Both the position numbers and the translations under genes were made by a program. The notes beneath the pieces were generated by a model that was not told where the DNA came from, searched no databases, and was given only the letters and a program-made list of their open reading frames with translations. From an uncultured Collinsella sp. (lineage in GTDB: Bacteria > Actinomycetota > Coriobacteriia > Coriobacteriales > Coriobacteriaceae): 50,563 nucleotides of DNA. Of this stretch, positions 1 to 50,563 are shown one piece after another; within the stretch, counting starts at the first letter, position 1, and each line of letters starts with the position of its first letter. The stretch lies in assembly GCA_934658705.1 (NCBI GenBank), contig CAKUHP010000010.1, positions 1-50,563 on the forward strand. Reading direction: 5' to 3'.

Positions 1-503
1 ATGACCGCAACGATTGCAATCGCGACCGAGAAGATGATGACCTTCTTTTGCGTCTGGCTGCGCTCTGCCGCGGCCTTGGCGCGCAAGCTGTTAGGGGCAA
101 CGCGGGCCGTGGTTGCGGCGCCGCCGAGGTGCTCGTTGGCATTGGGCTCAACGTTCTCGTAGGCGCCGGCGGGGTAGTCGACGGCGGCGTGCGTGCCTTT
201 GATGACCTCGGCGCTAGCGGAGATAAAGTGGCGATAGACCTGCGAGGACACGACGGTGATGACTGAGCTCACGGCGGCGCCAATCACCGAGCCGGCAATG
301 CCAATCTTTGAAGCGAGTGCCACGCTTGTGGCCGCGGCTGCGGCACCGGCGATGATCTGGGGAATGGAAATGTCGTCAAACAGGCCTTTTTTGGGTGCGA
401 TAGCCATGGTCTGGCCGATGGAGTGATTCTCATGAACGCCGTTGTTGAGTGCGGCGGGAGTCATGACGCGCGTGCGCGGCGCATCGGTGTACTTGGTCGT
501 CAT
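1..503 (-). CDS. Membrane protein of unknown function, 3-prime part outside window
   Basis: The frame is open from an ATG at 503 to the window edge, giving 167 visible residues. A GGGAGGA Shine-Dalgarno sequence lies about 7 nt upstream of the ATG. Residues about 47-90 are Ala/Ile/Val-rich and could form one or two membrane helices; a second hydrophobic stretch begins near residue 155, after a polar, Ala/Asn-rich stretch, and runs off the window. No recognised domain or catalytic motif is visible. The gene is transcribed away from the DUF4160 pair. The call as a real gene rests on the start context, uninterrupted frame and membrane pattern; the function is unknown. Confidence 0.6.
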   Translation of the reverse strand, partial: MTTKYTDAPRTRVMTPAALNNGVHENHSIGQTMAIAPKKGLFDDISIPQIIAGAAAAATSVALASKIGIAGSVIGAAVSSVITVVSSQVYRHFISASAEVIKGTHAAVDYPAGAYENVEPNANEHLGGAATTARVAPNSLRAKAAAERSQTQKKVIIFSVAIAIVAV

Positions 504-677
504 ACGGGGTCCTCCCGGTGTAAATCTGCTTCGTTTCATGCAGCCATCAGGGTACCCATCCAATGTGAAACGGATATGTCGTTTGCCAGATACCATCAAG
601 TTATCAAGGGCGCTCGCCGTTTTTGGCGTGAGTGCTTGATGCTAAACTGGATAAACGATTGTGAGGTGGTTGCCGTG

Positions 678-947
678 ATGTATCCGTATATGACATTCGA
701 AGACGGCACTGAGGTCGTCCATTCTGACCTGATTGTCGATGGCGACATCGAAAAGGTTATTGTGCATTTTGAGCGACCGACGGCAGAGGGCTTCGACTCC
801 GCTCGCTGCGAGCTGCCTTCTTACAATTGGACCATGTGGGAGGGGCGCTTTACAGACGAGGAAAAGCGAGGCTTCGAGACTTTTCTGAGCAACAATGCCC
901 ATCTTCTATATCGGTATGCCGCAAGCGGAGGAGCTAAGGTTGCCTAG
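678..947 (+). CDS. Hypothetical small acidic protein paired with DUF4160 gene
   Basis: This 89-aa protein is acidic, with no signal peptide or membrane segment, and I do not recognise a family. The ATG at 678 is chosen because GAGGTGG lies 8 nt upstream; the frame extends further 5-prime but without a comparable site. Its 3-prime end overlaps the next gene by 8 nt when that gene is started at the TTG at 940, so the two are probably translationally coupled. Small partner proteins commonly sit next to DUF4160 genes (often DUF2442), and this may fill that role, but the sequence similarity to DUF2442 is not obvious to me. Confidence 0.6.
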   Translation: MYPYMTFEDGTEVVHSDLIVDGDIEKVIVHFERPTAEGFDSARCELPSYNWTMWEGRFTDEEKRGFETFLSNNAHLLYRYAASGGAKVA

Positions 948-1218
948 CCTATTTCTTATTGGCGGCTATCGCGTCTTCTTTTGGTCCAACGAAGCGGGCG
1001 AGCCAGTCCACGTCCATGTTTGCAAGGGAGCGCCTTCAGATAACTCGGCCAAAATCTGGTTGACTCGCAGGGGCGGTTGTATCGTCGCCAATAACAAGGC
1101 GAAGATTCCTCGGGGTACTCTTGATGACCTTTGTGAAATTATTGCCGCTCAGCATGAATTGATTTGTTCTAAATGGAAAGCATTTTTCCTCGTGGACGAG
1201 ATTTCGTTTTACTGCTGA
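940..1218 (+). CDS. DUF4160 family protein
   Basis: This 92-aa protein begins LPSLFLIGGYRVFFW and continues into a PVHVHV motif, the pattern of the DUF4160 family (Y/F-rich start, an aromatic strand, then a conserved P-x-H-x-H motif). The biochemical function of the family is unknown; members are often found in two-gene units with DUF2442 and are sometimes proposed to act as toxin-antitoxin-like pairs. An ATG at 895 is in frame, but the TTG at 940 has a perfect GGAGGAG six nt upstream (927-933) and places the start exactly where family members begin, so I prefer it. It overlaps the upstream stop by 8 nt. Confidence 0.7.
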   Translation: MPSLFLIGGYRVFFWSNEAGEPVHVHVCKGAPSDNSAKIWLTRRGGCIVANNKAKIPRGTLDDLCEIIAAQHELICSKWKAFFLVDEISFYC

Positions 1219-1346
1219 AACGCCGCTTTGCTTTTTAGTCTTTAACGTGAGCCCGTCTCCATCTGTGCTGGTTGAGCCTGACATACAATGGAGGCGGACT
1301 ATATCGCCGCTACTCGTCGCGGCTAAACGGATGTGTTGGAGCTCGC

Positions 1347-3335
1347 ATGAACGATTTTCTAAACGGCCAAGTTGAGAACGATGGCTTTTTGCGTGTGGCG
1401 GCGGCGTCGCCGCGGATTCGCGTGGCCGATGTCGAGGGCAATGCCGAGGTGGCACTGACGGCTGTTCGCGATGCTGCCGAGCGTGGCGTTCGCGCGCTGG
1501 TGCTGCCCGAGCTTAACCTGACCGGCTATACCGCGGCCGATCTGTTCCATAACCGCACGCTGCTGCATGCCTGCGAGGCGGCGCTTGAGTTTATCCTCGA
1601 TGAAACCCGTGAGCTGCCGATTGTCTTTACCGTCGGTCTTCCCGTTGCGGTGGCCGAGAACATCTACAACTGCGCCGCCGTGTGCTGCGCGGGCGAGCTG
1701 TTGGGCCTTACGGCCAAGAAGCACCTGCCCAATTATGGCGAGTTCTATGAGCGCCGCTGGTTTGCTCCGGCACCCGCCAATCCCATGTGGATTGAATTTG
1801 CCGGCCAGGGTCCGGTGCCGCTTGGTTCGGGGCTTATCTATCGTTGCTGTGACGAGGGTGCCGAGGACATGGTGCTTGGCGTCGAGGTCTGCGAGGACCT
1901 GTGGGTGCCGGCACCCCCTTCGACCGAGATGGCGCTTGCCGGCGCGACGGTGATCCTCAATCCGTCGGCTTCGGACGAGATCATCGGCAAGGCCGACTAC
2001 CGTCGCAGCCTCATCTCCAACCAGAGTGCGCGTCTCTACTGCGCCTATGCCTACGCGGACGCGAGCGAGGGCGAATCCACAACCGATATGGTCTTTGCGG
2101 GGGAGAACCTCGTCTACGAAAACGGCTCTAAGCTCGCCGCGACCAAGCTCCTCACCTGCGATATGGCGGTGGCCGACGTTGACCTTGATCGTCTGGTGGC
2201 CGAGCGCCGCCGCTCGACGACGTGGACGCGCCCGGACGACGCGCCGGAGGCCGTGACCGTTGAGTTTTCGTTTGAGGGAACGCTTGCAGAAGAACCCGCC
2301 CTTCGCGATGCCTGCGACATCGACCGCGTCTTCCCGCGCGCGCCTTTCGTCCCGGCAGACCACGGTGACCTGGCCGAGCGCTGCGAGACCATCCTCGACC
2401 TGCAGACCGCGGGCCTCAAGACCCGCTTGGCCCATACGGGCACCAAAGCGGCCGTCATCGGTCTTTCGGGTGGCCTTGATTCCACGCTGGCGCTGCTCGT
2501 GACGGTTCGCGCCTTCGATGCCCTGGGCCTGCCGCGTACGGGCATTACTGCCGTTTCCATGCCCGGCTTTGGCACCACGCATCGCACCAAGTCGAACGCC
2601 GAGTCGCTTGCTCGCGACCTGGGTGTGAGCTTCCGCGAGGTCTCGATTCACGCGGCCGTTGAGCAGCACTTTAAGGACATTGAGCACGATCCGGCAGTTC
2701 AGGACGTGACCTATGAGAACAGCCAGGCGCGCGAGCGCACACAGATTCTGATGGATCTGGCCAACCAGGCTGGCGGTTTTGTCATTGGCACGGGCGACCT
2801 GTCGGAGCTGGCTCTCGGCTGGGCTACCTATAACGGTGACCATATGAGCATGTATGCTGTCAACGCGAGCGTACCCAAGACGCTCGTGCGCCATCTGGTG
2901 CGTTATGCTGCCGATGTCTTTGGCGGGCGCATTGCCACCACGCTGCTCGACATCCTCGATACGCCGGTGTCGCCCGAGCTCCTGCCGCCCACGGGCGACG
3001 GCGAGATTGCGCAGAAGACCGAGGACTTGGTGGGCCCGTACGAGTTGCACGACTACTTCCTCTATTACCTGCTGCGCTTTGGCTTTGAGCCGGGCAAGAT
3101 CTATCGCATGGCGCTCAAGAGCTTTGAGGGTGTCTATGACGAGGCTACCATCCACACGTGGCTGCGTACGTTCTACCGTCGTTTCTTTGCCCAGCAGTTT
3201 AAGCGTAGCTGTCTGTCCGATGGCCCCAAGGTTGGCTCGGTGACGCTCAGCCCGCGCGGCGATTGGCGCATGCCGAGCGATGCCAGCTCGCGCCTTTGGC
3301 TCGCCCAGATCGACGCGCTCAATCCGATTGGCTAA
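1347..3335 (+). CDS. nadE: Glutamine-dependent NAD+ synthetase
   Basis: The enzyme amidates nicotinic acid adenine dinucleotide to NAD+ using ATP and glutamine. The 662-aa length fits the two-domain form. The N-terminal half is a nitrilase-type glutaminase with the catalytic triad visible: Glu55 in VLPELNLTGY, Lys near 125 in AKKHLPNYGEF and Cys182 in VEVCEDLW. The C-terminal half is the synthetase with an SGGLDST pyrophosphate loop near residue 370 and the conserved GTGDLSELALGW segment. The ATG at 1347 has GGAG five nt upstream and gives an N-terminus of normal length; a longer in-frame extension from 1272 has no good site. It stands alone, followed by the hairpin at 3404. Confidence 0.95.
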   Translation: MNDFLNGQVENDGFLRVAAASPRIRVADVEGNAEVALTAVRDAAERGVRALVLPELNLTGYTAADLFHNRTLLHACEAALEFILDETRELPIVFTVGLPVAVAENIYNCAAVCCAGELLGLTAKKHLPNYGEFYERRWFAPAPANPMWIEFAGQGPVPLGSGLIYRCCDEGAEDMVLGVEVCEDLWVPAPPSTEMALAGATVILNPSASDEIIGKADYRRSLISNQSARLYCAYAYADASEGESTTDMVFAGENLVYENGSKLAATKLLTCDMAVADVDLDRLVAERRRSTTWTRPDDAPEAVTVEFSFEGTLAEEPALRDACDIDRVFPRAPFVPADHGDLAERCETILDLQTAGLKTRLAHTGTKAAVIGLSGGLDSTLALLVTVRAFDALGLPRTGITAVSMPGFGTTHRTKSNAESLARDLGVSFREVSIHAAVEQHFKDIEHDPAVQDVTYENSQARERTQILMDLANQAGGFVIGTGDLSELALGWATYNGDHMSMYAVNASVPKTLVRHLVRYAADVFGGRIATTLLDILDTPVSPELLPPTGDGEIAQKTEDLVGPYELHDYFLYYLLRFGFEPGKIYRMALKSFEGVYDEATIHTWLRTFYRRFFAQQFKRSCLSDGPKVGSVTLSPRGDWRMPSDASSRLWLAQIDALNPIG

Positions 3336-3403
3336 GGTTGGCTAAATTGAACCAATACGGGGGTTGCAAGCGTTACACTTTTGCAATCTGATGGCCCGTA
3401 TCG

Positions 3404-3434
3404 CGCGGCGCTCTTGTCGGAGCGCCGCGTTTTT
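3404..3434 (+). terminator. Intrinsic terminator-like hairpin between nadE and aminotransferase
   Basis: A perfect 10-bp GC-rich stem (3404-3413 with 3420-3429) with a 6-nt loop is followed directly by five T. It lies only 18 nt before the next start codon, immediately ahead of the AAAGGTGG ribosome binding site, so it either ends nadE transcription or works as an attenuator in the leader of the aminotransferase gene. Confidence 0.75.
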
Positions 3435-3452
3435 GTATCGAAAGGTGGCACC

Positions 3453-4616
3453 ATGCAGGCATCGCAGCGTCTCGACCGCTTTGGCGCGGAGGTTTTTGCC
3501 TCGCTCAACAACAAGCTTCTTGCGCTTAAGGCCCAGGGCAAGACCATTTACAACATGAGCGTGGGCACGCCCGACTTTAAACCGTACGACCACGTGGTCG
3601 AGGCGCTCACGAAGGCCGCCCAGGACCCCGAGATGTGGAAGTATGCTCTGCGCGATCTGCCCGAGCTTAAGCAGGCCGTGTGCGACTACTACGAGCGCCG
3701 TTTTGGTGTGGCGGGCATTACGCCGTCCATGGTGCAGTCGTGCAACGGCACGCAGGAGGGCGTGGGCCACTTGGGCCTAGCGCTGCTCGACCCGGGCGAT
3801 ACCATCCTGGTGCCCGATCCGTGCTATCCGGTCTTTGAGGCGGGCGCCAAGATCGCCGATGCCAAGCTCGAGTACTACCCGCTGGTCGCCGAGCACAATT
3901 ACCTGCCCTATGTGGCGGGCATCGACCCCGTGGTCGCCGACCGCGCCAAGTACATGATCGTGTCGCTGCCCGCCAACCCGGTGGGTTCGGTGGGCACGCC
4001 CGAGGTCTACGAGGAGATCATCGCCTTCGCCCGCGAGCATGACCTGCTGATCGTTCACGACAACGCCTATTCGGATATCGTGTTCGACGGCGAGCCGGGC
4101 GGCAGCTTCCTGCAGTATCCCGGTGCGCTCGAAGTGGGCGTGGAGTTCTTCTCGCTCTCCAAGTCGTTTAACGTCACCGGCGCCCGCATCGGCTTTTTGG
4201 TCGGTCGCGAGGATGTTGTCTCGGCATTTTCTAAGCTGCGCAGCCAGATCGACTTTGGCATGTTCTTCCCGATCCAGAAGGCGGCTATCGCTTGCCTGAA
4301 CGGCCCGCGCGATGAGGTCGAGGCGCAGCGCCTGAAGTACCAGGAGCGTCGCGATGCCCTGTGCGACGGTCTTGAGGGCCTGGGCTGGGAGCGCCCCAAC
4401 GCGCATGGCTCCATGTTCGTGTGGGCCAAGCTCCCCGGCGGCCGCACCGACTCGATGGCGTTTTGCGAGGAGCTCATGGAGAAGGCCGGCGTTGTCGTGA
4501 CGCCGGGCGCGAGCTTTGGTCCTTCGGGCGAGGGACACGTGCGCATGGCGCTGGTGCTGCCGCCCGATCAGATCGCTTTGGCTGTCGAGGCTATTCGCGA
4601 GGCGGGCCTTTATTAG
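3453..4616 (+). CDS. Class I/II PLP-dependent aminotransferase (DapL/PatA-like)
   Basis: A fold-type I aminotransferase of 387 aa. Lys237 in SLSKSFNVTGARIG is the expected PLP-binding lysine and Asp203 in HDNAYSD the pyridine-nitrogen ligand; PDPCYPVF carries the conserved substrate-side Tyr. Segments such as NGTQEGVGHLGLALLDPGD resemble LL-diaminopimelate aminotransferase and N-acetyl-DAP aminotransferase relatives. Its substrate is not fixed by sequence. Because the window holds an acetylase-type lysine pathway (dapH) that needs an N-acetyl-DAP aminotransferase, this gene is a candidate, although it is about 5 kb from the lysine genes and not in their operon. AAAGGTGG lies just upstream of the ATG. 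Confidence 0.85.
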   Translation: MQASQRLDRFGAEVFASLNNKLLALKAQGKTIYNMSVGTPDFKPYDHVVEALTKAAQDPEMWKYALRDLPELKQAVCDYYERRFGVAGITPSMVQSCNGTQEGVGHLGLALLDPGDTILVPDPCYPVFEAGAKIADAKLEYYPLVAEHNYLPYVAGIDPVVADRAKYMIVSLPANPVGSVGTPEVYEEIIAFAREHDLLIVHDNAYSDIVFDGEPGGSFLQYPGALEVGVEFFSLSKSFNVTGARIGFLVGREDVVSAFSKLRSQIDFGMFFPIQKAAIACLNGPRDEVEAQRLKYQERRDALCDGLEGLGWERPNAHGSMFVWAKLPGGRTDSMAFCEELMEKAGVVVTPGASFGPSGEGHVRMALVLPPDQIALAVEAIREAGLY

Positions 4617-4813
4617 ACGCTAAAGATTCGTCAATAGCTCGAAACCGATTTCGTGCAGTTATTTTACGAATTCTGCAAACAATTTCGGTAAACGGTCGAT
4701 TTTTGACTGCGAATAGGAGCATAATCAAAGTCCCGATTGGATGTATTGGGATTACGGCAAGCCGCTCGGGTCACCCTGGGCGGTTTGTTTGTGGAGAGAG
4801 ATGGGAGTTTGTA

Positions 4814-5764
4814 ATGGTTAACGAGAAGAAGGTCGCTATTGTCGGCTGCGGTTTCGTCGGTTCGTCTTCGGCGTTCGCACTGATGCAGAGCGGTCTGTTC
4901 TCCGAGATGGTCCTCATCGACGTGGACAAGAACCGCGCCGAGGGCGAGGCCCTGGACATCGCACACGGCATGACGTTTGCCGAGCCGATGAAGATCTACG
5001 CCGGCGATTACTCTGATGTCGCCGACGCCGCTATGATCGTCGTCACCGCTGGCGCTGCCCAGAAGCCCGGCGAGACCCGCCTGGACCTGGTCAACAAGAA
5101 CGTCAACATCTTTAAGTCCATCATCCCCGAGATTAAGAAGTCCGGCTTTGACGGCATCCTGCTGATCGTCTCCAACCCGGTCGACGTTCTGACCTACGCC
5201 GCCATCAAGATGTCCGGCCTGCCCGAGGGCCACGTCATCGGTTCCGGCACCGTACTCGACACCGGTCGTCTGCAGCAGATGCTCGGCGCCCACGTCGAGG
5301 TCGACCCGCGCGACGTTCAGGCTTACGTCATGGGCGAGCACGGCGACTCCGAGTTCGTCGCCTGGTCCAGCGCTCAGGTTGCCGGTGTGCCGCTGAGCAC
5401 CTTCTGCGAGCTTCACGGCCATCTGGAGCATGAGGCTGCCGAGAAGCGTATCGCCGAGGACGTCAAGAACTCCGCCTACACCATCATCGAGAAGAAGCAC
5501 GCCACCTACTACGGCGTTGCCATGGCCGTTAAGCGTATCTGCACTGCTGTCATGCGTGACGAGCAGACCGTTCTGCCCGTTTCCTCGCTCATGGTGGGCG
5601 AGTATGGCCTGTCCGATCTGGCCATCTCCATGCCGACGGTCGTCGGCCGCGATGGCGTTGTCTGCCGCGTCCCCGTGCCGCTGAACGATGACGAGCAGCA
5701 TGAGCTCACCGCTTCTGCCAAGGCTCTCAAGGACATCATCGACAGCGTCGACTTCTCCTGCTAA
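4814..5764 (+). CDS. ldh: L-lactate dehydrogenase
   Basis: Converts pyruvate and NADH to L-lactate and NAD+, the redox-balancing step of fermentation. The 316-aa protein has the Rossmann motif GCGFVGSS at 11-18, the active-site-loop Arg in GETR (R89), the substrate-binding Arg152 and catalytic His176 in GEHGDSEF, plus SNPVDVLTY. This pattern separates it from malate dehydrogenases, though absolute separation would need a tree. The ATG at 4814 has GGGAG six nt upstream. It is monocistronic: about 200 nt of leader on one side and a strong terminator on the other. I see no clear Rex box or riboswitch in the leader. Confidence 0.93.
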   Translation: MVNEKKVAIVGCGFVGSSSAFALMQSGLFSEMVLIDVDKNRAEGEALDIAHGMTFAEPMKIYAGDYSDVADAAMIVVTAGAAQKPGETRLDLVNKNVNIFKSIIPEIKKSGFDGILLIVSNPVDVLTYAAIKMSGLPEGHVIGSGTVLDTGRLQQMLGAHVEVDPRDVQAYVMGEHGDSEFVAWSSAQVAGVPLSTFCELHGHLEHEAAEKRIAEDVKNSAYTIIEKKHATYYGVAMAVKRICTAVMRDEQTVLPVSSLMVGEYGLSDLAISMPTVVGRDGVVCRVPVPLNDDEQHELTASAKALKDIIDSVDFSC

Positions 5765-5798
5765 ATCCAGCTCTTTTGGGCAACAGGCTACAATGAAA

Positions 5799-5831
5799 GG
5801 CGTCCGGGCCCCACGGCCCGGGCGCCTTTTT
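5799..5831 (+). terminator. Intrinsic terminator of ldh
   Basis: A 12-bp GC-rich stem with one G-T pair encloses a CCAC loop and is followed by TTTTT. It ends 5 nt short of nothing else: the palindromic repeat at 5832 abuts it directly. Confidence 0.9.
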
Positions 5832-5860
5832 GGTGCAAAGTAACCTGACCCCAATGCACC
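5832..5860. repeat. 29-nt palindromic repeat, GGGAC(A/G)GG-core family, copy A
   Basis: GGTGCA (5832-5837) pairs with TGCACC (5855-5860), and the interior holds CCTGACCCC. The same 29-nt layout recurs at 7045-7073 in the same orientation, immediately past the other end of the intervening gene. See the finding on the repeat family. Confidence 0.75.
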
Positions 5861-5878
5861 ATTGTTGATGGGAGGGCC

Positions 5879-7039
5879 ATGTCGGATTCGCCTAACTTTT
5901 TGACCTATGCTCAGACGGCGTTCGATTCGTTTGAGGAGCGGTCGTTCTGCGCGGTGGACAGCCTGGTGTTTGCATGGCTGTCGTATTTGCGCTTGCCGGG
6001 TGATATGCCGGAGCTTGCCGGCTGGCAGGGGCTGGACGTGCGCGAGCTGCTGCGTGCCGAGTGCTACCAGGGCATGATTGGCGACCTGTGGGATCCGGAG
6101 GAGAGTCGCGCCTTGCTGGAGGCTGTTGCGGCAAGTCCTCGCTACCGCGGCGTGCGCGTTTGCGGTTATCGTGCCGTGAACGACGTGACGGCGACGGAGC
6201 AGTTCGCAGCCATGACGTTCCGCTTTCCGGCAGGATTCAGCTACCTTTCCTTCCGCGGGACCGACAGTACGATCGTGGGCTGGAAAGAGGACTTTAACAT
6301 GGCGTTCCGGTGCCCCGTGCCCTCCCAGGAATCTGCGGCGCGTTATGTGGACGAGGCGGCAGCCGCAATAGACGGGCCGCTCTTGTGCGGAGGCCATTCC
6401 AAGGGCGGAAACTTGGCGGTGTATGGCGCGGCGATGTGCTCTGACGCTGCTGGCGACCGGATCGAGCGGGCCTTCTCCCATGATGGCCCCGGCTTTGTCG
6501 AGGAGTTCCTGAGCGGTGACGCCTTTGCGGGCCTGTCCAGTCGCATCGACAAGACGCTGCCCCAGTCGTCGATTTTCGGCATGATGTTCGAGACGCAGGA
6601 AGATTACGCCATTGTCGAGAGCACCGAGTTCAGCCTGCTGCAGCACAACCCCTTTAGCTGGGTTGTCGACGGCTGTGACTTTGTGTATTGCGAGCGACTG
6701 TCTGCCGGCGCTCGATACGTCGATGGTTCTATTCGTGAGATGCTGCTTACAGTGGGGCCTGCCGAGCGCGAGCGCTTTGTGGACGCGCTATTCTCCGTGT
6801 TTGAGGCTACGGGGGCCGAACGGTTTGCGGATATCGCTGGGAATCTGCGTGAGAGCCTACCGGTGATGCTCCAGGCTGCCCAAGGTTTCGACAAGGATAC
6901 ACGCCGCTTTATTTCGCAGACGATCGTAGCAATTCTTAAATGTGCGCTGCTGCCCAAGCGCCCCGAACTCAACGTTCCCGCCGCTGGCAAGAGCCTAGCG
7001 GAGCAGCTCGAGGCATGGCAGTCCGAGCTTCTGCACTAG
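5879..7039 (+). CDS. Mbeg1-like (DUF2974) alpha/beta-hydrolase
   Basis: This 386-aa protein shows the DUF2974/Mbeg1-like lipase-fold pattern: an early YLRLPGDMPELA segment, FSYLSFRGTD (oxyanion-side strand), and the nucleophile elbow CGGHSKGGNLAVYGA with the catalytic Ser in GHSKG, followed by SHDGPGF. A substrate is not established for this family; lipase or esterase activity is inferred from the fold. No signal peptide is present, so it should be cytoplasmic. A GGGAGGG Shine-Dalgarno precedes the ATG. The gene sits alone between two copies of a small palindromic repeat, which suggests it may have arrived or been moved as a unit. Confidence 0.85.
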   Translation: MSDSPNFLTYAQTAFDSFEERSFCAVDSLVFAWLSYLRLPGDMPELAGWQGLDVRELLRAECYQGMIGDLWDPEESRALLEAVAASPRYRGVRVCGYRAVNDVTATEQFAAMTFRFPAGFSYLSFRGTDSTIVGWKEDFNMAFRCPVPSQESAARYVDEAAAAIDGPLLCGGHSKGGNLAVYGAAMCSDAAGDRIERAFSHDGPGFVEEFLSGDAFAGLSSRIDKTLPQSSIFGMMFETQEDYAIVESTEFSLLQHNPFSWVVDGCDFVYCERLSAGARYVDGSIREMLLTVGPAERERFVDALFSVFEATGAERFADIAGNLRESLPVMLQAAQGFDKDTRRFISQTIVAILKCALLPKRPELNVPAAGKSLAEQLEAWQSELLH

Positions 7040-7044
7040 CCACT

Positions 7045-7073
7045 GGCGCAAAGCGACCTGTCCCCGATGCACC
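7045..7073. repeat. 29-nt palindromic repeat, GGGAC(A/G)GG-core family, copy B
   Basis: GGCGCA (7045-7050) faces TGCACC (7068-7073) around an interior CCTGTCCCC. It matches copy A at 5832-5860 in length, orientation and most positions, starts 6 nt after the stop codon of the DUF2974 gene, and similarity to copy A trails off over the next 10 nt. Confidence 0.75.
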
Positions 7074-7141
7074 AATCTTCGATGCGCTTGGAGAGGGCTC
7101 GACCGCTATACTGATTCGTGCTCAATTCGATCTAGAACGGA

Positions 7142-8155
7142 ATGCCGTATATGAAAATCAATCACGCGATCTTGCATATCCTTGACTTTGACTCGGCCGT
7201 CAACGTTATGAGCCAACGCGAGCTCGATATCGAGAGCCGCACCGTGCGCAATTTTGTGACTACGCACCTGCGCCGCGCCCGCACTTCTGCCGATAACAAG
7301 CGTGCCACGTTTGCCGAGAACTCCGCATTCGGCGGCGAGCTCAAGGGCTATTTCTTTGGCGAGCGCGAGTTCGTGGACCTGTCGCAGCAGATTGCGGAGT
7401 TCATCTCCTCCGAGCTTACCAAGGCAGAGAAGGCCGAGTCCACCGATGTTCTCGTGGCGGACTTTGATGACGACGAAGACGCCCGCTGGTTTGCCGTGAT
7501 GCTGCTGGGCTCCAAGCAGGCCTTTATGCACGAGGTGGGCCGCGAGGAGGGCGAGGTGCGCAACGACATCGCGCGTCACTACGCTATCCTGCCGAATCCT
7601 TCCCAAAAGGTGCCGAGCTACGCTATTGTGCGTGCGAGCACCATGGAGATCGGCTACGTGGACAAGAAGCGCAAGATCGCCGGCGAGGACCGTATGCTTA
7701 TTCCCGACGGCCTGCTGCAGTGCGACACGGGCGTGTCGGGCAAGGAGATTATCGACACCGTGACGCGTGTGGTCGAGGAGGTCGCTGAGGAGCACGGTGC
7801 CAACACGGCTGTGGCGCTCGCCAAGGTCAAAGCCGCTGTTGCCGAGAAGGTCGAAGACGATGAGGAACTGCCGCCCTGGGATATCGTCGACGAGGTCTTT
7901 GAGGACGAGCCGGTCATTAAGGAGAGCGTGCGTGCGGCATTGACCGAGGAAAAGGTTCCCGAGCGCGTGCCTGTGGAGCGCAAGCAGGTCGAGCGCGCGG
8001 CCGTGCGCAATCACAAGATTCGTACCGATACGGGTATCGAGATCAGCTTCCCGGCCGAGATGGGCTCGAACTCCGAGTACATCGAGTTCGTCAACGAGCC
8101 CAACGGCCTCATCTCCATCGAGCTCAAGAACATCGGAAGTATTGAGAATCGATAG
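7142..8155 (+). CDS. Nucleoid-associated protein (NdpA/YejK family)
   Basis: The 337-aa protein has the layout of the NdpA family: an N-terminal MKINHAILHILDF start, FFGEREF near residue 75, ADFDDDEDARWFAVMLL, then a charged linker of Glu/Val/Lys and a C-terminal EYIEFVNEPNGLISIELKNI segment. Family members associate with the nucleoid in proteobacteria; their role in actinobacteria is little studied. Two ATG codons (7142 and 7151) are possible starts and neither has a strong Shine-Dalgarno, so the first three residues are uncertain. The gene is followed by the AT-rich palindrome of the next operon. Confidence 0.85.
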   Translation: MPYMKINHAILHILDFDSAVNVMSQRELDIESRTVRNFVTTHLRRARTSADNKRATFAENSAFGGELKGYFFGEREFVDLSQQIAEFISSELTKAEKAESTDVLVADFDDDEDARWFAVMLLGSKQAFMHEVGREEGEVRNDIARHYAILPNPSQKVPSYAIVRASTMEIGYVDKKRKIAGEDRMLIPDGLLQCDTGVSGKEIIDTVTRVVEEVAEEHGANTAVALAKVKAAVAEKVEDDEELPPWDIVDEVFEDEPVIKESVRAALTEEKVPERVPVERKQVERAAVRNHKIRTDTGIEISFPAEMGSNSEYIEFVNEPNGLISIELKNIGSIENR

Positions 8156-8178
8156 GGCAATAGTTTCTTCCGAAGAGA

Positions 8179-8224
8179 AATCTGGATTATATTTTGAAGT
8201 ATACTTTGAAATATAATCCAGATT
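8179..8224. promoter_or_regulatory. 46-nt palindromic operator/promoter of the Phd/RelE operon
   Basis: Two perfect 16-nt inverted arms (8179-8194 and 8209-8224) flank an inner perfect palindrome AAGTATACTT (8197-8206). The right arm contains a consensus -10, TATAAT, at 8212-8217. The whole is AT-rich in GC-rich surroundings and ends 7 nt before the GGAGG of the antitoxin gene. This is what is expected of an autoregulated toxin-antitoxin operator. Confidence 0.8.
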
Positions 8225-8241
8225 AATTATTGGAGGTCCTA

Positions 8242-8592
8242 ATGTCCCCACTTGTTCTGGAAAAACCGGTATTCACTAAGGATCAGGTTGTCTCGGCTAC
8301 CGAGGCAAGCAAATCGCTCTCCACAATCCGTAAGCGCGCCAAACGTGCACCGCAGTTCATCGCCGATCATAATGATATCGATACCGTAATAATCGATTAC
8401 GCTGCCTATGAGGAGATGTACGGCGCGCTGCGGTATCTACGCGAACTTGAGATTGATCGCATCGCGGCTGATCGAATGAAGAACGGTCCGCATGAGCTTA
8501 TTCCGTTTGAGGATGCTCTGACACCCGAGGAACTCGCGGAGTTTGAGTCGATGGATCCGGACGCGATTCCCGATGAGGATCTTTTCGAATGA
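8242..8592 (+). CDS. Type II antitoxin, Phd/YefM-like
   Basis: A 116-aa protein. Residues about 16-75 follow the Phd/YefM pattern (VVSATEASKSLSTIRKRAK, then VIIDYAAYEEMYGALRYL), the N-terminal DNA-binding and dimer domain. The C-terminal part is strongly acidic (ELAEFESMDPDAIPDEDLFE), typical of the toxin-wrapping tail. GGAGG lies 5 nt before the ATG at 8242; an in-frame TTG further upstream overlaps that site and is unlikely. Its last 4 nt overlap the toxin start. It would neutralise the RelE-like toxin and, with it, repress the palindromic promoter upstream. Confidence 0.87.
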   Translation: MSPLVLEKPVFTKDQVVSATEASKSLSTIRKRAKRAPQFIADHNDIDTVIIDYAAYEEMYGALRYLRELEIDRIAADRMKNGPHELIPFEDALTPEELAEFESMDPDAIPDEDLFE

Positions 8593-8933
8593 GTGGGCAG
8601 TTTGTTGTTTGCTTTTTGAACCGAGACGTCGAGAAGGAATATCAAAAACTCGATGGATCTCAGAGAAGGCTCGTCCGTTTTGCAGTCGCAAAATTAAAGA
8701 CGCGCGCCGATGAAATTGGAACGCCGCTTCACGGTGAGCTTGCCGGCTGCAAAAAGATCAAATGGCGGAATGCGGGACTCCGAATGGTTTTTCGAATCCG
8801 AGAGGACGGAACGGTTGAGATCGCTGAAATCGTGGCAATAGGGCGACGCGACCGGTCTGAAGTCTATAAGACGGCGGCAGCGCGCCTGTCAAAGCGACCA
8901 GCCATGGTCGAATACGATGGAACTTTGAGATAA
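8589..8933 (+). CDS. Type II toxin, RelE/ParE superfamily
   Basis: A basic 114-aa protein with the RelE/ParE-fold pattern: an N-terminal strand, the helix RDVEKEYQKLDGSQRRLVRFA, then LAGCKKIKWRNAGLRMVFRI and a C-terminal VAIGRRDRSEVYKTAAARL segment with the basic residues expected for ribosome-dependent mRNA cleavage. It overlaps the antitoxin gene by ATGA, so translation is coupled. The C-terminus is slightly longer than usual (about 14 residues after the conserved Arg-rich helix). Whether it is an mRNA interferase (RelE) or a gyrase poison (ParE) cannot be settled from sequence alone; the RNA-cleaving type is more likely. Confidence 0.87.
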   Translation: MSGQFVVCFLNRDVEKEYQKLDGSQRRLVRFAVAKLKTRADEIGTPLHGELAGCKKIKWRNAGLRMVFRIREDGTVEIAEIVAIGRRDRSEVYKTAAARLSKRPAMVEYDGTLR

Positions 8934-8935
8934 AG

Positions 8936-8970
8936 AAGGCCGAAGCCCCAGATTGGGCTTCGGCCTTTTT
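8936..8970. terminator. Bidirectional terminator between toxin and dapH
   Basis: A perfect 13-bp stem (8936-8948 with 8955-8967) with a 6-nt loop and a T-run on the plus strand; the minus strand has AA-pairing ends with a short T-run. It serves the convergent toxin and dapH genes. Confidence 0.88.
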
Positions 8971-9006
8971 GCTTGGGATTGAATTGCGCTGCAGGCTGAC
9001 ACGCCT

Positions 9007-9726
9007 CTAGAGTTGACGCAGACCCTCTTCCAGGCCGGTCTTGCTGTCGGTCTTTTCGTCGCGCATCTTGATGACGCGGGCGGGAACGCCGGCCACGACG
9101 GCGCCGGCGGGGACGTCCTCGACGCATACGGCACCGGCGGCTACGACGGCGCCCTTGCCCACGCGCACGCCCTCCAGGACCACGGCGTTGGCGCCAATCA
9201 TGACATCGTCCTCGATGATGACGGGCGTGGCGCTCGCGGGCTCAACGACGCCAGCCAGTACGGTGCCGGCGCCGATGTGGCAGTTCTTGCCCACGGTGGC
9301 GCGGCCGCCCAGCACGGCACCCATATCGATCATGGAGCCCTCGCCGATGACGGAGCCGATGTTGATGATGGCGCCCATCATGATGACGGCACGGTCGCCG
9401 ATCTCGACGCGGTCGCGGATAATCGCGCCCGGCTCGATGCGGGCGTTGATACCCTTAAGGTCGAGCATAGGGACGGCGGAGTTACGGCAGTCGTTCTCGA
9501 CGTCGTAGTAGTCGATGGAATCGGCATTGGCGTCGAGGATGGCCTTGAGTTCGTCCCAGTCGCCAAAGACGGTCTTGCCGCGGCGGCCGCCGTAGACGTG
9601 TGCGTCGCCCCAAGCAACCTTCATGCCGGGCTTCTCGCGGACATACAGCTTGACGGGCGTCTTCTTGGGCGCGGTGGCGATGTAGTTGATAATCTCCTGT
9701 GCATCCATCTCGGCTGCGTTGCTCAT
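9007..9726 (-). CDS. dapH: Tetrahydrodipicolinate N-acetyltransferase
   Basis: Acetylates L-2,3,4,5-tetrahydrodipicolinate with acetyl-CoA in the acetylase branch of lysine/DAP synthesis. The 239-aa length and the start [23 protein letters not shown] match the DapH (YkuQ) type rather than the succinylating DapD. From about residue 90 the protein is a left-handed beta-helix of hexapeptide repeats ([19 protein letters not shown] onwards, including [19 protein letters not shown] and [19 protein letters not shown]). It is the last gene of the lysA-dapA/dapB/dapH operon, 39 nt after dapB, with AAAGGAG 9 nt before the ATG. Confidence 0.93.
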
Positions 9727-9765
9727 ATCTTGTTTCTCCTTTACGTGGGCTTGGTTAATGATTGG

Positions 9766-10506
9766 TTAGGCGAACATGACCTGATCGAAGGTGTAGAAGC
9801 CGGGGTCGCGGGCAACGAGCTTCTGAGCGGCGGCCAGGGCGCCGTTGACGAAGATCTGGCGGCTCGCGGCGCGATGGCTGAGCGTGACTTCCTCGTCCTG
9901 GCCAAAGAAGCTCACCTCGTGCACGCCGGCGACGGTGCCGCCGCGTAGCGAATGCATGCCGATTTCTTTGGGGTCGCGCGCGCCGCACATGCCCTCACGG
10001 CCGTAGACGGGGTGGTAGCCGGCCTCGGGCTCGGCTTCGACCACGGCGTCAAGCAGCAGCTTGGCGGTGCCGCTGGGGGCATCGACCTTTTGGTTGTGGT
10101 GTGTCTCGACGATCTCGCAATCAAAGCCGGGCAGCTCGCGTGTGGCCTGGGCCACCAGGTGACGCAGGGCGGCGATGCCGATGGAGTAGTTGCCCGAGTG
10201 CATGACGCGGGCGTCCTGGCCCAGCTCGCGCAGGCGGTCCATCTGCTCGGGCGTATATCCCGTGGTGCCCGAGACCAGTGCAGCGCCCGTGCGCTCGACA
10301 TAGGCGACAACGGCGTCAAAGGTCACGACGTTCGAGAAGTCGATGATCACATCGGCTGCCGGGGCGCTCTCGAGCTCGGTCAGTTCAAAGCCGATCTGGG
10401 CGACGATATCAAAGACGGGCTGACCGGCGGCATCGACAATGCCCTCGGCGGTGGTGCGGATGAGCGAGCCCATGCGGCCCGTTCCCATAATGACAGTCTT
10501 AATCAA
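9766..10506 (-). CDS. dapB: 4-hydroxy-tetrahydrodipicolinate reductase
   Basis: Reduces the DapA product with NAD(P)H. The 246-aa protein has the nucleotide motif GTGRMGS at 8-14, the VSGTTGYT segment, and the catalytic/substrate region ETHHNQKVDAPSGTAK with the conserved His-His, Lys and Pro-Ser-Gly-Thr. The start is a TTG at 10506 that overlaps the dapA stop by 8 nt, with GGGAG about 10 nt upstream inside dapA, so translation is coupled to dapA. No better ATG lies nearby that keeps the GxGxxG motif. Confidence 0.93.
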   Translation of the reverse strand: MIKTVIMGTGRMGSLIRTTAEGIVDAAGQPVFDIVAQIGFELTELESAPAADVIIDFSNVVTFDAVVAYVERTGAALVSGTTGYTPEQMDRLRELGQDARVMHSGNYSIGIAALRHLVAQATRELPGFDCEIVETHHNQKVDAPSGTAKLLLDAVVEAEPEAGYHPVYGREGMCGARDPKEIGMHSLRGGTVAGVHEVSFFGQDEEVTLSHRAASRQIFVNGALAAAQKLVARDPGFYTFDQVMFA

Positions 10507-11389
10507 GCAGACCAGCTCCCTTCAGAGCATCGGTAAGTGTGGCGCGCGTGTCGTCTGCCATGGGGCACAGCGGCATGCGGTAGTTTGCCTCGATCATGCC
10601 CATCTGGGCGAGTGCTTCCTTGACGGGGATGGGGTTGACCTCGCTAAAGAGGGCGTTGATGAGCGGCTGGCCGCTAATCTGGATCTCACGGGCGCGCACG
10701 ATATCACCGTCCAGATAGGCGCGGCACATGTCGTGCACGAGCTGCGGTTGCACGTCGGCCCACACGCTGATGGTGCCCGAGGCACCCAGGCTCATGAGCG
10801 GCACGGTGAGCGCGTCCTCGCCCGAATACATGCGGAAGTCGTCGGACAGCAGATGTGCAATCTTGGCGGCATAGGCAACGTTGCCCGAAGCCTCCTTGAT
10901 GCCCATGATGTTGGGATGTGCAGCCAGGCGTTCGACATTGCGCTCGCTGATGCCGCAACCGCAGCGGCCGGGGATGTTGTACAGGATGCAGGGGATGTCC
11001 ACGGCATCTGCCACAGTTTTAAAGTGCTGGTAGATGCCCTCCTCGTTGGACTTGTTGTAGTAGGGGGTGATGAGCAGCAGACCGTCGGCGCCCAGGCCCT
11101 GGTAGGTGAGCGACTTGGTGAGCATCGTTTGCGTGGAGTTGGAGCCCGAGCCGGCGATGACGGGGATGCGACCTGCGACCTGCTTGACCACGGCGGCGAC
11201 GACGGAGTTGTCCTCGTCATCGGTCATCGTGGCGCTCTCGCCGGTGGTGCCCAGGACGAGGATTGCGTCGGTGCCGTTCTGTAGATGGAAATCGACCAGG
11301 CGCTCAAGCGCATCGAAGTCAACGCTGCCATCCTTCTTGTACGGGGTGACGAGGGCGACGATCGAGCCCTCGAGGTTGCGGACATCCAT
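10499..11389 (-). CDS. dapA: DapA, possible separate product from internal start
   Basis: From the in-frame ATG at 11389 the product would be a standard 296-aa dihydrodipicolinate synthase, condensing pyruvate with aspartate semialdehyde. Conserved residues in this numbering are Thr48-Thr49 of GTTGES, Tyr137 of ILYNIPGR and Lys165 of MGIKEASGN, which forms the pyruvate Schiff base. AAGGAG with 6-nt spacing precedes the ATG inside the lysA-derived frame. The MDVRNLEGSIVALVTPY start is what stand-alone DapA proteins show, which suggests fusion by loss of a stop codon with the old initiation site retained. Whether the cell makes the fused, the separate, or both forms is not visible from sequence. 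Confidence 0.6.
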   Translation of the reverse strand: MDVRNLEGSIVALVTPYKKDGSVDFDALERLVDFHLQNGTDAILVLGTTGESATMTDDEDNSVVAAVVKQVAGRIPVIAGSGSNSTQTMLTKSLTYQGLGADGLLLITPYYNKSNEEGIYQHFKTVADAVDIPCILYNIPGRCGCGISERNVERLAAHPNIMGIKEASGNVAYAAKIAHLLSDDFRMYSGEDALTVPLMSLGASGTISVWADVQPQLVHDMCRAYLDGDIVRAREIQISGQPLINALFSEVNPIPVKEALAQMGMIEANYRMPLCPMADDTRATLTDALKGAGLLD

Positions 11390-12808
11390 ATTCTTCTCCT
11401 TCGCTTCTGCGATCTGGATGCGTTTATTCCATTGGGCGGCGACGGTCAGGCGCTCGTCCTGGGCGCGACGGCGGGCGGCATCGGCGCGCGACTTGGCCAG
11501 CAGCTCGCGGCCGCACGGCAGCACGTCGAGCGTGGCAAAGTAGTCTCCTGGGCGCTCGGCGCGGCGAATGAGATCTGCCGAGCCGTCGGGACGCAGCAAT
11601 ACCTCGGCAGAACGCAGGCGTCCGTTGTAGTTGTAGCCCATGGAGTAGCCGTGCGCGCCCGTATCGTGGATCACGATCAGGTCGCCCATGTCAATCTGCG
11701 GCAGCTCGCGGTCGATGGCGAACTTGTCATTGTTCTCGCACAGGTTGCCCGTGATGTCGTACGTGTTCGTGACGGGTGCTGCGGTCTTGTCGGTGCTACC
11801 CGGCTGGCCCATCACCGTGATGTGGTGGTAAGCGCCATACATGGCGGGACGAATGAGGTCGACGGCACTTGCGTCCACGCCGATATAGTCCTTGTAGATC
11901 TGCTTTTCGTGAATGGCCTTGGTGACCAGGCATCCGTAGGGGCCCATCATAAAGCGGCCCATCTCGGTGCAAATTGCCACATCGCCCATGCCGGCGGGGA
12001 CCAGAATCTCGTCGTAGGCTTCGTGTACGCCCTCGCCGATGGTGTGGATGTCGTTAGCCTGCTGCTCGGGCAGGTAGGGGATACCCACACCGCCGGACAG
12101 GTTGATAAAGGCGACATGCGCGCCCGTCTCGTGCTCCAAGCGCACGGCAAGCTCAAAGAGGATGCGTGCGAGCTTGGGATAGTAGTCGTTGGTAACGGTG
12201 TTGCTGGCAAGGAAGGCATGGATGCCAAAATTCTCGGCGCCCTTGGCCTTGAGCATACGGAAGGCCTCAAAGAGCTGCTCGGTGGTCATGCCGTACTTGG
12301 AATCGCCCGGGTTGTCCATAATGCCGTTGGAAAGCTGGAACAGACCGCCCGGATTAAAGCGGCAGCTGACTGTCTTGGGGATAGGACCAGCAACGCGCTC
12401 GTAGAACTCGATGTGGCTGATGTCGTCGAAGTTGACGATGGCGCCCAGCTTGTCGGCAAGCTCAAAGTCGGCCGCTGGCGTGTCGTTGGACGAGAACATG
12501 ATGTCATGTCCCGTGATGCCCAGCGAGCGGGCGATCATAAGCTCGGTATAGCTCGAGCAATCGCAACCGCAGCCGTATTCGTTGAGAATGGAGATGAGCG
12601 CCGGGTTGGGGTTGGCCTTGACGGCAAAATACTCCTTAAACCCCGGGTTCCACGCAAAGGCGTCGCGCACCTCTTGCATGTTGCGGCGGATGCCCGCCTC
12701 GTCGTATAGGTGAAACGGCGTGGGGAACTGCTCGACGATATGCTCGAGCGTCTCCTTATCCACAAACGGCTGCTTGGCCGCATATGCCTCGTTGGGGGTC
12801 AATGCCAT
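10499..12808 (-). CDS. lysA-dapA: LysA-DapA fusion: diaminopimelate decarboxylase / 4-hydroxy-tetrahydrodipicolinate synthase
   Basis: One uninterrupted 769-aa frame contains two enzymes. Residues 1 to about 435 are a fold-type III decarboxylase with the PLP lysine K64 in YFAVKANPNP, a glycine-rich NLSGGVGIPY loop, GNLCENND (active-site Cys) and HDTGAHGYSMGYNYNGR. Residues about 436-473 form a charged Ala/Arg/Lys/Glu linker. Residues 474-769 are a complete DapA with TTGES, Tyr of LYNIPGR and the Schiff-base Lys in GIKEASGN. The fusion joins the first committed and the last steps of lysine synthesis. At the join, Ala-Lys-Glu-Lys-Asn is encoded by a stretch containing AAGGAG six nt before an ATG, so free DapA may also be made. 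A lysine riboswitch precedes the frame. Confidence 0.9.
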   Translation of the reverse strand: MALTPNEAYAAKQPFVDKETLEHIVEQFPTPFHLYDEAGIRRNMQEVRDAFAWNPGFKEYFAVKANPNPALISILNEYGCGCDCSSYTELMIARSLGITGHDIMFSSNDTPAADFELADKLGAIVNFDDISHIEFYERVAGPIPKTVSCRFNPGGLFQLSNGIMDNPGDSKYGMTTEQLFEAFRMLKAKGAENFGIHAFLASNTVTNDYYPKLARILFELAVRLEHETGAHVAFINLSGGVGIPYLPEQQANDIHTIGEGVHEAYDEILVPAGMGDVAICTEMGRFMMGPYGCLVTKAIHEKQIYKDYIGVDASAVDLIRPAMYGAYHHITVMGQPGSTDKTAAPVTNTYDITGNLCENNDKFAIDRELPQIDMGDLIVIHDTGAHGYSMGYNYNGRLRSAEVLLRPDGSADLIRRAERPGDYFATLDVLPCGRELLAKSRADAARRRAQDERLTVAAQWNKRIQIAEAKEKNMDVRNLEGSIVALVTPYKKDGSVDFDALERLVDFHLQNGTDAILVLGTTGESATMTDDEDNSVVAAVVKQVAGRIPVIAGSGSNSTQTMLTKSLTYQGLGADGLLLITPYYNKSNEEGIYQHFKTVADAVDIPCILYNIPGRCGCGISERNVERLAAHPNIMGIKEASGNVAYAAKIAHLLSDDFRMYSGEDALTVPLMSLGASGTISVWADVQPQLVHDMCRAYLDGDIVRAREIQISGQPLINALFSEVNPIPVKEALAQMGMIEANYRMPLCPMADDTRATLTDALKGAGLLD

Positions 12809-12877
12809 GTCCCGTAAACCTCGCTATCCAGACGGCGCCATCGGCGCATCGAATCCGCATAGCGTGGACCCAATGTC

Positions 12878-13038
12878 CGGATAGCGCTCCCGCATTGCTG
12901 CAGACAGTCCTGCGGGTGTTTCCCGCAGGCCCACCAGGCTGTTCGTGCCCGAAAAACCCAGTTCGGCGGGTTTCGCCTCCCCGCAGGGTCAAAGTCTGCC
13001 GACTCGCCCGCGGCTCTTCGTGCCCGCGCCTCTATCAA
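12878..13038 (-). promoter_or_regulatory. Lysine riboswitch (L box)
   Basis: Reading the minus strand, the RNA contains the L-box signatures in the right order: GATAGAGGCGCG at the 5-prime end, the GGGGAGGCGAAACC-GCCGAA block, a GC-rich hairpin, GGACTGTCTGC, and GGAGCGCTATC at the 3-prime end, whose CTATC pairs with the first GATAG to close P1. It lies directly after the putative promoter and about 70 nt ahead of the lysA start. The 3-prime P1 strand (near 12880-12888) can alternatively pair with GGATAGCG at 12822-12829, just upstream of the lysA ribosome binding site. No poly-U terminator is seen in between, so control is probably translational. Confidence 0.88.
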
Positions 13039-13039
13039 G

Positions 13040-13076
13040 TGGTAAAGACCCTACCACGTTGCACTTTACCAAACAA
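13040..13076 (-). promoter_or_regulatory. Promoter of lysA-dapA operon with flanking inverted repeat
   Basis: On the minus strand TTGTTT (13071-13076) and TAGGGT (13048-13053) are separated by 17 nt, placing transcription start just ahead of the riboswitch. TGGTAAAG (13040-13047) and CTTTACCA (13064-13071) form an 8-nt inverted repeat around the -10, which could be a repressor site additional to the riboswitch. Confidence 0.55.
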
Positions 13077-13186
13077 GAGTATTCGTATATAACGTTTAAA
13101 AAATGCAGCATCATGCTAGAAACAAGAGCGCCACAATCCGGCGGCACAATAGGTGACAACCGAATTGTCCCATGAAAGGAATTCCT

Positions 13187-14374
13187 ATGACCGAGCTCCA
13201 AGAACTCCGTCGTTATCGTCGCGACCTGCATCGCATTCCGGAGCTCGACTTCGATCTTCCGCAGACGATCGCCTATATCGAGGGTGTGCTCGCTCCGCTT
13301 GCCTGCGAGGTGACCTATCCTTGCCCGAGCTGCGTCTGCGCCTTCTTCGATGCCGGTGTGGGCGCTGCGCACGCCATGGCGATTCGTGCCGACATGGACG
13401 CCCTGCCTATCGCGGAGGCGACGGGTGTTGATTTCGCCTCGACGCATCCCGGCAAGATGCACGCTTGCGGCCACGATGGCCATATGGCCATGGCGCTCGC
13501 GGCAGCGACTTTTGTCGACCGTACGATCCGTGAGCAGCCAGGCGTCATCAAACGCAACGTGCTCTTTGTGTTTCAGCCGGCCGAGGAGACGACCGGTGGC
13601 GCTAAGACGGTATGCGAGAGCGGCGTGTTCGAGCGCTACGGGGCCGATCGCATCTTCGGCTTCCACGTGTGGCCCGATCTGCCCGCCGGCACGTTGGCGA
13701 GCTGTTCCGGTCCACTGCTGGCGCGCTCGAGCGAGACACACATTCATATCCATGGCGCGAGTATCCATATCGCCAAGACCTACGGCGTTCCGGTCGAGGA
13801 ATCGCACGATGCGGCGCTGGCAGCAGCCAAGTTCTTGGTTGCCGAGCGCGAGCTGATGGACGAGTTGGGTTCCGACGAGCCCTGCATTGGCAAGTTCGGT
13901 CTGCTGCAGGCCGGCACCGTCTGTAATGCGGTGGCAGGGGAGGCCCATGTCGCCGGCAGCCTGCGCGTGTTTACGGACGATATGTTCGACCGCGCGCGCG
14001 AGGGCGTGCGCCGTGTGCTCGACGAGGCGTGCGCGTCGACGGGCTGCACCTACGACCTCGACTTCGCCGAGGGATACCCGCCGGTCGATAACGACCCTGA
14101 GCTGTTTGCCAGCGCCGCGCCTGCCTTGCCCGGGCTGCAACTGGTGGATGAGCCGCTATTGATTGCCGAGGATTTCGCGTTCTATCAGCGTCATCTGCCG
14201 GGCGTGTTCTTCTTATTGGGCACGGGCGTGCCTGCCGGCCAAGACAATCCGAGTGACACCGAGGGCTGCCCCGCCTATGCCACCAGCGCCCTGCATACGG
14301 ATACCATGCTCTTTGATGAGGAAATCCTGCTCAAAGGCCTCGATGTCTATAAACGATTGCTTTCGCTTGCCTAA
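13187..14374 (+). CDS. M20D amidohydrolase, candidate N-acetyl-diaminopimelate deacetylase
   Basis: A 395-aa metallo-amidohydrolase of family M20D. Metal ligands and catalytic residues are visible in IRADMDALPI, HACGHDGHMA (92-99) and QPAEETTGGA; a C-terminal His ligand region lies in SALHTDTM. Sequence in this family does not separate N-acetyl-DAP deacetylase, hippurate hydrolase and other N-acyl amino-acid hydrolases. Its position, divergent from an operon that contains the N-acetyltransferase DapH but no deacetylase, makes N-acetyl-LL-DAP the most economical substrate. The ATG at 13187 has AAGGA six nt upstream; an ATG five codons earlier lacks a good site. Confidence 0.85.
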   Translation: MTELQELRRYRRDLHRIPELDFDLPQTIAYIEGVLAPLACEVTYPCPSCVCAFFDAGVGAAHAMAIRADMDALPIAEATGVDFASTHPGKMHACGHDGHMAMALAAATFVDRTIREQPGVIKRNVLFVFQPAEETTGGAKTVCESGVFERYGADRIFGFHVWPDLPAGTLASCSGPLLARSSETHIHIHGASIHIAKTYGVPVEESHDAALAAAKFLVAERELMDELGSDEPCIGKFGLLQAGTVCNAVAGEAHVAGSLRVFTDDMFDRAREGVRRVLDEACASTGCTYDLDFAEGYPPVDNDPELFASAAPALPGLQLVDEPLLIAEDFAFYQRHLPGVFFLLGTGVPAGQDNPSDTEGCPAYATSALHTDTMLFDEEILLKGLDVYKRLLSLA

Positions 14375-14418
14375 TGGGCAAAGAAGTAATTGCCTAGAAA
14401 ATACGAACAGATGTACGG

Positions 14419-14464
14419 TATAATGAAGATGTAAGTCTATAGAAACGTTTGACGTTATTAACGT
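14419..14464 (+). promoter_or_regulatory. Promoter and palindromic operator of higBA
   Basis: A consensus -10 TATAAT (14419-14424) is followed 27 nt later by the palindrome ACGTTATTAACGT (14452-14464), which ends 11 nt before the higB start. The palindrome is a natural HigA-binding candidate. No good -35 at 17-nt spacing is visible. Confidence 0.55.
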
Positions 14465-14475
14465 AAGGCGATACT

Positions 14476-14757
14476 ATGATTGCATCCTATATAGATGAAG
14501 ATACCGAACGCTTTGCCATGGGTGTGCGGGTCAGGAAGTTCATTCCTTTTGAGCGGGTCGCATTGAGGAAGATCCGCCAACTGCAGGTCTGCGCTTCGCT
14601 TGATGATCTTCGCATTCCGCCAGGCAACCGCCTTGAAGCATTGAAGGGCGATCGTGCCGGTCAATACAGTATTCGCGTCAACGAACGCTATCGGGTCTGC
14701 TTTGAGTGGAGACAGGGGATGGCTTGGAATGTCGAAATCGTCGATTATCACAAGTGA
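14476..14757 (+). CDS. higB: HigB-type toxin (RelE superfamily)
   Basis: This 93-aa protein follows the HigB pattern: an N-terminal strand, a basic helix ending in ALRKIRQLQVCASLDDLRIPPGNRLEALKGDRAGQYSIRVNERYRVCFEW and a C-terminal VEIVDYHK. The LKGDRxGxYSIRxNxxYRxCF signature is characteristic. Known HigB toxins cleave translated mRNA at the ribosome. The toxin-first order, with the antitoxin gene overlapping its end by 29 nt, is the hallmark of higBA. AAGG lies 9 nt upstream of the ATG. Confidence 0.93.
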   Translation: MIASYIDEDTERFAMGVRVRKFIPFERVALRKIRQLQVCASLDDLRIPPGNRLEALKGDRAGQYSIRVNERYRVCFEWRQGMAWNVEIVDYHK

Positions 14758-15070
14758 TGAGACTGCGGCTGATTTGCTGTCGCCGGTGACTCCTGGTGAG
14801 CTTCTCAAAGAGGAGTTCCTTGTTCCCATGGGCATTTCTCAATATCGACTTGCAAAGGAGACCGGGATTCCGGCTCAACGCATTGGGCAGATTATCTTGG
14901 GAAGGCGTCGTGTGACGGCCGACACTGACCTTCGCCTTTGCCGCTACTTTGGCCTGACGGATGGTTATTGGCTGCGCGCCCAGATGGCGTTTGACCTCGA
15001 GGCGGAGAAGAGGCGCATCGAACCGGAACTCGATAAGATCGTTCCTGTCCAGCAGGCTATCGCATTGTAG
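14729..15070 (+). CDS. higA: HigA-type antitoxin with HTH domain
   Basis: A 113-aa antitoxin of the XRE helix-turn-helix class. VTPGELLKEEFLVPMGISQYRLAKETGIPAQRIGQIILGRRRVTADTDL carries the typical HigA beginning and HTH; the C-terminal helix (LEAEKRRIEPELDKIVPV) would contact the toxin. The ATG at 14729 lies within the end of higB in a different frame, giving a 29-nt overlap and coupled translation. It should repress the promoter at 14419-14464 alone or as a complex with HigB. Confidence 0.9.
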   Translation: MSKSSIITSDETAADLLSPVTPGELLKEEFLVPMGISQYRLAKETGIPAQRIGQIILGRRRVTADTDLRLCRYFGLTDGYWLRAQMAFDLEAEKRRIEPELDKIVPVQQAIAL

Positions 15071-15099
15071 TGTTCAAAGATGTTGAGGTTGGAGTGACG

Positions 15100-15423
15100 A
15101 TGAGGCGACGCCGACAGTCTGCCGTATATAGTCCGGGTGGATGCGGGTGTGGCTTGCTGCTGCTCCCGGTTATTGCCGTGAGTATTGGCGTGATGTTTGC
15201 GCTTGCCGGGCTGGCTGCGGCGGCACTTATGCTTCTTATCGCTGCTATTGGCGTGACGATTTGGCTCTGCCGTAATCGCGAACAGCGTCGCGCCGAAGGT
15301 AAGGCCAATGTGGGATGGATTATCTTCTTGGTCATCGCATACCCACTGAGCATCAGCTACCTGGTGTTCTTTGTCCTGTTGATGATCAGCACCTTTACCG
15401 GGGAATCCGTCACGGTGGGTTGA
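15100..15423 (+). CDS. Small membrane protein of unknown function
   Basis: A 107-aa protein with a basic start (MRRRRQ), a Gly/Cys-rich SPGGCGCG motif and about three hydrophobic segments (near residues 18-36, 38-55 and 73-98). No family is recognised. The ATG at 15100 has GGAG five nt upstream; an alternative GTG at 15070 would overlap the higA stop by one base, so it could also be read as part of the higBA transcript. It has no obvious link to the toxin-antitoxin pair. Confidence 0.6.
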   Translation: MRRRRQSAVYSPGGCGCGLLLLPVIAVSIGVMFALAGLAAAALMLLIAAIGVTIWLCRNREQRRAEGKANVGWIIFLVIAYPLSISYLVFFVLLMISTFTGESVTVG

Positions 15424-15587
15424 TGCGCTGCCAGCAGACGGTCGTGCAAAGTGCGTTTGCTCGGCGTTTGGATAACTGCATTGGCCGTTTATCGCAACTT
15501 TAGCTCCCAGCTAATGAATTTGAGCTCGCTGCCTTCTACGATGTGCTGTGTGCCGGCGCGGTAGCCGGATCGCAGGAAGGATGCATG

Positions 15588-16130
15588 ATGAATAAGCTCG
15601 AAAACGAAGTGCTGCTGAGCCGTCGCGCTGCGCTTGGCGCATTCGCCACTGTCGCCTTGGGGACCGCTGGTCTTCTTGCCGGCTGTGGTAGCGATAAGGC
15701 GACCGTCACCGAGGATGCCGGCGATGGCGACAAGAAGGATGAGTCGAAAAAGGAAGAGCAGTCCACGACTGACCTTGCCGTCGGCACGGCGGTGACCACG
15801 GCTGCCGGCCTTTCCGTTGTCGTCGACTCCGTCCAGACCGGTCTTACTAATTATGACGGCTCGACCATGACGGGCATCCATGTCACGTACGTCAACAATG
15901 GCGACGAGGGTGCGGACTACAATGTCTACGATTGGAAGGGCGAGGACGCCAACGGCGCTCAGCAAAACCAGGGGTACTACAGCGAGGGCTCCGATGAGCT
16001 GCAATCCGGCACCCTTGCCGCCGGCGGCTCCGTGGCGGGCAATATCTATTTTGATGGCGACATCAAGAAGGCACTCTATTTTGCCAACATGTTTGATAAG
16101 TCCGCGACTGCAAGCTGGGTGCTCGCCTAG
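15588..16130 (+). CDS. Twin-arginine-type lipoprotein, DUF4352-like
   Basis: A 180-aa secreted lipoprotein. The signal shows twin arginines in LSRRAALGAFATV, a hydrophobic core and the lipobox LLAGC, so the mature protein would be anchored at the outer face of the membrane through the Cys. A charged Asp/Lys/Glu linker follows, then a beta-rich domain (LSVVVDSVQTGLTNYDGSTM, HVTYVNNGDEGADY, LAAGGSVAGNIYFD) like the DUF4352/Ig-like domains of Gram-positive lipoproteins. Ligand unknown. AGGAAGG is 4 nt before one ATG (15585) and 7 nt before the next (15588); I prefer the second. Confidence 0.75.
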   Translation: MNKLENEVLLSRRAALGAFATVALGTAGLLAGCGSDKATVTEDAGDGDKKDESKKEEQSTTDLAVGTAVTTAAGLSVVVDSVQTGLTNYDGSTMTGIHVTYVNNGDEGADYNVYDWKGEDANGAQQNQGYYSEGSDELQSGTLAAGGSVAGNIYFDGDIKKALYFANMFDKSATASWVLA

Positions 16131-16169
16131 TATGTCGCTACCGTTGCGCCGCATGGGAGGTGAGGCCGT

Positions 16170-16592
16170 ATGCCCGACAAAAAGCTGACTGACGAGTTGC
16201 TCAATGAGCTTCTCGACGCGCCAAACATCGATGGCTATATCAAGGAACACGACTTTGCCGCCCCGTCGCTTTCGAACTACCTTAAGCAGCTGTTGCAGGA
16301 AAAGGGTCTGGAGCGTTCGCGCGTGGTGCGTATGGCCGACCTCAATGAGACCTTTGGATATCAGATCTTTACCGGCGCGCGCCATCCAAGCCGCAATAAG
16401 GTGCTGCAAATTGCCTTTGCCATGGCGCTGACGCTCAAGGAGACCAATCGTGCGCTGACGGCAGCCGGGGTGAGCGTCCTCAACTGTAAGGACCGCCGCG
16501 ATGCGATTATTATCTTTTGCATCGATCGCGGCTGCAGTCTGCAGAAGGTCAATGAGGAACTGTATCGCTTTGGCGAGGAAACGGTGAGCTAG
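16170..16592 (+). CDS. Putative HTH regulator preceding a Ser/Thr kinase
   Basis: A 140-aa soluble protein. Residues about 30-95 (LSNYLKQLLQEKGLERSRVVRMADLNETFGYQIFTGARHPSRNKVLQIA) fit an XRE/Cro-type helix-turn-helix, followed by TLKETNRALTAAGVSVL, a layout seen in one-domain regulators of actinobacteria. I cannot name a specific family. A very strong GGAGGTGAGG precedes the ATG. The membrane protein kinase downstream starts about 100 nt later in the same direction, which suggests the two belong to one signalling unit, with this protein a possible phosphorylation target. Confidence 0.6.
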   Translation: MPDKKLTDELLNELLDAPNIDGYIKEHDFAAPSLSNYLKQLLQEKGLERSRVVRMADLNETFGYQIFTGARHPSRNKVLQIAFAMALTLKETNRALTAAGVSVLNCKDRRDAIIIFCIDRGCSLQKVNEELYRFGEETVS

Positions 16593-16640
16593 CGGCTGCC
16601 GATCGAGCTGACGGTAGTGCCGAAATGGTATGCAAGCGAA

Positions 16641-16674
16641 CAGGGCGCGGATGCCACGGGGTGTCCGCGCCCTG
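16641..16674 (+). promoter_or_regulatory. Perfect 11-bp hairpin just upstream of the kinase start
   Basis: An 11-nt GC-rich arm (16641-16651) pairs perfectly with 16664-16674. It has no T-run and ends within 20 nt of all candidate start codons of the kinase, none of which has a clear Shine-Dalgarno. It may be a remnant terminator or may restrict translation of the kinase. Confidence 0.5.
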
Positions 16675-16690
16675 CGCTATGATGGACGCT

Positions 16691-18082
16691 ATGGATACTC
16701 AGAGCTCAACATATTCCGACGACGAGCTGGCGGCAGCGCTCGCCGAGCACTTGGCGTCGCTCGACCGCGATGACAGTTATCGTGTGGAGCGTGTTCTCAA
16801 GTGCTCGGATATCGAGACCACCGAGCTTGTCTACTTTGAGGGCTCTGGTGGTGGCTCGCTTGGCCCCTTCGTTCGCAAACGTATCGATACTTCCGCCCAG
16901 ATCGGTGGGGCCTATGAGCGCCTGTTTGCGGCCCAGCGCGCCGGTCGTCGTTTTGAGCATCTGCCTCGAATCGTCGATTGCCGCCGCGCGGGCGATGAGC
17001 TCGACGTGGTGATGGAATACGTCGAAGGCGAGACGCTCGAGGCATTGGTGGGCCGTCTGGGGGCGACGCCCGATTACGCCCGTGAGCTGTATCCCGTTCT
17101 GTGCGATGCAGCGGGCGAACTCCATGCCGGCTTTGCGGCGATGGGGGAGGCGGCCTCGCCGGTAATCCATCGCGACCTTAAGCCTTCGAACATCATCGTG
17201 TCGGGCGTGAGCTATTCGGCCGATGGCGGCATGACCTTCTCGTCACTGGTGATTATCGATTTGGGCATCGCGCGCGTTTGGCGCGACGGTGCCGACGCCG
17301 ATACCGTCAAGTTTGGCACGCGTTCCTACGCACCGCCCGAACAGTACGGTTTTGGGCAGACGAGCGTGCGCAGCGATATTTACGCGCTGGGCGCGCTGCT
17401 GTTCTTTTGCCTGACGGGGACCGATCCCAAACCGGGGCGGGACATGCGTGAGCAATGCGAGGCACATGGCATTCCCGTCCCGCTGACTGATGTAATCTGC
17501 ATGGCGATGGCGCTCGATCCGGCCAAGCGCTTTGCGAGCGCGAAGGCGTTGGGGCATGCTGCACACGCGGCGTACGAGCTGTGCCTGCCCGGGCCATCGC
17601 CCGCGATGCCGCCTGCCGCCAATGCGCCCCGTGTCGTGGTGCCCCGGGTGCCACAGCCTGTTGGCCCCGGACCTTCATCTCTCGCCGATCAGCTTCCGCC
17701 TGCCTCGCCCACTCCGTCCAGATGCGCACGTCTGCTCTCGCGTATCCCCGAACCGGTGGGGCGCATATGGAACGGATGCATCTATGCGGCAACGCTGTTG
17801 CTGTTGATGGGTAGCCACCTTGCCGTGTTTTCGCCGACGGGTGAAAACCGCAACTATCGAACGTGGTTTTTGGCGCTTGAGTATTTCTTTATGGTCGACG
17901 GCCTGGTGTTGCTCATTGTGTTTGGCATCATCGATCGCCGTAGGCTCCGACGTCGCTTTCCCATACTCGATCGGTATCGGGGGAATGCCTTTGTCGAGCT
18001 ATGGCTTAAGGCGCTGGCGTTTATGGCCGCCGTCATGTGCGTTGTCATTGTTGTCGGCAACGCGACCGGCGTCGTCTCCTAG
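16691..18082 (+). CDS. Membrane-anchored serine/threonine protein kinase
   Basis: A Hanks-type kinase of about 463 aa. The VRKRID lysine (near 63) fits the ATP-anchoring Lys, HRDLKPSN at 160-167 is the catalytic loop, IDLGIAR stands in for DFG, and SYAPPEQYG is the APE-like activation-segment end. The conserved glycine loop is replaced by GSGGGSLGPF. A Pro/Ala-rich linker (about 305-360) leads to three membrane segments near the C-terminus (IYAATLLLLMGSHLAVF, FMVDGLVLLIVFG, LAFMAAVMCVVIVVG), so the kinase faces the cytoplasm and no PASTA sensor is present. Start uncertain: ATGs at 16679, 16682 and 16691 are all in frame. Confidence 0.87.
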   Translation: MDTQSSTYSDDELAAALAEHLASLDRDDSYRVERVLKCSDIETTELVYFEGSGGGSLGPFVRKRIDTSAQIGGAYERLFAAQRAGRRFEHLPRIVDCRRAGDELDVVMEYVEGETLEALVGRLGATPDYARELYPVLCDAAGELHAGFAAMGEAASPVIHRDLKPSNIIVSGVSYSADGGMTFSSLVIIDLGIARVWRDGADADTVKFGTRSYAPPEQYGFGQTSVRSDIYALGALLFFCLTGTDPKPGRDMREQCEAHGIPVPLTDVICMAMALDPAKRFASAKALGHAAHAAYELCLPGPSPAMPPAANAPRVVVPRVPQPVGPGPSSLADQLPPASPTPSRCARLLSRIPEPVGRIWNGCIYAATLLLLMGSHLAVFSPTGENRNYRTWFLALEYFFMVDGLVLLIVFGIIDRRRLRRRFPILDRYRGNAFVELWLKALAFMAAVMCVVIVVGNATGVVS

Positions 18083-18091
18083 ATAAACGAA

Positions 18092-18115
18092 AAAGGGCCC
18101 CGTTTGGGGCCCTTT
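18092..18115. terminator. Bidirectional terminator between kinase and wall hydrolase
   Basis: A perfect 10-bp stem (18092-18101 with 18106-18115) made of AAA/TTT ends on a GC core with a GTTT loop, between two convergent genes. Confidence 0.87.
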
Positions 18116-18134
18116 GCAGTTGAGGCTTACGAGC

Positions 18135-19268
18135 CTAAATGCGGTTCATCTGGGAAGCAACCTTGTTGTACCAGTCCTGCCATGTGGGCGGGCAGTACTT
18201 TTTGGCGGCCGCCGGGGTAAGCGTTGAGCCGTAGTTGGCGCCCAGGTAGGCAACATGGGCGGAGATGCCTTCGCTCCAGCTGCCAAAGCTGCGCCAACCG
18301 CCGCCACGGGCGCTCCAGCCCCAGGCGTTGTAGGAATTGGCGCAATAGAGACCCTTGCTGCTCTCGATGCAGGCGATGGCGGGGGACCAACGGGGGTCGA
18401 CGCCGGTGTTCCAAGCGGCGACGGCAAAGTTGTAGCCCTGACCTGCCATGGGAGAGCCGGCGAGGTAGTTGTCGATGCGGCTCGTCCACTCGTTAATGAA
18501 CGAGTCGTAATCGGAGTTGCCGCTGTTAGAGCTATTCACCGTGGTGTCGATGGTGGTGTTGGAATTGTTTGCCTGGCTGTTGGAGTTGCTGCCGCTTACG
18601 CCCTCACCCGAGAGCTTCTCGGCTGCGGCGGCCTTGTCGGCCTCGAGCTTAGCCAGCTCGGCGGCGTTTTCCTGCTCGGCCTTTGCCTGCGCCTCGCTGC
18701 GGAGCTGCTGGGCCTGAGCCAGCGCGTCCTCAGCGTTTTTCTGCTCGCCTTCGAGCTGAGACTTGGCCTGCTCGAGCTCGGTTTTGTTCTGCTCGAGCTC
18801 GGTCTGCATTTTGTTGAGTTCTTCGATCTCGTCGACGCTCGAGCTCGTAATCTGGTTGGTGTACTTGCAGGTGGTGATAAAGTCACCCAGGCTTTGCGTG
18901 TTCACCAGGAAGCTCACGATGGGGCTGGTGCCCTTCTGGTACTTATACAGATCGCGCATGGCAGAGCTTGCCTTGGCCTGCTGCTCGGGCAGCTCGGCCT
19001 CAATCTTTTCGATATTCGCCTCATTGGAGTCGATCTGCTTTTGCAGGTCCTCGAGCTTGGTACGGGCGTCGTTGTAGGCGCTCGTGGCGTCCTCGATCTT
19101 TTTCTGGGCGGCGGAAAGCTGATCCTGCGTTGCCTGCGAGGCGGCGTAGGCCGCGACGGGGGAGAGCATCGGCGTGGCCGTCAGCGCAACGGCAAGCGCG
19201 GCGCTCGTGATGATACGAGCCGGCTTCGACGCGATGAGCGCTGCGGTGCGATGGTTCGAATGCTGCAT
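18135..19268 (-). CDS. Secreted coiled-coil protein with lysozyme-like/glucosaminidase-type domain
   Basis: A 377-aa secreted protein. Residues about 1-45 are a long signal peptide (basic start, TSAALAVALTATPMLSPVAAYAASQA). Residues about 50-240 are coiled coil (LSAAQKKIEDATSAYNDARTKLEDLQKQ, repeated Glu/Gln/Ala heptads), the PcsB/CwlO-like pattern of cell-separation hydrolases. After a Ser/Asn linker, the C-terminal 110 residues (WNTGVDPRWSPAIACIESSKG, NAWGWSARGGGWRSFGSWSEG) resemble a lysozyme-superfamily or glucosaminidase fold with a probable catalytic Glu in ACIESSKG. It probably cleaves peptidoglycan. The ATG at 19268 has GAGGGA upstream. Confidence 0.78.
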   Translation of the reverse strand: MQHSNHRTAALIASKPARIITSAALAVALTATPMLSPVAAYAASQATQDQLSAAQKKIEDATSAYNDARTKLEDLQKQIDSNEANIEKIEAELPEQQAKASSAMRDLYKYQKGTSPIVSFLVNTQSLGDFITTCKYTNQITSSSVDEIEELNKMQTELEQNKTELEQAKSQLEGEQKNAEDALAQAQQLRSEAQAKAEQENAAELAKLEADKAAAAEKLSGEGVSGSNSNSQANNSNTTIDTTVNSSNSGNSDYDSFINEWTSRIDNYLAGSPMAGQGYNFAVAAWNTGVDPRWSPAIACIESSKGLYCANSYNAWGWSARGGGWRSFGSWSEGISAHVAYLGANYGSTLTPAAAKKYCPPTWQDWYNKVASQMNRI

Positions 19269-19331
19269 CCAGTCCCTCTGCAATCAATCGTAGGTTATTG
19301 GTCGAGGTGTATTCTACTACTGCTTTCGACC

Positions 19332-19375
19332 TCAACTTGAACCTTAAAGGTTCCAAAGGGTCAAGTTGAACTTGA
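19332..19375. promoter_or_regulatory. Cluster of palindromes resembling MerR/SoxR-type sites
   Basis: Within 44 nt there are a perfect palindrome GAACCTTAAAGGTTC (19339-19353), a second perfect palindrome TCAAGTTGAACTTGA (19361-19375) and an inverted half-site TCAACTTGA (19332-19340). The CTCAAGTT/AACTTGAG half-sites are like those of MerR-family regulators such as SoxR. The site lies 64-107 nt upstream of the wall hydrolase. No MerR gene is in the window. Confidence 0.5.
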
Positions 19376-19502
19376 GGCTTTGGCCTTGACCTGCAGTTAT
19401 AGTGAATTGTTGAGAAACCATAGAGTTCAACTTTAACGTTACGGAACGCTGCTTGGCCATGATTTTTGCATTTAAAAGTAACCTCGACGTGGGGTTTTGC
19501 AA

Positions 19503-20132
19503 CTACAGGGTTCCATCGCGGCGAGCCTGTTCGACCTCTTGGAGCGCCTCGGTGGGGGTGAAGGAACAGGTGCCGTTGCCGAGTTTGACTATCTGGATGT
19601 CGTCTTCGGTGCTGACCTCTCCGCCCTGCAGCACGACGCCGAAAATGCCCTCGTGGGGAAAGATGCAGTCGCCGGCGAGATAGTAGATGGCACAGCGGGT
19701 GTGGCAGACTTTGCCGATCTGGCTGATTTCGACCAGCACGTCACGGCCAATTTTGAGCTGCGTGCCAAGGGGGAGAGACAGCAGATTGATGCCCTGGGTC
19801 GTAAGGTTTTCGCCAAAGTCGCCCTCGTGTACATCGAGGCCGCGCGCTTGGGCTGTCTGGATCGATTCTGCAGCCAAAAACGAGACTTGGCGGTGCCAAT
19901 GCCCCGCGTGAGCATCGGAAGCAAGGCCAAACTGCGTGATGACGGTATCATGCCCATCGACGACGGGTGCCTTGCGCGTCCCCTTATGCGATGAGGTGTT
20001 GATCGAGACGATGCGCGCCGGCCCGTTATAGGCATCGTTTGCGGTGCGTAGGGGAATGGCTGCTTTTGCCCGGTCGGAAAGCTCGCGCTTCGCCGCATCG
20101 AGAATGGGGTCGATGGTTTGGTCTTGCGGCAC
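19503..20132 (-). CDS. MOSC-domain protein
   Basis: A 209-aa protein consisting of one MOSC domain (molybdenum cofactor sulfurase C-terminal fold). The conserved run GLASDAHAGHWHRQVSFLAAESI, then GDFGENLTTQGINLLSLPLGTQL, ISQIGKVCHTRCAIYYLAGDCI and PHEGIFGVVLQGG is diagnostic; the Cys of KVCHTRC is the conserved family Cys. Stand-alone MOSC proteins are thought to handle sulfur transfer to metal cofactors or detoxification of N-hydroxylated compounds; its substrate here is unknown, and no molybdopterin genes are nearby. The first 35 residues are an extra N-terminal helix region. Confidence 0.9.
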   Translation of the reverse strand: MPQDQTIDPILDAAKRELSDRAKAAIPLRTANDAYNGPARIVSINTSSHKGTRKAPVVDGHDTVITQFGLASDAHAGHWHRQVSFLAAESIQTAQARGLDVHEGDFGENLTTQGINLLSLPLGTQLKIGRDVLVEISQIGKVCHTRCAIYYLAGDCIFPHEGIFGVVLQGGEVSTEDDIQIVKLGNGTCSFTPTEALQEVEQARRDGTL

Positions 20133-20197
20133 GCTTGTGGACCTTTCTTTGAGGCTGATGTCGGGTTCATCCTACAACATTGGTAGGTACATTGTCC

Positions 20198-20235
20198 GCC
20201 TGTCATACAACGGTGCGCGCCGCTGTATGACAGGC
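20198..20235. repeat. 38-nt palindrome upstream of ATP-grasp ligase gene
   Basis: A perfect 12-nt inverted pair (20198-20209 with 20224-20235, GCCTGTCATACA and its complement) encloses a smaller CGG/CCG pair. A second small inverted pair CCTAC/GTAGG sits just before it. It lies between divergent genes and is not followed by a T-run. Confidence 0.6.
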
Positions 20236-20260
20236 TCGCGTGGATAGATACGGTGGATGT

Positions 20261-20290
20261 TTGGGAAGCGGTGGGCAAGCACGCTAAAAT
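20261..20290 (+). promoter_or_regulatory. Promoter of the D-Asp ligase/racemase operon
   Basis: TTGGGA (20261-20266) and TAAAAT (20285-20290) are spaced by 18 nt and lie 56 nt before the start codon. Confidence 0.55.
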
Positions 20291-20345
20291 AAAACGGTTG
20301 CTCAGAGACCGCCCGTTCTGGGGCAGTTCTAGATAGGAAGTTTCC

Positions 20346-21602
20346 ATGGCATTGCAGTTTACAGAGCGCGAGTTTATCCCCGTGCTGCTCGGCGGCGACA
20401 TCAACGCGTATTCGGTGGCGCGCGCATTCTACGAGGAGTATCAGGTTAAGAGCCTGGTCTTTGGCAAGTACCAGACCGGCCCTGCGTATCGCAGTCAGAT
20501 TATCAATTACACGCCCAACGTGGATATCGATACCATGCCGGTTATGGTTGAGACCGTTAACGGCGTCGCGCAGGCTCATCCCGATAAGAAGATCATTGTT
20601 ATGGGCTGTGGCGACAACTATGTCGCGCTTGCCGCACAGGCGCAGGACGCCGGTGCGCTTGCCTCGAACGTCATCGCGCCCTACGCCCCCTACAGCATGC
20701 TCGAGCAGTGCCAGAAGAAGGAAATCTTCTACGAGCTGTGCGAGAAGCACGGCGTGCCCTATCCGCACACGTTTACCTTCACCATGGCGATGCTCAACGC
20801 TCAGGGCGAGGCGCCCGCCGAGGTGCTCGACCAGATCGACTTCCCCTTCCCGATGATCCTGAAGCCCTCTGACGGCATCATGTGGTGGGAGCACGAGTTC
20901 GAGGGCCAAAAGAAGGCCTACGAGATCGCCGACCGCGCCGAGCTGGAGCAGGTCATCCGCGACGTGTATGCCAGCGGCTACACCGATGACCTTATCTTGC
21001 AGGACCGCGTGCCCGGCAACGACGAGTACATGCGCGTGCTTACCAGCTATTCCGACCGCAACGGCAAGGTCCGCATGATGTGCCTCGGTCACGTGCTGCT
21101 CGAGGAGCATCAGCCTCACGGCGTCGGCAATCACGCTTGCATCATTACCGAGCCCAACGACGAGCTCATGGGTGGCGTACGCAAGCTGCTCGAGGACCTC
21201 AAGTTTACGGGCTTCTCCAACTTTGACGTGAAGTACGACGAGCGCGACGGCTCGTTTAAGTTCTTCGACTTCAATACGCGTCAGGGCCGCAGCAATTACT
21301 ACGTCACCAACAGCGGCTTTAACGTGGCTAAATATGTGGTGGATGAGTACGTCTACAACCGCCCGTTTGAGCCGGAGTTCGTGACGGCGCAGGACGAGGC
21401 TCTGTGGATGGTCGTCCCCATGGGCGTCGTCGACAAGTATGTCAAGGACCCTGAGCTGCGCGCGAAGGCGCATCGTCTTGCCAAGGAGGGCAAGGGCGCC
21501 GATCCTTCGTTTATGAAGGGCGACTTCGTTTTTAACCGCTGGTTGCGCATGTGGCACACCAAGCTGCGTCACTTTAAGCTGTTCAAGACGTATTACAAGT
21601 AG
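20346..21602 (+). CDS. ATP-grasp ligase, probable D-aspartate ligase
   Basis: This 418-aa ATP-grasp protein resembles the D-aspartate ligase (Asl/Aslfm) type that couples D-Asp to the side chain of residue 3 of the peptidoglycan stem. The N-terminal EFIPVLLGGDINAYSVARAFYEEYQVKSLVFGK is very close in pattern to Aslfm. ATP-grasp features follow: FPMILKPSDG, DLILQDRVPGNDEYM, and FSNFDVKYDERDGSFKFFDFNTRQGRSNYY, with Asp/Asn metal ligands. A tail of basic helices (KAHRLAKEGKGADPSFMKGD) ends the protein. The next gene, 84 nt downstream, is an aspartate racemase, which would supply the D-Asp. Other carboxylate-amine ligations cannot be excluded. Confidence 0.78.
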   Translation: MALQFTEREFIPVLLGGDINAYSVARAFYEEYQVKSLVFGKYQTGPAYRSQIINYTPNVDIDTMPVMVETVNGVAQAHPDKKIIVMGCGDNYVALAAQAQDAGALASNVIAPYAPYSMLEQCQKKEIFYELCEKHGVPYPHTFTFTMAMLNAQGEAPAEVLDQIDFPFPMILKPSDGIMWWEHEFEGQKKAYEIADRAELEQVIRDVYASGYTDDLILQDRVPGNDEYMRVLTSYSDRNGKVRMMCLGHVLLEEHQPHGVGNHACIITEPNDELMGGVRKLLEDLKFTGFSNFDVKYDERDGSFKFFDFNTRQGRSNYYVTNSGFNVAKYVVDEYVYNRPFEPEFVTAQDEALWMVVPMGVVDKYVKDPELRAKAHRLAKEGKGADPSFMKGDFVFNRWLRMWHTKLRHFKLFKTYYK

Positions 21603-21686
21603 ATGAGCGCGGCGCCCGTCCGGTTTGCATCGGACGGGCGCGGGTATGATACGCGCAATTGCACGGGCGTCACCAAGGAGGCGGCG

Positions 21687-22433
21687 ATGGAAAAGCTGGG
21701 AGTTATCGGCGGCATGGGCGCCGAGGCCACGTCGTATTACTACGACCAGGTCGTGCGTCATACGGCAGCCACCTGCGACCAGGAACATATCGATATGGTG
21801 GTGCTTTCCAAGTCGACCATGCCCGATCGTACGCTGGCCATCAAGACTGGCGAGCATGCCGATCTGCTGGCGACCATGAAAGAGTGCGCTCAGGCGCTCG
21901 AGACGCTGGGCTGCGCGCACATCGCCATTCCCTGCAACACGTCGCACTACTTCTATGACCAGATTCAGTCGTTTACGAAGGTGCCGATTATTCATATGCC
22001 GCGTGAATCGGTGCGCTACGCCTTGGCAGGTGTGGTGATGGGGGAGTGCGAATTCGACCCCAACCTGAGCATGCCTGCCGAGCCGGTGCGCAAGATCGGC
22101 ATCATGGGTACCGATGGCACCGTGGGCGCGGGCGTCTACGGGCGCGAGTGCGAGGCTGCTGGCGTCGAGGTCGTCTATCCCAGCGAGAAGCGCCAGGCCG
22201 ACGTGATGTCGCTTATCTACGATGACGTGAAGGCCGGACGTGAGCCTGATATGGATAAGTTCGACCGCGTGATGTGGGAGTTCGCCCGCAGCGGCTGCGA
22301 CCGCGTCATTCTGGCCTGCACGGAACTTTCGGTACTTCAGAAGTACCGCGAGATGCCCGAGATAACCCTCGATGCGATGGACGTCCTGGTACGCGAATCC
22401 ATCATCCGCAGCGGCGCCCCCTACCGCCTTTAG
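21687..22433 (+). CDS. Aspartate/glutamate racemase family, probable aspartate racemase
   Basis: A 248-aa cofactor-independent racemase. The two catalytic cysteines are visible: Cys83 in AIPCNTSHYF and Cys211 in ILACTELSVL. The start MEKLGVIGGMGAEATSYYYD is typical of aspartate racemases rather than MurI. The product, D-Asp, would feed the ATP-grasp ligase directly upstream. AAGGAGG is 5 nt before the ATG at 21687; an in-frame extension upstream has no such site. It is followed by a palindromic repeat and a terminator. Confidence 0.88.
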   Translation: MEKLGVIGGMGAEATSYYYDQVVRHTAATCDQEHIDMVVLSKSTMPDRTLAIKTGEHADLLATMKECAQALETLGCAHIAIPCNTSHYFYDQIQSFTKVPIIHMPRESVRYALAGVVMGECEFDPNLSMPAEPVRKIGIMGTDGTVGAGVYGRECEAAGVEVVYPSEKRQADVMSLIYDDVKAGREPDMDKFDRVMWEFARSGCDRVILACTELSVLQKYREMPEITLDAMDVLVRESIIRSGAPYRL

Positions 22434-22440
22434 CCCTCGA

Positions 22441-22486
22441 CCTGCCAAAAAGGGATGCCAAAAAGGGACAGGTTTATTTTGGCAGG
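22441..22486. repeat. Palindromic repeat, GGGAC(A/G)GG-core family, copy C
   Basis: CCTGCCAAAA (22441-22450) pairs with TTTTGGCAGG (22477-22486). TGCCAAAAAGGGA occurs twice in tandem at its left end. The inner 29 nt (22456-22484) carries GGGACAGG at exactly the same offset as copies A and B on the opposite strand, but within an unrelated stem sequence. Confidence 0.72.
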
Positions 22487-22505
22487 TTTTATCTGGGAAA
22501 ACAGT

Positions 22506-22543
22506 AAGGCCCCGGCTCGTTTGGTGCGAGCCGGGGCCTTTTG
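22506..22543. terminator. Bidirectional terminator between racemase and ecfT
   Basis: A perfect 14-bp stem (22506-22519 with 22527-22540), 7-nt loop and a short T-run, between convergent genes. Confidence 0.92.
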
Positions 22544-22570
22544 TGTTTGGCGGTTGGTGTCGGTGACGGA

Positions 22571-23317
22571 CTAGAACAGGAAGCCGAGGACGATGAGGGC
22601 GACGCTGACGATGAGCACGGCGACGTCCATGCCCTTGATGGGGTAGCGTTTGTACGAGCTCTCGCGCGTGCGTAGGTAGAAACCGCGCTGCTCGGCGGCA
22701 AGTGCGGTAGCGTCGGTCTTGCCCACGGAGCTCACCAGCAGCGGCACGCAGAGGGGCAGCATGAGCTGGATCTTCTTGAGGGGGTTCTTGGTATCGTACT
22801 CAACGCCGCGCGCGGTCTGCGCCTCCATGATGGCGTTCATCTCCTGGCTAAAGACCGGCACAAAGCGCAGCGCCGTGGTAAATGTGAACGCATAGCGGTA
22901 CGGCACGTGCAGCACCTCCACGCAGGCGTTGGCGAGGTCGCCGAGCTGCGTGATAGTGAGCATGAGAATGAGCGGCAGTGCCACGCCGAGCAAGCGAAGT
23001 GCCGCCTTGGTGCCGGTGATGAGGCCATCTGCGGTAATCCAGGCAAAGATGGGGGCCCCGGTGCGGATAAAGACGGTCTGCAGGACCAGCATGATCAGCG
23101 AAAGCGGCAGCATGAGCTTGACGAGCGAGACGAGGCCTGCGGTCGATTTGGCGTAGATGCCCAAGATAAAAGTCAGCACAAGCAGGGCGATTAGGAGCAC
23201 ATAAGTGTCACCGAGGAAAGTCGCCAAGATAATGGCTGCGGCCAGGGCGAGCTTGGTCACGGGGTTCAGCTGATGCAGCAGCGAATCTCCGGGCACGTAG
23301 TCGATCACGTTAGTCAT
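22571..23317 (-). CDS. ecfT: ECF transporter T component
   Basis: The transmembrane coupling subunit of an energy-coupling-factor importer, 248 aa with about five to six membrane helices. The two coupling-helix signatures that dock into the ATPases are visible as AQTARGVEY and AAEQRGF, both of the A-R-G type. LHQLNPVTKLALAAAIILATF is the usual N-terminus. Its start overlaps the end of the fused ATPase gene by 8 nt. With the S component two genes upstream it forms a dedicated (group I) transporter operon. Confidence 0.92.
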   Translation of the reverse strand: MTNVIDYVPGDSLLHQLNPVTKLALAAAIILATFLGDTYVLLIALLVLTFILGIYAKSTAGLVSLVKLMLPLSLIMLVLQTVFIRTGAPIFAWITADGLITGTKAALRLLGVALPLILMLTITQLGDLANACVEVLHVPYRYAFTFTTALRFVPVFSQEMNAIMEAQTARGVEYDTKNPLKKIQLMLPLCVPLLVSSVGKTDATALAAEQRGFYLRTRESSYKRYPIKGMDVAVLIVSVALIVLGFLF

Positions 23318-25076
23318 GGTTGAGCATCTCCTTTACCAGGTCGACCAGATCGGAGACCTGACTGATTCCGGCAAATCGGGGCGAAACGTCGCGTGCAAGT
23401 TTCTTGGATAGAGCCACAACCTGCGGCGGCTCCACGTATGCGGCGCGCATGAGGGCATCGTCGGCAAAGATCCGGTCCGCGTCGCCTCGCTCGAGGATGC
23501 GCCCGTCAGCCATGACTACCAGGCGCTGAGCAAAGTCCGAGACGACTTCCATGTCGTGGCATACCATGATCACGGCGCAGCCGCGCTCGGCCATCTCGCT
23601 CACCGTCTCCATCACGGTCATGCACTCACGGTAATCGAGGCCGCTCGTGGGCTCATCGAGCAGAACCACCTGCGGGTCGAGCACGACCACGGACGCCAGG
23701 GCGACCATCTGTCGCTGTCCGCGCGAAAGCGAGAACGGCGATTCGTCCAAGGGGAGCTCAAAGCGCTCCGCCACCACCCGTGCGCGCTGGCGGGCCTCGT
23801 CGGCGGTGACACCGTGCAGCTCAAGGCTAAAGGCAATCTCGTCGAGTACGGTATCGCGGCAGAGCTGGCGGTCGGGGTTCTGGAACAGCGTCGCGCATTT
23901 TGCAGCAATCGCGCTGGTGGGAACGTTGGCAGTGTTCATCCCCGCCATACGCACGGTTCCCGACGCCGGATGAAGAAGGCCGTTCAACAGCTTGGTGAGC
24001 GTGGTCTTGCCGGCACCGTTCTGGCCGATGACGCCCACGAGCTCGCCGGGATAGACGCGCATGTTAAGGTTGTTGACCGAGGCGCCACCATGGGGGTAGG
24101 CAAAGGTCACATCGGTGAGCTCGACTACCGGCTCCTGATTGACGCCGCGGGGGACCGTCGGGATATGGGGAGAGGTCTCGGGCGTATCGGCGGGCGCGTT
24201 CTTGCTCGTTGCATCCGCAAGCAAGGACGAGATGAGCTGGTGCGCCTCGGAAACATTGAGGCAGGGTGCCTGGCCGCTCGGCAACAGGCCGGCTTCCGCC
24301 AGGCTGTTCGCGATACGCGCGACGCGGGGGCTGTCGACACCCATCTGGCGCAGCTCGCTTGCGTGGGCAAAGACTTGGTGGGGCTCGCCGTCAAACGCGA
24401 GCTTGCCGTCTGCCATGACGAGCACGCGGCTGCAATACTTCGACAGCAGCGCGACTTTCTGCTCGATGACAACCACGGTGATGCCGTGCTCGCGATTGAT
24501 TTGGCGCAGGGTATCAAACACGAGCGTGGAGCTTGCCGGGTCGAGCGCTGCCGTGGGCTCGTCGAGCACGAGCACGTCGGGTGCCATGGCGATGATCGCG
24601 GCGATCGCGACCTTCTGCTTCTGCCCGCCCGAAAGCGTGGCAATCTCGCGGTGGCGCAGATCGCTAATGCCGACGGTCGCCAGCGTCTGGCCGATGCGCT
24701 CCTCGATCTGGTCGTGGGGCATGCCGAAGTTCTCGAGGCCAAAGAGCATCTCGTCTTCAACGATGGGTGCAACCATCTGGGCGTCGATGTCCTGCAGCAC
24801 GCTTCCTACCACGCGCGAGATATCCGTGAGGGTGATCTCGCAGGTGTCGCGGCCATCGACGAGCGTGGCTCCAAAGAGCTTGCCGGTGTAATGGTGGGGG
24901 ATGGCTCCGCTCATAACGGCGGCGAGTGTCGATTTGCCGGCACCTGAGGGGCCGATGACGCCCACAAACTCACCCTTCTCGATGGTGAGTGAGACGTGAT
25001 CGAGGGCATTCTGCGCCTCGTGACCATAGGCAAACGAGACGTCATCGAGCTTGATGATGGTATTGCTGGAGCTCAT
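23310..25076 (-). CDS. ECF transporter, fused A and A' ATPases
   Basis: A 588-aa protein holds two complete ABC ATPase domains that in many bacteria are separate EcfA1 and EcfA2. Domain 1 has Walker A GPSGAGKST (42-50), signature LSGGQKQ (148-154) and Walker B VLVLDEPTAALD. Domain 2 has Walker A GQNGAGKTT (351-359), a slightly degenerate signature LSRGQRQM and Walker B VVLLDEPTSGLD. A linker of about 60 residues joins them. It powers substrate uptake with EcfT and the S component. The ATG at 25076 has AAAGG upstream; the gene is 83 nt after the S gene. Confidence 0.93.
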   Translation of the reverse strand: MSSSNTIIKLDDVSFAYGHEAQNALDHVSLTIEKGEFVGVIGPSGAGKSTLAAVMSGAIPHHYTGKLFGATLVDGRDTCEITLTDISRVVGSVLQDIDAQMVAPIVEDEMLFGLENFGMPHDQIEERIGQTLATVGISDLRHREIATLSGGQKQKVAIAAIIAMAPDVLVLDEPTAALDPASSTLVFDTLRQINREHGITVVVIEQKVALLSKYCSRVLVMADGKLAFDGEPHQVFAHASELRQMGVDSPRVARIANSLAEAGLLPSGQAPCLNVSEAHQLISSLLADATSKNAPADTPETSPHIPTVPRGVNQEPVVELTDVTFAYPHGGASVNNLNMRVYPGELVGVIGQNGAGKTTLTKLLNGLLHPASGTVRMAGMNTANVPTSAIAAKCATLFQNPDRQLCRDTVLDEIAFSLELHGVTADEARQRARVVAERFELPLDESPFSLSRGQRQMVALASVVVLDPQVVLLDEPTSGLDYRECMTVMETVSEMAERGCAVIMVCHDMEVVSDFAQRLVVMADGRILERGDADRIFADDALMRAAYVEPPQVVALSKKLARDVSPRFAGISQVSDLVDLVKEMLNHD

Positions 25077-25159
25077 GGGGGCCTTTCTATCGTAAAAGAG
25101 CACCGGCCGCAAAACGACCGGCGCTCAACATGTGTGCCTGCGTGAGGCTCGTCGGCTAC

Positions 25160-25732
25160 TTAGTCGTTGAGCTTGAGGGCCTTCTTGATGGGGATGTAGA
25201 GGGCAGTCACGATGATGGCATTGGCAACACCGGTGGCGGCGACGACGGGAGCCATGACGCCCATGAAGGCCGGGTTGTTCATGACGCCGAAGGAGAAGAT
25301 CGCGGCGTAGATCATGCCGGAGATGAAGGTGACAACAAAGGTGCCGACGAGCGGGAGCAGGCTCTTGGCCTTGGAGTTGGCGAGCACGGAGACGAGCAGG
25401 GCCATGACCATGGCGGCGACAGGCTCAGCGATCAGGTCGGGGCCCTTAACAGAGGCGGTGATCTGGATCACCACACCGGCGAGGAGGCCGATGATCGCGG
25501 ATTGGCCGATGTTGGGCTTGATGATGAGAATCTCGAGGCAGAAGGCTGCGATGATGAATTCGGGTGAGAGGAAGCCTCCGGTGAGCCCGCTGAAGAACTT
25601 GGAGACGGTCATGTTGAGGACGAAACCGGCGGCGAGGAGGATTGCGTAGAGAGTGAGTGCCTTGAGGTCGAGCTTGCCATGGTCGGCGGTCTGGACGGTG
25701 CGGGGCTGAGCGGCGGTGGTGTTCTGAGACAT
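25160..25732 (-). CDS. ECF transporter S component, probable tryptophan-specific (TrpP-like)
   Basis: A 190-aa substrate-binding membrane protein with about six helices. The first 25 residues are a polar cytoplasmic extension; KALTLYAILLAAGFVLNMTV begins the membrane part. GPDLIAEPVAAMVMALLVSV resembles the corresponding segment of Bacillus TrpP. Sequence similarity alone would be weak, but the leader in front of the gene encodes a Trp-Trp-Trp peptide followed by a terminator, which is strong independent evidence that the operon responds to charged tRNA-Trp and that tryptophan (or a precursor) is the cargo. AAAGGA lies 8 nt before the ATG at 25732. Confidence 0.82.
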   Translation of the reverse strand: MSQNTTAAQPRTVQTADHGKLDLKALTLYAILLAAGFVLNMTVSKFFSGLTGGFLSPEFIIAAFCLEILIIKPNIGQSAIIGLLAGVVIQITASVKGPDLIAEPVAAMVMALLVSVLANSKAKSLLPLVGTFVVTFISGMIYAAIFSFGVMNNPAFMGVMAPVVAATGVANAIIVTALYIPIKKALKLND

Positions 25733-25811
25733 GGTGAAAATCCTTTCGGAAAGGGAGTGCAAGAGGGAAAAGCGGAGGCGCGTGATGCGAATGCGATCGG
25801 GCTCGAGATAG

Positions 25812-25842
25812 AAAAAGGCCCCCGGTCGAAACCGGAGGCCTT
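25812..25842 (-). terminator. Attenuator terminator in the trp-responsive leader
   Basis: On the minus strand a 12-bp stem (25831-25842 with 25815-25826, one G-U pair) is capped by a TTCG tetraloop and followed by five U. It starts 40 nt after the leader-peptide stop and precedes the S-component gene by about 80 nt. Confidence 0.9.
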
Positions 25843-25881
25843 CCAATCACCTAGAGCGCAAAAACAGGCGTGAGGGGCTCA

Positions 25882-25947
25882 CTATCGACCGATCGTATTC
25901 GCATCACGCCACCACCAGTTGTTGAGAGACTTCATCGTGTTCTTCAT
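25882..25947 (-). CDS. Trp-rich leader peptide (attenuator)
   Basis: A 21-codon frame starts at the ATG at 25947 with AAAGGAG upstream. It encodes MKNTMKSLNN followed by three consecutive Trp codons and RDANTIGR, then TAG. Three tandem Trp codons in a 21-residue peptide ahead of a terminator are the classical signature of transcription attenuation by tryptophan: ribosome stalling at the Trp codons when Trp-tRNA is scarce would change folding of the downstream RNA and prevent termination at 25812-25842. It would not have a function as a protein. The amino acid it senses identifies the likely cargo of the ECF transporter that follows. Confidence 0.93.
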   Translation of the reverse strand: MKNTMKSLNNWWWRDANTIGR

Positions 25948-26005
25948 GCCGGTGGCTCCTTTCGTGATGCCGTGGCGCGGTCGCACCTTGTTGCTGTTGC
26001 GCTGC

Positions 26006-26014
26006 ACTATAGCA
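26006..26014 (-). promoter_or_regulatory. Extended -10 promoter of the leader/ECF operon
   Basis: On the minus strand TGCTATAGT is an extended -10 element lying about 60 nt before the leader-peptide start. The region 17-18 nt upstream (TTTCCC) is only a weak -35. Confidence 0.5.
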
Positions 26015-26075
26015 CAGCGAAGTGTGTGCGGGAAAAACTTTTTTGGAAAGATTTCAGCGATGTTTCCCGCCGGTC

Positions 26076-26121
26076 AAAAAGGCGGGCTGAGCGGGCGGGA
26101 CGACTTATGCGCCCCGCCCGT
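26076..26121 (-). terminator. Terminator downstream of C69 dipeptidase
   Basis: On the minus strand, shortly after the stop codon, GC-rich complementary segments (CGGGCGGG with CCCGCCCG, alternatively GGCGGG with CCCGCC) precede TTTTT. Confidence 0.75.
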
Positions 26122-26140
26122 CTCTTAGAGCGTGAGGGCC

Positions 26141-27943
26141 TTAGGCCTTCTTGCGACGATAGATCACATAGGCGCAGACACCGATGATGACGACAGCGCC
26201 AACAGCCATGGCGGCCATGTTGTTGCCCTCGGACTTCTCCTCGGTGGCCTCTTCCTTCTCGACCTCGGGCTCGGCTACGTCCTCATCGGAGAGGGCCTCG
26301 TCGGCGTAGGTGACGGACTCGACCAGGCAGTCGTTGTCGGCATCGTAGTCGCTCGGGACGAACTCCTCGGAGAAGTCGCCCTCCTTGAGGTAGTCGCGCA
26401 TCTCCTCGAGCATGGCCTTGCACTTAACGTAGGTGTTCTTGGTGGCAGCCTTACCGGCCTTGTTGGCCAGAGCGGTGCGGGCCTCGGTGCCCTCGGTAGC
26501 CTGCATGGCCTCGTCGACGGTTAGGTTCTGCTCGATGAGTTCCTTCTGCAGGGCGTCGAGATAGGCGCGGACGCCGGTGGCGCAGTGGTCGCGGTTCTCA
26601 TAGGCGAGCGTGTTGATGTCCATGAGAACGTAGTTGATGGAGTTCTTGGGCTCCTCGTTGTTCACGACATCTTCCTCTTCGCAGTGGTCGAAGGAGACAT
26701 CCTGATCGCTGAAGTAGGGGCTGACCTCGGTGAGCAGTGCGGAATAGAGGGGGATAGCGACGGAGAACTCGGCGTTGGAGAGCATCTCCCACTGGATGGT
26801 CGCGATTTCGGGATCCATGCCCTGACGGATTTGGAAGGTATGGATCTCGGTGTTGCGGTTGGAGCCGATGGCATAGGCGCCGTCAGTGTTGGCATTGAGG
26901 TCGGCGACGTTCTCGCCGCGGGCGGCGAAGCTGCGGATCATCTCAAAGGTGTTCCAGTCGGACTTGCCGGGTTGGAAGAACAGCGGCTGCATCTCGTGGA
27001 CCAGGGCGCCGGTCGTGGCGCGAGCGTCTTCACGCTCGTCCTTGACGATCTCGTAGTCGGTGCCCTCGGCAAGCGGAGCCATGAAGTAATCGCGGCCCTG
27101 GATATAGCGCGACCACTGGTGCATACCGGCCTCGCCGATCTCCTCGCCGTAGGTCTTGGCGACGTCGAACTTGCCGTCGGTGTACTCGGCAAAGCCTTTC
27201 TCCTTAGGCATAGACTCAATGCCCTCGGAGTGGAGGCAGTTCTCGGTGTCGTCGAGGTCGACGTTATAGGTGAGGTTGCCGATGTTGGGGTTGAGCGAGG
27301 CAATGTCATCGGCGAGCTTCATGGCAATCCACTGATGGCCGGAAAGCGCGGCGAACAGCCAGGTCTCGGTGCTGTCGGCGATGATGATCTGGTCGTTGGA
27401 GCAGACGCCCTGCTCGTCGATCAGGCTGCCGATGAGCTCGACGCCCTCGCGGGCCGTGGCGCTCTCGCCCAGGATGACACTGGCATAGCTGTACTCGCCA
27501 ATGCCGGTCTCCTCGGTGATGGGGTCGGCCTCCTCGGCCTTCTCGTTGTAGGAGGTGCTCAGCGTGGCAGAGCAGGAGACGCCCTTCTCATTGATGCCGG
27601 CCTCAGAATAAGCGTCGTAACGATCTTCCCACTGCGAGGGGTTGTCGCGAACGAAGGTGTAGCGGTAGGTTGCGCCCTTGGACTTGTACTCAAAGCCGGA
27701 CTCGACCGAGGTGTACTCGTTGCCGTCTTTGTGTGCGGGCTCAATGCCAAAGTGCTTGACATAGCGCGGACCGAAGTCCTCGGAGCGGCCGTAGTACGTG
27801 TTGCCGTCTGCCGTGAGCTTGCTGCCCATGTAGATCTGGGTGCAGGCGAGCGCCGAAGTCGGCATGGCCATAATGGCCGCAGCTCCGAATGCAAGGCCGC
27901 AGCCAAGCTTCTTGAGCGTGTTGACGGGATGAGTAAACCTCAT
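26141..27943 (-). CDS. Secreted, membrane-anchored C69 family dipeptidase
   Basis: A 600-aa peptidase of family C69 (PepD type), an Ntn-hydrolase fold. A signal peptide (about residues 1-33, ending TSALA) would be removed to expose Cys34 in ACTQIYMGSKLTADGNTYYGRSEDF, which is the catalytic N-terminal nucleophile. The C-terminus has a helix NMAAMAVGAVVIIGVCAYVIYRRKK preceded by an acidic Glu/Ala stretch, so the enzyme should be displayed on the outer face of the membrane. It would hydrolyse dipeptides from the medium. GGGAGGG lies just upstream of the ATG at 27943. Neighbours on both sides are independently transcribed. Confidence 0.9.
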   Translation of the reverse strand: MRFTHPVNTLKKLGCGLAFGAAAIMAMPTSALACTQIYMGSKLTADGNTYYGRSEDFGPRYVKHFGIEPAHKDGNEYTSVESGFEYKSKGATYRYTFVRDNPSQWEDRYDAYSEAGINEKGVSCSATLSTSYNEKAEEADPITEETGIGEYSYASVILGESATAREGVELIGSLIDEQGVCSNDQIIIADSTETWLFAALSGHQWIAMKLADDIASLNPNIGNLTYNVDLDDTENCLHSEGIESMPKEKGFAEYTDGKFDVAKTYGEEIGEAGMHQWSRYIQGRDYFMAPLAEGTDYEIVKDEREDARATTGALVHEMQPLFFQPGKSDWNTFEMIRSFAARGENVADLNANTDGAYAIGSNRNTEIHTFQIRQGMDPEIATIQWEMLSNAEFSVAIPLYSALLTEVSPYFSDQDVSFDHCEEEDVVNNEEPKNSINYVLMDINTLAYENRDHCATGVRAYLDALQKELIEQNLTVDEAMQATEGTEARTALANKAGKAATKNTYVKCKAMLEEMRDYLKEGDFSEEFVPSDYDADNDCLVESVTYADEALSDEDVAEPEVEKEEATEEKSEGNNMAAMAVGAVVIIGVCAYVIYRRKKA

Positions 27944-28019
27944 GATCCCTCCCAACTGTTGAGACCCCGCAAAACAGTGCGGAATCTCAGCTAATAAATA
28001 CATCTATTAGCCTATAGGA

Positions 28020-28098
28020 AGTCAAAAGAGTATTCATCAATTTCGATGAAATACTCGATGAGCGTCCTAAAATATGCGATGAGCGGATAAGAATACTC
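28020..28098 (-). promoter_or_regulatory. Promoter and repeated operator-like motif upstream of C69 gene
   Basis: On the minus strand a consensus-like -35 TTGACT (28020-28025) faces the C69 gene; a -10 about 17 nt on (TGTATT) is plausible but weak. Upstream, the plus strand shows CGATGAGCG at 28056-28064 and again at 28077-28085, 21 nt apart, with a related CGATGAAAT at 28044, all inside an outer inverted pair GAGTATTC (28028) and GAATACTC (28091). Spacing of two helical turns suggests a dimeric regulator. Confidence 0.5.
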
Positions 28099-28174
28099 AT
28101 TATGTAGCTTTAGTTAAATAAAGGCCCCCTGCAATTACTGTAGCTGGATAAAGCACTGTGCACGGGTAGCAAAG

Positions 28175-28215
28175 AAAAATCCCCCGCTGTTTTGCAAATG
28201 CATAAACAACGAGGG
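28175..28215 (-). terminator. Terminator of the lipid kinase/small protein operon
   Basis: On the minus strand a 12-bp stem (two G-U pairs) with an 11-nt loop is followed by ATTTTTC. Confidence 0.85.
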
Positions 28216-28251
28216 AGACATTATTTGGATGAATATCATACCAATGTGGAA

Positions 28252-28344
28252 TTACTTCTTTCGGCGGTGGATCACGTTAATCGCATAGCCGATGAGCATG
28301 GCCAGAACAATGACGATAAAGCCGAGCAGGGGATTGTCGTTCAT
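28252..28344 (-). CDS. 30-aa single-span membrane protein
   Basis: A short frame begins at an ATG at 28344 with a perfect AGGAGG whose first bases overlap the stop codon of the lipid kinase gene. It encodes a polar MNDNP start, one hydrophobic helix (LLGFIVIVLAMLIGYAINVI) and a basic end HRRKK before TAA, the normal topology for a tail-in single-pass peptide. The spacing, coupling and the terminator right after it make it a real gene. Its function is unknown; by position it could modulate or anchor the lipid kinase. Confidence 0.82.
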   Translation of the reverse strand: MNDNPLLGFIVIVLAMLIGYAINVIHRRKK

Positions 28345-28353
28345 GGGGTCCTC

Positions 28354-29271
28354 CTATTTACCGAGCGGTGAGAATTCGTCGACGATCAAGTCGAGACATT
28401 GCGGAAGTGCGCGGGCGCCAAAGACGCCGGAGTTGCTGGAGATGATCTCGCCATCAAACTGCATGCCCAGCGACGGCGTGCAGGTAATCTTGGCTTCCTT
28501 GGTCTGGATGATCTTGAACTGCGGACGGCCGAGCACCTTGCCGGCGGGGTCGAGCGCGGCGGTAATCACGGTGGGCAGGAGCTGCACGGTTTTTACGGGT
28601 TCGATGACCGCAATGTCGACCATGCCGTCGTTCATGCGGCAGTCGGGGAATAGGTTGATGTCGTTTTGGATGACCGAGGTGTTGCCAGCCATGCAGCAGA
28701 TGCCGTCGAGCTCCTCCACGATGCCGTCATGCTCAATCGTAAAGTGCGCCACCGTGGGGTTGGGCGTGGCGAGCGCGGATAGGAAGTAGGCGATCTCGCC
28801 GATGTCGTTTTTGGTGGGGGCGGCCTTCATCATGATCTCGGCGTCGTAGCCCGAGCCGGCGATGATGATGAAGCCGTGGCGCTTCTCGTTGCCGTCCTCG
28901 TCGAGCCAAAAGAGCTCGCCCATGTCCGCCTTGACGGTACGGCCGTCGCGGCAGGCCTTGGCGAGCGCCGCCGCCTCGGGAGCATTGCCGATATTATTGA
29001 AGAATAGGCAGGCCGTGCCGGAGGGGAAGACGAGCGTGGGGACGCCGCATCCGCGCATTTGGTCGAGCACGTTGGAGACGGTACCGTCGCCGCCCGAGAT
29101 CACCACGCGGTCGAACTCGCGCACGTCAGCCACGGCGTCTTCGGGCTCCATGCCGTCGCCGATAAAGCGCATCACGACCTCGTCGCCGCCCTGCGAGAGG
29201 GCGTGCGTGAATGCGAAGATTTCATCTGAGCTGGGGCCCGATGCCGGGTTGTGGATGATAAGGCAGCGCAT
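28354..29271 (-). CDS. Diacylglycerol kinase family lipid kinase
   Basis: A 305-aa member of the DagK/YegS family, which phosphorylates diacylglycerol or related lipids at the membrane with ATP. ISGGDGTVSNVLD (GGDGT at 60-64) is the nucleotide loop; FPSGTACLFFNNIG is the second family motif, with Ala-Cys where Ala-Asn is usual. GSGYDAEIMM and the C-terminal LGMQFDGEII also fit. No signal peptide. It is followed within 9 nt by a small membrane-protein gene in the same operon and is divergent from rnd. The exact lipid substrate cannot be read from sequence. Confidence 0.87.
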   Translation of the reverse strand: MRCLIIHNPASGPSSDEIFAFTHALSQGGDEVVMRFIGDGMEPEDAVADVREFDRVVISGGDGTVSNVLDQMRGCGVPTLVFPSGTACLFFNNIGNAPEAAALAKACRDGRTVKADMGELFWLDEDGNEKRHGFIIIAGSGYDAEIMMKAAPTKNDIGEIAYFLSALATPNPTVAHFTIEHDGIVEELDGICCMAGNTSVIQNDINLFPDCRMNDGMVDIAVIEPVKTVQLLPTVITAALDPAGKVLGRPQFKIIQTKEAKITCTPSLGMQFDGEIISSNSGVFGARALPQCLDLIVDEFSPLGK

Positions 29272-29369
29272 ACTTACGTTCCCGTTCTGTGACTAACCGA
29301 GTATAGTTGTAAAGCAATGCCGATATCCTACCCGTGTTTTTCGGGCCTAACCTTATTCGATGGGTTGAT

Positions 29370-30503
29370 ATGTACATTTCCACACATCAGGCTCTACTCG
29401 ACTTTTGCCAGCGCGCCCGTGAGTTCGACGCGATTGCCGTCGATACCGAGTTTTTGCGCGAGCGCACGTTCCATCCGCGCCTGTGCCTGGTCCAGATTGC
29501 CACCCCTGCCGAGAGCGTCGCGGTCGACCCCCTGGTGATCGACGACCTGTCGCCGCTCGCCGAGCTTATGGCCGACGAGAGCGTAACCAAGGTGTTCCAC
29601 GCCTGCTCGCAGGATATGGAGGTCATGCTCCATACTGTGGGCGTGCTGCCGCGTCCTATTTTTGACACGCAGGTGGCCGCCGCCTTTTTGGGTGAGCGCC
29701 AGCAGATTTCCTACGGCGCGCTCGTGCAGACGTTTTGCGGCGTCTCGCTGCCCAAGACCGAGTCGCTGACCGACTGGTCGCGCCGTCCGCTGACCGACAA
29801 GCAGATTGAGTACGCGATCGATGACGTCAAGTACCTAATCGTGGCCTATACCGAGATGATGAGCCGTCTGCGTGAGCTGGGCCGCGTGGACTGGGTGCTC
29901 GACGAGCTACGCCCGCTGGCCGACGAGTCGCACTATCGCGCCGACCGTCACGAGGCATTCCGTAAGGTCAAGCGCATCAACTCCTGCAGCCGCCATCAGC
30001 TGGGCATCGCGCGCGAGCTCGCCGCCTGGCGCGAGGACCGCGCCGAGCGCCGCAACATCCCGCGCAAGTGGGTCATGTCCGACGATACGCTGCTGGCGCT
30101 CGTCAAGCGCAATCCCGTGCGTGTCGAGGAGTTCCGCAGTATCCGCGGTACCGACCAGCTGGGGGAGCGCGACGTGGACGGCGCGCTCATGGCCATCAAG
30201 CGCGGCGCGAGCTGCCCTCACGATCGCCTGCCGCTCATGGTGCGCGGGCATCGCCAGATCTCGCCGGAGCTGGAGAGCGTGGCGGACCTGATGTATGCGC
30301 TCATTCGCCTTGTTGCCGAGCGCTCGGGCGTGGCAACCTCAGTCATTGCCTCGCGCGATGATCTGGCTGACTACATTGAGCATCCCGAGCAGAGCCCCTT
30401 GCGCGAAGGCTGGCGCTTTGAGCTCGTGGGCTCGCGCCTGGACGATTTGCTTTCGGGCAATATGGGGTTGACGGTGAAGGACGGCAAAATCGAGCTGCTA
30501 TAG
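29370..30503 (+). CDS. rnd: Ribonuclease D
   Basis: A 377-aa 3-prime exoribonuclease acting on tRNA precursors and other small RNAs. The DEDD active-site motifs are visible: AVDTEFLRE (Asp25, Glu27), FHACSQDMEVM (Asp) and YAIDDVKYL (YxxxD). The C-terminal half holds HRDC-type helices (REDRAERRNIPRKWVMSDDTLLALVKRNP) used for RNA binding. The start MYISTHQALLDF at 29370 matches the family beginning, although its Shine-Dalgarno is weak. It is divergent from the lipid kinase gene. Confidence 0.93.
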   Translation: MYISTHQALLDFCQRAREFDAIAVDTEFLRERTFHPRLCLVQIATPAESVAVDPLVIDDLSPLAELMADESVTKVFHACSQDMEVMLHTVGVLPRPIFDTQVAAAFLGERQQISYGALVQTFCGVSLPKTESLTDWSRRPLTDKQIEYAIDDVKYLIVAYTEMMSRLRELGRVDWVLDELRPLADESHYRADRHEAFRKVKRINSCSRHQLGIARELAAWREDRAERRNIPRKWVMSDDTLLALVKRNPVRVEEFRSIRGTDQLGERDVDGALMAIKRGASCPHDRLPLMVRGHRQISPELESVADLMYALIRLVAERSGVATSVIASRDDLADYIEHPEQSPLREGWRFELVGSRLDDLLSGNMGLTVKDGKIELL

Positions 30504-30628
30504 TTACGCGGTTTTGCCAGGCGCTGCAAACGTTCTAGAGCGGTAATGCCGAAACATCGATGCTGACTTGCTGGTCAGCTGAATGGGTAGAATGCCTCCA
30601 ACGTGTAACTCGATTCGGAGGAATTCGC

Positions 30629-31333
30629 ATGCCTTATTACTATGGATACGGCTTTGGTATCGACCCGCTGTACCTGCTGGTTGTTCTTATTTGTACGGTG
30701 CTCGGTCTTGCCGCGCAGAGCTATATCAACTCGACGTACAAGACGTGGTCCAAGGTACGATCGGACGGCGACACGGGCGCTACGGTCGCTCGCCGCATGC
30801 TCGACGCCAACGGCTGCAACGCCGTGGGCATCAAGGGCGTTGCCGGCGAGCTCACCGACCATTACAACCCTCAGGATAACAATCTGTATCTCTCGGATGC
30901 CAACCGTTCGGGCGGGTCGGTCGCAAGCGTCGCCGTCGCCTGCCACGAGGCGGGCCATGCCGCTCAGCGCCAAAGTGGCTATGCCATGATGAAGGTGCGC
31001 ACCGCCCTCGTGCCGGTCGTCAACTTTACTCAGAATACCTGGACGATCGTGCTGCTCATGGGTCTGTTTATGAACCTTGCCGGGCTCACGACCCTCGCGC
31101 TGATCTTCTTTTCGTTTAGCGTGCTGTTCCAGCTGGTTACGCTTCCGGTCGAGATAGATGCCAGCCGCCGCGCTGTGGCCTACATTGAGCAGTCGGGCAT
31201 GAGCTCCAAGCAGGTCAACGGTGCCAAGAAGGTGCTGACGGCAGCCGCGCTTACCTATGTGGCAGCCGCGCTCACCTCGATCATTCAGCTGCTCTACCTT
31301 ATGGCTCGTTACAACAGAAACTCCAACCGATAA
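30629..31333 (+). CDS. Zinc metallopeptidase, YugP family
   Basis: A 234-aa membrane protein with the HEAGH zinc motif at 106-110 in VACHEAGHAAQ, flanked by an N-terminal membrane helix (YLLVVLICTVLGLAAQSY), a central hydrophobic pair and a C-terminal helix (AAALTSIIQLLYLMA). The start MPYYYGYGFGIDPLYLL is characteristic of this family (neutral zinc metallopeptidase 2). The physiological substrate is unknown. GGAGGAA lies upstream of the ATG. Confidence 0.9.
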   Translation: MPYYYGYGFGIDPLYLLVVLICTVLGLAAQSYINSTYKTWSKVRSDGDTGATVARRMLDANGCNAVGIKGVAGELTDHYNPQDNNLYLSDANRSGGSVASVAVACHEAGHAAQRQSGYAMMKVRTALVPVVNFTQNTWTIVLLMGLFMNLAGLTTLALIFFSFSVLFQLVTLPVEIDASRRAVAYIEQSGMSSKQVNGAKKVLTAAALTYVAAALTSIIQLLYLMARYNRNSNR

Positions 31334-31349
31334 GAACTTGGACTGACAG

Positions 31350-31379
31350 GCGCCGCGGGGATTTGTGTCCCCGCGGCGC
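31350..31379 (+). terminator. Strong hairpin after the YugP-like gene
   Basis: A perfect 12-bp GC-rich stem (31350-31361 with 31368-31379) with a 6-nt loop but no T-run; a weak or partial terminator. Confidence 0.6.
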
Positions 31380-31448
31380 TGTACTATGTGTGGGACTTGA
31401 ATTTGCGCAGGGCCGGAGCCCTTGTGCACGATGACGAAAGGAGGCTGC

Positions 31449-32900
31449 GTGGCAGGCTGGAATCTAACCGGCAATGCCGTTTCCGCCGAGTTTGACGGAT
31501 CGGACGAGCAGGAGCGTAAAGAGCTCAGCGTGAGCCGGGCGGTGGAGATCGCCGCCGGCGCGCTCGATGCGATTCCGCAGCTGAACGTCCTGGGCGAGGT
31601 CACCGGCTTTCGTGGCCCCAATGCCCGAAGCGGCCACTGTTACTTCCAGATCAAGGACGACTCGGCCGCCGTCGACTGCATCATCTGGAAGGGTGCCTAT
31701 CTTAAGCGCACCTTCGATTTGCGCGATGGTATGCAGGTGAGCTTTAAGGGCAGCTTCAATCTTTATAAGCCCACGGGCCGTATGAGCTTTGTCGCCCGCT
31801 CGTTCTCGCTGGCGGGGGAGGGCTTGCTGCGTCAACAGGTGGCACAGTTGGCCGAAAAGCTGCGCCGCGAGGGGCTGATGGACGAGTCCCGCAAGCGTCG
31901 CATTCCGGTGTTTTGCTCGCGCGTGGCGGTCGTCACCTCGCTTTCGGGTGCCGTGATCGACGACGTCAAGCGTACGCTGCGCCGTCGAAACCCACTTGTC
32001 GAGCTCGTTTGCGTGGGTGCCAAGGTCCAGGGCGAGGGTGCGCCAGCAGAGCTTATTGAAGGCTTGCGCCGCGCCGCCACCATTACGCCGGCGCCCGATT
32101 GCATTTTGCTCGTGCGCGGCGGCGGTTCCTTCGAGGACCTCATGACCTTCAACGACGAGGACCTTGCTCGCGCGGTGGCGGCCTGTCCCGTGCCTGTGGT
32201 GACCGGTATTGGCCATGAGCCCGATACTTCAATCTGCGACATGGTGAGTGACCGTCGCGCTTCCACGCCCACGGCGGCGGCAGAATCCGTGGCACCGGCT
32301 ATGACAGAGCTGGCGGATGTGCTCGAGACGCGTCATCAGCGCCTAGGTGCTGCGATGGCTTCGATGATCGGGTCGGATCAGGTCGATCTGGAGATGCTCG
32401 ATCAGCGTGGTCGGCGTGCCTGGGATACCTATACGGCGCGCTTGGGCGATGCGCTCGATGCGGCCGCGTGCCGCCCGTGCCTCAACGATCCAACGTTTAT
32501 GGTCGAGCGTCGCGAGTCGGAGCTTGCCCTGACGGCCGATCGCCTGTCGGGCGCCATTGCGCGCTCGGTCGGGGCATTCCGCTCGAGCTTCGAGCGTCTG
32601 CCCGAGCGCTTGGTCGCAAGCACTTCGGGGCTCGATGGCAAGCGCCATGCACTTACACTCGCGAGCTCCCGCCTGGAGCATCAGGGGCGCACGATGTTGA
32701 GCAAGCCTGCGTCTGACTTAGGCCGTGCAGCGGCCTCGCTCGACGCCCTGTCGCCGCTCAAGGTGCTCGCCCGCGGTTACTCCATCGCGTACAGCGATGA
32801 CGGCGTGGCTACGAGCGCTAAGACGTTTAAGCCTGGTGACGCTATCCGCGTGCGCATGGCGGACGGCAACGTGGCGGCAACCGTCGATACGGTCGAGTAG
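31449..32900 (+). CDS. xseA: Exodeoxyribonuclease VII large subunit
   Basis: Catalytic subunit of ExoVII, which degrades single-stranded DNA in both directions. The 483-aa protein has the N-terminal OB-fold (LNVLGEVTGFRGPNARSGHCYFQIKD) and the catalytic core (VAVVTSLSGAVIDDVKRTLRRRNP, CILLVRGGGSFEDLMTFNDEDLARA, TGIGHEPDTSICDMVSDRRASTPTAAAE). A long helical segment follows and ends with SPLKVLARGYSI. The GTG at 31449 is chosen because AAAGGAGG lies 5 nt upstream; an ATG nine codons earlier overlaps that site. xseB follows after 42 nt. Confidence 0.95.
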   Translation: MAGWNLTGNAVSAEFDGSDEQERKELSVSRAVEIAAGALDAIPQLNVLGEVTGFRGPNARSGHCYFQIKDDSAAVDCIIWKGAYLKRTFDLRDGMQVSFKGSFNLYKPTGRMSFVARSFSLAGEGLLRQQVAQLAEKLRREGLMDESRKRRIPVFCSRVAVVTSLSGAVIDDVKRTLRRRNPLVELVCVGAKVQGEGAPAELIEGLRRAATITPAPDCILLVRGGGSFEDLMTFNDEDLARAVAACPVPVVTGIGHEPDTSICDMVSDRRASTPTAAAESVAPAMTELADVLETRHQRLGAAMASMIGSDQVDLEMLDQRGRRAWDTYTARLGDALDAAACRPCLNDPTFMVERRESELALTADRLSGAIARSVGAFRSSFERLPERLVASTSGLDGKRHALTLASSRLEHQGRTMLSKPASDLGRAAASLDALSPLKVLARGYSIAYSDDGVATSAKTFKPGDAIRVRMADGNVAATVDTVE

Positions 32901-32942
32901 ACCGCGTTTCATTGTGATAGACCTTTAGGAAAGGAAACAGAT

Positions 32943-33209
32943 ATGGCAGAGAAGACCCCGGTCGAGCAGCTTACGTACAAGCAGGCCTCGCAGGAGCTGG
33001 AGCTCATCATCCGCAGCTTGGAGTCGGGCGACATGGAACTCGAGGAGTCGCTCGAGAGCTACACCCGCGGCGTTGAGCTTCTCAAGAGTCTGCGTACCCG
33101 TCTGGCCGATGCCGAGCAGAAGGTCTCGGTGCTCCTGAAGGACGTCGACGGCAACGACGTGCTCGCCGACGGCGAAGCCGCTAACACCGAAGACAACCTC
33201 TCGTTCTAA
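32943..33209 (+). CDS. xseB: Exodeoxyribonuclease VII small subunit
   Basis: The 88-aa partner of XseA. TYKQASQELELIIRSLESGDMELEESLESYTRGVELLKSLRTRLADAEQKV is the diagnostic XseB segment, two helices that pack on the coiled coil of the large subunit. AGGAAAGGAAAC precedes the ATG. It is the last gene of the xseAB operon and is followed by a 110-nt inverted-repeat structure. Confidence 0.95.
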   Translation: MAEKTPVEQLTYKQASQELELIIRSLESGDMELEESLESYTRGVELLKSLRTRLADAEQKVSVLLKDVDGNDVLADGEAANTEDNLSF

Positions 33210-33230
33210 CCATCCCACAGCCCACTTTGG

Positions 33231-33340
33231 GGTAGTCTTTTTGGGACGGGGCTTTTTTGACTACCTCTTGCCGACTGCCTCGCCGAGCGTCAGACGCTGG
33301 CGAAAAGTAGTCAAAAAAGCCCCGTCCCAAAAAGACTACC
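33231..33340. repeat. 110-nt cruciform: two inverted copies of the GGGAC(A/G)GG-core repeat
   Basis: The left arm 33231-33265 and right arm 33307-33340 are perfect inverted copies over 34 nt, and each arm is itself palindromic at its ends (GTAGTC with GACTAC) around GGGACGGGG. The 41-nt spacer contains another hairpin, CGCC(G)AGCGTC with GACGCTGGCG. A single half-copy recurs at 48023-48054. This paired arrangement is like a bacterial interspersed mosaic element. Confidence 0.85.
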
Positions 33341-33365
33341 CTGGCTAGTTAGAAAGGAACCAGCA

Positions 33366-33701
33366 ATGTGTGATTGCATTTTCTGCAAAATCGCCAACCA
33401 CGAGATCCCCTCGACCGTCGTTTATGAGGACGACCAGGTCATCGCGTTCGACGACCTTAACCCCCAGGCTCCGATCCATACGCTCGTGATTCCCAAGAAG
33501 CATTACAGTGACATCGCCGACAACGTGCCTGCCGAGACTATGGGCGCCATGGCCCACGCCATTCAGGAAGTCGCCAAGGCCAAAGGCCTGGAGGACGGTT
33601 TCCGCGTCATCTCCAACAAGGGCGTCAACGCCGGCCAGACCGTCATGCACTTCCACATGCACGTCCTCGGCGGCAAGAACCTGGGCGAGAACCTCATCTG
33701 A
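33366..33701 (+). CDS. HIT family protein (HINT/PKCI-like)
   Basis: A 111-aa histidine-triad protein that hydrolyses adenosine phosphoramidates or related nucleotides. The triad HFHMHVLGG has His95, His97 and His99. CDCIFCKIANHEIPSTVVYED at the N-terminus carries the zinc-type Cys pair of the HINT branch. It is preceded by the inverted repeat structure and AGAAAGGAACC. It marks the end of the GC-rich core genome on this side: the 207 nt after it, and the next five genes, are richer in A and T. Confidence 0.93.
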   Translation: MCDCIFCKIANHEIPSTVVYEDDQVIAFDDLNPQAPIHTLVIPKKHYSDIADNVPAETMGAMAHAIQEVAKAKGLEDGFRVISNKGVNAGQTVMHFHMHVLGGKNLGENLI

Positions 33702-33920
33702 GGGCGCCTGCGGCGGAGTCTTTGCGATATAGCAACATGTTGTGGAAAATTGCCCCTCGTCGGTAATGTGCATTTTAGAATTGGTCTGCGAGCGGGATGA
33801 CATAAAGAAGTCGTTCTTGCTTGCTTTATGGGATGAGTTTTGTGTGCTCGTGATAACAAACGATGGAATGAGTGCCTTGTTTTCACGTGTGGCGCGCGAA
33901 CTGGTTAAGTGAGATTATCG

Positions 33921-34814
33921 ATGAATATTTCGCAGCTGGAATACCTTGAGGCAGTTGTAAGGCATGGCGGCGTTCGCAAAGCAGCATCCATGTTGCACGT
34001 AACGCCTCAAGCCGTTTCGTCGGCTGTAAAAAAGCTGGAAGCGGAGCTAGATGTTGAATTGCTTAATCGGGATGCAAAAGAAATAACACCGACTGTCGAG
34101 GGCAGGGAATTTGCCCTTCGCGTAAGAACAATCTTGCTTCAGATCGAGGCGTTAAAACAGTTTTCAAAAAACCAGACTCATGGTGTTTCCCCAGATGGAC
34201 ATTTCAGACTCTACGTTCCATGCCTTCATGGGAGGGGGCGGTTGTTTGGCGAGGACTGTTATGACTCTTTTGTGGCTCAATGTCCTCAAATTCATCTGGA
34301 TGTTTGGCATCAACCCAGTGCAGCTTGTTTTGAATCGCTTGGAATGGGCATTTCTGATGCGGCTGTGTCTTTGGAAGCACCGAGCAGCAATGATTTAAAT
34401 TATAAGAGATTGGGAGAAAGGGAGCTTAGGGTTCTTGCCTATTGCAAAGATGTTGTTTTGCCTGACATTTCAATTCAAGAGCTGCTTTGCGGGAGGTTGG
34501 CAGTTCCCATTAATCTGGGACCCTGTTTGAGTGCGATCGGTCGATGCTCTGAAGCCCAGCTTCAAGGTTTTAAATTTCGTGATGTTGAGTACCAACTGAC
34601 TGAGCAACTTGCATTTCTTAAAAGCGGCGGGAGAATCCTGACCTTTCCCGAATCGACGATTTCCAAGAAAGATGACGATATCCAGGAGTGCTGTATCCAC
34701 GGGTCCAAAGAGCTCTCTCTCCCTATCTTCTTTTGTTACAGAAAAGGAGAGTGGAGCGAAAGGCACCGAATTGTATTCTGGCATCTCATGGAATCACTTC
34801 GATTGCAGGCGTAA
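33921..34814 (+). CDS. LysR-type transcriptional regulator, probable regulator of the peptide cluster
   Basis: A 297-aa regulator with an N-terminal winged HTH (ISQLEYLEAVVRHGGVRKAASMLHVTPQAVSSAVKKLEAELDVELLNRD), then a linker helix and an effector domain that is only weakly typical of LysR proteins. The effector part contains several cysteines. The codon use and composition are more AT-rich than in the upstream genes. It is the first gene of the distinct region, in the same direction as the precursor peptide and radical SAM genes, with about 100 nt between it and the peptide gene, so it is the natural candidate for controlling them. Start ATG 33921; the Shine-Dalgarno is weak. Confidence 0.82.
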   Translation: MNISQLEYLEAVVRHGGVRKAASMLHVTPQAVSSAVKKLEAELDVELLNRDAKEITPTVEGREFALRVRTILLQIEALKQFSKNQTHGVSPDGHFRLYVPCLHGRGRLFGEDCYDSFVAQCPQIHLDVWHQPSAACFESLGMGISDAAVSLEAPSSNDLNYKRLGERELRVLAYCKDVVLPDISIQELLCGRLAVPINLGPCLSAIGRCSEAQLQGFKFRDVEYQLTEQLAFLKSGGRILTFPESTISKKDDDIQECCIHGSKELSLPIFFCYRKGEWSERHRIVFWHLMESLRLQA

Positions 34815-34913
34815 AGCAACAATTGTCGAAGGCTAATGGTTATTTGACATTCATAGGCATATCTTTTTCCTCAAGCGATCGCTAATTTAATCCTTTGAGA
34901 GAAAGGTATTGCC

Positions 34914-34991
34914 ATGAAATCACTGAATAAAACTAATGCTGATGCAAAGTCAGAGCGAACCGTTTGCATGTACAACGCGTGCAAAGCTTAG
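34914..34991 (+). CDS. Candidate RiPP precursor peptide, 25 aa
   Basis: A 25-codon frame with GAGAGAAAGG upstream of the ATG. The N-terminal part is polar and charged (MKSLNKTNADAKSER), resembling a leader; the C-terminal part TVCMYNACKA carries two cysteines in a C-x4-C arrangement with a Tyr between them. The frame is followed 10 nt later by a strong terminator and then by two radical SAM/SPASM genes. Small size, a Cys core and its position fit a precursor of a radical-SAM-modified peptide. A non-coding reading, or a regulatory leader peptide, remains possible; there is no run of identical codons that would suggest attenuation. Confidence 0.65.
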   Translation: MKSLNKTNADAKSERTVCMYNACKA

Positions 34992-35001
34992 GACTTTCTG
35001 G

Positions 35002-35027
35002 GGGCGGCTCATATGAGCCGCCCTTTT
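35002..35027 (+). terminator. Terminator between precursor peptide and radical SAM genes
   Basis: Positions 35002-35023 are a perfect 22-nt palindrome (GC-rich GGGCGGCTC arm, ATAT centre) followed by TTTT. It should end most transcripts after the peptide gene and let some through to the enzymes, a common way to make precursor in excess of its maturases. Confidence 0.85.
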
Positions 35028-35044
35028 CATGTGAGGTGAGATTA

Positions 35045-36421
35045 TTGGGTTTTGTCAAGCTAGATGAGCTTGAGATGATCAGATTAAATTGTGATGGCTT
35101 TATCCTCGTTAATTTAACCAATGGAAATGCCGACCTCATCGACAATACGGTTGCAAACGCATTTCTTTCTGGCTCATTTGATGACGTTGCTTATCCCGTA
35201 TTGCGACAGCTTGAGGAACGAAGGTACATTTTCCCAACAAAATTGAAACGCGCTGAGTTTCTTGCTGCATTTGATCGTCGACTTGAAGAGGAATCTAAAC
35301 GAGAAACACCTAACTTTATCGTTGTGCCAACTTATTCGTGCAATCTTGATTGTTATTACTGCTTCGAAAGAGCGAGCGTGCCTGTTGAAGCGTTTGACCA
35401 TGAGGAGAACATGCTTAATGTCTCGGATTTCTTTCAATTTGTAGATGAGACGCTCGGTTCTTACGAATCTAAATTTGGGGAGATTAACAAATCTGAAGTA
35501 ACGGTTACTATAACGGGTGGTGAGCCCCTTCAGGCAAAATGCGCGGATACGATTGAATCGCTATTTGAGGGTTGTGAAAAGAGGGGGATTGGGGTCGATG
35601 TCGTCACAAATGGCCTTAATATCCCAGATTATTTTGGACTGTTACAAAAGTATTCTTCCACGATTCTCGGCATTCAAATTACTTTAGACGGAGATAGGGA
35701 CGTACATGATTCCATCAGAGTTTCTTCAAAGGGGGAGCCGACCTTTGATCTGATAGTTCGCTCAATATGCATGCTGGATAATGCGGGGTTTAGCGTTAAT
35801 GTAAGAATTAATGCAACTCGGCTGAACATACATTCAATAGATGCGTTATCACCGCTTATTGAGAACCATCAAAATGTTCTGTTTTATGTGTACTTAATGC
35901 AACAGGAAGGTTGTTGCAAAAATGTAAATGTCGTCCCAGAGCTTGATGGACTTCGCTTTCTTGATGAGATGAAGAAAACGAAGCCTGCATTGAATGGATT
36001 ACTTGTTGATTATCATGGACGTCATCTTATTGATGCGGTTTTTGGCGATAGGACGTTTCATCCAAAAATAAAAGTATGTGCCGCAATGGGTAACCAGTTT
36101 ATTTTCGATGCATGCGAATCCATCTATAAATGCTGGTGGGCTATGGGGTCACCAGATAGGTCGGTGGGTGTGTGCCACGGCGGCAAAATAGCATGGAATG
36201 CCGGCCTCATTCGGAGTTATCGCAATCGCAATGTCATCCAAATGGAGAAGTGCCGTTCGTGTAAGTACCGCTATATTTGTGGCGGTGGCTGCACCGGAAA
36301 GCTCGATATCTCCGACTTGAATGCCGGAGCAGTTGCATGTCCGGATTTCGCTTCAATTATTAATTACAAAGTTCATTATGAGTATGAAAGCAGAGTCGCC
36401 GGAGGTGCAGATTTGTGCTGA
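35045..36421 (+). CDS. Radical SAM/SPASM peptide-modifying enzyme 1
   Basis: A 458-aa enzyme that would use a SAM-cleaving [4Fe-4S] cluster bound by Cys99, Cys103 and Cys106 in PTYSCNLDCYYCFE. TITGGEPLQ is the glycine-rich SAM segment and VTNGL the following one. The C-terminal SPASM domain, carrying auxiliary clusters, is visible as CRSCKYRYICGGGCTGK (Cys403, 406, 412, 416) and Cys432. The 90-residue N-terminal region may recognise the peptide leader. An upstream ATG at 34964 would run through the precursor gene and terminator; the TTG at 35045 has GAGGTGAG about 5 nt upstream and is preferred. It overlaps enzyme 2 by 7 nt. Confidence 0.88.
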   Translation: MGFVKLDELEMIRLNCDGFILVNLTNGNADLIDNTVANAFLSGSFDDVAYPVLRQLEERRYIFPTKLKRAEFLAAFDRRLEEESKRETPNFIVVPTYSCNLDCYYCFERASVPVEAFDHEENMLNVSDFFQFVDETLGSYESKFGEINKSEVTVTITGGEPLQAKCADTIESLFEGCEKRGIGVDVVTNGLNIPDYFGLLQKYSSTILGIQITLDGDRDVHDSIRVSSKGEPTFDLIVRSICMLDNAGFSVNVRINATRLNIHSIDALSPLIENHQNVLFYVYLMQQEGCCKNVNVVPELDGLRFLDEMKKTKPALNGLLVDYHGRHLIDAVFGDRTFHPKIKVCAAMGNQFIFDACESIYKCWWAMGSPDRSVGVCHGGKIAWNAGLIRSYRNRNVIQMEKCRSCKYRYICGGGCTGKLDISDLNAGAVACPDFASIINYKVHYEYESRVAGGADLC

Positions 36422-37713
36422 GTCAAGCCGACTATACCGTTATTAGAACTCGTCGCGGTGATTTATTTGCCGCTAATTTTCTGACCGGAACACTTGACAT
36501 TGTCGATTCGGCTATTGTTTCTGATTCGAATGAGATTGAACCAGGTTTACTTGACGACAAACAAGTAAACCTTCTTTTGGAACGAGGGCATTTACAGGAC
36601 GAGAGCGAGGGCCAGATTCTAACGCTACCTCATCTTTGGAGCGAGTATCGCGATAAGGCTTGCGTCAGATGCTATTTCTACGTTCAATTGACCTTGGCGT
36701 GCAACTTGCGATGTCGCTATTGCTTCCAGGGGGAAGGTGGATACCCGCAGATCCATATGACGGTTGATGTCCTAGAGGAGGTCCTTCAGGTTCTTGAGAG
36801 CATTGTCAGACGCATCAATAACCCCTCTCGTATGGTGGTCGTTCTATACGGCGGAGAACCATTGCTGCTCACAAACAGAGGATTAATCGAAAAGATATTT
36901 CGCTTCTGCGAGGAGAATCGTTTGCGAGTGAGAGCTATTAGCAACGGAGTTAATTTGCCGCTCTTTTTCGACCTTCTTGAGCAATATCATGATTTGTTTG
37001 AAGGCGTAACAATCACTCTAGATGGAGATCGGTCTACGCATGATTTTCTAAGACCGTTTGCCAATGGATCTGGATCCTATGACCGTGTGGTTTCTTCAAT
37101 CGGAGATGCTGCATCTATGGGCATAGACGTATCTGTACGGCTGAATGTCACGCCCGACTCAATAGGCCATTTAAAAAGAAACAATTGGAGACTTCCCGGT
37201 GTTTCCTATGAAATACACAGAGCTGAATATCCTGTGTATGCCAATTCAGTTCGGTTCTATGAGATTCTCGATCTGTGGCTAAAGGGCTATGTTGATGTTT
37301 CTGAAGTTGCATTAAACCAAGTCGTTTATTTCATTCGTCTATTCGAAAGTGCGAACTCTTACTATCCGCTATTTTCTGACTGTTTTCCTGGGTCCGTAAC
37401 TTTGTTTTCTCCGTCCGGCTCAATCTATTGTTGCAATGAGGTTAATGACAAGAGAGCGTATTTGGGTCATGTAAACGATGACCGGAAGTCGTGTATTCGT
37501 GAGGTTGAGAGTCTGTTCTCGGGCCTGTCGGGGCATCCGAGTGGCAGCCCCTGTCTCAGCTGCCCCGCATATCCTGTTTGCGGGGGCGGTTGTCGCATTA
37601 GGCGCGGGATTGCCTCGAACTATAAAGCCTGCGATTACTATCAAGATATTATGGAAATGCTGGATTATTATATTGACTGGAAAGTGAATGGTGCGGCGTA
37701 TGCGTATGAATAA
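36415..37713 (+). CDS. Radical SAM/SPASM peptide-modifying enzyme 2
   Basis: A 432-aa relative of enzyme 1 with the same architecture. Cys96, Cys100 and Cys103 in ACNLRCRYCFQGE bind the SAM cluster; VLYGGEPLL and AISNGVNLP follow. The SPASM part ends in CLSCPAYPVCGGGCRI (Cys380, 383, 389, 393) and Cys406. The N-terminal segment (YTVIRTRRGDLFAANFLTGTLDIVD) resembles that of enzyme 1, so the two are probable duplicates that act on the same peptide or as a pair. The GTG start at 36415 overlaps the stop of enzyme 1, with GGAGGTG 7 nt upstream. Its end overlaps the transporter gene by 26 nt. Confidence 0.88.
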   Translation: MLSQADYTVIRTRRGDLFAANFLTGTLDIVDSAIVSDSNEIEPGLLDDKQVNLLLERGHLQDESEGQILTLPHLWSEYRDKACVRCYFYVQLTLACNLRCRYCFQGEGGYPQIHMTVDVLEEVLQVLESIVRRINNPSRMVVVLYGGEPLLLTNRGLIEKIFRFCEENRLRVRAISNGVNLPLFFDLLEQYHDLFEGVTITLDGDRSTHDFLRPFANGSGSYDRVVSSIGDAASMGIDVSVRLNVTPDSIGHLKRNNWRLPGVSYEIHRAEYPVYANSVRFYEILDLWLKGYVDVSEVALNQVVYFIRLFESANSYYPLFSDCFPGSVTLFSPSGSIYCCNEVNDKRAYLGHVNDDRKSCIREVESLFSGLSGHPSGSPCLSCPAYPVCGGGCRIRRGIASNYKACDYYQDIMEMLDYYIDWKVNGAAYAYE

Positions 37714-38863
37714 AACCATCCCGCTCTATATGGCTTTTGTTTTCCTGTCGAACTTCAGCACCATTTTGTATTTTCTGACGGTTTACCTTGAGTTCGTCGG
37801 ATTCTCGATGGTTGCGATTTCCGGCATGATGATTGCGTACCAAGTGAGCAAATTTGCTCTTGAGATTCCCACGGGCTATATCGCCGATAGGTTTGGACGA
37901 AAGACAAGTGGCCTGGTGGGCATCGCGGGAATGCTTGGATACTACGCTGCCCTGCTTCTCATCCGGTCTCCTCTGCTTTTGATCGGTGCATTTGCTCTCA
38001 AAGGCTTCGCCGTCGCATGTGTGAGCGGTTCTATCGAGGCAATCTATATCGATTCCGTCTCTCAAGATCGGCTAGTTAGACTCAATGTGGTTGAGCGATT
38101 CGTCTTTTACGCAGCTTATGCTCTTTCCGCATGTGTGGGTGGCTTCATCTCGTCCGAAGGTGCATATTTCATCGGTCTATCGGCCGATATCTTCGCAGTG
38201 GTACTGACGTTAATTGTTGTTGCATGTATTCCCGAGGCGAAAAGGAAAGGTAGCACAGCGGCTTCTGAGCGCCAAATTAGCCCGAGGATGATTTGGGATG
38301 CTATTGCGGGCAATAGCATCCTTAGCTCGGCGTTCGTCATGGACTGTTCCCAGGCATTTGCTTTCGTTGCTCTCGAAGACTTCTTCTCGCTGCTGCTCGC
38401 TGGTCGCGGAATGGACGCCGTTTCTTCGGGGATGACAATTGCGATCCAGCTTCTTGTCTCCGCGTCTATCGGTTTTATCGTGCCCAGCGTAATTGCTCAT
38501 GTAGACAAGAAACGTTTTGCGCGCATTTGCGGCATCGTTCGCCTTTCCCTAACTGCTTTGTTTCTGATTCCCTTTACTCCAGTTTGCCTGCTGCCTGTGT
38601 TCTATGTACTGCAGACGGTTGCTTACGCTTTATTTGCCCCGATTAAATACTCAGTTTTTCAAAATGCCGCCGATTCATCGATGCGCTGTTCGCTGATTTC
38701 GGTTCAAAGCCAGATGGTGGCGGTGGGCGCTATCCTTTTCTATCTATTCAATGCCGCGCTGAGTGGCATTATGGGCATTCAGCTCGTATTGCTTTTTGCG
38801 CTTGGGATTTCTTCTCTGGCGTATATTCCCGCGCTATTCCGTCTTACAAGCCAAAGGCCATGA
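37688..38863 (+). CDS. MFS transporter, candidate peptide exporter
   Basis: A 391-aa major-facilitator protein with about 12 hydrophobic segments and the MFS signature between helices 2 and 3 (GYIADRFGRKTSGLVG). It begins inside the end of radical SAM enzyme 2 (26-nt overlap), which ties it to the cluster; ATGs at 37688, 37700 and 37706 are all possible starts. It may export the modified peptide or give immunity. No ABC exporter or C39 peptidase is present, so leader removal would need a protease from elsewhere or may not occur. Its composition is intermediate between the AT-rich cluster and the core genome. Confidence 0.85.
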   Translation: MVRRMRMNKTIPLYMAFVFLSNFSTILYFLTVYLEFVGFSMVAISGMMIAYQVSKFALEIPTGYIADRFGRKTSGLVGIAGMLGYYAALLLIRSPLLLIGAFALKGFAVACVSGSIEAIYIDSVSQDRLVRLNVVERFVFYAAYALSACVGGFISSEGAYFIGLSADIFAVVLTLIVVACIPEAKRKGSTAASERQISPRMIWDAIAGNSILSSAFVMDCSQAFAFVALEDFFSLLLAGRGMDAVSSGMTIAIQLLVSASIGFIVPSVIAHVDKKRFARICGIVRLSLTALFLIPFTPVCLLPVFYVLQTVAYALFAPIKYSVFQNAADSSMRCSLISVQSQMVAVGAILFYLFNAALSGIMGIQLVLLFALGISSLAYIPALFRLTSQRP

Positions 38864-38891
38864 GCATACATCGATAACTTATATATCAACG

Positions 38892-38925
38892 CAATAAACC
38901 CGAGCGCGAGGGCGTTTGGGTTTAT
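38892..38925. terminator. Hairpin ending the peptide cluster
   Basis: AATAAACCC (38892-38900) pairs with GGGTTTATT (38917-38925) around a 16-nt loop and lies 28 nt after the MFS stop codon. Confidence 0.65.
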
Positions 38926-38979
38926 TATTGAAGCGTATGTAACCTGGCGGCGCCACACCGCCTGTTAGTAGGGAGACAC

Positions 38980-40158
38980 ATGAACGTTCTGGTCGTCAAC
39001 GCAGGATCTTCGACCCTTAAGTATCAGGTCATCGATACCAAGTCCCACAAGGTGTCCGCAAAGGGCTCCTGCGAGCGCGTCTGCTTTACCGGCGGTACCT
39101 TCACCCACGCTGCCAACGGCTCCAAGAAGGTGACCGAGAACATCGAGTTCCCCGACCACAAGGTCGCCATCGAGGTCGTCCTGAAGGACCTCGAGGCCAA
39201 CGGCGTCAAGATCGAGGGCATCGGCCACCGCATCGTTCAGGGCGGTTGGTACTTTGGCGATTCCTCCCTCGTCGACGAGGACGTTCTTGCCAAGATCCGC
39301 GAGGTCGCTCCGCTCGCCCCGCTGCACAACAACCCCGAGGCCAACGTTATCGAGTTCTGCCTGGAGCAGTATCCCGACCTGCCCAACGTCACGGTCTACG
39401 ACACCGCTTTCCACTTCAACATGCCCGAGGTCGCCAAGACCTACGCCCTGCCCAAGGACGTCTGCGACAAACTGCACATCCGTAAGTACGGCGCCCACGG
39501 CACCAGCTACCGCTACATCTCCAAGAAGGTTGCTGAGATGACCAACGGCGAGGCCCGCAAGGTTGTCGTGTGCCACATCGGCTCCGGCGCTTCCCTGTGC
39601 GCTATCGAGGACGGCAAGTGCATGGACACTACCATGGGCCTTACCCCGCTCGACGGCGTCATGATGGGCACCCGTTGCGGTTCCATCGACCCGGCTACCG
39701 TGTGCTACCTGCAGCGCGAGGGTGGCTACACCTTCGACGAGGTTGACGAGATGATGAACAAGAAGTCCGGCCTCATGGCTGTGACCGGCGGCAAGACCAA
39801 CGACTGCCGCAACGTCGAGGAGCTCGCCGCTGCTGGCGATCCCGAGGCTCAGCTCGCCTTCGATATGTTTGTCTACAAGATTGCCGCCAAGGCCGCCGAG
39901 ATGGCAACCTCTATGTGCGGCATGGACACGCTCGTCTTTACTGCCGGCATCGGCGAGCACGCTCCGGCTGTCCGCGCCGGTGTGGCCGACCGTCTGGCCT
40001 TTATGGGCGTCAAGATGGACCATGCCCGCAACGCTCTGCGCGGCGACGGCGCTTGGTGCCTGTCTGCCAAGGATTCCAAGGTCAAGATCTTCGTCATCCC
40101 CACGGATGAGGAGTTCATGATCGCTTCCGACGTCGAGCGTATCGTCAACGGCAAGTAA
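38980..40158 (+). CDS. ackA: Acetate kinase homologue, copy 1 (divergent active-site residues)
   Basis: A 392-aa member of the acetate kinase family, which makes ATP and acetate from acetyl phosphate. MNVLVVNAGSSTLKYQ, PLAPLHN, YDTAFHFNMPE and MMGTRCGSIDPATV are recognisable. At three positions that are nearly invariant in AckA it differs from copy 2 downstream: Tyr177 in KYGAHGTSY where the family has His, Ser202 in CHIGSGAS where the family has Asn (GNG), and His327 in TAGIGEH where the family has Asn. Activity or substrate may therefore be changed. GGGAGA precedes the ATG. It has its own terminator, so the two genes are separate units. Confidence 0.85.
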   Translation: MNVLVVNAGSSTLKYQVIDTKSHKVSAKGSCERVCFTGGTFTHAANGSKKVTENIEFPDHKVAIEVVLKDLEANGVKIEGIGHRIVQGGWYFGDSSLVDEDVLAKIREVAPLAPLHNNPEANVIEFCLEQYPDLPNVTVYDTAFHFNMPEVAKTYALPKDVCDKLHIRKYGAHGTSYRYISKKVAEMTNGEARKVVVCHIGSGASLCAIEDGKCMDTTMGLTPLDGVMMGTRCGSIDPATVCYLQREGGYTFDEVDEMMNKKSGLMAVTGGKTNDCRNVEELAAAGDPEAQLAFDMFVYKIAAKAAEMATSMCGMDTLVFTAGIGEHAPAVRAGVADRLAFMGVKMDHARNALRGDGAWCLSAKDSKVKIFVIPTDEEFMIASDVERIVNGK

Positions 40159-40172
40159 TTGATGCAAGGGGA

Positions 40173-40209
40173 GGGGACTGGATGGCTATGTGCCGTTCAG
40201 CCCCTTTTT
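40173..40209 (+). terminator. Intrinsic terminator of ackA copy 1
   Basis: GGGG(A)CTG (40173-40180) pairs with CAGCCCC (40198-40204) around an inner GGC/GCC pair, followed by TTTTT. Confidence 0.8.
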
Positions 40210-40225
40210 ATGCGCTTTGAGCGAA

Positions 40226-40251
40226 GAGTTTAATAGAGAATTATTGAACTC
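40226..40251. promoter_or_regulatory. 26-nt AT-rich inverted repeat upstream of ackA copy 2
   Basis: GAGTTTAATA (40226-40235) faces TATTGAACTC (40242-40251) with one T-G opposition. It lies about 70 nt before the start of copy 2, in its promoter region, and is a candidate operator. Confidence 0.5.
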
Positions 40252-40322
40252 TGATAACTTCTTATTAAGGATACGGCCGCCTTACAGGTTTGCCGACCGT
40301 ACTGTAATCACGAAGGAGTCTC

Positions 40323-41501
40323 ATGAACGTACTTGTTGTCAACGCCGGCAGCTCGAGCCTTAAATATCAGCTTTTGGACACCGATACCCGCGAGGTTTTC
40401 GCCAAGGGTAACTGCGAGCGTATCGGCTCGGAAATGGGCATCTTTGGCCACTCCGAGAACGGTGGTGCCAAGCAGACCGAGGAGATTCCTTTCCCCGACC
40501 ACCGCTCGGCTATCGCGCGTGTACTCGAGGAGCTCGAGAAGACTGACTTTACGATCGATGGCATCGGTCACCGCATCGTTCAGGGTGGCTGGTACTTCGA
40601 TGATTCCGCGGTCGTCGACGATGAGGTCATGGCTAAGATTCTCGAGGTGGCCCCGCTCGCCCCGCTGCACAATTACGGCGAGGCCGCGGCAATTGAGTAT
40701 TGCCGCGAGAAGTATCCGGAGCTGCCCAACGTGGCCGTTTTCGACACGTCGTTCCACATGACGATGCCCGAGGTCGCCTACACCTACGCCCTGCCCAAGG
40801 ACGTGTGCGACAAGTACCACGTGCGCAAGTACGGTGCCCACGGCACGAGTCACCGCTACGAGTGGATGATGGCCAAGGAAATCCTGGGCTCACGCTGCCA
40901 CCGCCTGCTCTCGTGCCACCTGGGCAACGGCGCCTCGCTCGCCGCGATCGAGGACGGCGTTTGCCGCGATACCACGATGGGCCTCACGCCGCTCGACGGC
41001 CTGATGATGGGTACCCGTTGCGGTTCCATCGACCCTGCCACCGTGTGTTACCTGCAGCGCGAGGGCGGCTACAGCTATCAGGAAGTCGACGACATGATGA
41101 ACAAGCAGTCCGGCCTGCTTGCCATCTCGGGCATCTCCAACGACGCTCGCGACATCCGTACGCGCGCCTCCGAGGGCGACGAGCGCTGCCTGCTCGCCTT
41201 CGATATGTTCGCCTACAAGGCCATGCAGCAGGCCGGCTCCATGATTGCTTCCATGGCGGGCGTGGACACCATCACCTTTACCGCCGGCATCGGCGAGAAC
41301 GACTGGTCGATCCGCAAGGCCTTCTGCGACTGCTTTGAGTGGCTGGGCGTGCGCATCGACAACAATAAGAACCGCGAGGCCGTGGGCAACGGCCCGCAGG
41401 TCATCAGCGCCGCCGGCTCTGCCGTCACGGTCATGGTCATCCCCACCGACGAGGAATACATGATCGCCCACGACGTCGAGCGCCTGACCAAGAACAACTA
41501 G
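40323..41501 (+). CDS. ackA: Acetate kinase, copy 2 (canonical)
   Basis: A 392-aa acetate kinase, the ATP-forming last step of acetate fermentation. All family residues checked are intact: VVNAGSSSLKYQ, KYGAHGTSH (His177), CHLGNGAS (Asn202), GTRCGSIDPATV, TAGIGEN (Asn326) and PTDEEYMIAHD. Its partner phosphotransacetylase is encoded convergently on the other side of the intergenic repeats. Same length as copy 1 and alignable without gaps up to about residue 270, so the pair came from tandem duplication. AAGGAG precedes the ATG. Confidence 0.93.
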   Translation: MNVLVVNAGSSSLKYQLLDTDTREVFAKGNCERIGSEMGIFGHSENGGAKQTEEIPFPDHRSAIARVLEELEKTDFTIDGIGHRIVQGGWYFDDSAVVDDEVMAKILEVAPLAPLHNYGEAAAIEYCREKYPELPNVAVFDTSFHMTMPEVAYTYALPKDVCDKYHVRKYGAHGTSHRYEWMMAKEILGSRCHRLLSCHLGNGASLAAIEDGVCRDTTMGLTPLDGLMMGTRCGSIDPATVCYLQREGGYSYQEVDDMMNKQSGLLAISGISNDARDIRTRASEGDERCLLAFDMFAYKAMQQAGSMIASMAGVDTITFTAGIGENDWSIRKAFCDCFEWLGVRIDNNKNREAVGNGPQVISAAGSAVTVMVIPTDEEYMIAHDVERLTKNN

Positions 41502-41523
41502 CACATTCATTTGCAATTGAGAG

Positions 41524-41559
41524 AAAGGCCTCCAGAGCAACAGCTCCGGAGGCCTTTTT
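41524..41559 (+). terminator. Intrinsic terminator of ackA copy 2
   Basis: AAAGGCCTCC pairs with GGAGGCCTTT, and the inner GAGC pairs with GCTC across one mismatch; TTTTT follows. Confidence 0.88.
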
Positions 41560-41560
41560 G

Positions 41561-41708
41561 TCAGCAGGCGAAAATCCTAGTCCCAAAGTGGTCGTCGCCA
41601 GCAACGCCTGCGCTTTCAGCAACGGCACCCAATCATTCAGATTCTCAGCTCCAGCTCGTAGCCAAGCCGCCGTCCACTCCAGATTCCCTGAATGCCACGT
41701 AGCGGTAG
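41561..41708. other. Intergenic sequence without a convincing gene
   Basis: Part of the 352-nt gap between ackA copy 2 and pta. A minus-strand frame here runs on antisense into ackA and into the inverted repeat, with no ribosome binding site, so I do not call it. I see no other structure. Confidence 0.5.
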
Positions 41709-41837
41709 AAGGCCGCACAGGCTAACCCCTGAAAACATCCCGCAGACCAGAAACGCCCCCGTTCGTAGCTCCGAAGGAGCAGAACGGGGGCGTTTCATTG
41801 GTCGAGGACGTTTTCAGGGGTTAGCCTGTGTGGCCTT
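41709..41837. repeat. 129-nt nested inverted repeat between ackA and pta
   Basis: Outer arms of 28 nt (41709-41736 and 41810-41837) match as inverted copies at 27 of 28 positions. Inside them a second perfect 15-nt pair (41750-41764 with 41782-41796) encloses a third small pair GCTCC/GGAGC. The inner stem could end pta transcription, since pta stops 17 nt beyond the outer arm. Confidence 0.85.
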
Positions 41838-41853
41838 CGGGCGAGTGCGTCCG

Positions 41854-42834
41854 CTACTCAGCCATCTGAGCCTGGACGGCGGTGATGGCCACGACACCCA
41901 CGATGTCGTCGGCAGAGCAGCCGCGCGAAAGGTCGTTGACCGGCTTGGCGATGCCCTGCAGGATGGGGCCGTAGGCGTCGGCGCCGGCGAAGCGCTGGAC
42001 CAGCTTGTAGCCGATGTTGCCGGCCTCGAGGTCGGGGAACACGAGCACGTTGGCCTTACCGGCAACGGAGGAGCCGGGAGCCTTGAGCTGGGCGACGGTG
42101 GGGACGATGGCGGCGTCGAGCTGCAGGTCGCCATCGATGGCGAGCTCGGGAGCCTTCTCCTGGCAGAACTTCACGGCCTCCTGGACCTTCTTGGCGACCT
42201 CGCCGCCGGCGGAGCCCATGGTGGAGTAGGAGAGCATTGCCACGTGCGGCTCGACGTTGCCCATGAAGGTGGACCAGGAGTGAGCGGAAGCGATGGCGAT
42301 CTCGGAGAGCTCGTCAGAGGACGGGTTGATGTTGAGGCCGCAGTCGGCAAAGATCAGCGTGCCGTCGGTGCCGAACTGCGGGGTGTCGGTGCACATCACG
42401 AAGAAGGCCGAGACCAGCTTGGTGCCCGGGGCGGTCTTGAGGATCTGCAGCGCGGGGCGCAGGGTGTCGGCGGTGGAGTGGCAGGCGCCGGAGACCAGGC
42501 CGTCAGCATCGCCCATCTTGACCATCATGGTGCCAAAGTAGGTGGCGTCCATCACCTGGGCGCGAGCCTGCTCGATGGTGACGCCCTTCTTGGCGCGGAG
42601 CTCGGCAAACTTCTGCGCGTACTCCTCGTGCTTCTCGGCATTGCGCGGGTCGATGACGGTGGCGCCGGGAACGTTGATCTCGTCGGGGTTGCCCAGGATG
42701 ACGATCTTTGCCAGACCCTCCTCGATGATCTTAGTAGCCGCGACGATGGTGCGCGGATCCTCGCCCTCGGGCAGGACGATGGTCTTAAGGTCTGCCTTGG
42801 CGGCGGACTTCATACGGTTTAGGAAATCGCTCAT
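41854..42834 (-). CDS. pta: Phosphate acetyltransferase
   Basis: Converts acetyl-CoA and phosphate to acetyl phosphate, the substrate of acetate kinase. The 326-aa length is the short, single-domain form. Recognisable segments are TIVLPEGEDPRTIVAATKI, MVKMGDADGLVSGACHSTADTLRPALQI, AFFVMCTDTPQFGTDG, MLSYSTMGSAGG and the C-terminal VFPDLEAGNIGYKLVQRFAGADAYGPILQG. AAGGAG precedes the ATG at 42834. It is transcribed towards the two ackA genes, and not co-transcribed with them. Confidence 0.95.
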   Translation of the reverse strand: MSDFLNRMKSAAKADLKTIVLPEGEDPRTIVAATKIIEEGLAKIVILGNPDEINVPGATVIDPRNAEKHEEYAQKFAELRAKKGVTIEQARAQVMDATYFGTMMVKMGDADGLVSGACHSTADTLRPALQILKTAPGTKLVSAFFVMCTDTPQFGTDGTLIFADCGLNINPSSDELSEIAIASAHSWSTFMGNVEPHVAMLSYSTMGSAGGEVAKKVQEAVKFCQEKAPELAIDGDLQLDAAIVPTVAQLKAPGSSVAGKANVLVFPDLEAGNIGYKLVQRFAGADAYGPILQGIAKPVNDLSRGCSADDIVGVVAITAVQAQMAE

Positions 42835-42887
42835 GTTACTCCTTACAAGCGTTTCGCTAAGCTCCAGGCACCCGGCTGTTCACGAAT

Positions 42888-42908
42888 AAACCCGCTGCTA
42901 GCGGGTTT
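42888..42908. promoter_or_regulatory. Hairpin in the pta leader
   Basis: AAACCCGC (42888-42895) pairs with GCGGGTTT (42901-42908) around a 5-nt loop, about 55 nt upstream of the pta start on the minus strand. No T-run long enough for a firm terminator call. Confidence 0.45.
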
Positions 42909-43065
42909 ACCTTTCAATTATGTACGCCGCGGTGCTTGAGCTTTCCTTGTGTGGCAAGCTCATTATAGGACGCATTAGCGCTATAATCGCTCTGATAAAT
43001 ATGTCTCGAAGAATGTTCGAGAAAAGCCCAGCTAACAAGCATGTGGCTTTTGACAAGGAGTATCG

Positions 43066-44268
43066 ATGCAGATTACCTCAGGCCTGCCTGAAGGCTTTAA
43101 CGCCGGCGCGTACGACATGATCGTCGTCGGTGCCGGGTATGCCGGTGCCGTTTGCGCCCGTCGTCTCGCAGAGACTATCGGCTACCGCGTTGCCGTTCTG
43201 GAGCGTCGCAGCCACATCGCGGGCAATGCCTACGACTGCACTGACGAGGCCGGAATCCTGGTCCACGAGTACGGTCCGCACATCTACCACACCTTTAACG
43301 AGCGCGTCCACAACTTCCTGTCGCGCTTTACCAAGTGGACGGACTACCAGCACAAGGTGCTCGCCAACATCAACGGCACCCTTATGCCCGTGCCCTTCAA
43401 CCACGCGAGCCTCAAGCTCGCTTTTGGCGATGAGCGCGGCGAGGAGCTGTATCAAAAGCTCGTGGAGACCTTTGGCAAGGACGTCAAGGTGCCCATCATG
43501 GAGCTGCGCAAGAAGAACGATCCCGATCTGGCCGAAGTCGCCGACTACGTCTACGAGAATGTCTTCTTGCATTACACCATGAAGCAGTGGGGCCAGACAC
43601 CCGACCAGATCGATCCGTCGATCACCGGTCGCGTTCCCGTTTTTGTGGGCGATGACGACCGTTACTTCCCGCAGGCCCCCTTCCAGGGCATGCCGCAGGA
43701 CGGTTATACGGCGCTGTTTGAGCACATGCTCGACCACGACTTGATTGACGTGTTCTGCGACGTTGACGCTCGCGACCTCTTTGAGATCGATGAGACCACC
43801 GTCAAGGTCGACGGCAAGGTCTACGGCGGCGAGATCGTCTACACCGGTCCGCTCGATGAGCTGTTCAATCTCGACTTGGGCGCCCTGCCGTACCGCACGC
43901 TCGACATGAAGTTCGAGACGCTCGATATGGATCAGTTCCAGCCCGTGGGTACCGTCAACTACACCACGAGTGAGGACTACACGCGCATCACCGAGTTCAA
44001 GAACATGACTGGTCAGGTCCTGCCCGGCAAGACCACCATCATGAAGGAGTACTCCAAGGCATATACGCCCGGCTCGGGCGAGACGCCGTACTACGCGATT
44101 CTTGAGCCCGAGAACCGCGAGCTCTACGAGCGCTACCTTGAGCGTGTCCAGAACCTTACGAACTTCCACCCGGTTGGTCGCCTGGCCGAGTATCGCTACT
44201 ACGATATGGATGCCGTGACCAACTCCGCCCTCGACCTATCGGATGAGATTATCGCCTGCCATGCATAA
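43066..44268 (+). CDS. glf: UDP-galactopyranose mutase
   Basis: A 400-aa flavoenzyme that interconverts UDP-galactopyranose and UDP-galactofuranose, the precursor of galactofuranose in surface glycans. The FAD-binding motif VVGAGYAGAV is at about 21-30, followed by ERRSHIAGNAYD and GPHIYHT; NVFLHYTMKQWG and the Arg-rich C-terminal GRLAEYRYYDMD match the family. The first 15 residues are an extra polar stretch. A -10-like TATAAT lies at 42982-42987 upstream, and AAGGAG precedes the ATG. The glycosyltransferase gene overlaps its end by 8 nt. Confidence 0.95.
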   Translation: MQITSGLPEGFNAGAYDMIVVGAGYAGAVCARRLAETIGYRVAVLERRSHIAGNAYDCTDEAGILVHEYGPHIYHTFNERVHNFLSRFTKWTDYQHKVLANINGTLMPVPFNHASLKLAFGDERGEELYQKLVETFGKDVKVPIMELRKKNDPDLAEVADYVYENVFLHYTMKQWGQTPDQIDPSITGRVPVFVGDDDRYFPQAPFQGMPQDGYTALFEHMLDHDLIDVFCDVDARDLFEIDETTVKVDGKVYGGEIVYTGPLDELFNLDLGALPYRTLDMKFETLDMDQFQPVGTVNYTTSEDYTRITEFKNMTGQVLPGKTTIMKEYSKAYTPGSGETPYYAILEPENRELYERYLERVQNLTNFHPVGRLAEYRYYDMDAVTNSALDLSDEIIACHA

Positions 44269-45292
44269 AGTTATTACATTCGGCATCCCCTCGTACAATG
44301 CTGCCAAGGATATGGACCACTGCATTACCTCTATCCTTGAGGGAAGCAATTTTGCCACCGATGTCGAGATCATCATCGTCGACGATGGCTCTCAGGATGA
44401 GACGGCCGCAAAAGCAGACGAGTGGGAAGCTCGATATCCCGGTATTATTCGCGCTGTTCACCAAGAAAACGGTGGCCATGGCATCGCTGTCCTTTCGGGT
44501 CTTCGCGAGGCTCAGGGCACCTACTACAAGGTCGTCGATTCCGATGACTGGCTCGATGGCGACGCCCTTTCGACCATGCTGTCGCTGCTGCGCGGCTTTG
44601 AGGAGCGTGACCAGCGCGTAGATCTGTTCATCTCGAACTACGTGTACGAGAAGGTCTATGAGGGCACGCATGCCGCCATCGACTACAAGCTTGCCCTGCC
44701 GCGCAAGAAGATTTTTACGTGGGACAAGGTCGGCCATTTCCGTCTTGATCAGAACCTGCTCATGCACAGCCTGTGCTACCGCACGGACGTACTGCGCGAG
44801 TCCAATCTGCCCATGCCGGCGCACACCTTCTACGTGGACAACATCTACGCTTACGTGCCGCTGCCGCGCTGCAAGACCATGTATTACGCCGATATTGACC
44901 TCTACCGCTACTTCATTGGCCGAGAGGGCCAAAGTGTCAACGAGGCCACGATGGTCAAGCGTCTGGACCAGCAGTTCCGCGTTACGCGCGTCATGATGGA
45001 GTCGTTCCACCTGTATAGGGATGTCGAGTCGCCGCGTCTGCGTTCGTACATGATGAGCTACTTCACGCTGATGATGGCGGTCTGCTCGGTGTTCACCAAG
45101 CTTTCCGATGAGGAGGGCGCTGGCGAACGCCTGATGACGCTGTGGAAGGACCTGAAGGCTTACGACGAGCGCATGTATCGTCATGCCCGTTATGGCGTGG
45201 TCGGGTTCTTCACCAATCTGCGCGGACGGGCCGGAGACAAAACCACACTCGGCATATACCGTCTTGCCTCAAAGATCTTCAAATTCAACTAA
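44261..45292 (+). CDS. Family 2 glycosyltransferase
   Basis: A 343-aa GT-A fold glycosyltransferase. VITFGIPSYNAAKDMDHCITSIL, EIIIVDDGSQDETAAKADEW and YYKVVDSDDWLDGDAL carry the nucleotide-sugar and metal-binding aspartates (DDG, DSD). No membrane segment is evident. The gene starts 8 nt inside the end of glf and shares its transcript, so a galactofuranosyl transferase role is plausible but not shown by sequence. A nested inverted repeat follows. Confidence 0.9.
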   Translation: MHKVITFGIPSYNAAKDMDHCITSILEGSNFATDVEIIIVDDGSQDETAAKADEWEARYPGIIRAVHQENGGHGIAVLSGLREAQGTYYKVVDSDDWLDGDALSTMLSLLRGFEERDQRVDLFISNYVYEKVYEGTHAAIDYKLALPRKKIFTWDKVGHFRLDQNLLMHSLCYRTDVLRESNLPMPAHTFYVDNIYAYVPLPRCKTMYYADIDLYRYFIGREGQSVNEATMVKRLDQQFRVTRVMMESFHLYRDVESPRLRSYMMSYFTLMMAVCSVFTKLSDEEGAGERLMTLWKDLKAYDERMYRHARYGVVGFFTNLRGRAGDKTTLGIYRLASKIFKFN

Positions 45293-45327
45293 CTGCTGAG
45301 TAATCGCTGCTGATAGGTTGACTGGGT

Positions 45328-45431
45328 CCCTTGGCCTTTAGTTTGCTACTGCGAACAGTCCTGCTCGCACGGAAAGCACATTAAGTGCTTTCCGGCTCGT
45401 GCGGAACTTGTATCAAACTAAAGGCCAAGGG
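45328..45431. repeat. 104-nt nested inverted repeat after the glycosyltransferase gene
   Basis: Perfect 18-nt outer arms (45328-45345 and 45414-45431, CCCTTGGCCTTTAGTTTG and its complement) enclose a perfect 9-nt inner pair GGAAAGCAC/GTGCTTTCC (45371-45379, 45385-45393). No gene is present. The rest of the 374-nt gap up to the peptidase gene (45432-45578) shows nothing further that I can support. Confidence 0.82.
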
Positions 45432-45578
45432 GCCTCTGCTATAAGAATCGATTGTCAGACCGCCTGAATTTGAAGACCTTCGAGGCGCGGTATACAGGTG
45501 CCTGGGCTGAAAAGAATTAGGTTGGAAGTCGGTCGGAGGCGGGCGGGCGTTACGTTTGTCGCGAGTTCCGCATGCAAA

Positions 45579-45601
45579 GAAGGCCACTTAATGTGGCCTT
45601 C
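45579..45601. terminator. Hairpin before the P1 peptidase stop
   Basis: GAAGGCCAC pairs perfectly with GTGGCCTTC around TTAAT, between convergent genes; flanking T-runs are short. Confidence 0.6.
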
Positions 45602-45666
45602 GTCTTGCATAGGACTGTAGAGCAGCAAACATAACCAAGCCCCACCGGGCAACCGGTCAGGTGAGG

Positions 45667-46668
45667 TTATTTGGCGGCGCCGGGGATGCCGTGGGAGGTT
45701 TTGGCGGTTTTGGCTCCGTTTACGATGGCGGTCTGTAGGGCCCTTACGGCGAGCATGCCCAGCAGGTCTAGGGGCACGGCGGCGCTTGCCTGGGCGCCCA
45801 GCTTGCCGCTGGCGAGGGTGTAGATGGTGTCGCCGTCGTTGGTGGTGTGCGTGGGGCGGATGGCGTGGGCATAGGCGTCTGCGGCCATCTGGGAGACCTT
45901 GGTGGCCTGGGCTTTGGTGAGCTCCACGTTGGTGACGATGCAGCTGATGGTCGTGTTGGTGCGGTCGAGCGGCATCTGCATGGAACCTTCGGCGGCAAAG
46001 GCCGCAAGCTCCATATCGACGATCTGGTCGCTGTCGGCCGCAGCGCGCATGCCGGAGACCCACTCGCCGGTGAGGGGGTCAACAATGTTGCCGCAGGCGT
46101 TGACCGAGACCACGGCGCCCACCTTGACGGGGCCGAGCGCCACGGCGGCGGCGCCAAGGCCGGCCTTCATGCAGGTGGCAGGCCCCATGAGCTTGCCCAC
46201 CGTGGCACCGGTGCCGGCGCCCACGTTGCCCTGCTCGAGCGTGGTGGGGGTGTTGTCGAGTGCTTCGCGTACGGCGGCGATGCCGGCCTCGATATCGGGG
46301 CGCACCGTGGGGTCGCCATAGGCGAGGTCGAAGATGCAGCTGGAGCACACGATGGGTACCTGCGTGGGGCCGACAGGCAGGCCGATGCCGCGGCTCTCGA
46401 GCTCACGGGCGACGCCGCTTGCGGCTTCGAGGCCAAAGGCTGATCCGCCCGAGAGACAGACGGCGTGGACCTTGTTGACGGTGTTCTCGGGGCGCAGCAG
46501 GTCGGTCTCGCGCGATGCCGGGGCACCGCCGCGAACGTCAACACCGCCGGTGGCGCCCTCGGGTGCCACGATTACGGTGCAACCGGTGCCGGCCTCCTCG
46601 TCCGTATAGTTGCCAAAGCAAAAGCCATCGACATCGCAAACGTCAATGGCTTCAAGCAGTGTGTCCAT
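45667..46668 (-). CDS. P1 family (DmpA-like) peptidase
   Basis: A 333-aa member of the S58/P1 family, aminopeptidases that mature by self-cleavage at a Ser or Thr nucleophile. CLSGGSAFGLEAASGV, GNVGAGTGATVGK, VGAVVSVNACGNIVDP and NTTISCIVTNVELTKAQA are family segments; the Thr of the NTT motif is the expected nucleophile. No signal peptide is present, so it is cytoplasmic. Substrate unknown (N-terminal amino acids of small peptides or amides). AGGAG lies 6 nt before the ATG. Confidence 0.88.
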   Translation of the reverse strand: MDTLLEAIDVCDVDGFCFGNYTDEEAGTGCTVIVAPEGATGGVDVRGGAPASRETDLLRPENTVNKVHAVCLSGGSAFGLEAASGVARELESRGIGLPVGPTQVPIVCSSCIFDLAYGDPTVRPDIEAGIAAVREALDNTPTTLEQGNVGAGTGATVGKLMGPATCMKAGLGAAAVALGPVKVGAVVSVNACGNIVDPLTGEWVSGMRAAADSDQIVDMELAAFAAEGSMQMPLDRTNTTISCIVTNVELTKAQATKVSQMAADAYAHAIRPTHTTNDGDTIYTLASGKLGAQASAAVPLDLLGMLAVRALQTAIVNGAKTAKTSHGIPGAAK

Positions 46669-46738
46669 GTTTTACTCCTATCGGTTTTCCGCCGGGCCTT
46701 ATGCCCGGTCGGGATCCGTGCGGTACGGCAAAATTGTA

Positions 46739-46761
46739 GGCGCTGGGGGATGCCCAGCGCC
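46739..46761 (-). terminator. Hairpin downstream of maf
   Basis: A 9-bp GC-rich stem (46739-46747 with 46753-46761) is followed on the minus strand by TACAATTTTG. Confidence 0.6.
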
Positions 46762-46769
46762 AGATGCAA

Positions 46770-47351
46770 TTACGATAGTTTTTGAATCGCGCGCGCGACG
46801 CGGGCGATGGGCAGGCCCACCACGTTGTAGAAGTCGCCCGAAATATCATGCACGAGCATGCGCCCGCCGACGCCCTGGATGCCGTAGGCGCCGGCTTTGT
46901 CCATGGGCTCGCCTGAGGCGACGTAGCGCTCAATCTGCTCGTCGGTGAGCTCATAGAACGTCACGTCGGTCACATCGACAAACGACAGGCTCTCGGCGGC
47001 GTGCGGAGCTGTAGCGTCTCCGGCTTTAACGATGCAGACGCCGGTTGCGACCTGGTGCGTGCGGCCCGAGAGTTCGCGGAGCATGGTGCGCGCCTCGTCC
47101 TCGTTTGCCGGCTTACCCAAAATCTTGCCATCGAAGGTGACGATGGTATCGGCCGCGACGGTCAGTTCGTTGGGCTCGGCATGCTCTGTGGCAACGGCGG
47201 CGGCCTTGGCGCGTGCCAGGCGCTCGACAAGCGTGAGCGGGGCCTCGCCGTCAAAGGGGGTCTCGTCGATGTCTGCGGGGATGATGCGAATGTCGTAGCC
47301 TGCTTCGCGCATCAGCTCGATGCGGCGTGGCGATTGCGAAGCCAAAATCAT
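46770..47351 (-). CDS. maf: Maf-like nucleoside triphosphate pyrophosphatase
   Basis: A 193-aa enzyme that hydrolyses non-canonical or dTTP/UTP-type nucleotides to monophosphates. ILASQSPRRIELM at the N-terminus, AADTIVTFDGKILGKP, LSGRTHQVATGV and AGAYGIQGVGG are the Maf signature segments, with the conserved Asp in AADT. The start overlaps the end of the DJ-1/PfpI gene by 4 nt, so they form an operon. Confidence 0.93.
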   Translation of the reverse strand: MILASQSPRRIELMREAGYDIRIIPADIDETPFDGEAPLTLVERLARAKAAAVATEHAEPNELTVAADTIVTFDGKILGKPANEDEARTMLRELSGRTHQVATGVCIVKAGDATAPHAAESLSFVDVTDVTFYELTDEQIERYVASGEPMDKAGAYGIQGVGGRMLVHDISGDFYNVVGLPIARVARAIQKLS

Positions 47352-47890
47352 AGTTGGATGCCCTCGGCGACCTTCTCGACGGCCTTGTCGCCGGCGAGCG
47401 TGCGCAGCAGCTCAAGCGCAAAGGGGAGTGACTGGGCCATGCCGCTGGCGGTGATGATGTTGCCGTCTTGCGTGACCTTATCGCCGGTATAGGCACCCTC
47501 GGGGAAGCTCTTCTCGAAGCCGGGGAAGCAAGTGGCGTGGCGTCCCTCGAGCAGGTCGAGCTCGCCCAGGATAAACGGGGCGGCGCAGATGGCGGCGACG
47601 TGCTTGGTCGCAGCAAACTCGCAAACCACATCGCAGACACGCTGGTCGGCGCGCAGGTTGGTGGCGCCAGGCAGGCCGCCGGGCAGCACGACGCAGTCGT
47701 ACTCGTCAAAGTTGATCTCGTCAAAGAGCGCGTCGCAGGTTACGGGAATCTGCAGTGAGCTTACGACCTCGCGCGTGGGCATGATCGAGACGAGCGTGGC
47801 GCGAACGCCGCCGCGACGCATGACATCGACCATGGTCAGGCATTCAATCGTTTCAAAGCCATCGGCGGCAAGAACGGCAACGCTGGGCAT
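47348..47890 (-). CDS. DJ-1/PfpI family protein
   Basis: A 180-aa protein of the DJ-1/ThiJ branch. The nucleophile elbow Cys102 in AAICAAPFIL and the early acidic residue of DGFETIE are the conserved features. VVLPGGLPGATNLR is the preceding family motif and EKSFPEGAYTGDKVTQDGNIITASG the following one. It may be a deglycase, chaperone or redox sensor; the family is functionally mixed. The ATG at 47890 has AAAGGAAC upstream; it is the first gene of a two-gene operon with maf. Confidence 0.9.
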   Translation of the reverse strand: MPSVAVLAADGFETIECLTMVDVMRRGGVRATLVSIMPTREVVSSLQIPVTCDALFDEINFDEYDCVVLPGGLPGATNLRADQRVCDVVCEFAATKHVAAICAAPFILGELDLLEGRHATCFPGFEKSFPEGAYTGDKVTQDGNIITASGMAQSLPFALELLRTLAGDKAVEKVAEGIQL

Positions 47891-47969
47891 GAGGGTTCCT
47901 TTCGTAAGGCGGCATACAATTAGCCGTCTTATACCCCGAAGACCCCCACTTGCCACGCTCCATTCCCCA

Positions 47970-48002
47970 ATGATTTTTCTAGGACGGGGATTAAATAATC
48001 AT
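47970..48002. repeat. Palindromic repeat, GGGAC(A/G)GG-core family, copy F
   Basis: ATGATT (47970-47975) pairs with AATCAT (47997-48002) around an interior with AGGACGGGG. It resembles the arms at 33231 and 48023 in layout with a different stem. Confidence 0.65.
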
Positions 48003-48022
48003 CGGCTGTGCACGGATAGCAG

Positions 48023-48054
48023 GTAGCTAAAAAGCCCCGTCCCAAAAAGACTAC
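48023..48054. repeat. Palindromic repeat, GGGAC(A/G)GG-core family, copy G
   Basis: This matches the right arm of the cruciform at 33307-33340 almost base for base (CCCCGTCCCAAAAAGACTAC shared), with a small change at the left stem. It lies between the rRNA methyltransferase and the DJ-1/PfpI gene. Confidence 0.78.
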
Positions 48055-48074
48055 TCGGTGCAAAGACCATGTAG

Positions 48075-49388
48075 CTAGTTGCGCTTTAGATGTACAACGG
48101 TTTCGCAGTGGAAGGTTTGCGGGAACAGGTCGACCGGCGTGATCTTGACGGGGGAAAAGGTGCCCTCCTCGACAAAGCGCTTGAGGTCGCGGGCCAGAGT
48201 TGCCGGGTCGCAGCTCACGTAGGCGACATCACGGGCACTCGTGCTCGCGATGAGGTCGATGGCTTCGGGTGCCAGGCCTGCGCGCGGCGGGTCGACCACC
48301 AAGACATCGGCGTCCTGGTCGGGGAACTCGCGCACGGCGTCGCCGCCGATGACGTCGACGTTATCGAGCTTGTTGATCTCTAGGTTGCGGCGTAGGTCGC
48401 GCACGGCCGGGCCATAGGCCTCGACGGCGGCGACAAAATCACAGCGGCGGGCGAGCGGCAGGGTAAAGGTGCCGGCGCCGCAGTACAGGTCCACGGCCAG
48501 CTCGTCTTCCTGCGGGTCGAGGGCGTCCATTGCGAGTTCGATCAAAATCTCGGCGCCCTTGGTATTGACCTGGAAAAACGACGGGGCAGACAAGCGCATC
48601 TGGCCGTCGGCGATGTTCTCGGTCCACGAACCCTCGCCGGCGAGCATCTCGACTTTGGAGACGCGGCGGGCTTTCTTTTCGCCCTTGCTCATCACGCGTA
48701 CGATGCTCGTGGGGTGCGCGGCGTCCGACAGCACGCGGGAGACCTGCGAGCGCGGGAAGGAGCCCGTGGACGTCCAGAGTGCGACCTCGAGCGCCTTGGT
48801 GCGGCGCGAGGCGCGAATGCCAACGCGCTCAAGGCCGAGGTCGTGGCTGCCGCTCAGATAGTTGAGCGCGCCGACGACCGACTTGAGCGCCTTGGGAAAG
48901 CGCTTATCGAACAGCGGGCACGAATCGACGGTCACTATTTTGCTGGGGTCGACGCCGTGCATGCCAAGGCGCACGCGGCCGTTGACAACGGTCGGCTCGA
49001 GCTCGATTTTATTGCGGTAGCCCCAGTCGTCCTTGGTATGGCGGATGGGCTGCACCAGCTCATCGACCTGCTCGGGGGCGAACTTACCGATGCGCTCGAG
49101 CGTGGAGCGCAGATTTTGCTCCTTGGCGGCAAGCTGGGCGGTACGCGAGAGGTTGCCCCACGAGCAGCCGCCGCAGATGCCCACGAAGGGGCACGGAGGC
49201 TGAATGCGATCGGGGCTCGGCTCCAGAATCTCGGTGGTGCGGGCGCGCATAAACGACTTGCCGTCCTGCACGACCTCGGCCTCGACGGTGTCGCCCGCCA
49301 CGGCGCCCTGCACAAAAACGGCCTTGCCGTTATCGGCGTGCGCCAACCCGTCGGCGCCGTACGTCATCGATTCTATAGTGAGCTTCAT
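48075..49388 (-). CDS. rlmD: 23S rRNA (uracil-C5)-methyltransferase, RlmD/RumA family
   Basis: A 437-aa SAM-dependent methyltransferase making 5-methyluridine in 23S rRNA. The N-terminal TRAM domain (LTIESMTYGADGLAHADNGKAVFV) is followed by a [4Fe-4S] cluster site CPFVGICGGCSWG (Cys66, Cys72, Cys75, plus the Cys of VDSCPLFD). The methyltransferase core has FQVN, VDLYCGAGTFTLPLA (SAM site) and VDPPRAGL, and the catalytic Cys in VSCDPATLARDL. In Gram-positive bacteria one such enzyme may modify both U747 and U1939 (RlmCD), so the site is uncertain. Confidence 0.92.
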   Translation of the reverse strand: MKLTIESMTYGADGLAHADNGKAVFVQGAVAGDTVEAEVVQDGKSFMRARTTEILEPSPDRIQPPCPFVGICGGCSWGNLSRTAQLAAKEQNLRSTLERIGKFAPEQVDELVQPIRHTKDDWGYRNKIELEPTVVNGRVRLGMHGVDPSKIVTVDSCPLFDKRFPKALKSVVGALNYLSGSHDLGLERVGIRASRRTKALEVALWTSTGSFPRSQVSRVLSDAAHPTSIVRVMSKGEKKARRVSKVEMLAGEGSWTENIADGQMRLSAPSFFQVNTKGAEILIELAMDALDPQEDELAVDLYCGAGTFTLPLARRCDFVAAVEAYGPAVRDLRRNLEINKLDNVDVIGGDAVREFPDQDADVLVVDPPRAGLAPEAIDLIASTSARDVAYVSCDPATLARDLKRFVEEGTFSPVKITPVDLFPQTFHCETVVHLKRN

Positions 49389-49436
49389 ATTCCTGCCTGT
49401 CGGTCGCGGTGTTGTCCGCACCATGGTAGCAGGGAA

Positions 49437-49478
49437 AAGCGCCCCGCATCCGAGGCTTTCCTCAAATGCGGGGCGCTT
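49437..49478 (-). terminator. Terminator of ppk
   Basis: On the minus strand a perfect 13-bp GC-rich stem (49466-49478 with 49437-49449), itself containing a small GAGG/CCTC pair in its loop, is followed by TTTT. Confidence 0.85.
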
Positions 49479-49501
49479 CTACAAACCGCTTCTACAAACG
49501 T

Positions 49502-50563
49502 CTATTTGGTCTTGCCGGTAATAAGCGTCTTAAGACCCAGACCGATCAGGCCCAGACCCATGCGCACACGACCGGGGCGATGGCGCTCGATAGCCTTGGT
49601 CTTGCCAGCGGGCTTTTCGTGACGGGCACTCGTTTCGGGCGCGCGCTTGGCGGTCTGCGGCTCGGGCTGAGGCGCAGGCTCGGGCTCAATGACGGTCGCT
49701 TGGACCTTCTGGACCTCGGGTGCTGCCGGCTGCGGCTCGGGCTCGGGGGCGGGAGCGGTTACAGGCTCCGCCTCAACGACGGGCTCGGGTGCGGTCTCAG
49801 CGACGGGCTCTGGCTTCTCGACAGGCTCGACAGCCGCTTCGCGCTCAAGCTCGGCCTGAATAGCCTCTTCGGCCACACGTTCCTTTTCCTGCGCGCGCTG
49901 CTGCGCGGCGGCCTCGGCGTTGCGATAGGCGCGCTCCAGCAAGGCTTCCTGCGAGTTGAAGGGCTTCTCGCCTTCCTTGCGCTCCACGGGAACCCAGGTG
50001 CCGTCGCTCGTCAGGCTGCGGGCTTTCACGTTGTCGCGCAGCTGCATACCCATGTACTCGTGTACCAGGGCGCGACAGGTGGGGTCGAGCACGGGGAAGG
50101 CGATCTCCACGCGGTGCTCGGTATTGCGCGTCATCATGTCGGCCGAGCTCAGGTAGATCATGTCCGAGTCCACGCCAAAGGCGTAAACGCGCGCATGCTC
50201 CAAAAAGCGTCCGACAATGGAGCGGACATGCACGTTCTCGGTCTTGCCCGGGACGCCGGGTTTCAGGCACGAGATGCCGCGGATGATCATGTCCACGCGG
50301 ACTCCTGCGCACGATGCCTCGGCGATCTTGTCGATGACTTCGCGGTCGGTGAGCGAGTTGAGTTTAAAGAACACACGGGCGGGCTCGCCAGCGAGGGCGC
50401 GCTGGATCTCGCGATCCAGGCCGCGCATGATGAGCGGCTTGAGGCCCACGGGCGCCACGCCCAGGAAGCGGTAATCGCCGCGCAGGTTGCCCAGCGACAG
50501 GTTGCGGAAGAACAGGTTGGCGTCCTCGCCGATGCCGGGATGGGCGGTCATGAGCATAAAGTC
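49502..50563 (-). CDS. ppk: Polyphosphate kinase, C-terminal part with unusual tail (5-prime end outside window)
   Basis: The frame is open at the window edge. The first about 200 visible residues are the C-terminal catalytic half of PPK1, which polymerises phosphate from ATP: RNLSLGNLRGDYRFLGVAPVGLKPLI, IRGISCLKPGVPGKTENVHV, VGRFLEHARVYAFG and YLSSADMMTRNTEHRVEIAFPV are family segments. The core ends near QLRDNVKA. After it come about 150 residues not found in typical PPK1: a helical Glu/Ala/Gln-rich stretch, a Pro-Glu-Ala-Val-rich segment of about 70 residues, and a basic end RHRPGRVRMGLGLIGLGLK. This tail could tether the enzyme to polyphosphate or the membrane. Confidence 0.92.
   Translation of the reverse strand, partial: DFMLMTAHPGIGEDANLFFRNLSLGNLRGDYRFLGVAPVGLKPLIMRGLDREIQRALAGEPARVFFKLNSLTDREVIDKIAEASCAGVRVDMIIRGISCLKPGVPGKTENVHVRSIVGRFLEHARVYAFGVDSDMIYLSSADMMTRNTEHRVEIAFPVLDPTCRALVHEYMGMQLRDNVKARSLTSDGTWVPVERKEGEKPFNSQEALLERAYRNAEAAAQQRAQEKERVAEEAIQAELEREAAVEPVEKPEPVAETAPEPVVEAEPVTAPAPEPEPQPAAPEVQKVQATVIEPEPAPQPEPQTAKRAPETSARHEKPAGKTKAIERHRPGRVRMGLGLIGLGLKTLITGKTK

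What the first reader, a model, noticed from the sequence alone, without database searches (positions are those of the whole stretch)
33921..38863. Unassigned radical SAM peptide (RiPP) cluster on an AT-rich island
Seen: a LysR-type regulator, a 25-aa peptide gene, a palindromic terminator, two SPASM-domain radical SAM enzymes with overlapping ends, and an MFS gene overlapping the second enzyme, all in one direction and visibly AT-richer than the genes on both sides. Known: peptide gene, terminator, then radical SAM/SPASM maturase and exporter is the common layout of RiPP clusters. Inference: this is a complete, transferred RiPP system. The paired SPASM enzymes, the very short precursor with a C-x-Y-x-x-C core, the LysR regulator, and the absence of an ABC/C39 exporter do not match any class I can name.
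Basis: partly seen in the sequence, partly recalled or inferred. Interest (0 to 1): 0.9.

Follow-up and report, generated by a model that had tools for sequence, protein, structure and literature searches.

The report
Two-enzyme radical SAM peptide cassette
A small, apparently imported gene cassette most likely makes a tiny ring-shaped peptide from a 25-residue precursor using two paired radical enzymes; the precursor's C-x-Y-x-x-C-K tail seems to be kept in a distant relative, and the enzymes fit no named family that was checked.

Summary
In detail: LysR regulator, 25-aa ORF (MKSLNKTNADAKSERTVCMYNACKA), a GC-rich palindrome, two overlapping SPASM radical SAM genes (E1, E2) and an overlapping MFS gene, at 42-50% GC against 50-66% around. 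Best read as a RiPP cassette. In searches of 5.8 billion proteins E1 has 22 clusters of relatives and E2 eight; none of the NCBIfam models listed reaches 30% of its cut-off. The best for both is CefB (Cys-every-fifth), and the two cysteines here are five apart. E1's model matches the thioether maturase CteB throughout, with an RRE-like N-terminus. E1-E2 pairing is inferred in three other pairs of relatives. Relatives' DNA could not be fetched, but two over-extended E1 relatives carry the peptide region in another frame: P0122 (92%) admits CMYNACKA-stop; P0133 (39%) admits M1...C18-x-Y20-x-x-C23-K24-stop at identical positions, with a Shine-Dalgarno site at the same spacing (7 of 5000 shuffles score as well). 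So the peptide is probably a conserved precursor. The chemistry (probably a thioether from Cys23 and/or Cys18 to Tyr20) is inferred, not shown. New variant of a known kind.

The parts
33921..34814 (+). LysR-type regulator
   Evidence: PF00126 HTH_1 66.2 bits; effector domain PF03466 only 21.6 bits, below cut-off 28; GC3 0.446
34914..34991 (+). Precursor peptide gene, 25 aa; proposed leader residues 1-17, core C18-M-Y20-N-A-C23-K-A
   Evidence: frame compatible with the same C/Y/C/K positions in relatives P0122 and P0133
35002..35023 (+). Perfect GC-rich palindrome followed by TTTT; proposed leaky terminator or 3' stabiliser of the precursor mRNA
   Evidence: not listed by the terminator scan
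35045..36421 (+). E1, SPASM radical SAM maturase with RRE-like N-terminal domain (TTG start)
36415..37713 (+). E2, second SPASM radical SAM maturase, start overlaps the end of E1 by 7 nt
37706..38863 (+). MFS transporter, proposed exporter (alternative start 37688)
   Evidence: PF07690 62.8 bits
38893..38926 (.). Inverted repeat (15-nt arms, 87% complementary) between the MFS gene and ackA, probable end of the operon

Best explanation
A RiPP cassette. The LysR protein switches on an operon (inferred). The 25-aa peptide is made in excess over the enzymes because the hairpin behind it stops or trims most transcripts (inferred). Its first 17 residues act as leader, bound by the RRE-like N-terminal domains of E1 and E2 (fold from prediction, binding inferred). 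E1 and E2, neighbours with overlapping ends in the core clade as far as could be seen, act together on the eight-residue tail C18-M-Y20-N-A-C23-K-A, most likely making one or two radical thioether cross-links from Cys23 and/or Cys18 to Tyr20 or a neighbour (mass loss 2 or 4 Da), giving a one- or two-ring peptide (chemistry inferred from the nearest families and from which residues can be kept). An unlinked protease removes the leader and the MFS protein exports the small product (inferred).
Against: No relative's DNA was read; conservation of the peptide rests on compatibility of degenerate codons in two proteins, and the motif and stop tolerance were chosen after looking at P0133. Some shuffles score higher than P0133 (best 10.5 against 8.5), and the bare tail C-x-Y-x-x-C-K-stop fits 15 places in the other proteins and 166 of 20000 shuffles. 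P0122 is so close that its fit is weak evidence. By my hand reading of P0122's letters its hairpin would have one A-C mismatch in the stem and one mismatch at the tip. None of the 16 E1 clusters outside the core clade shares a contig length with any of the 120 listed E2 hits (compared by eye), so E2 may not be needed for the core reaction. Scores are far below cut-offs (CefB 104 and 101.8 of 600; PapB 44.2 and 88.7 of 340). No protease, product or expression data.
Confidence: 0.6

Rival explanations
1. RiPP cassette, but the cross-link is carbon-carbon or carbon-oxygen at Tyr20 (cyclophane or PQQ/mycofactocin-like tyrosine chemistry), with the cysteines left free or as a disulfide.
Against: Both cysteines can be kept as well; the best models are Cys-rich maturases; Tyr-x-x has Ala at the third place here and one of H, L, P, R in P0133, not the Asn usual in cyclophane motifs (recalled).
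Confidence: 0.2
2. The 25-aa ORF plus hairpin is a transcription attenuator (leader peptide) of the enzyme operon and not the substrate; the enzymes modify a peptide encoded elsewhere.
For: Short ORF followed by a strong hairpin just before the enzyme genes.
Against: No run of regulatory codons; among the 11 of 24 window residues that P0133 admits, C, Y, C and K lie together at the C-terminus; no competing hairpin was seen in the 66-nt fold, though a longer stretch was not folded; no other SD-led ATG ORF was found between LysR and E1 on the + strand.
Confidence: 0.08
3. E1 and E2 act like TrnC/TrnD of thuricin CD: a tight complex in which only one enzyme's radical chemistry is strictly needed for the bonds. 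(A variant of the best explanation, not exclusive with it.)
For: Overlapping genes, mirrored trees, 36% identity over 169 residues between E1 and E2; TrnC/TrnD precedent (PMC12093266 abstract).
Against: E1 clusters outside the core show no E2 partner in the hits seen; one precursor here, two in thuricin CD.
Confidence: 0.3

Closest known systems
CefA/CefB, Cys-every-fifth radical SAM system (NCBIfam NF038107)
   Same: Best NCBIfam model for both enzymes (104 and 101.8 bits), matched by all 20 E1 and all 9 E2 rows; the two cysteines here are five residues apart.
   Different: Scores are about a sixth of the cut-off (600); one Cys interval only; two enzymes here; no paper in the library holds the term 'Cys-every-fifth'.
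PapA/PapB and SCIFF/CteB ranthipeptides
   Same: SPASM enzyme; CteB has an RRE and E1 matches it along its whole length; E2 scores 88.7 bits with PapB.
   Different: Cut-offs 340 and 425 not reached; precursor has two Cys in 25 residues, no CX3D motif, not six Cys in about 45.
NxxcA/NxxcB ranthipeptide of Streptococcus
   Same: Cys bonded to the residue three before it (Cys23 to Asn20, PMC8326336 section 7); here Cys23 and Tyr20 have the same spacing.
   Different: Acceptor would be Tyr, not Asn; no sequence comparison with NxxcB was made.
Thuricin CD (TrnA, TrnB, TrnC, TrnD)
   Same: Two radical SAM enzymes in one small-peptide cluster.
   Different: Two precursors there; TrnC/TrnD sequences were not compared here.

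Membership tests
RiPP (general) | Ribosomal precursor gene beside its modifying enzyme | tested here: met
   25-aa ORF with ATG and SD directly before E1; frame compatible in 2 of 2 readable relatives
RiPP (general) | Leader-binding RRE or equivalent | tested here: inconclusive
   Three strands then three helices at 9-85 of E1, and CteB match from residue 6; E2 similar but weaker; no RRE profile was run
RiPP (general) | Modified peptide product | not testable with these tools
   needs mass spectrometry
Ranthipeptide | Maturase over the cut-off of a ranthipeptide model (PapB NF047865, SCIFF TIGR03974) | tested here: not met
   E1 44.2 and 40.7, E2 88.7 and 62.5 bits against 340 and 425
Ranthipeptide | Thioether to a non-alpha carbon | not testable with these tools
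   chemistry
SCIFF | Six cysteines in about forty-five residues | tested here: not met
   two cysteines in 25 residues
Cys-every-fifth (CefA/CefB) | Maturase over cut-off of NF038107 (600 bits) | tested here: not met
   104 and 101.8 bits
Cys-every-fifth (CefA/CefB) | Cysteines spaced by five, repeated (read from the family's name) | tested here: inconclusive
   one interval, C18 to C23
Mycofactocin | Maturase over cut-off of TIGR03962 (265 bits) | tested here: not met
   46.9 and 43.8 bits
Sactipeptide | Thioether to an alpha carbon | not testable with these tools
   chemistry; StsB model 46.6 bits of 625 for E2
Thuricin CD type | Two precursors served by two radical SAM enzymes | tested here: not met
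   one precursor ORF found between LysR and E1

The most novel reading that the evidence does not exclude
An unnamed RiPP class whose whole product is about eight residues: two SPASM enzymes working as a pair tie both cysteines of C-x-Y-x-x-C to the one tyrosine between them, making a two-ring peptide centred on Tyr, exported by an MFS pump as a small signal or antibiotic.
Probability: 0.15. Interest if true: 0.75.

Novelty: new variant of a known kind. Interest (0 to 1): 0.55.

Why it matters
It adds a small, unnamed family of peptide maturases with a testable precursor of only 24-25 residues, short enough to synthesise, in which a kept Cys-Tyr-Cys pattern points at the site of chemistry. It would extend radical thioether chemistry to a tyrosine acceptor or show a division of labour between two SPASM enzymes. 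Genes this short fall below the usual length limit of gene finders (90 nt, recalled), so such precursors are easily missed; reading them out of over-extended neighbouring proteins may be useful elsewhere.

Tried and rejected
Rfam found nothing in 33700-39000 at E 1. No whole genome is held for the window, so kin could not be searched. The one genome-contig scan, with E2, gave a single 27% relative (L001). Plasmids: E2 33 records (20 listed, 22-32%), E1 48 records (8 listed, 25-27%), MFS none. Phages with E1: 26 records (20 listed, 24-29%). Insertion marks: no tRNA in the window; no direct repeat of 11 nt or more inside either flank; across the island one 15-nt direct pair at 87% lies within the coding sequences of HIT and ackA and was set aside, and one 12-nt inverted pair at 92% sits at the two edges (33915-33926, 38866-38877) but is one of 22 inverted pairs found, so not relied on. 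The idea that E2 arose from the E1 family by local duplication: 36% identity over 169 residues, but the E1 family is not among E2's 120 listed hits and the tree separates them (midpoint root), so not claimed. Literature: searches returned no papers; some searches listed 15, 4, 9 and 10 (of 60), and no title or abstract start there describes this layout. Of these I read one section and passages of PMC8326336, passages of PMC9062424 (it mentions one other cluster with two radical SAM enzymes, in Mucilaginibacter) and PMC9413430, and the abstract and outline of PMC12093266. This covers open-licence PMC only. The 'after MFS' line of the output is a slicing slip in my script and was ignored. The host is probably a coriobacterium such as Collinsella, from recall only; not tested.
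Full report
What is there. The stretch 33.9-38.9 kb holds, all on the + strand, a LysR-type regulator, a 25-aa ORF, a perfect 22-nt palindrome, two SPASM radical SAM genes and an MFS gene. It stands out sharply: five 1-kb bins at 0.420-0.498 GC against 0.504-0.661 for the other 45, and third-position GC of 0.40-0.53 in its four large genes against 0.72-0.85 in seven flanking genes. The flanks are housekeeping genes as far as I recognise them (RNase D-like, a membrane metallopeptidase-like gene, xseA, xseB, HIT upstream; two acetate kinases and a phosphotransacetylase-like gene downstream; names recalled, none searched; the two acetate kinases are 60% identical to each other).

Gene starts. The ORF finder begins E1 at TTG 34964, inside the peptide gene. 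Most relatives begin about 27 residues later, and TTG 35045 has GAGGTGA just before it, behind the palindrome. E2 starts at GTG 36415 with GGAGGTG before it and overlaps E1; the MFS gene overlaps E2. The peptide has AGAAAGG seven bases before its ATG, the same kind of site as the neighbouring HIT and xseB genes, and a stop codon in frame six codons upstream.

How rare the enzymes are. Against 5.8 billion proteins E2 has seven clusters at 45% identity or more (97, 90, 89, 55, 46, 46, 45) and one at 31% over 98%; the other 112 listed hits are at 34% or less (939 hits, 120 listed). E1 has 21 clusters from 92 to 34% (26 hits in all) and one more (P0148, 33%) when the alignment of 20 was used (43 hits); the next are 31% over 44% of the length and 25%. 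So the E1 family looks closed and small: 22 clusters in the union of both searches, within the reach of a word-based search that scored about 8000 candidates each time. P0128 and P0142 appear only. None of these E1 or E2 clusters bears a name from its source.

Do E1 and E2 belong together? Three hints from relatives. Two single-member E1 clusters share the exact contig length of an E2 cluster: P0123 with P0005 (22123) and P0126 with P0008 (35568). P0007, an E2 protein called with extra N-terminal residues, can be read in another frame as the last 17 residues and stop of P0125 (E1) with a single mismatch, while the 144 control tails have at best 8 mismatches and the other 21 E1 tails at best 9 or no fit within 12. 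In the tree (41 rows) the E1 core splits into window+P0122+P0123 and P0124-P0127, and the E2 core into window+P0002-P0005 and P0006-P0008, with the linked pairs on matching sides (the fork that joins P0005 to the window's E2 group has only 83/71 support). Against a fixed pair: none of the 16 E1 clusters outside this core has a contig length equal to that of any of the 120 listed E2 hits (compared by eye). This speaks mainly for the six single-member ones (P0129, P0131, P0138, P0140, P0142, P0148), three of which lie on contigs under 5.2 kb; a more distant partner could have been missed.

Is the peptide real? I could not fetch relatives' DNA. But two E1 proteins were called with starts so far upstream that their extra residues carry information on the DNA of the peptide gene, read in another frame. 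P0122 (92%) begins inside it; its letters admit CMYNACKA-stop exactly, and by my reading the two differences from the window in that stretch (V6L, G10R) can both lie at third positions of the peptide frame. P0133 (39%) covers the whole region with 64 extra residues. Its codons admit, in one frame, a 24-residue ORF with M1, K2 or R2, C18, Y20, C23, K24 and a stop, exactly the window's positions except that the window has one more residue before its stop (joint existence checked for M1, C18, Y20, C23, K24 and stop). The same pattern is found nowhere in the shifted frames of the other proteins scanned (137030 positions counted, P0133's included) and in 0 of 20000 shuffles of the extension; the tail C-x-Y-x-x-C-K-stop alone is found 15 times in the other proteins and in 166 of 20000 shuffles. 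A scoring of the whole window peptide without a chosen motif gives 7 of 5000 shuffles as good or better (best 10.5 against 8.5) and 0 of 2701 stretches of other proteins (best 6.5). The ATG so placed admits AGGAGG seven bases before it, the spacing seen in the window; 124 of 6658 background ATG-compatible sites admit AGGAGG at 5-9 bases. These tests were designed after I saw the fit, and compatibility is not sequence; I take them as good but not final evidence. A third protein, P0125, has extra residues too few to reach the peptide; they admit a T run of up to 10 followed by AGGAGG four bases before the true start, as a terminator followed by a ribosome site would.

How it may work. C18, Y20, C23 and K24 can be kept in P0133, while M19, N21 and A22 cannot. 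That puts the chemistry at the Cys-Tyr-Cys triad. Known radical thioethers to non-alpha carbons join a Cys to Asp, Asn or Thr: Cys23 to Asn20 in NxxcA, Cys to Asp in a CX3D motif for PapB, Cys32 to Thr34 or Thr37 in SCIFFs (PMC8326336 section 7 read; PMC9413430 passages seen). Tyr20 and Cys23 have the NxxcA spacing. I therefore favour one or two Cys-to-Tyr (or neighbour) thioethers, with E1 and E2 working as a pair, as TrnC and TrnD do for thuricin CD (PMC12093266 abstract seen). Export by an MFS protein and control by LysR are inferred from position alone.

Verdict. The layout and foreign composition are confirmed, the RiPP reading is strengthened, and the enzymes form a small unnamed family. 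It works like a ranthipeptide-type maturase system but is not a member of any curated family by the cut-offs listed. New variant of a known kind.

Noticed in passing
8230-8933: Two overlapping small genes (120 and 114 aa) in the most AT-rich bin outside the island (GC 0.504) look like a Phd/YefM-RelE type toxin-antitoxin pair, by eye only.
   Followed up: no
38980-41501: Two acetate kinase genes in tandem, 60% identical to each other, facing a phosphotransacetylase-like gene on the other strand (41854-42834).
   Followed up: partly
36543-36572: A perfect 11-bp inverted repeat (8-nt loop) followed by TCTTTTGG inside the E2 coding sequence; could affect transcription within the operon.
   Followed up: no
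33915-33926 and 38866-38877: A 12-nt inverted repeat (92% complementary) lies just before the LysR start and just after the MFS stop, at the edges of the AT-rich island; one of 22 inverted pairs in the stretch, so possibly chance.
   Followed up: no
36415-37713 versus 35045-36421: E1 and E2 are 36% identical over 169 residues of the radical SAM core although the wider searches keep their families apart.
   Followed up: partly
L001 6001-7125: A proteobacterial MAG encodes a 27% relative of E2 (residues 17-394); its neighbourhood was not read.
   Followed up: no
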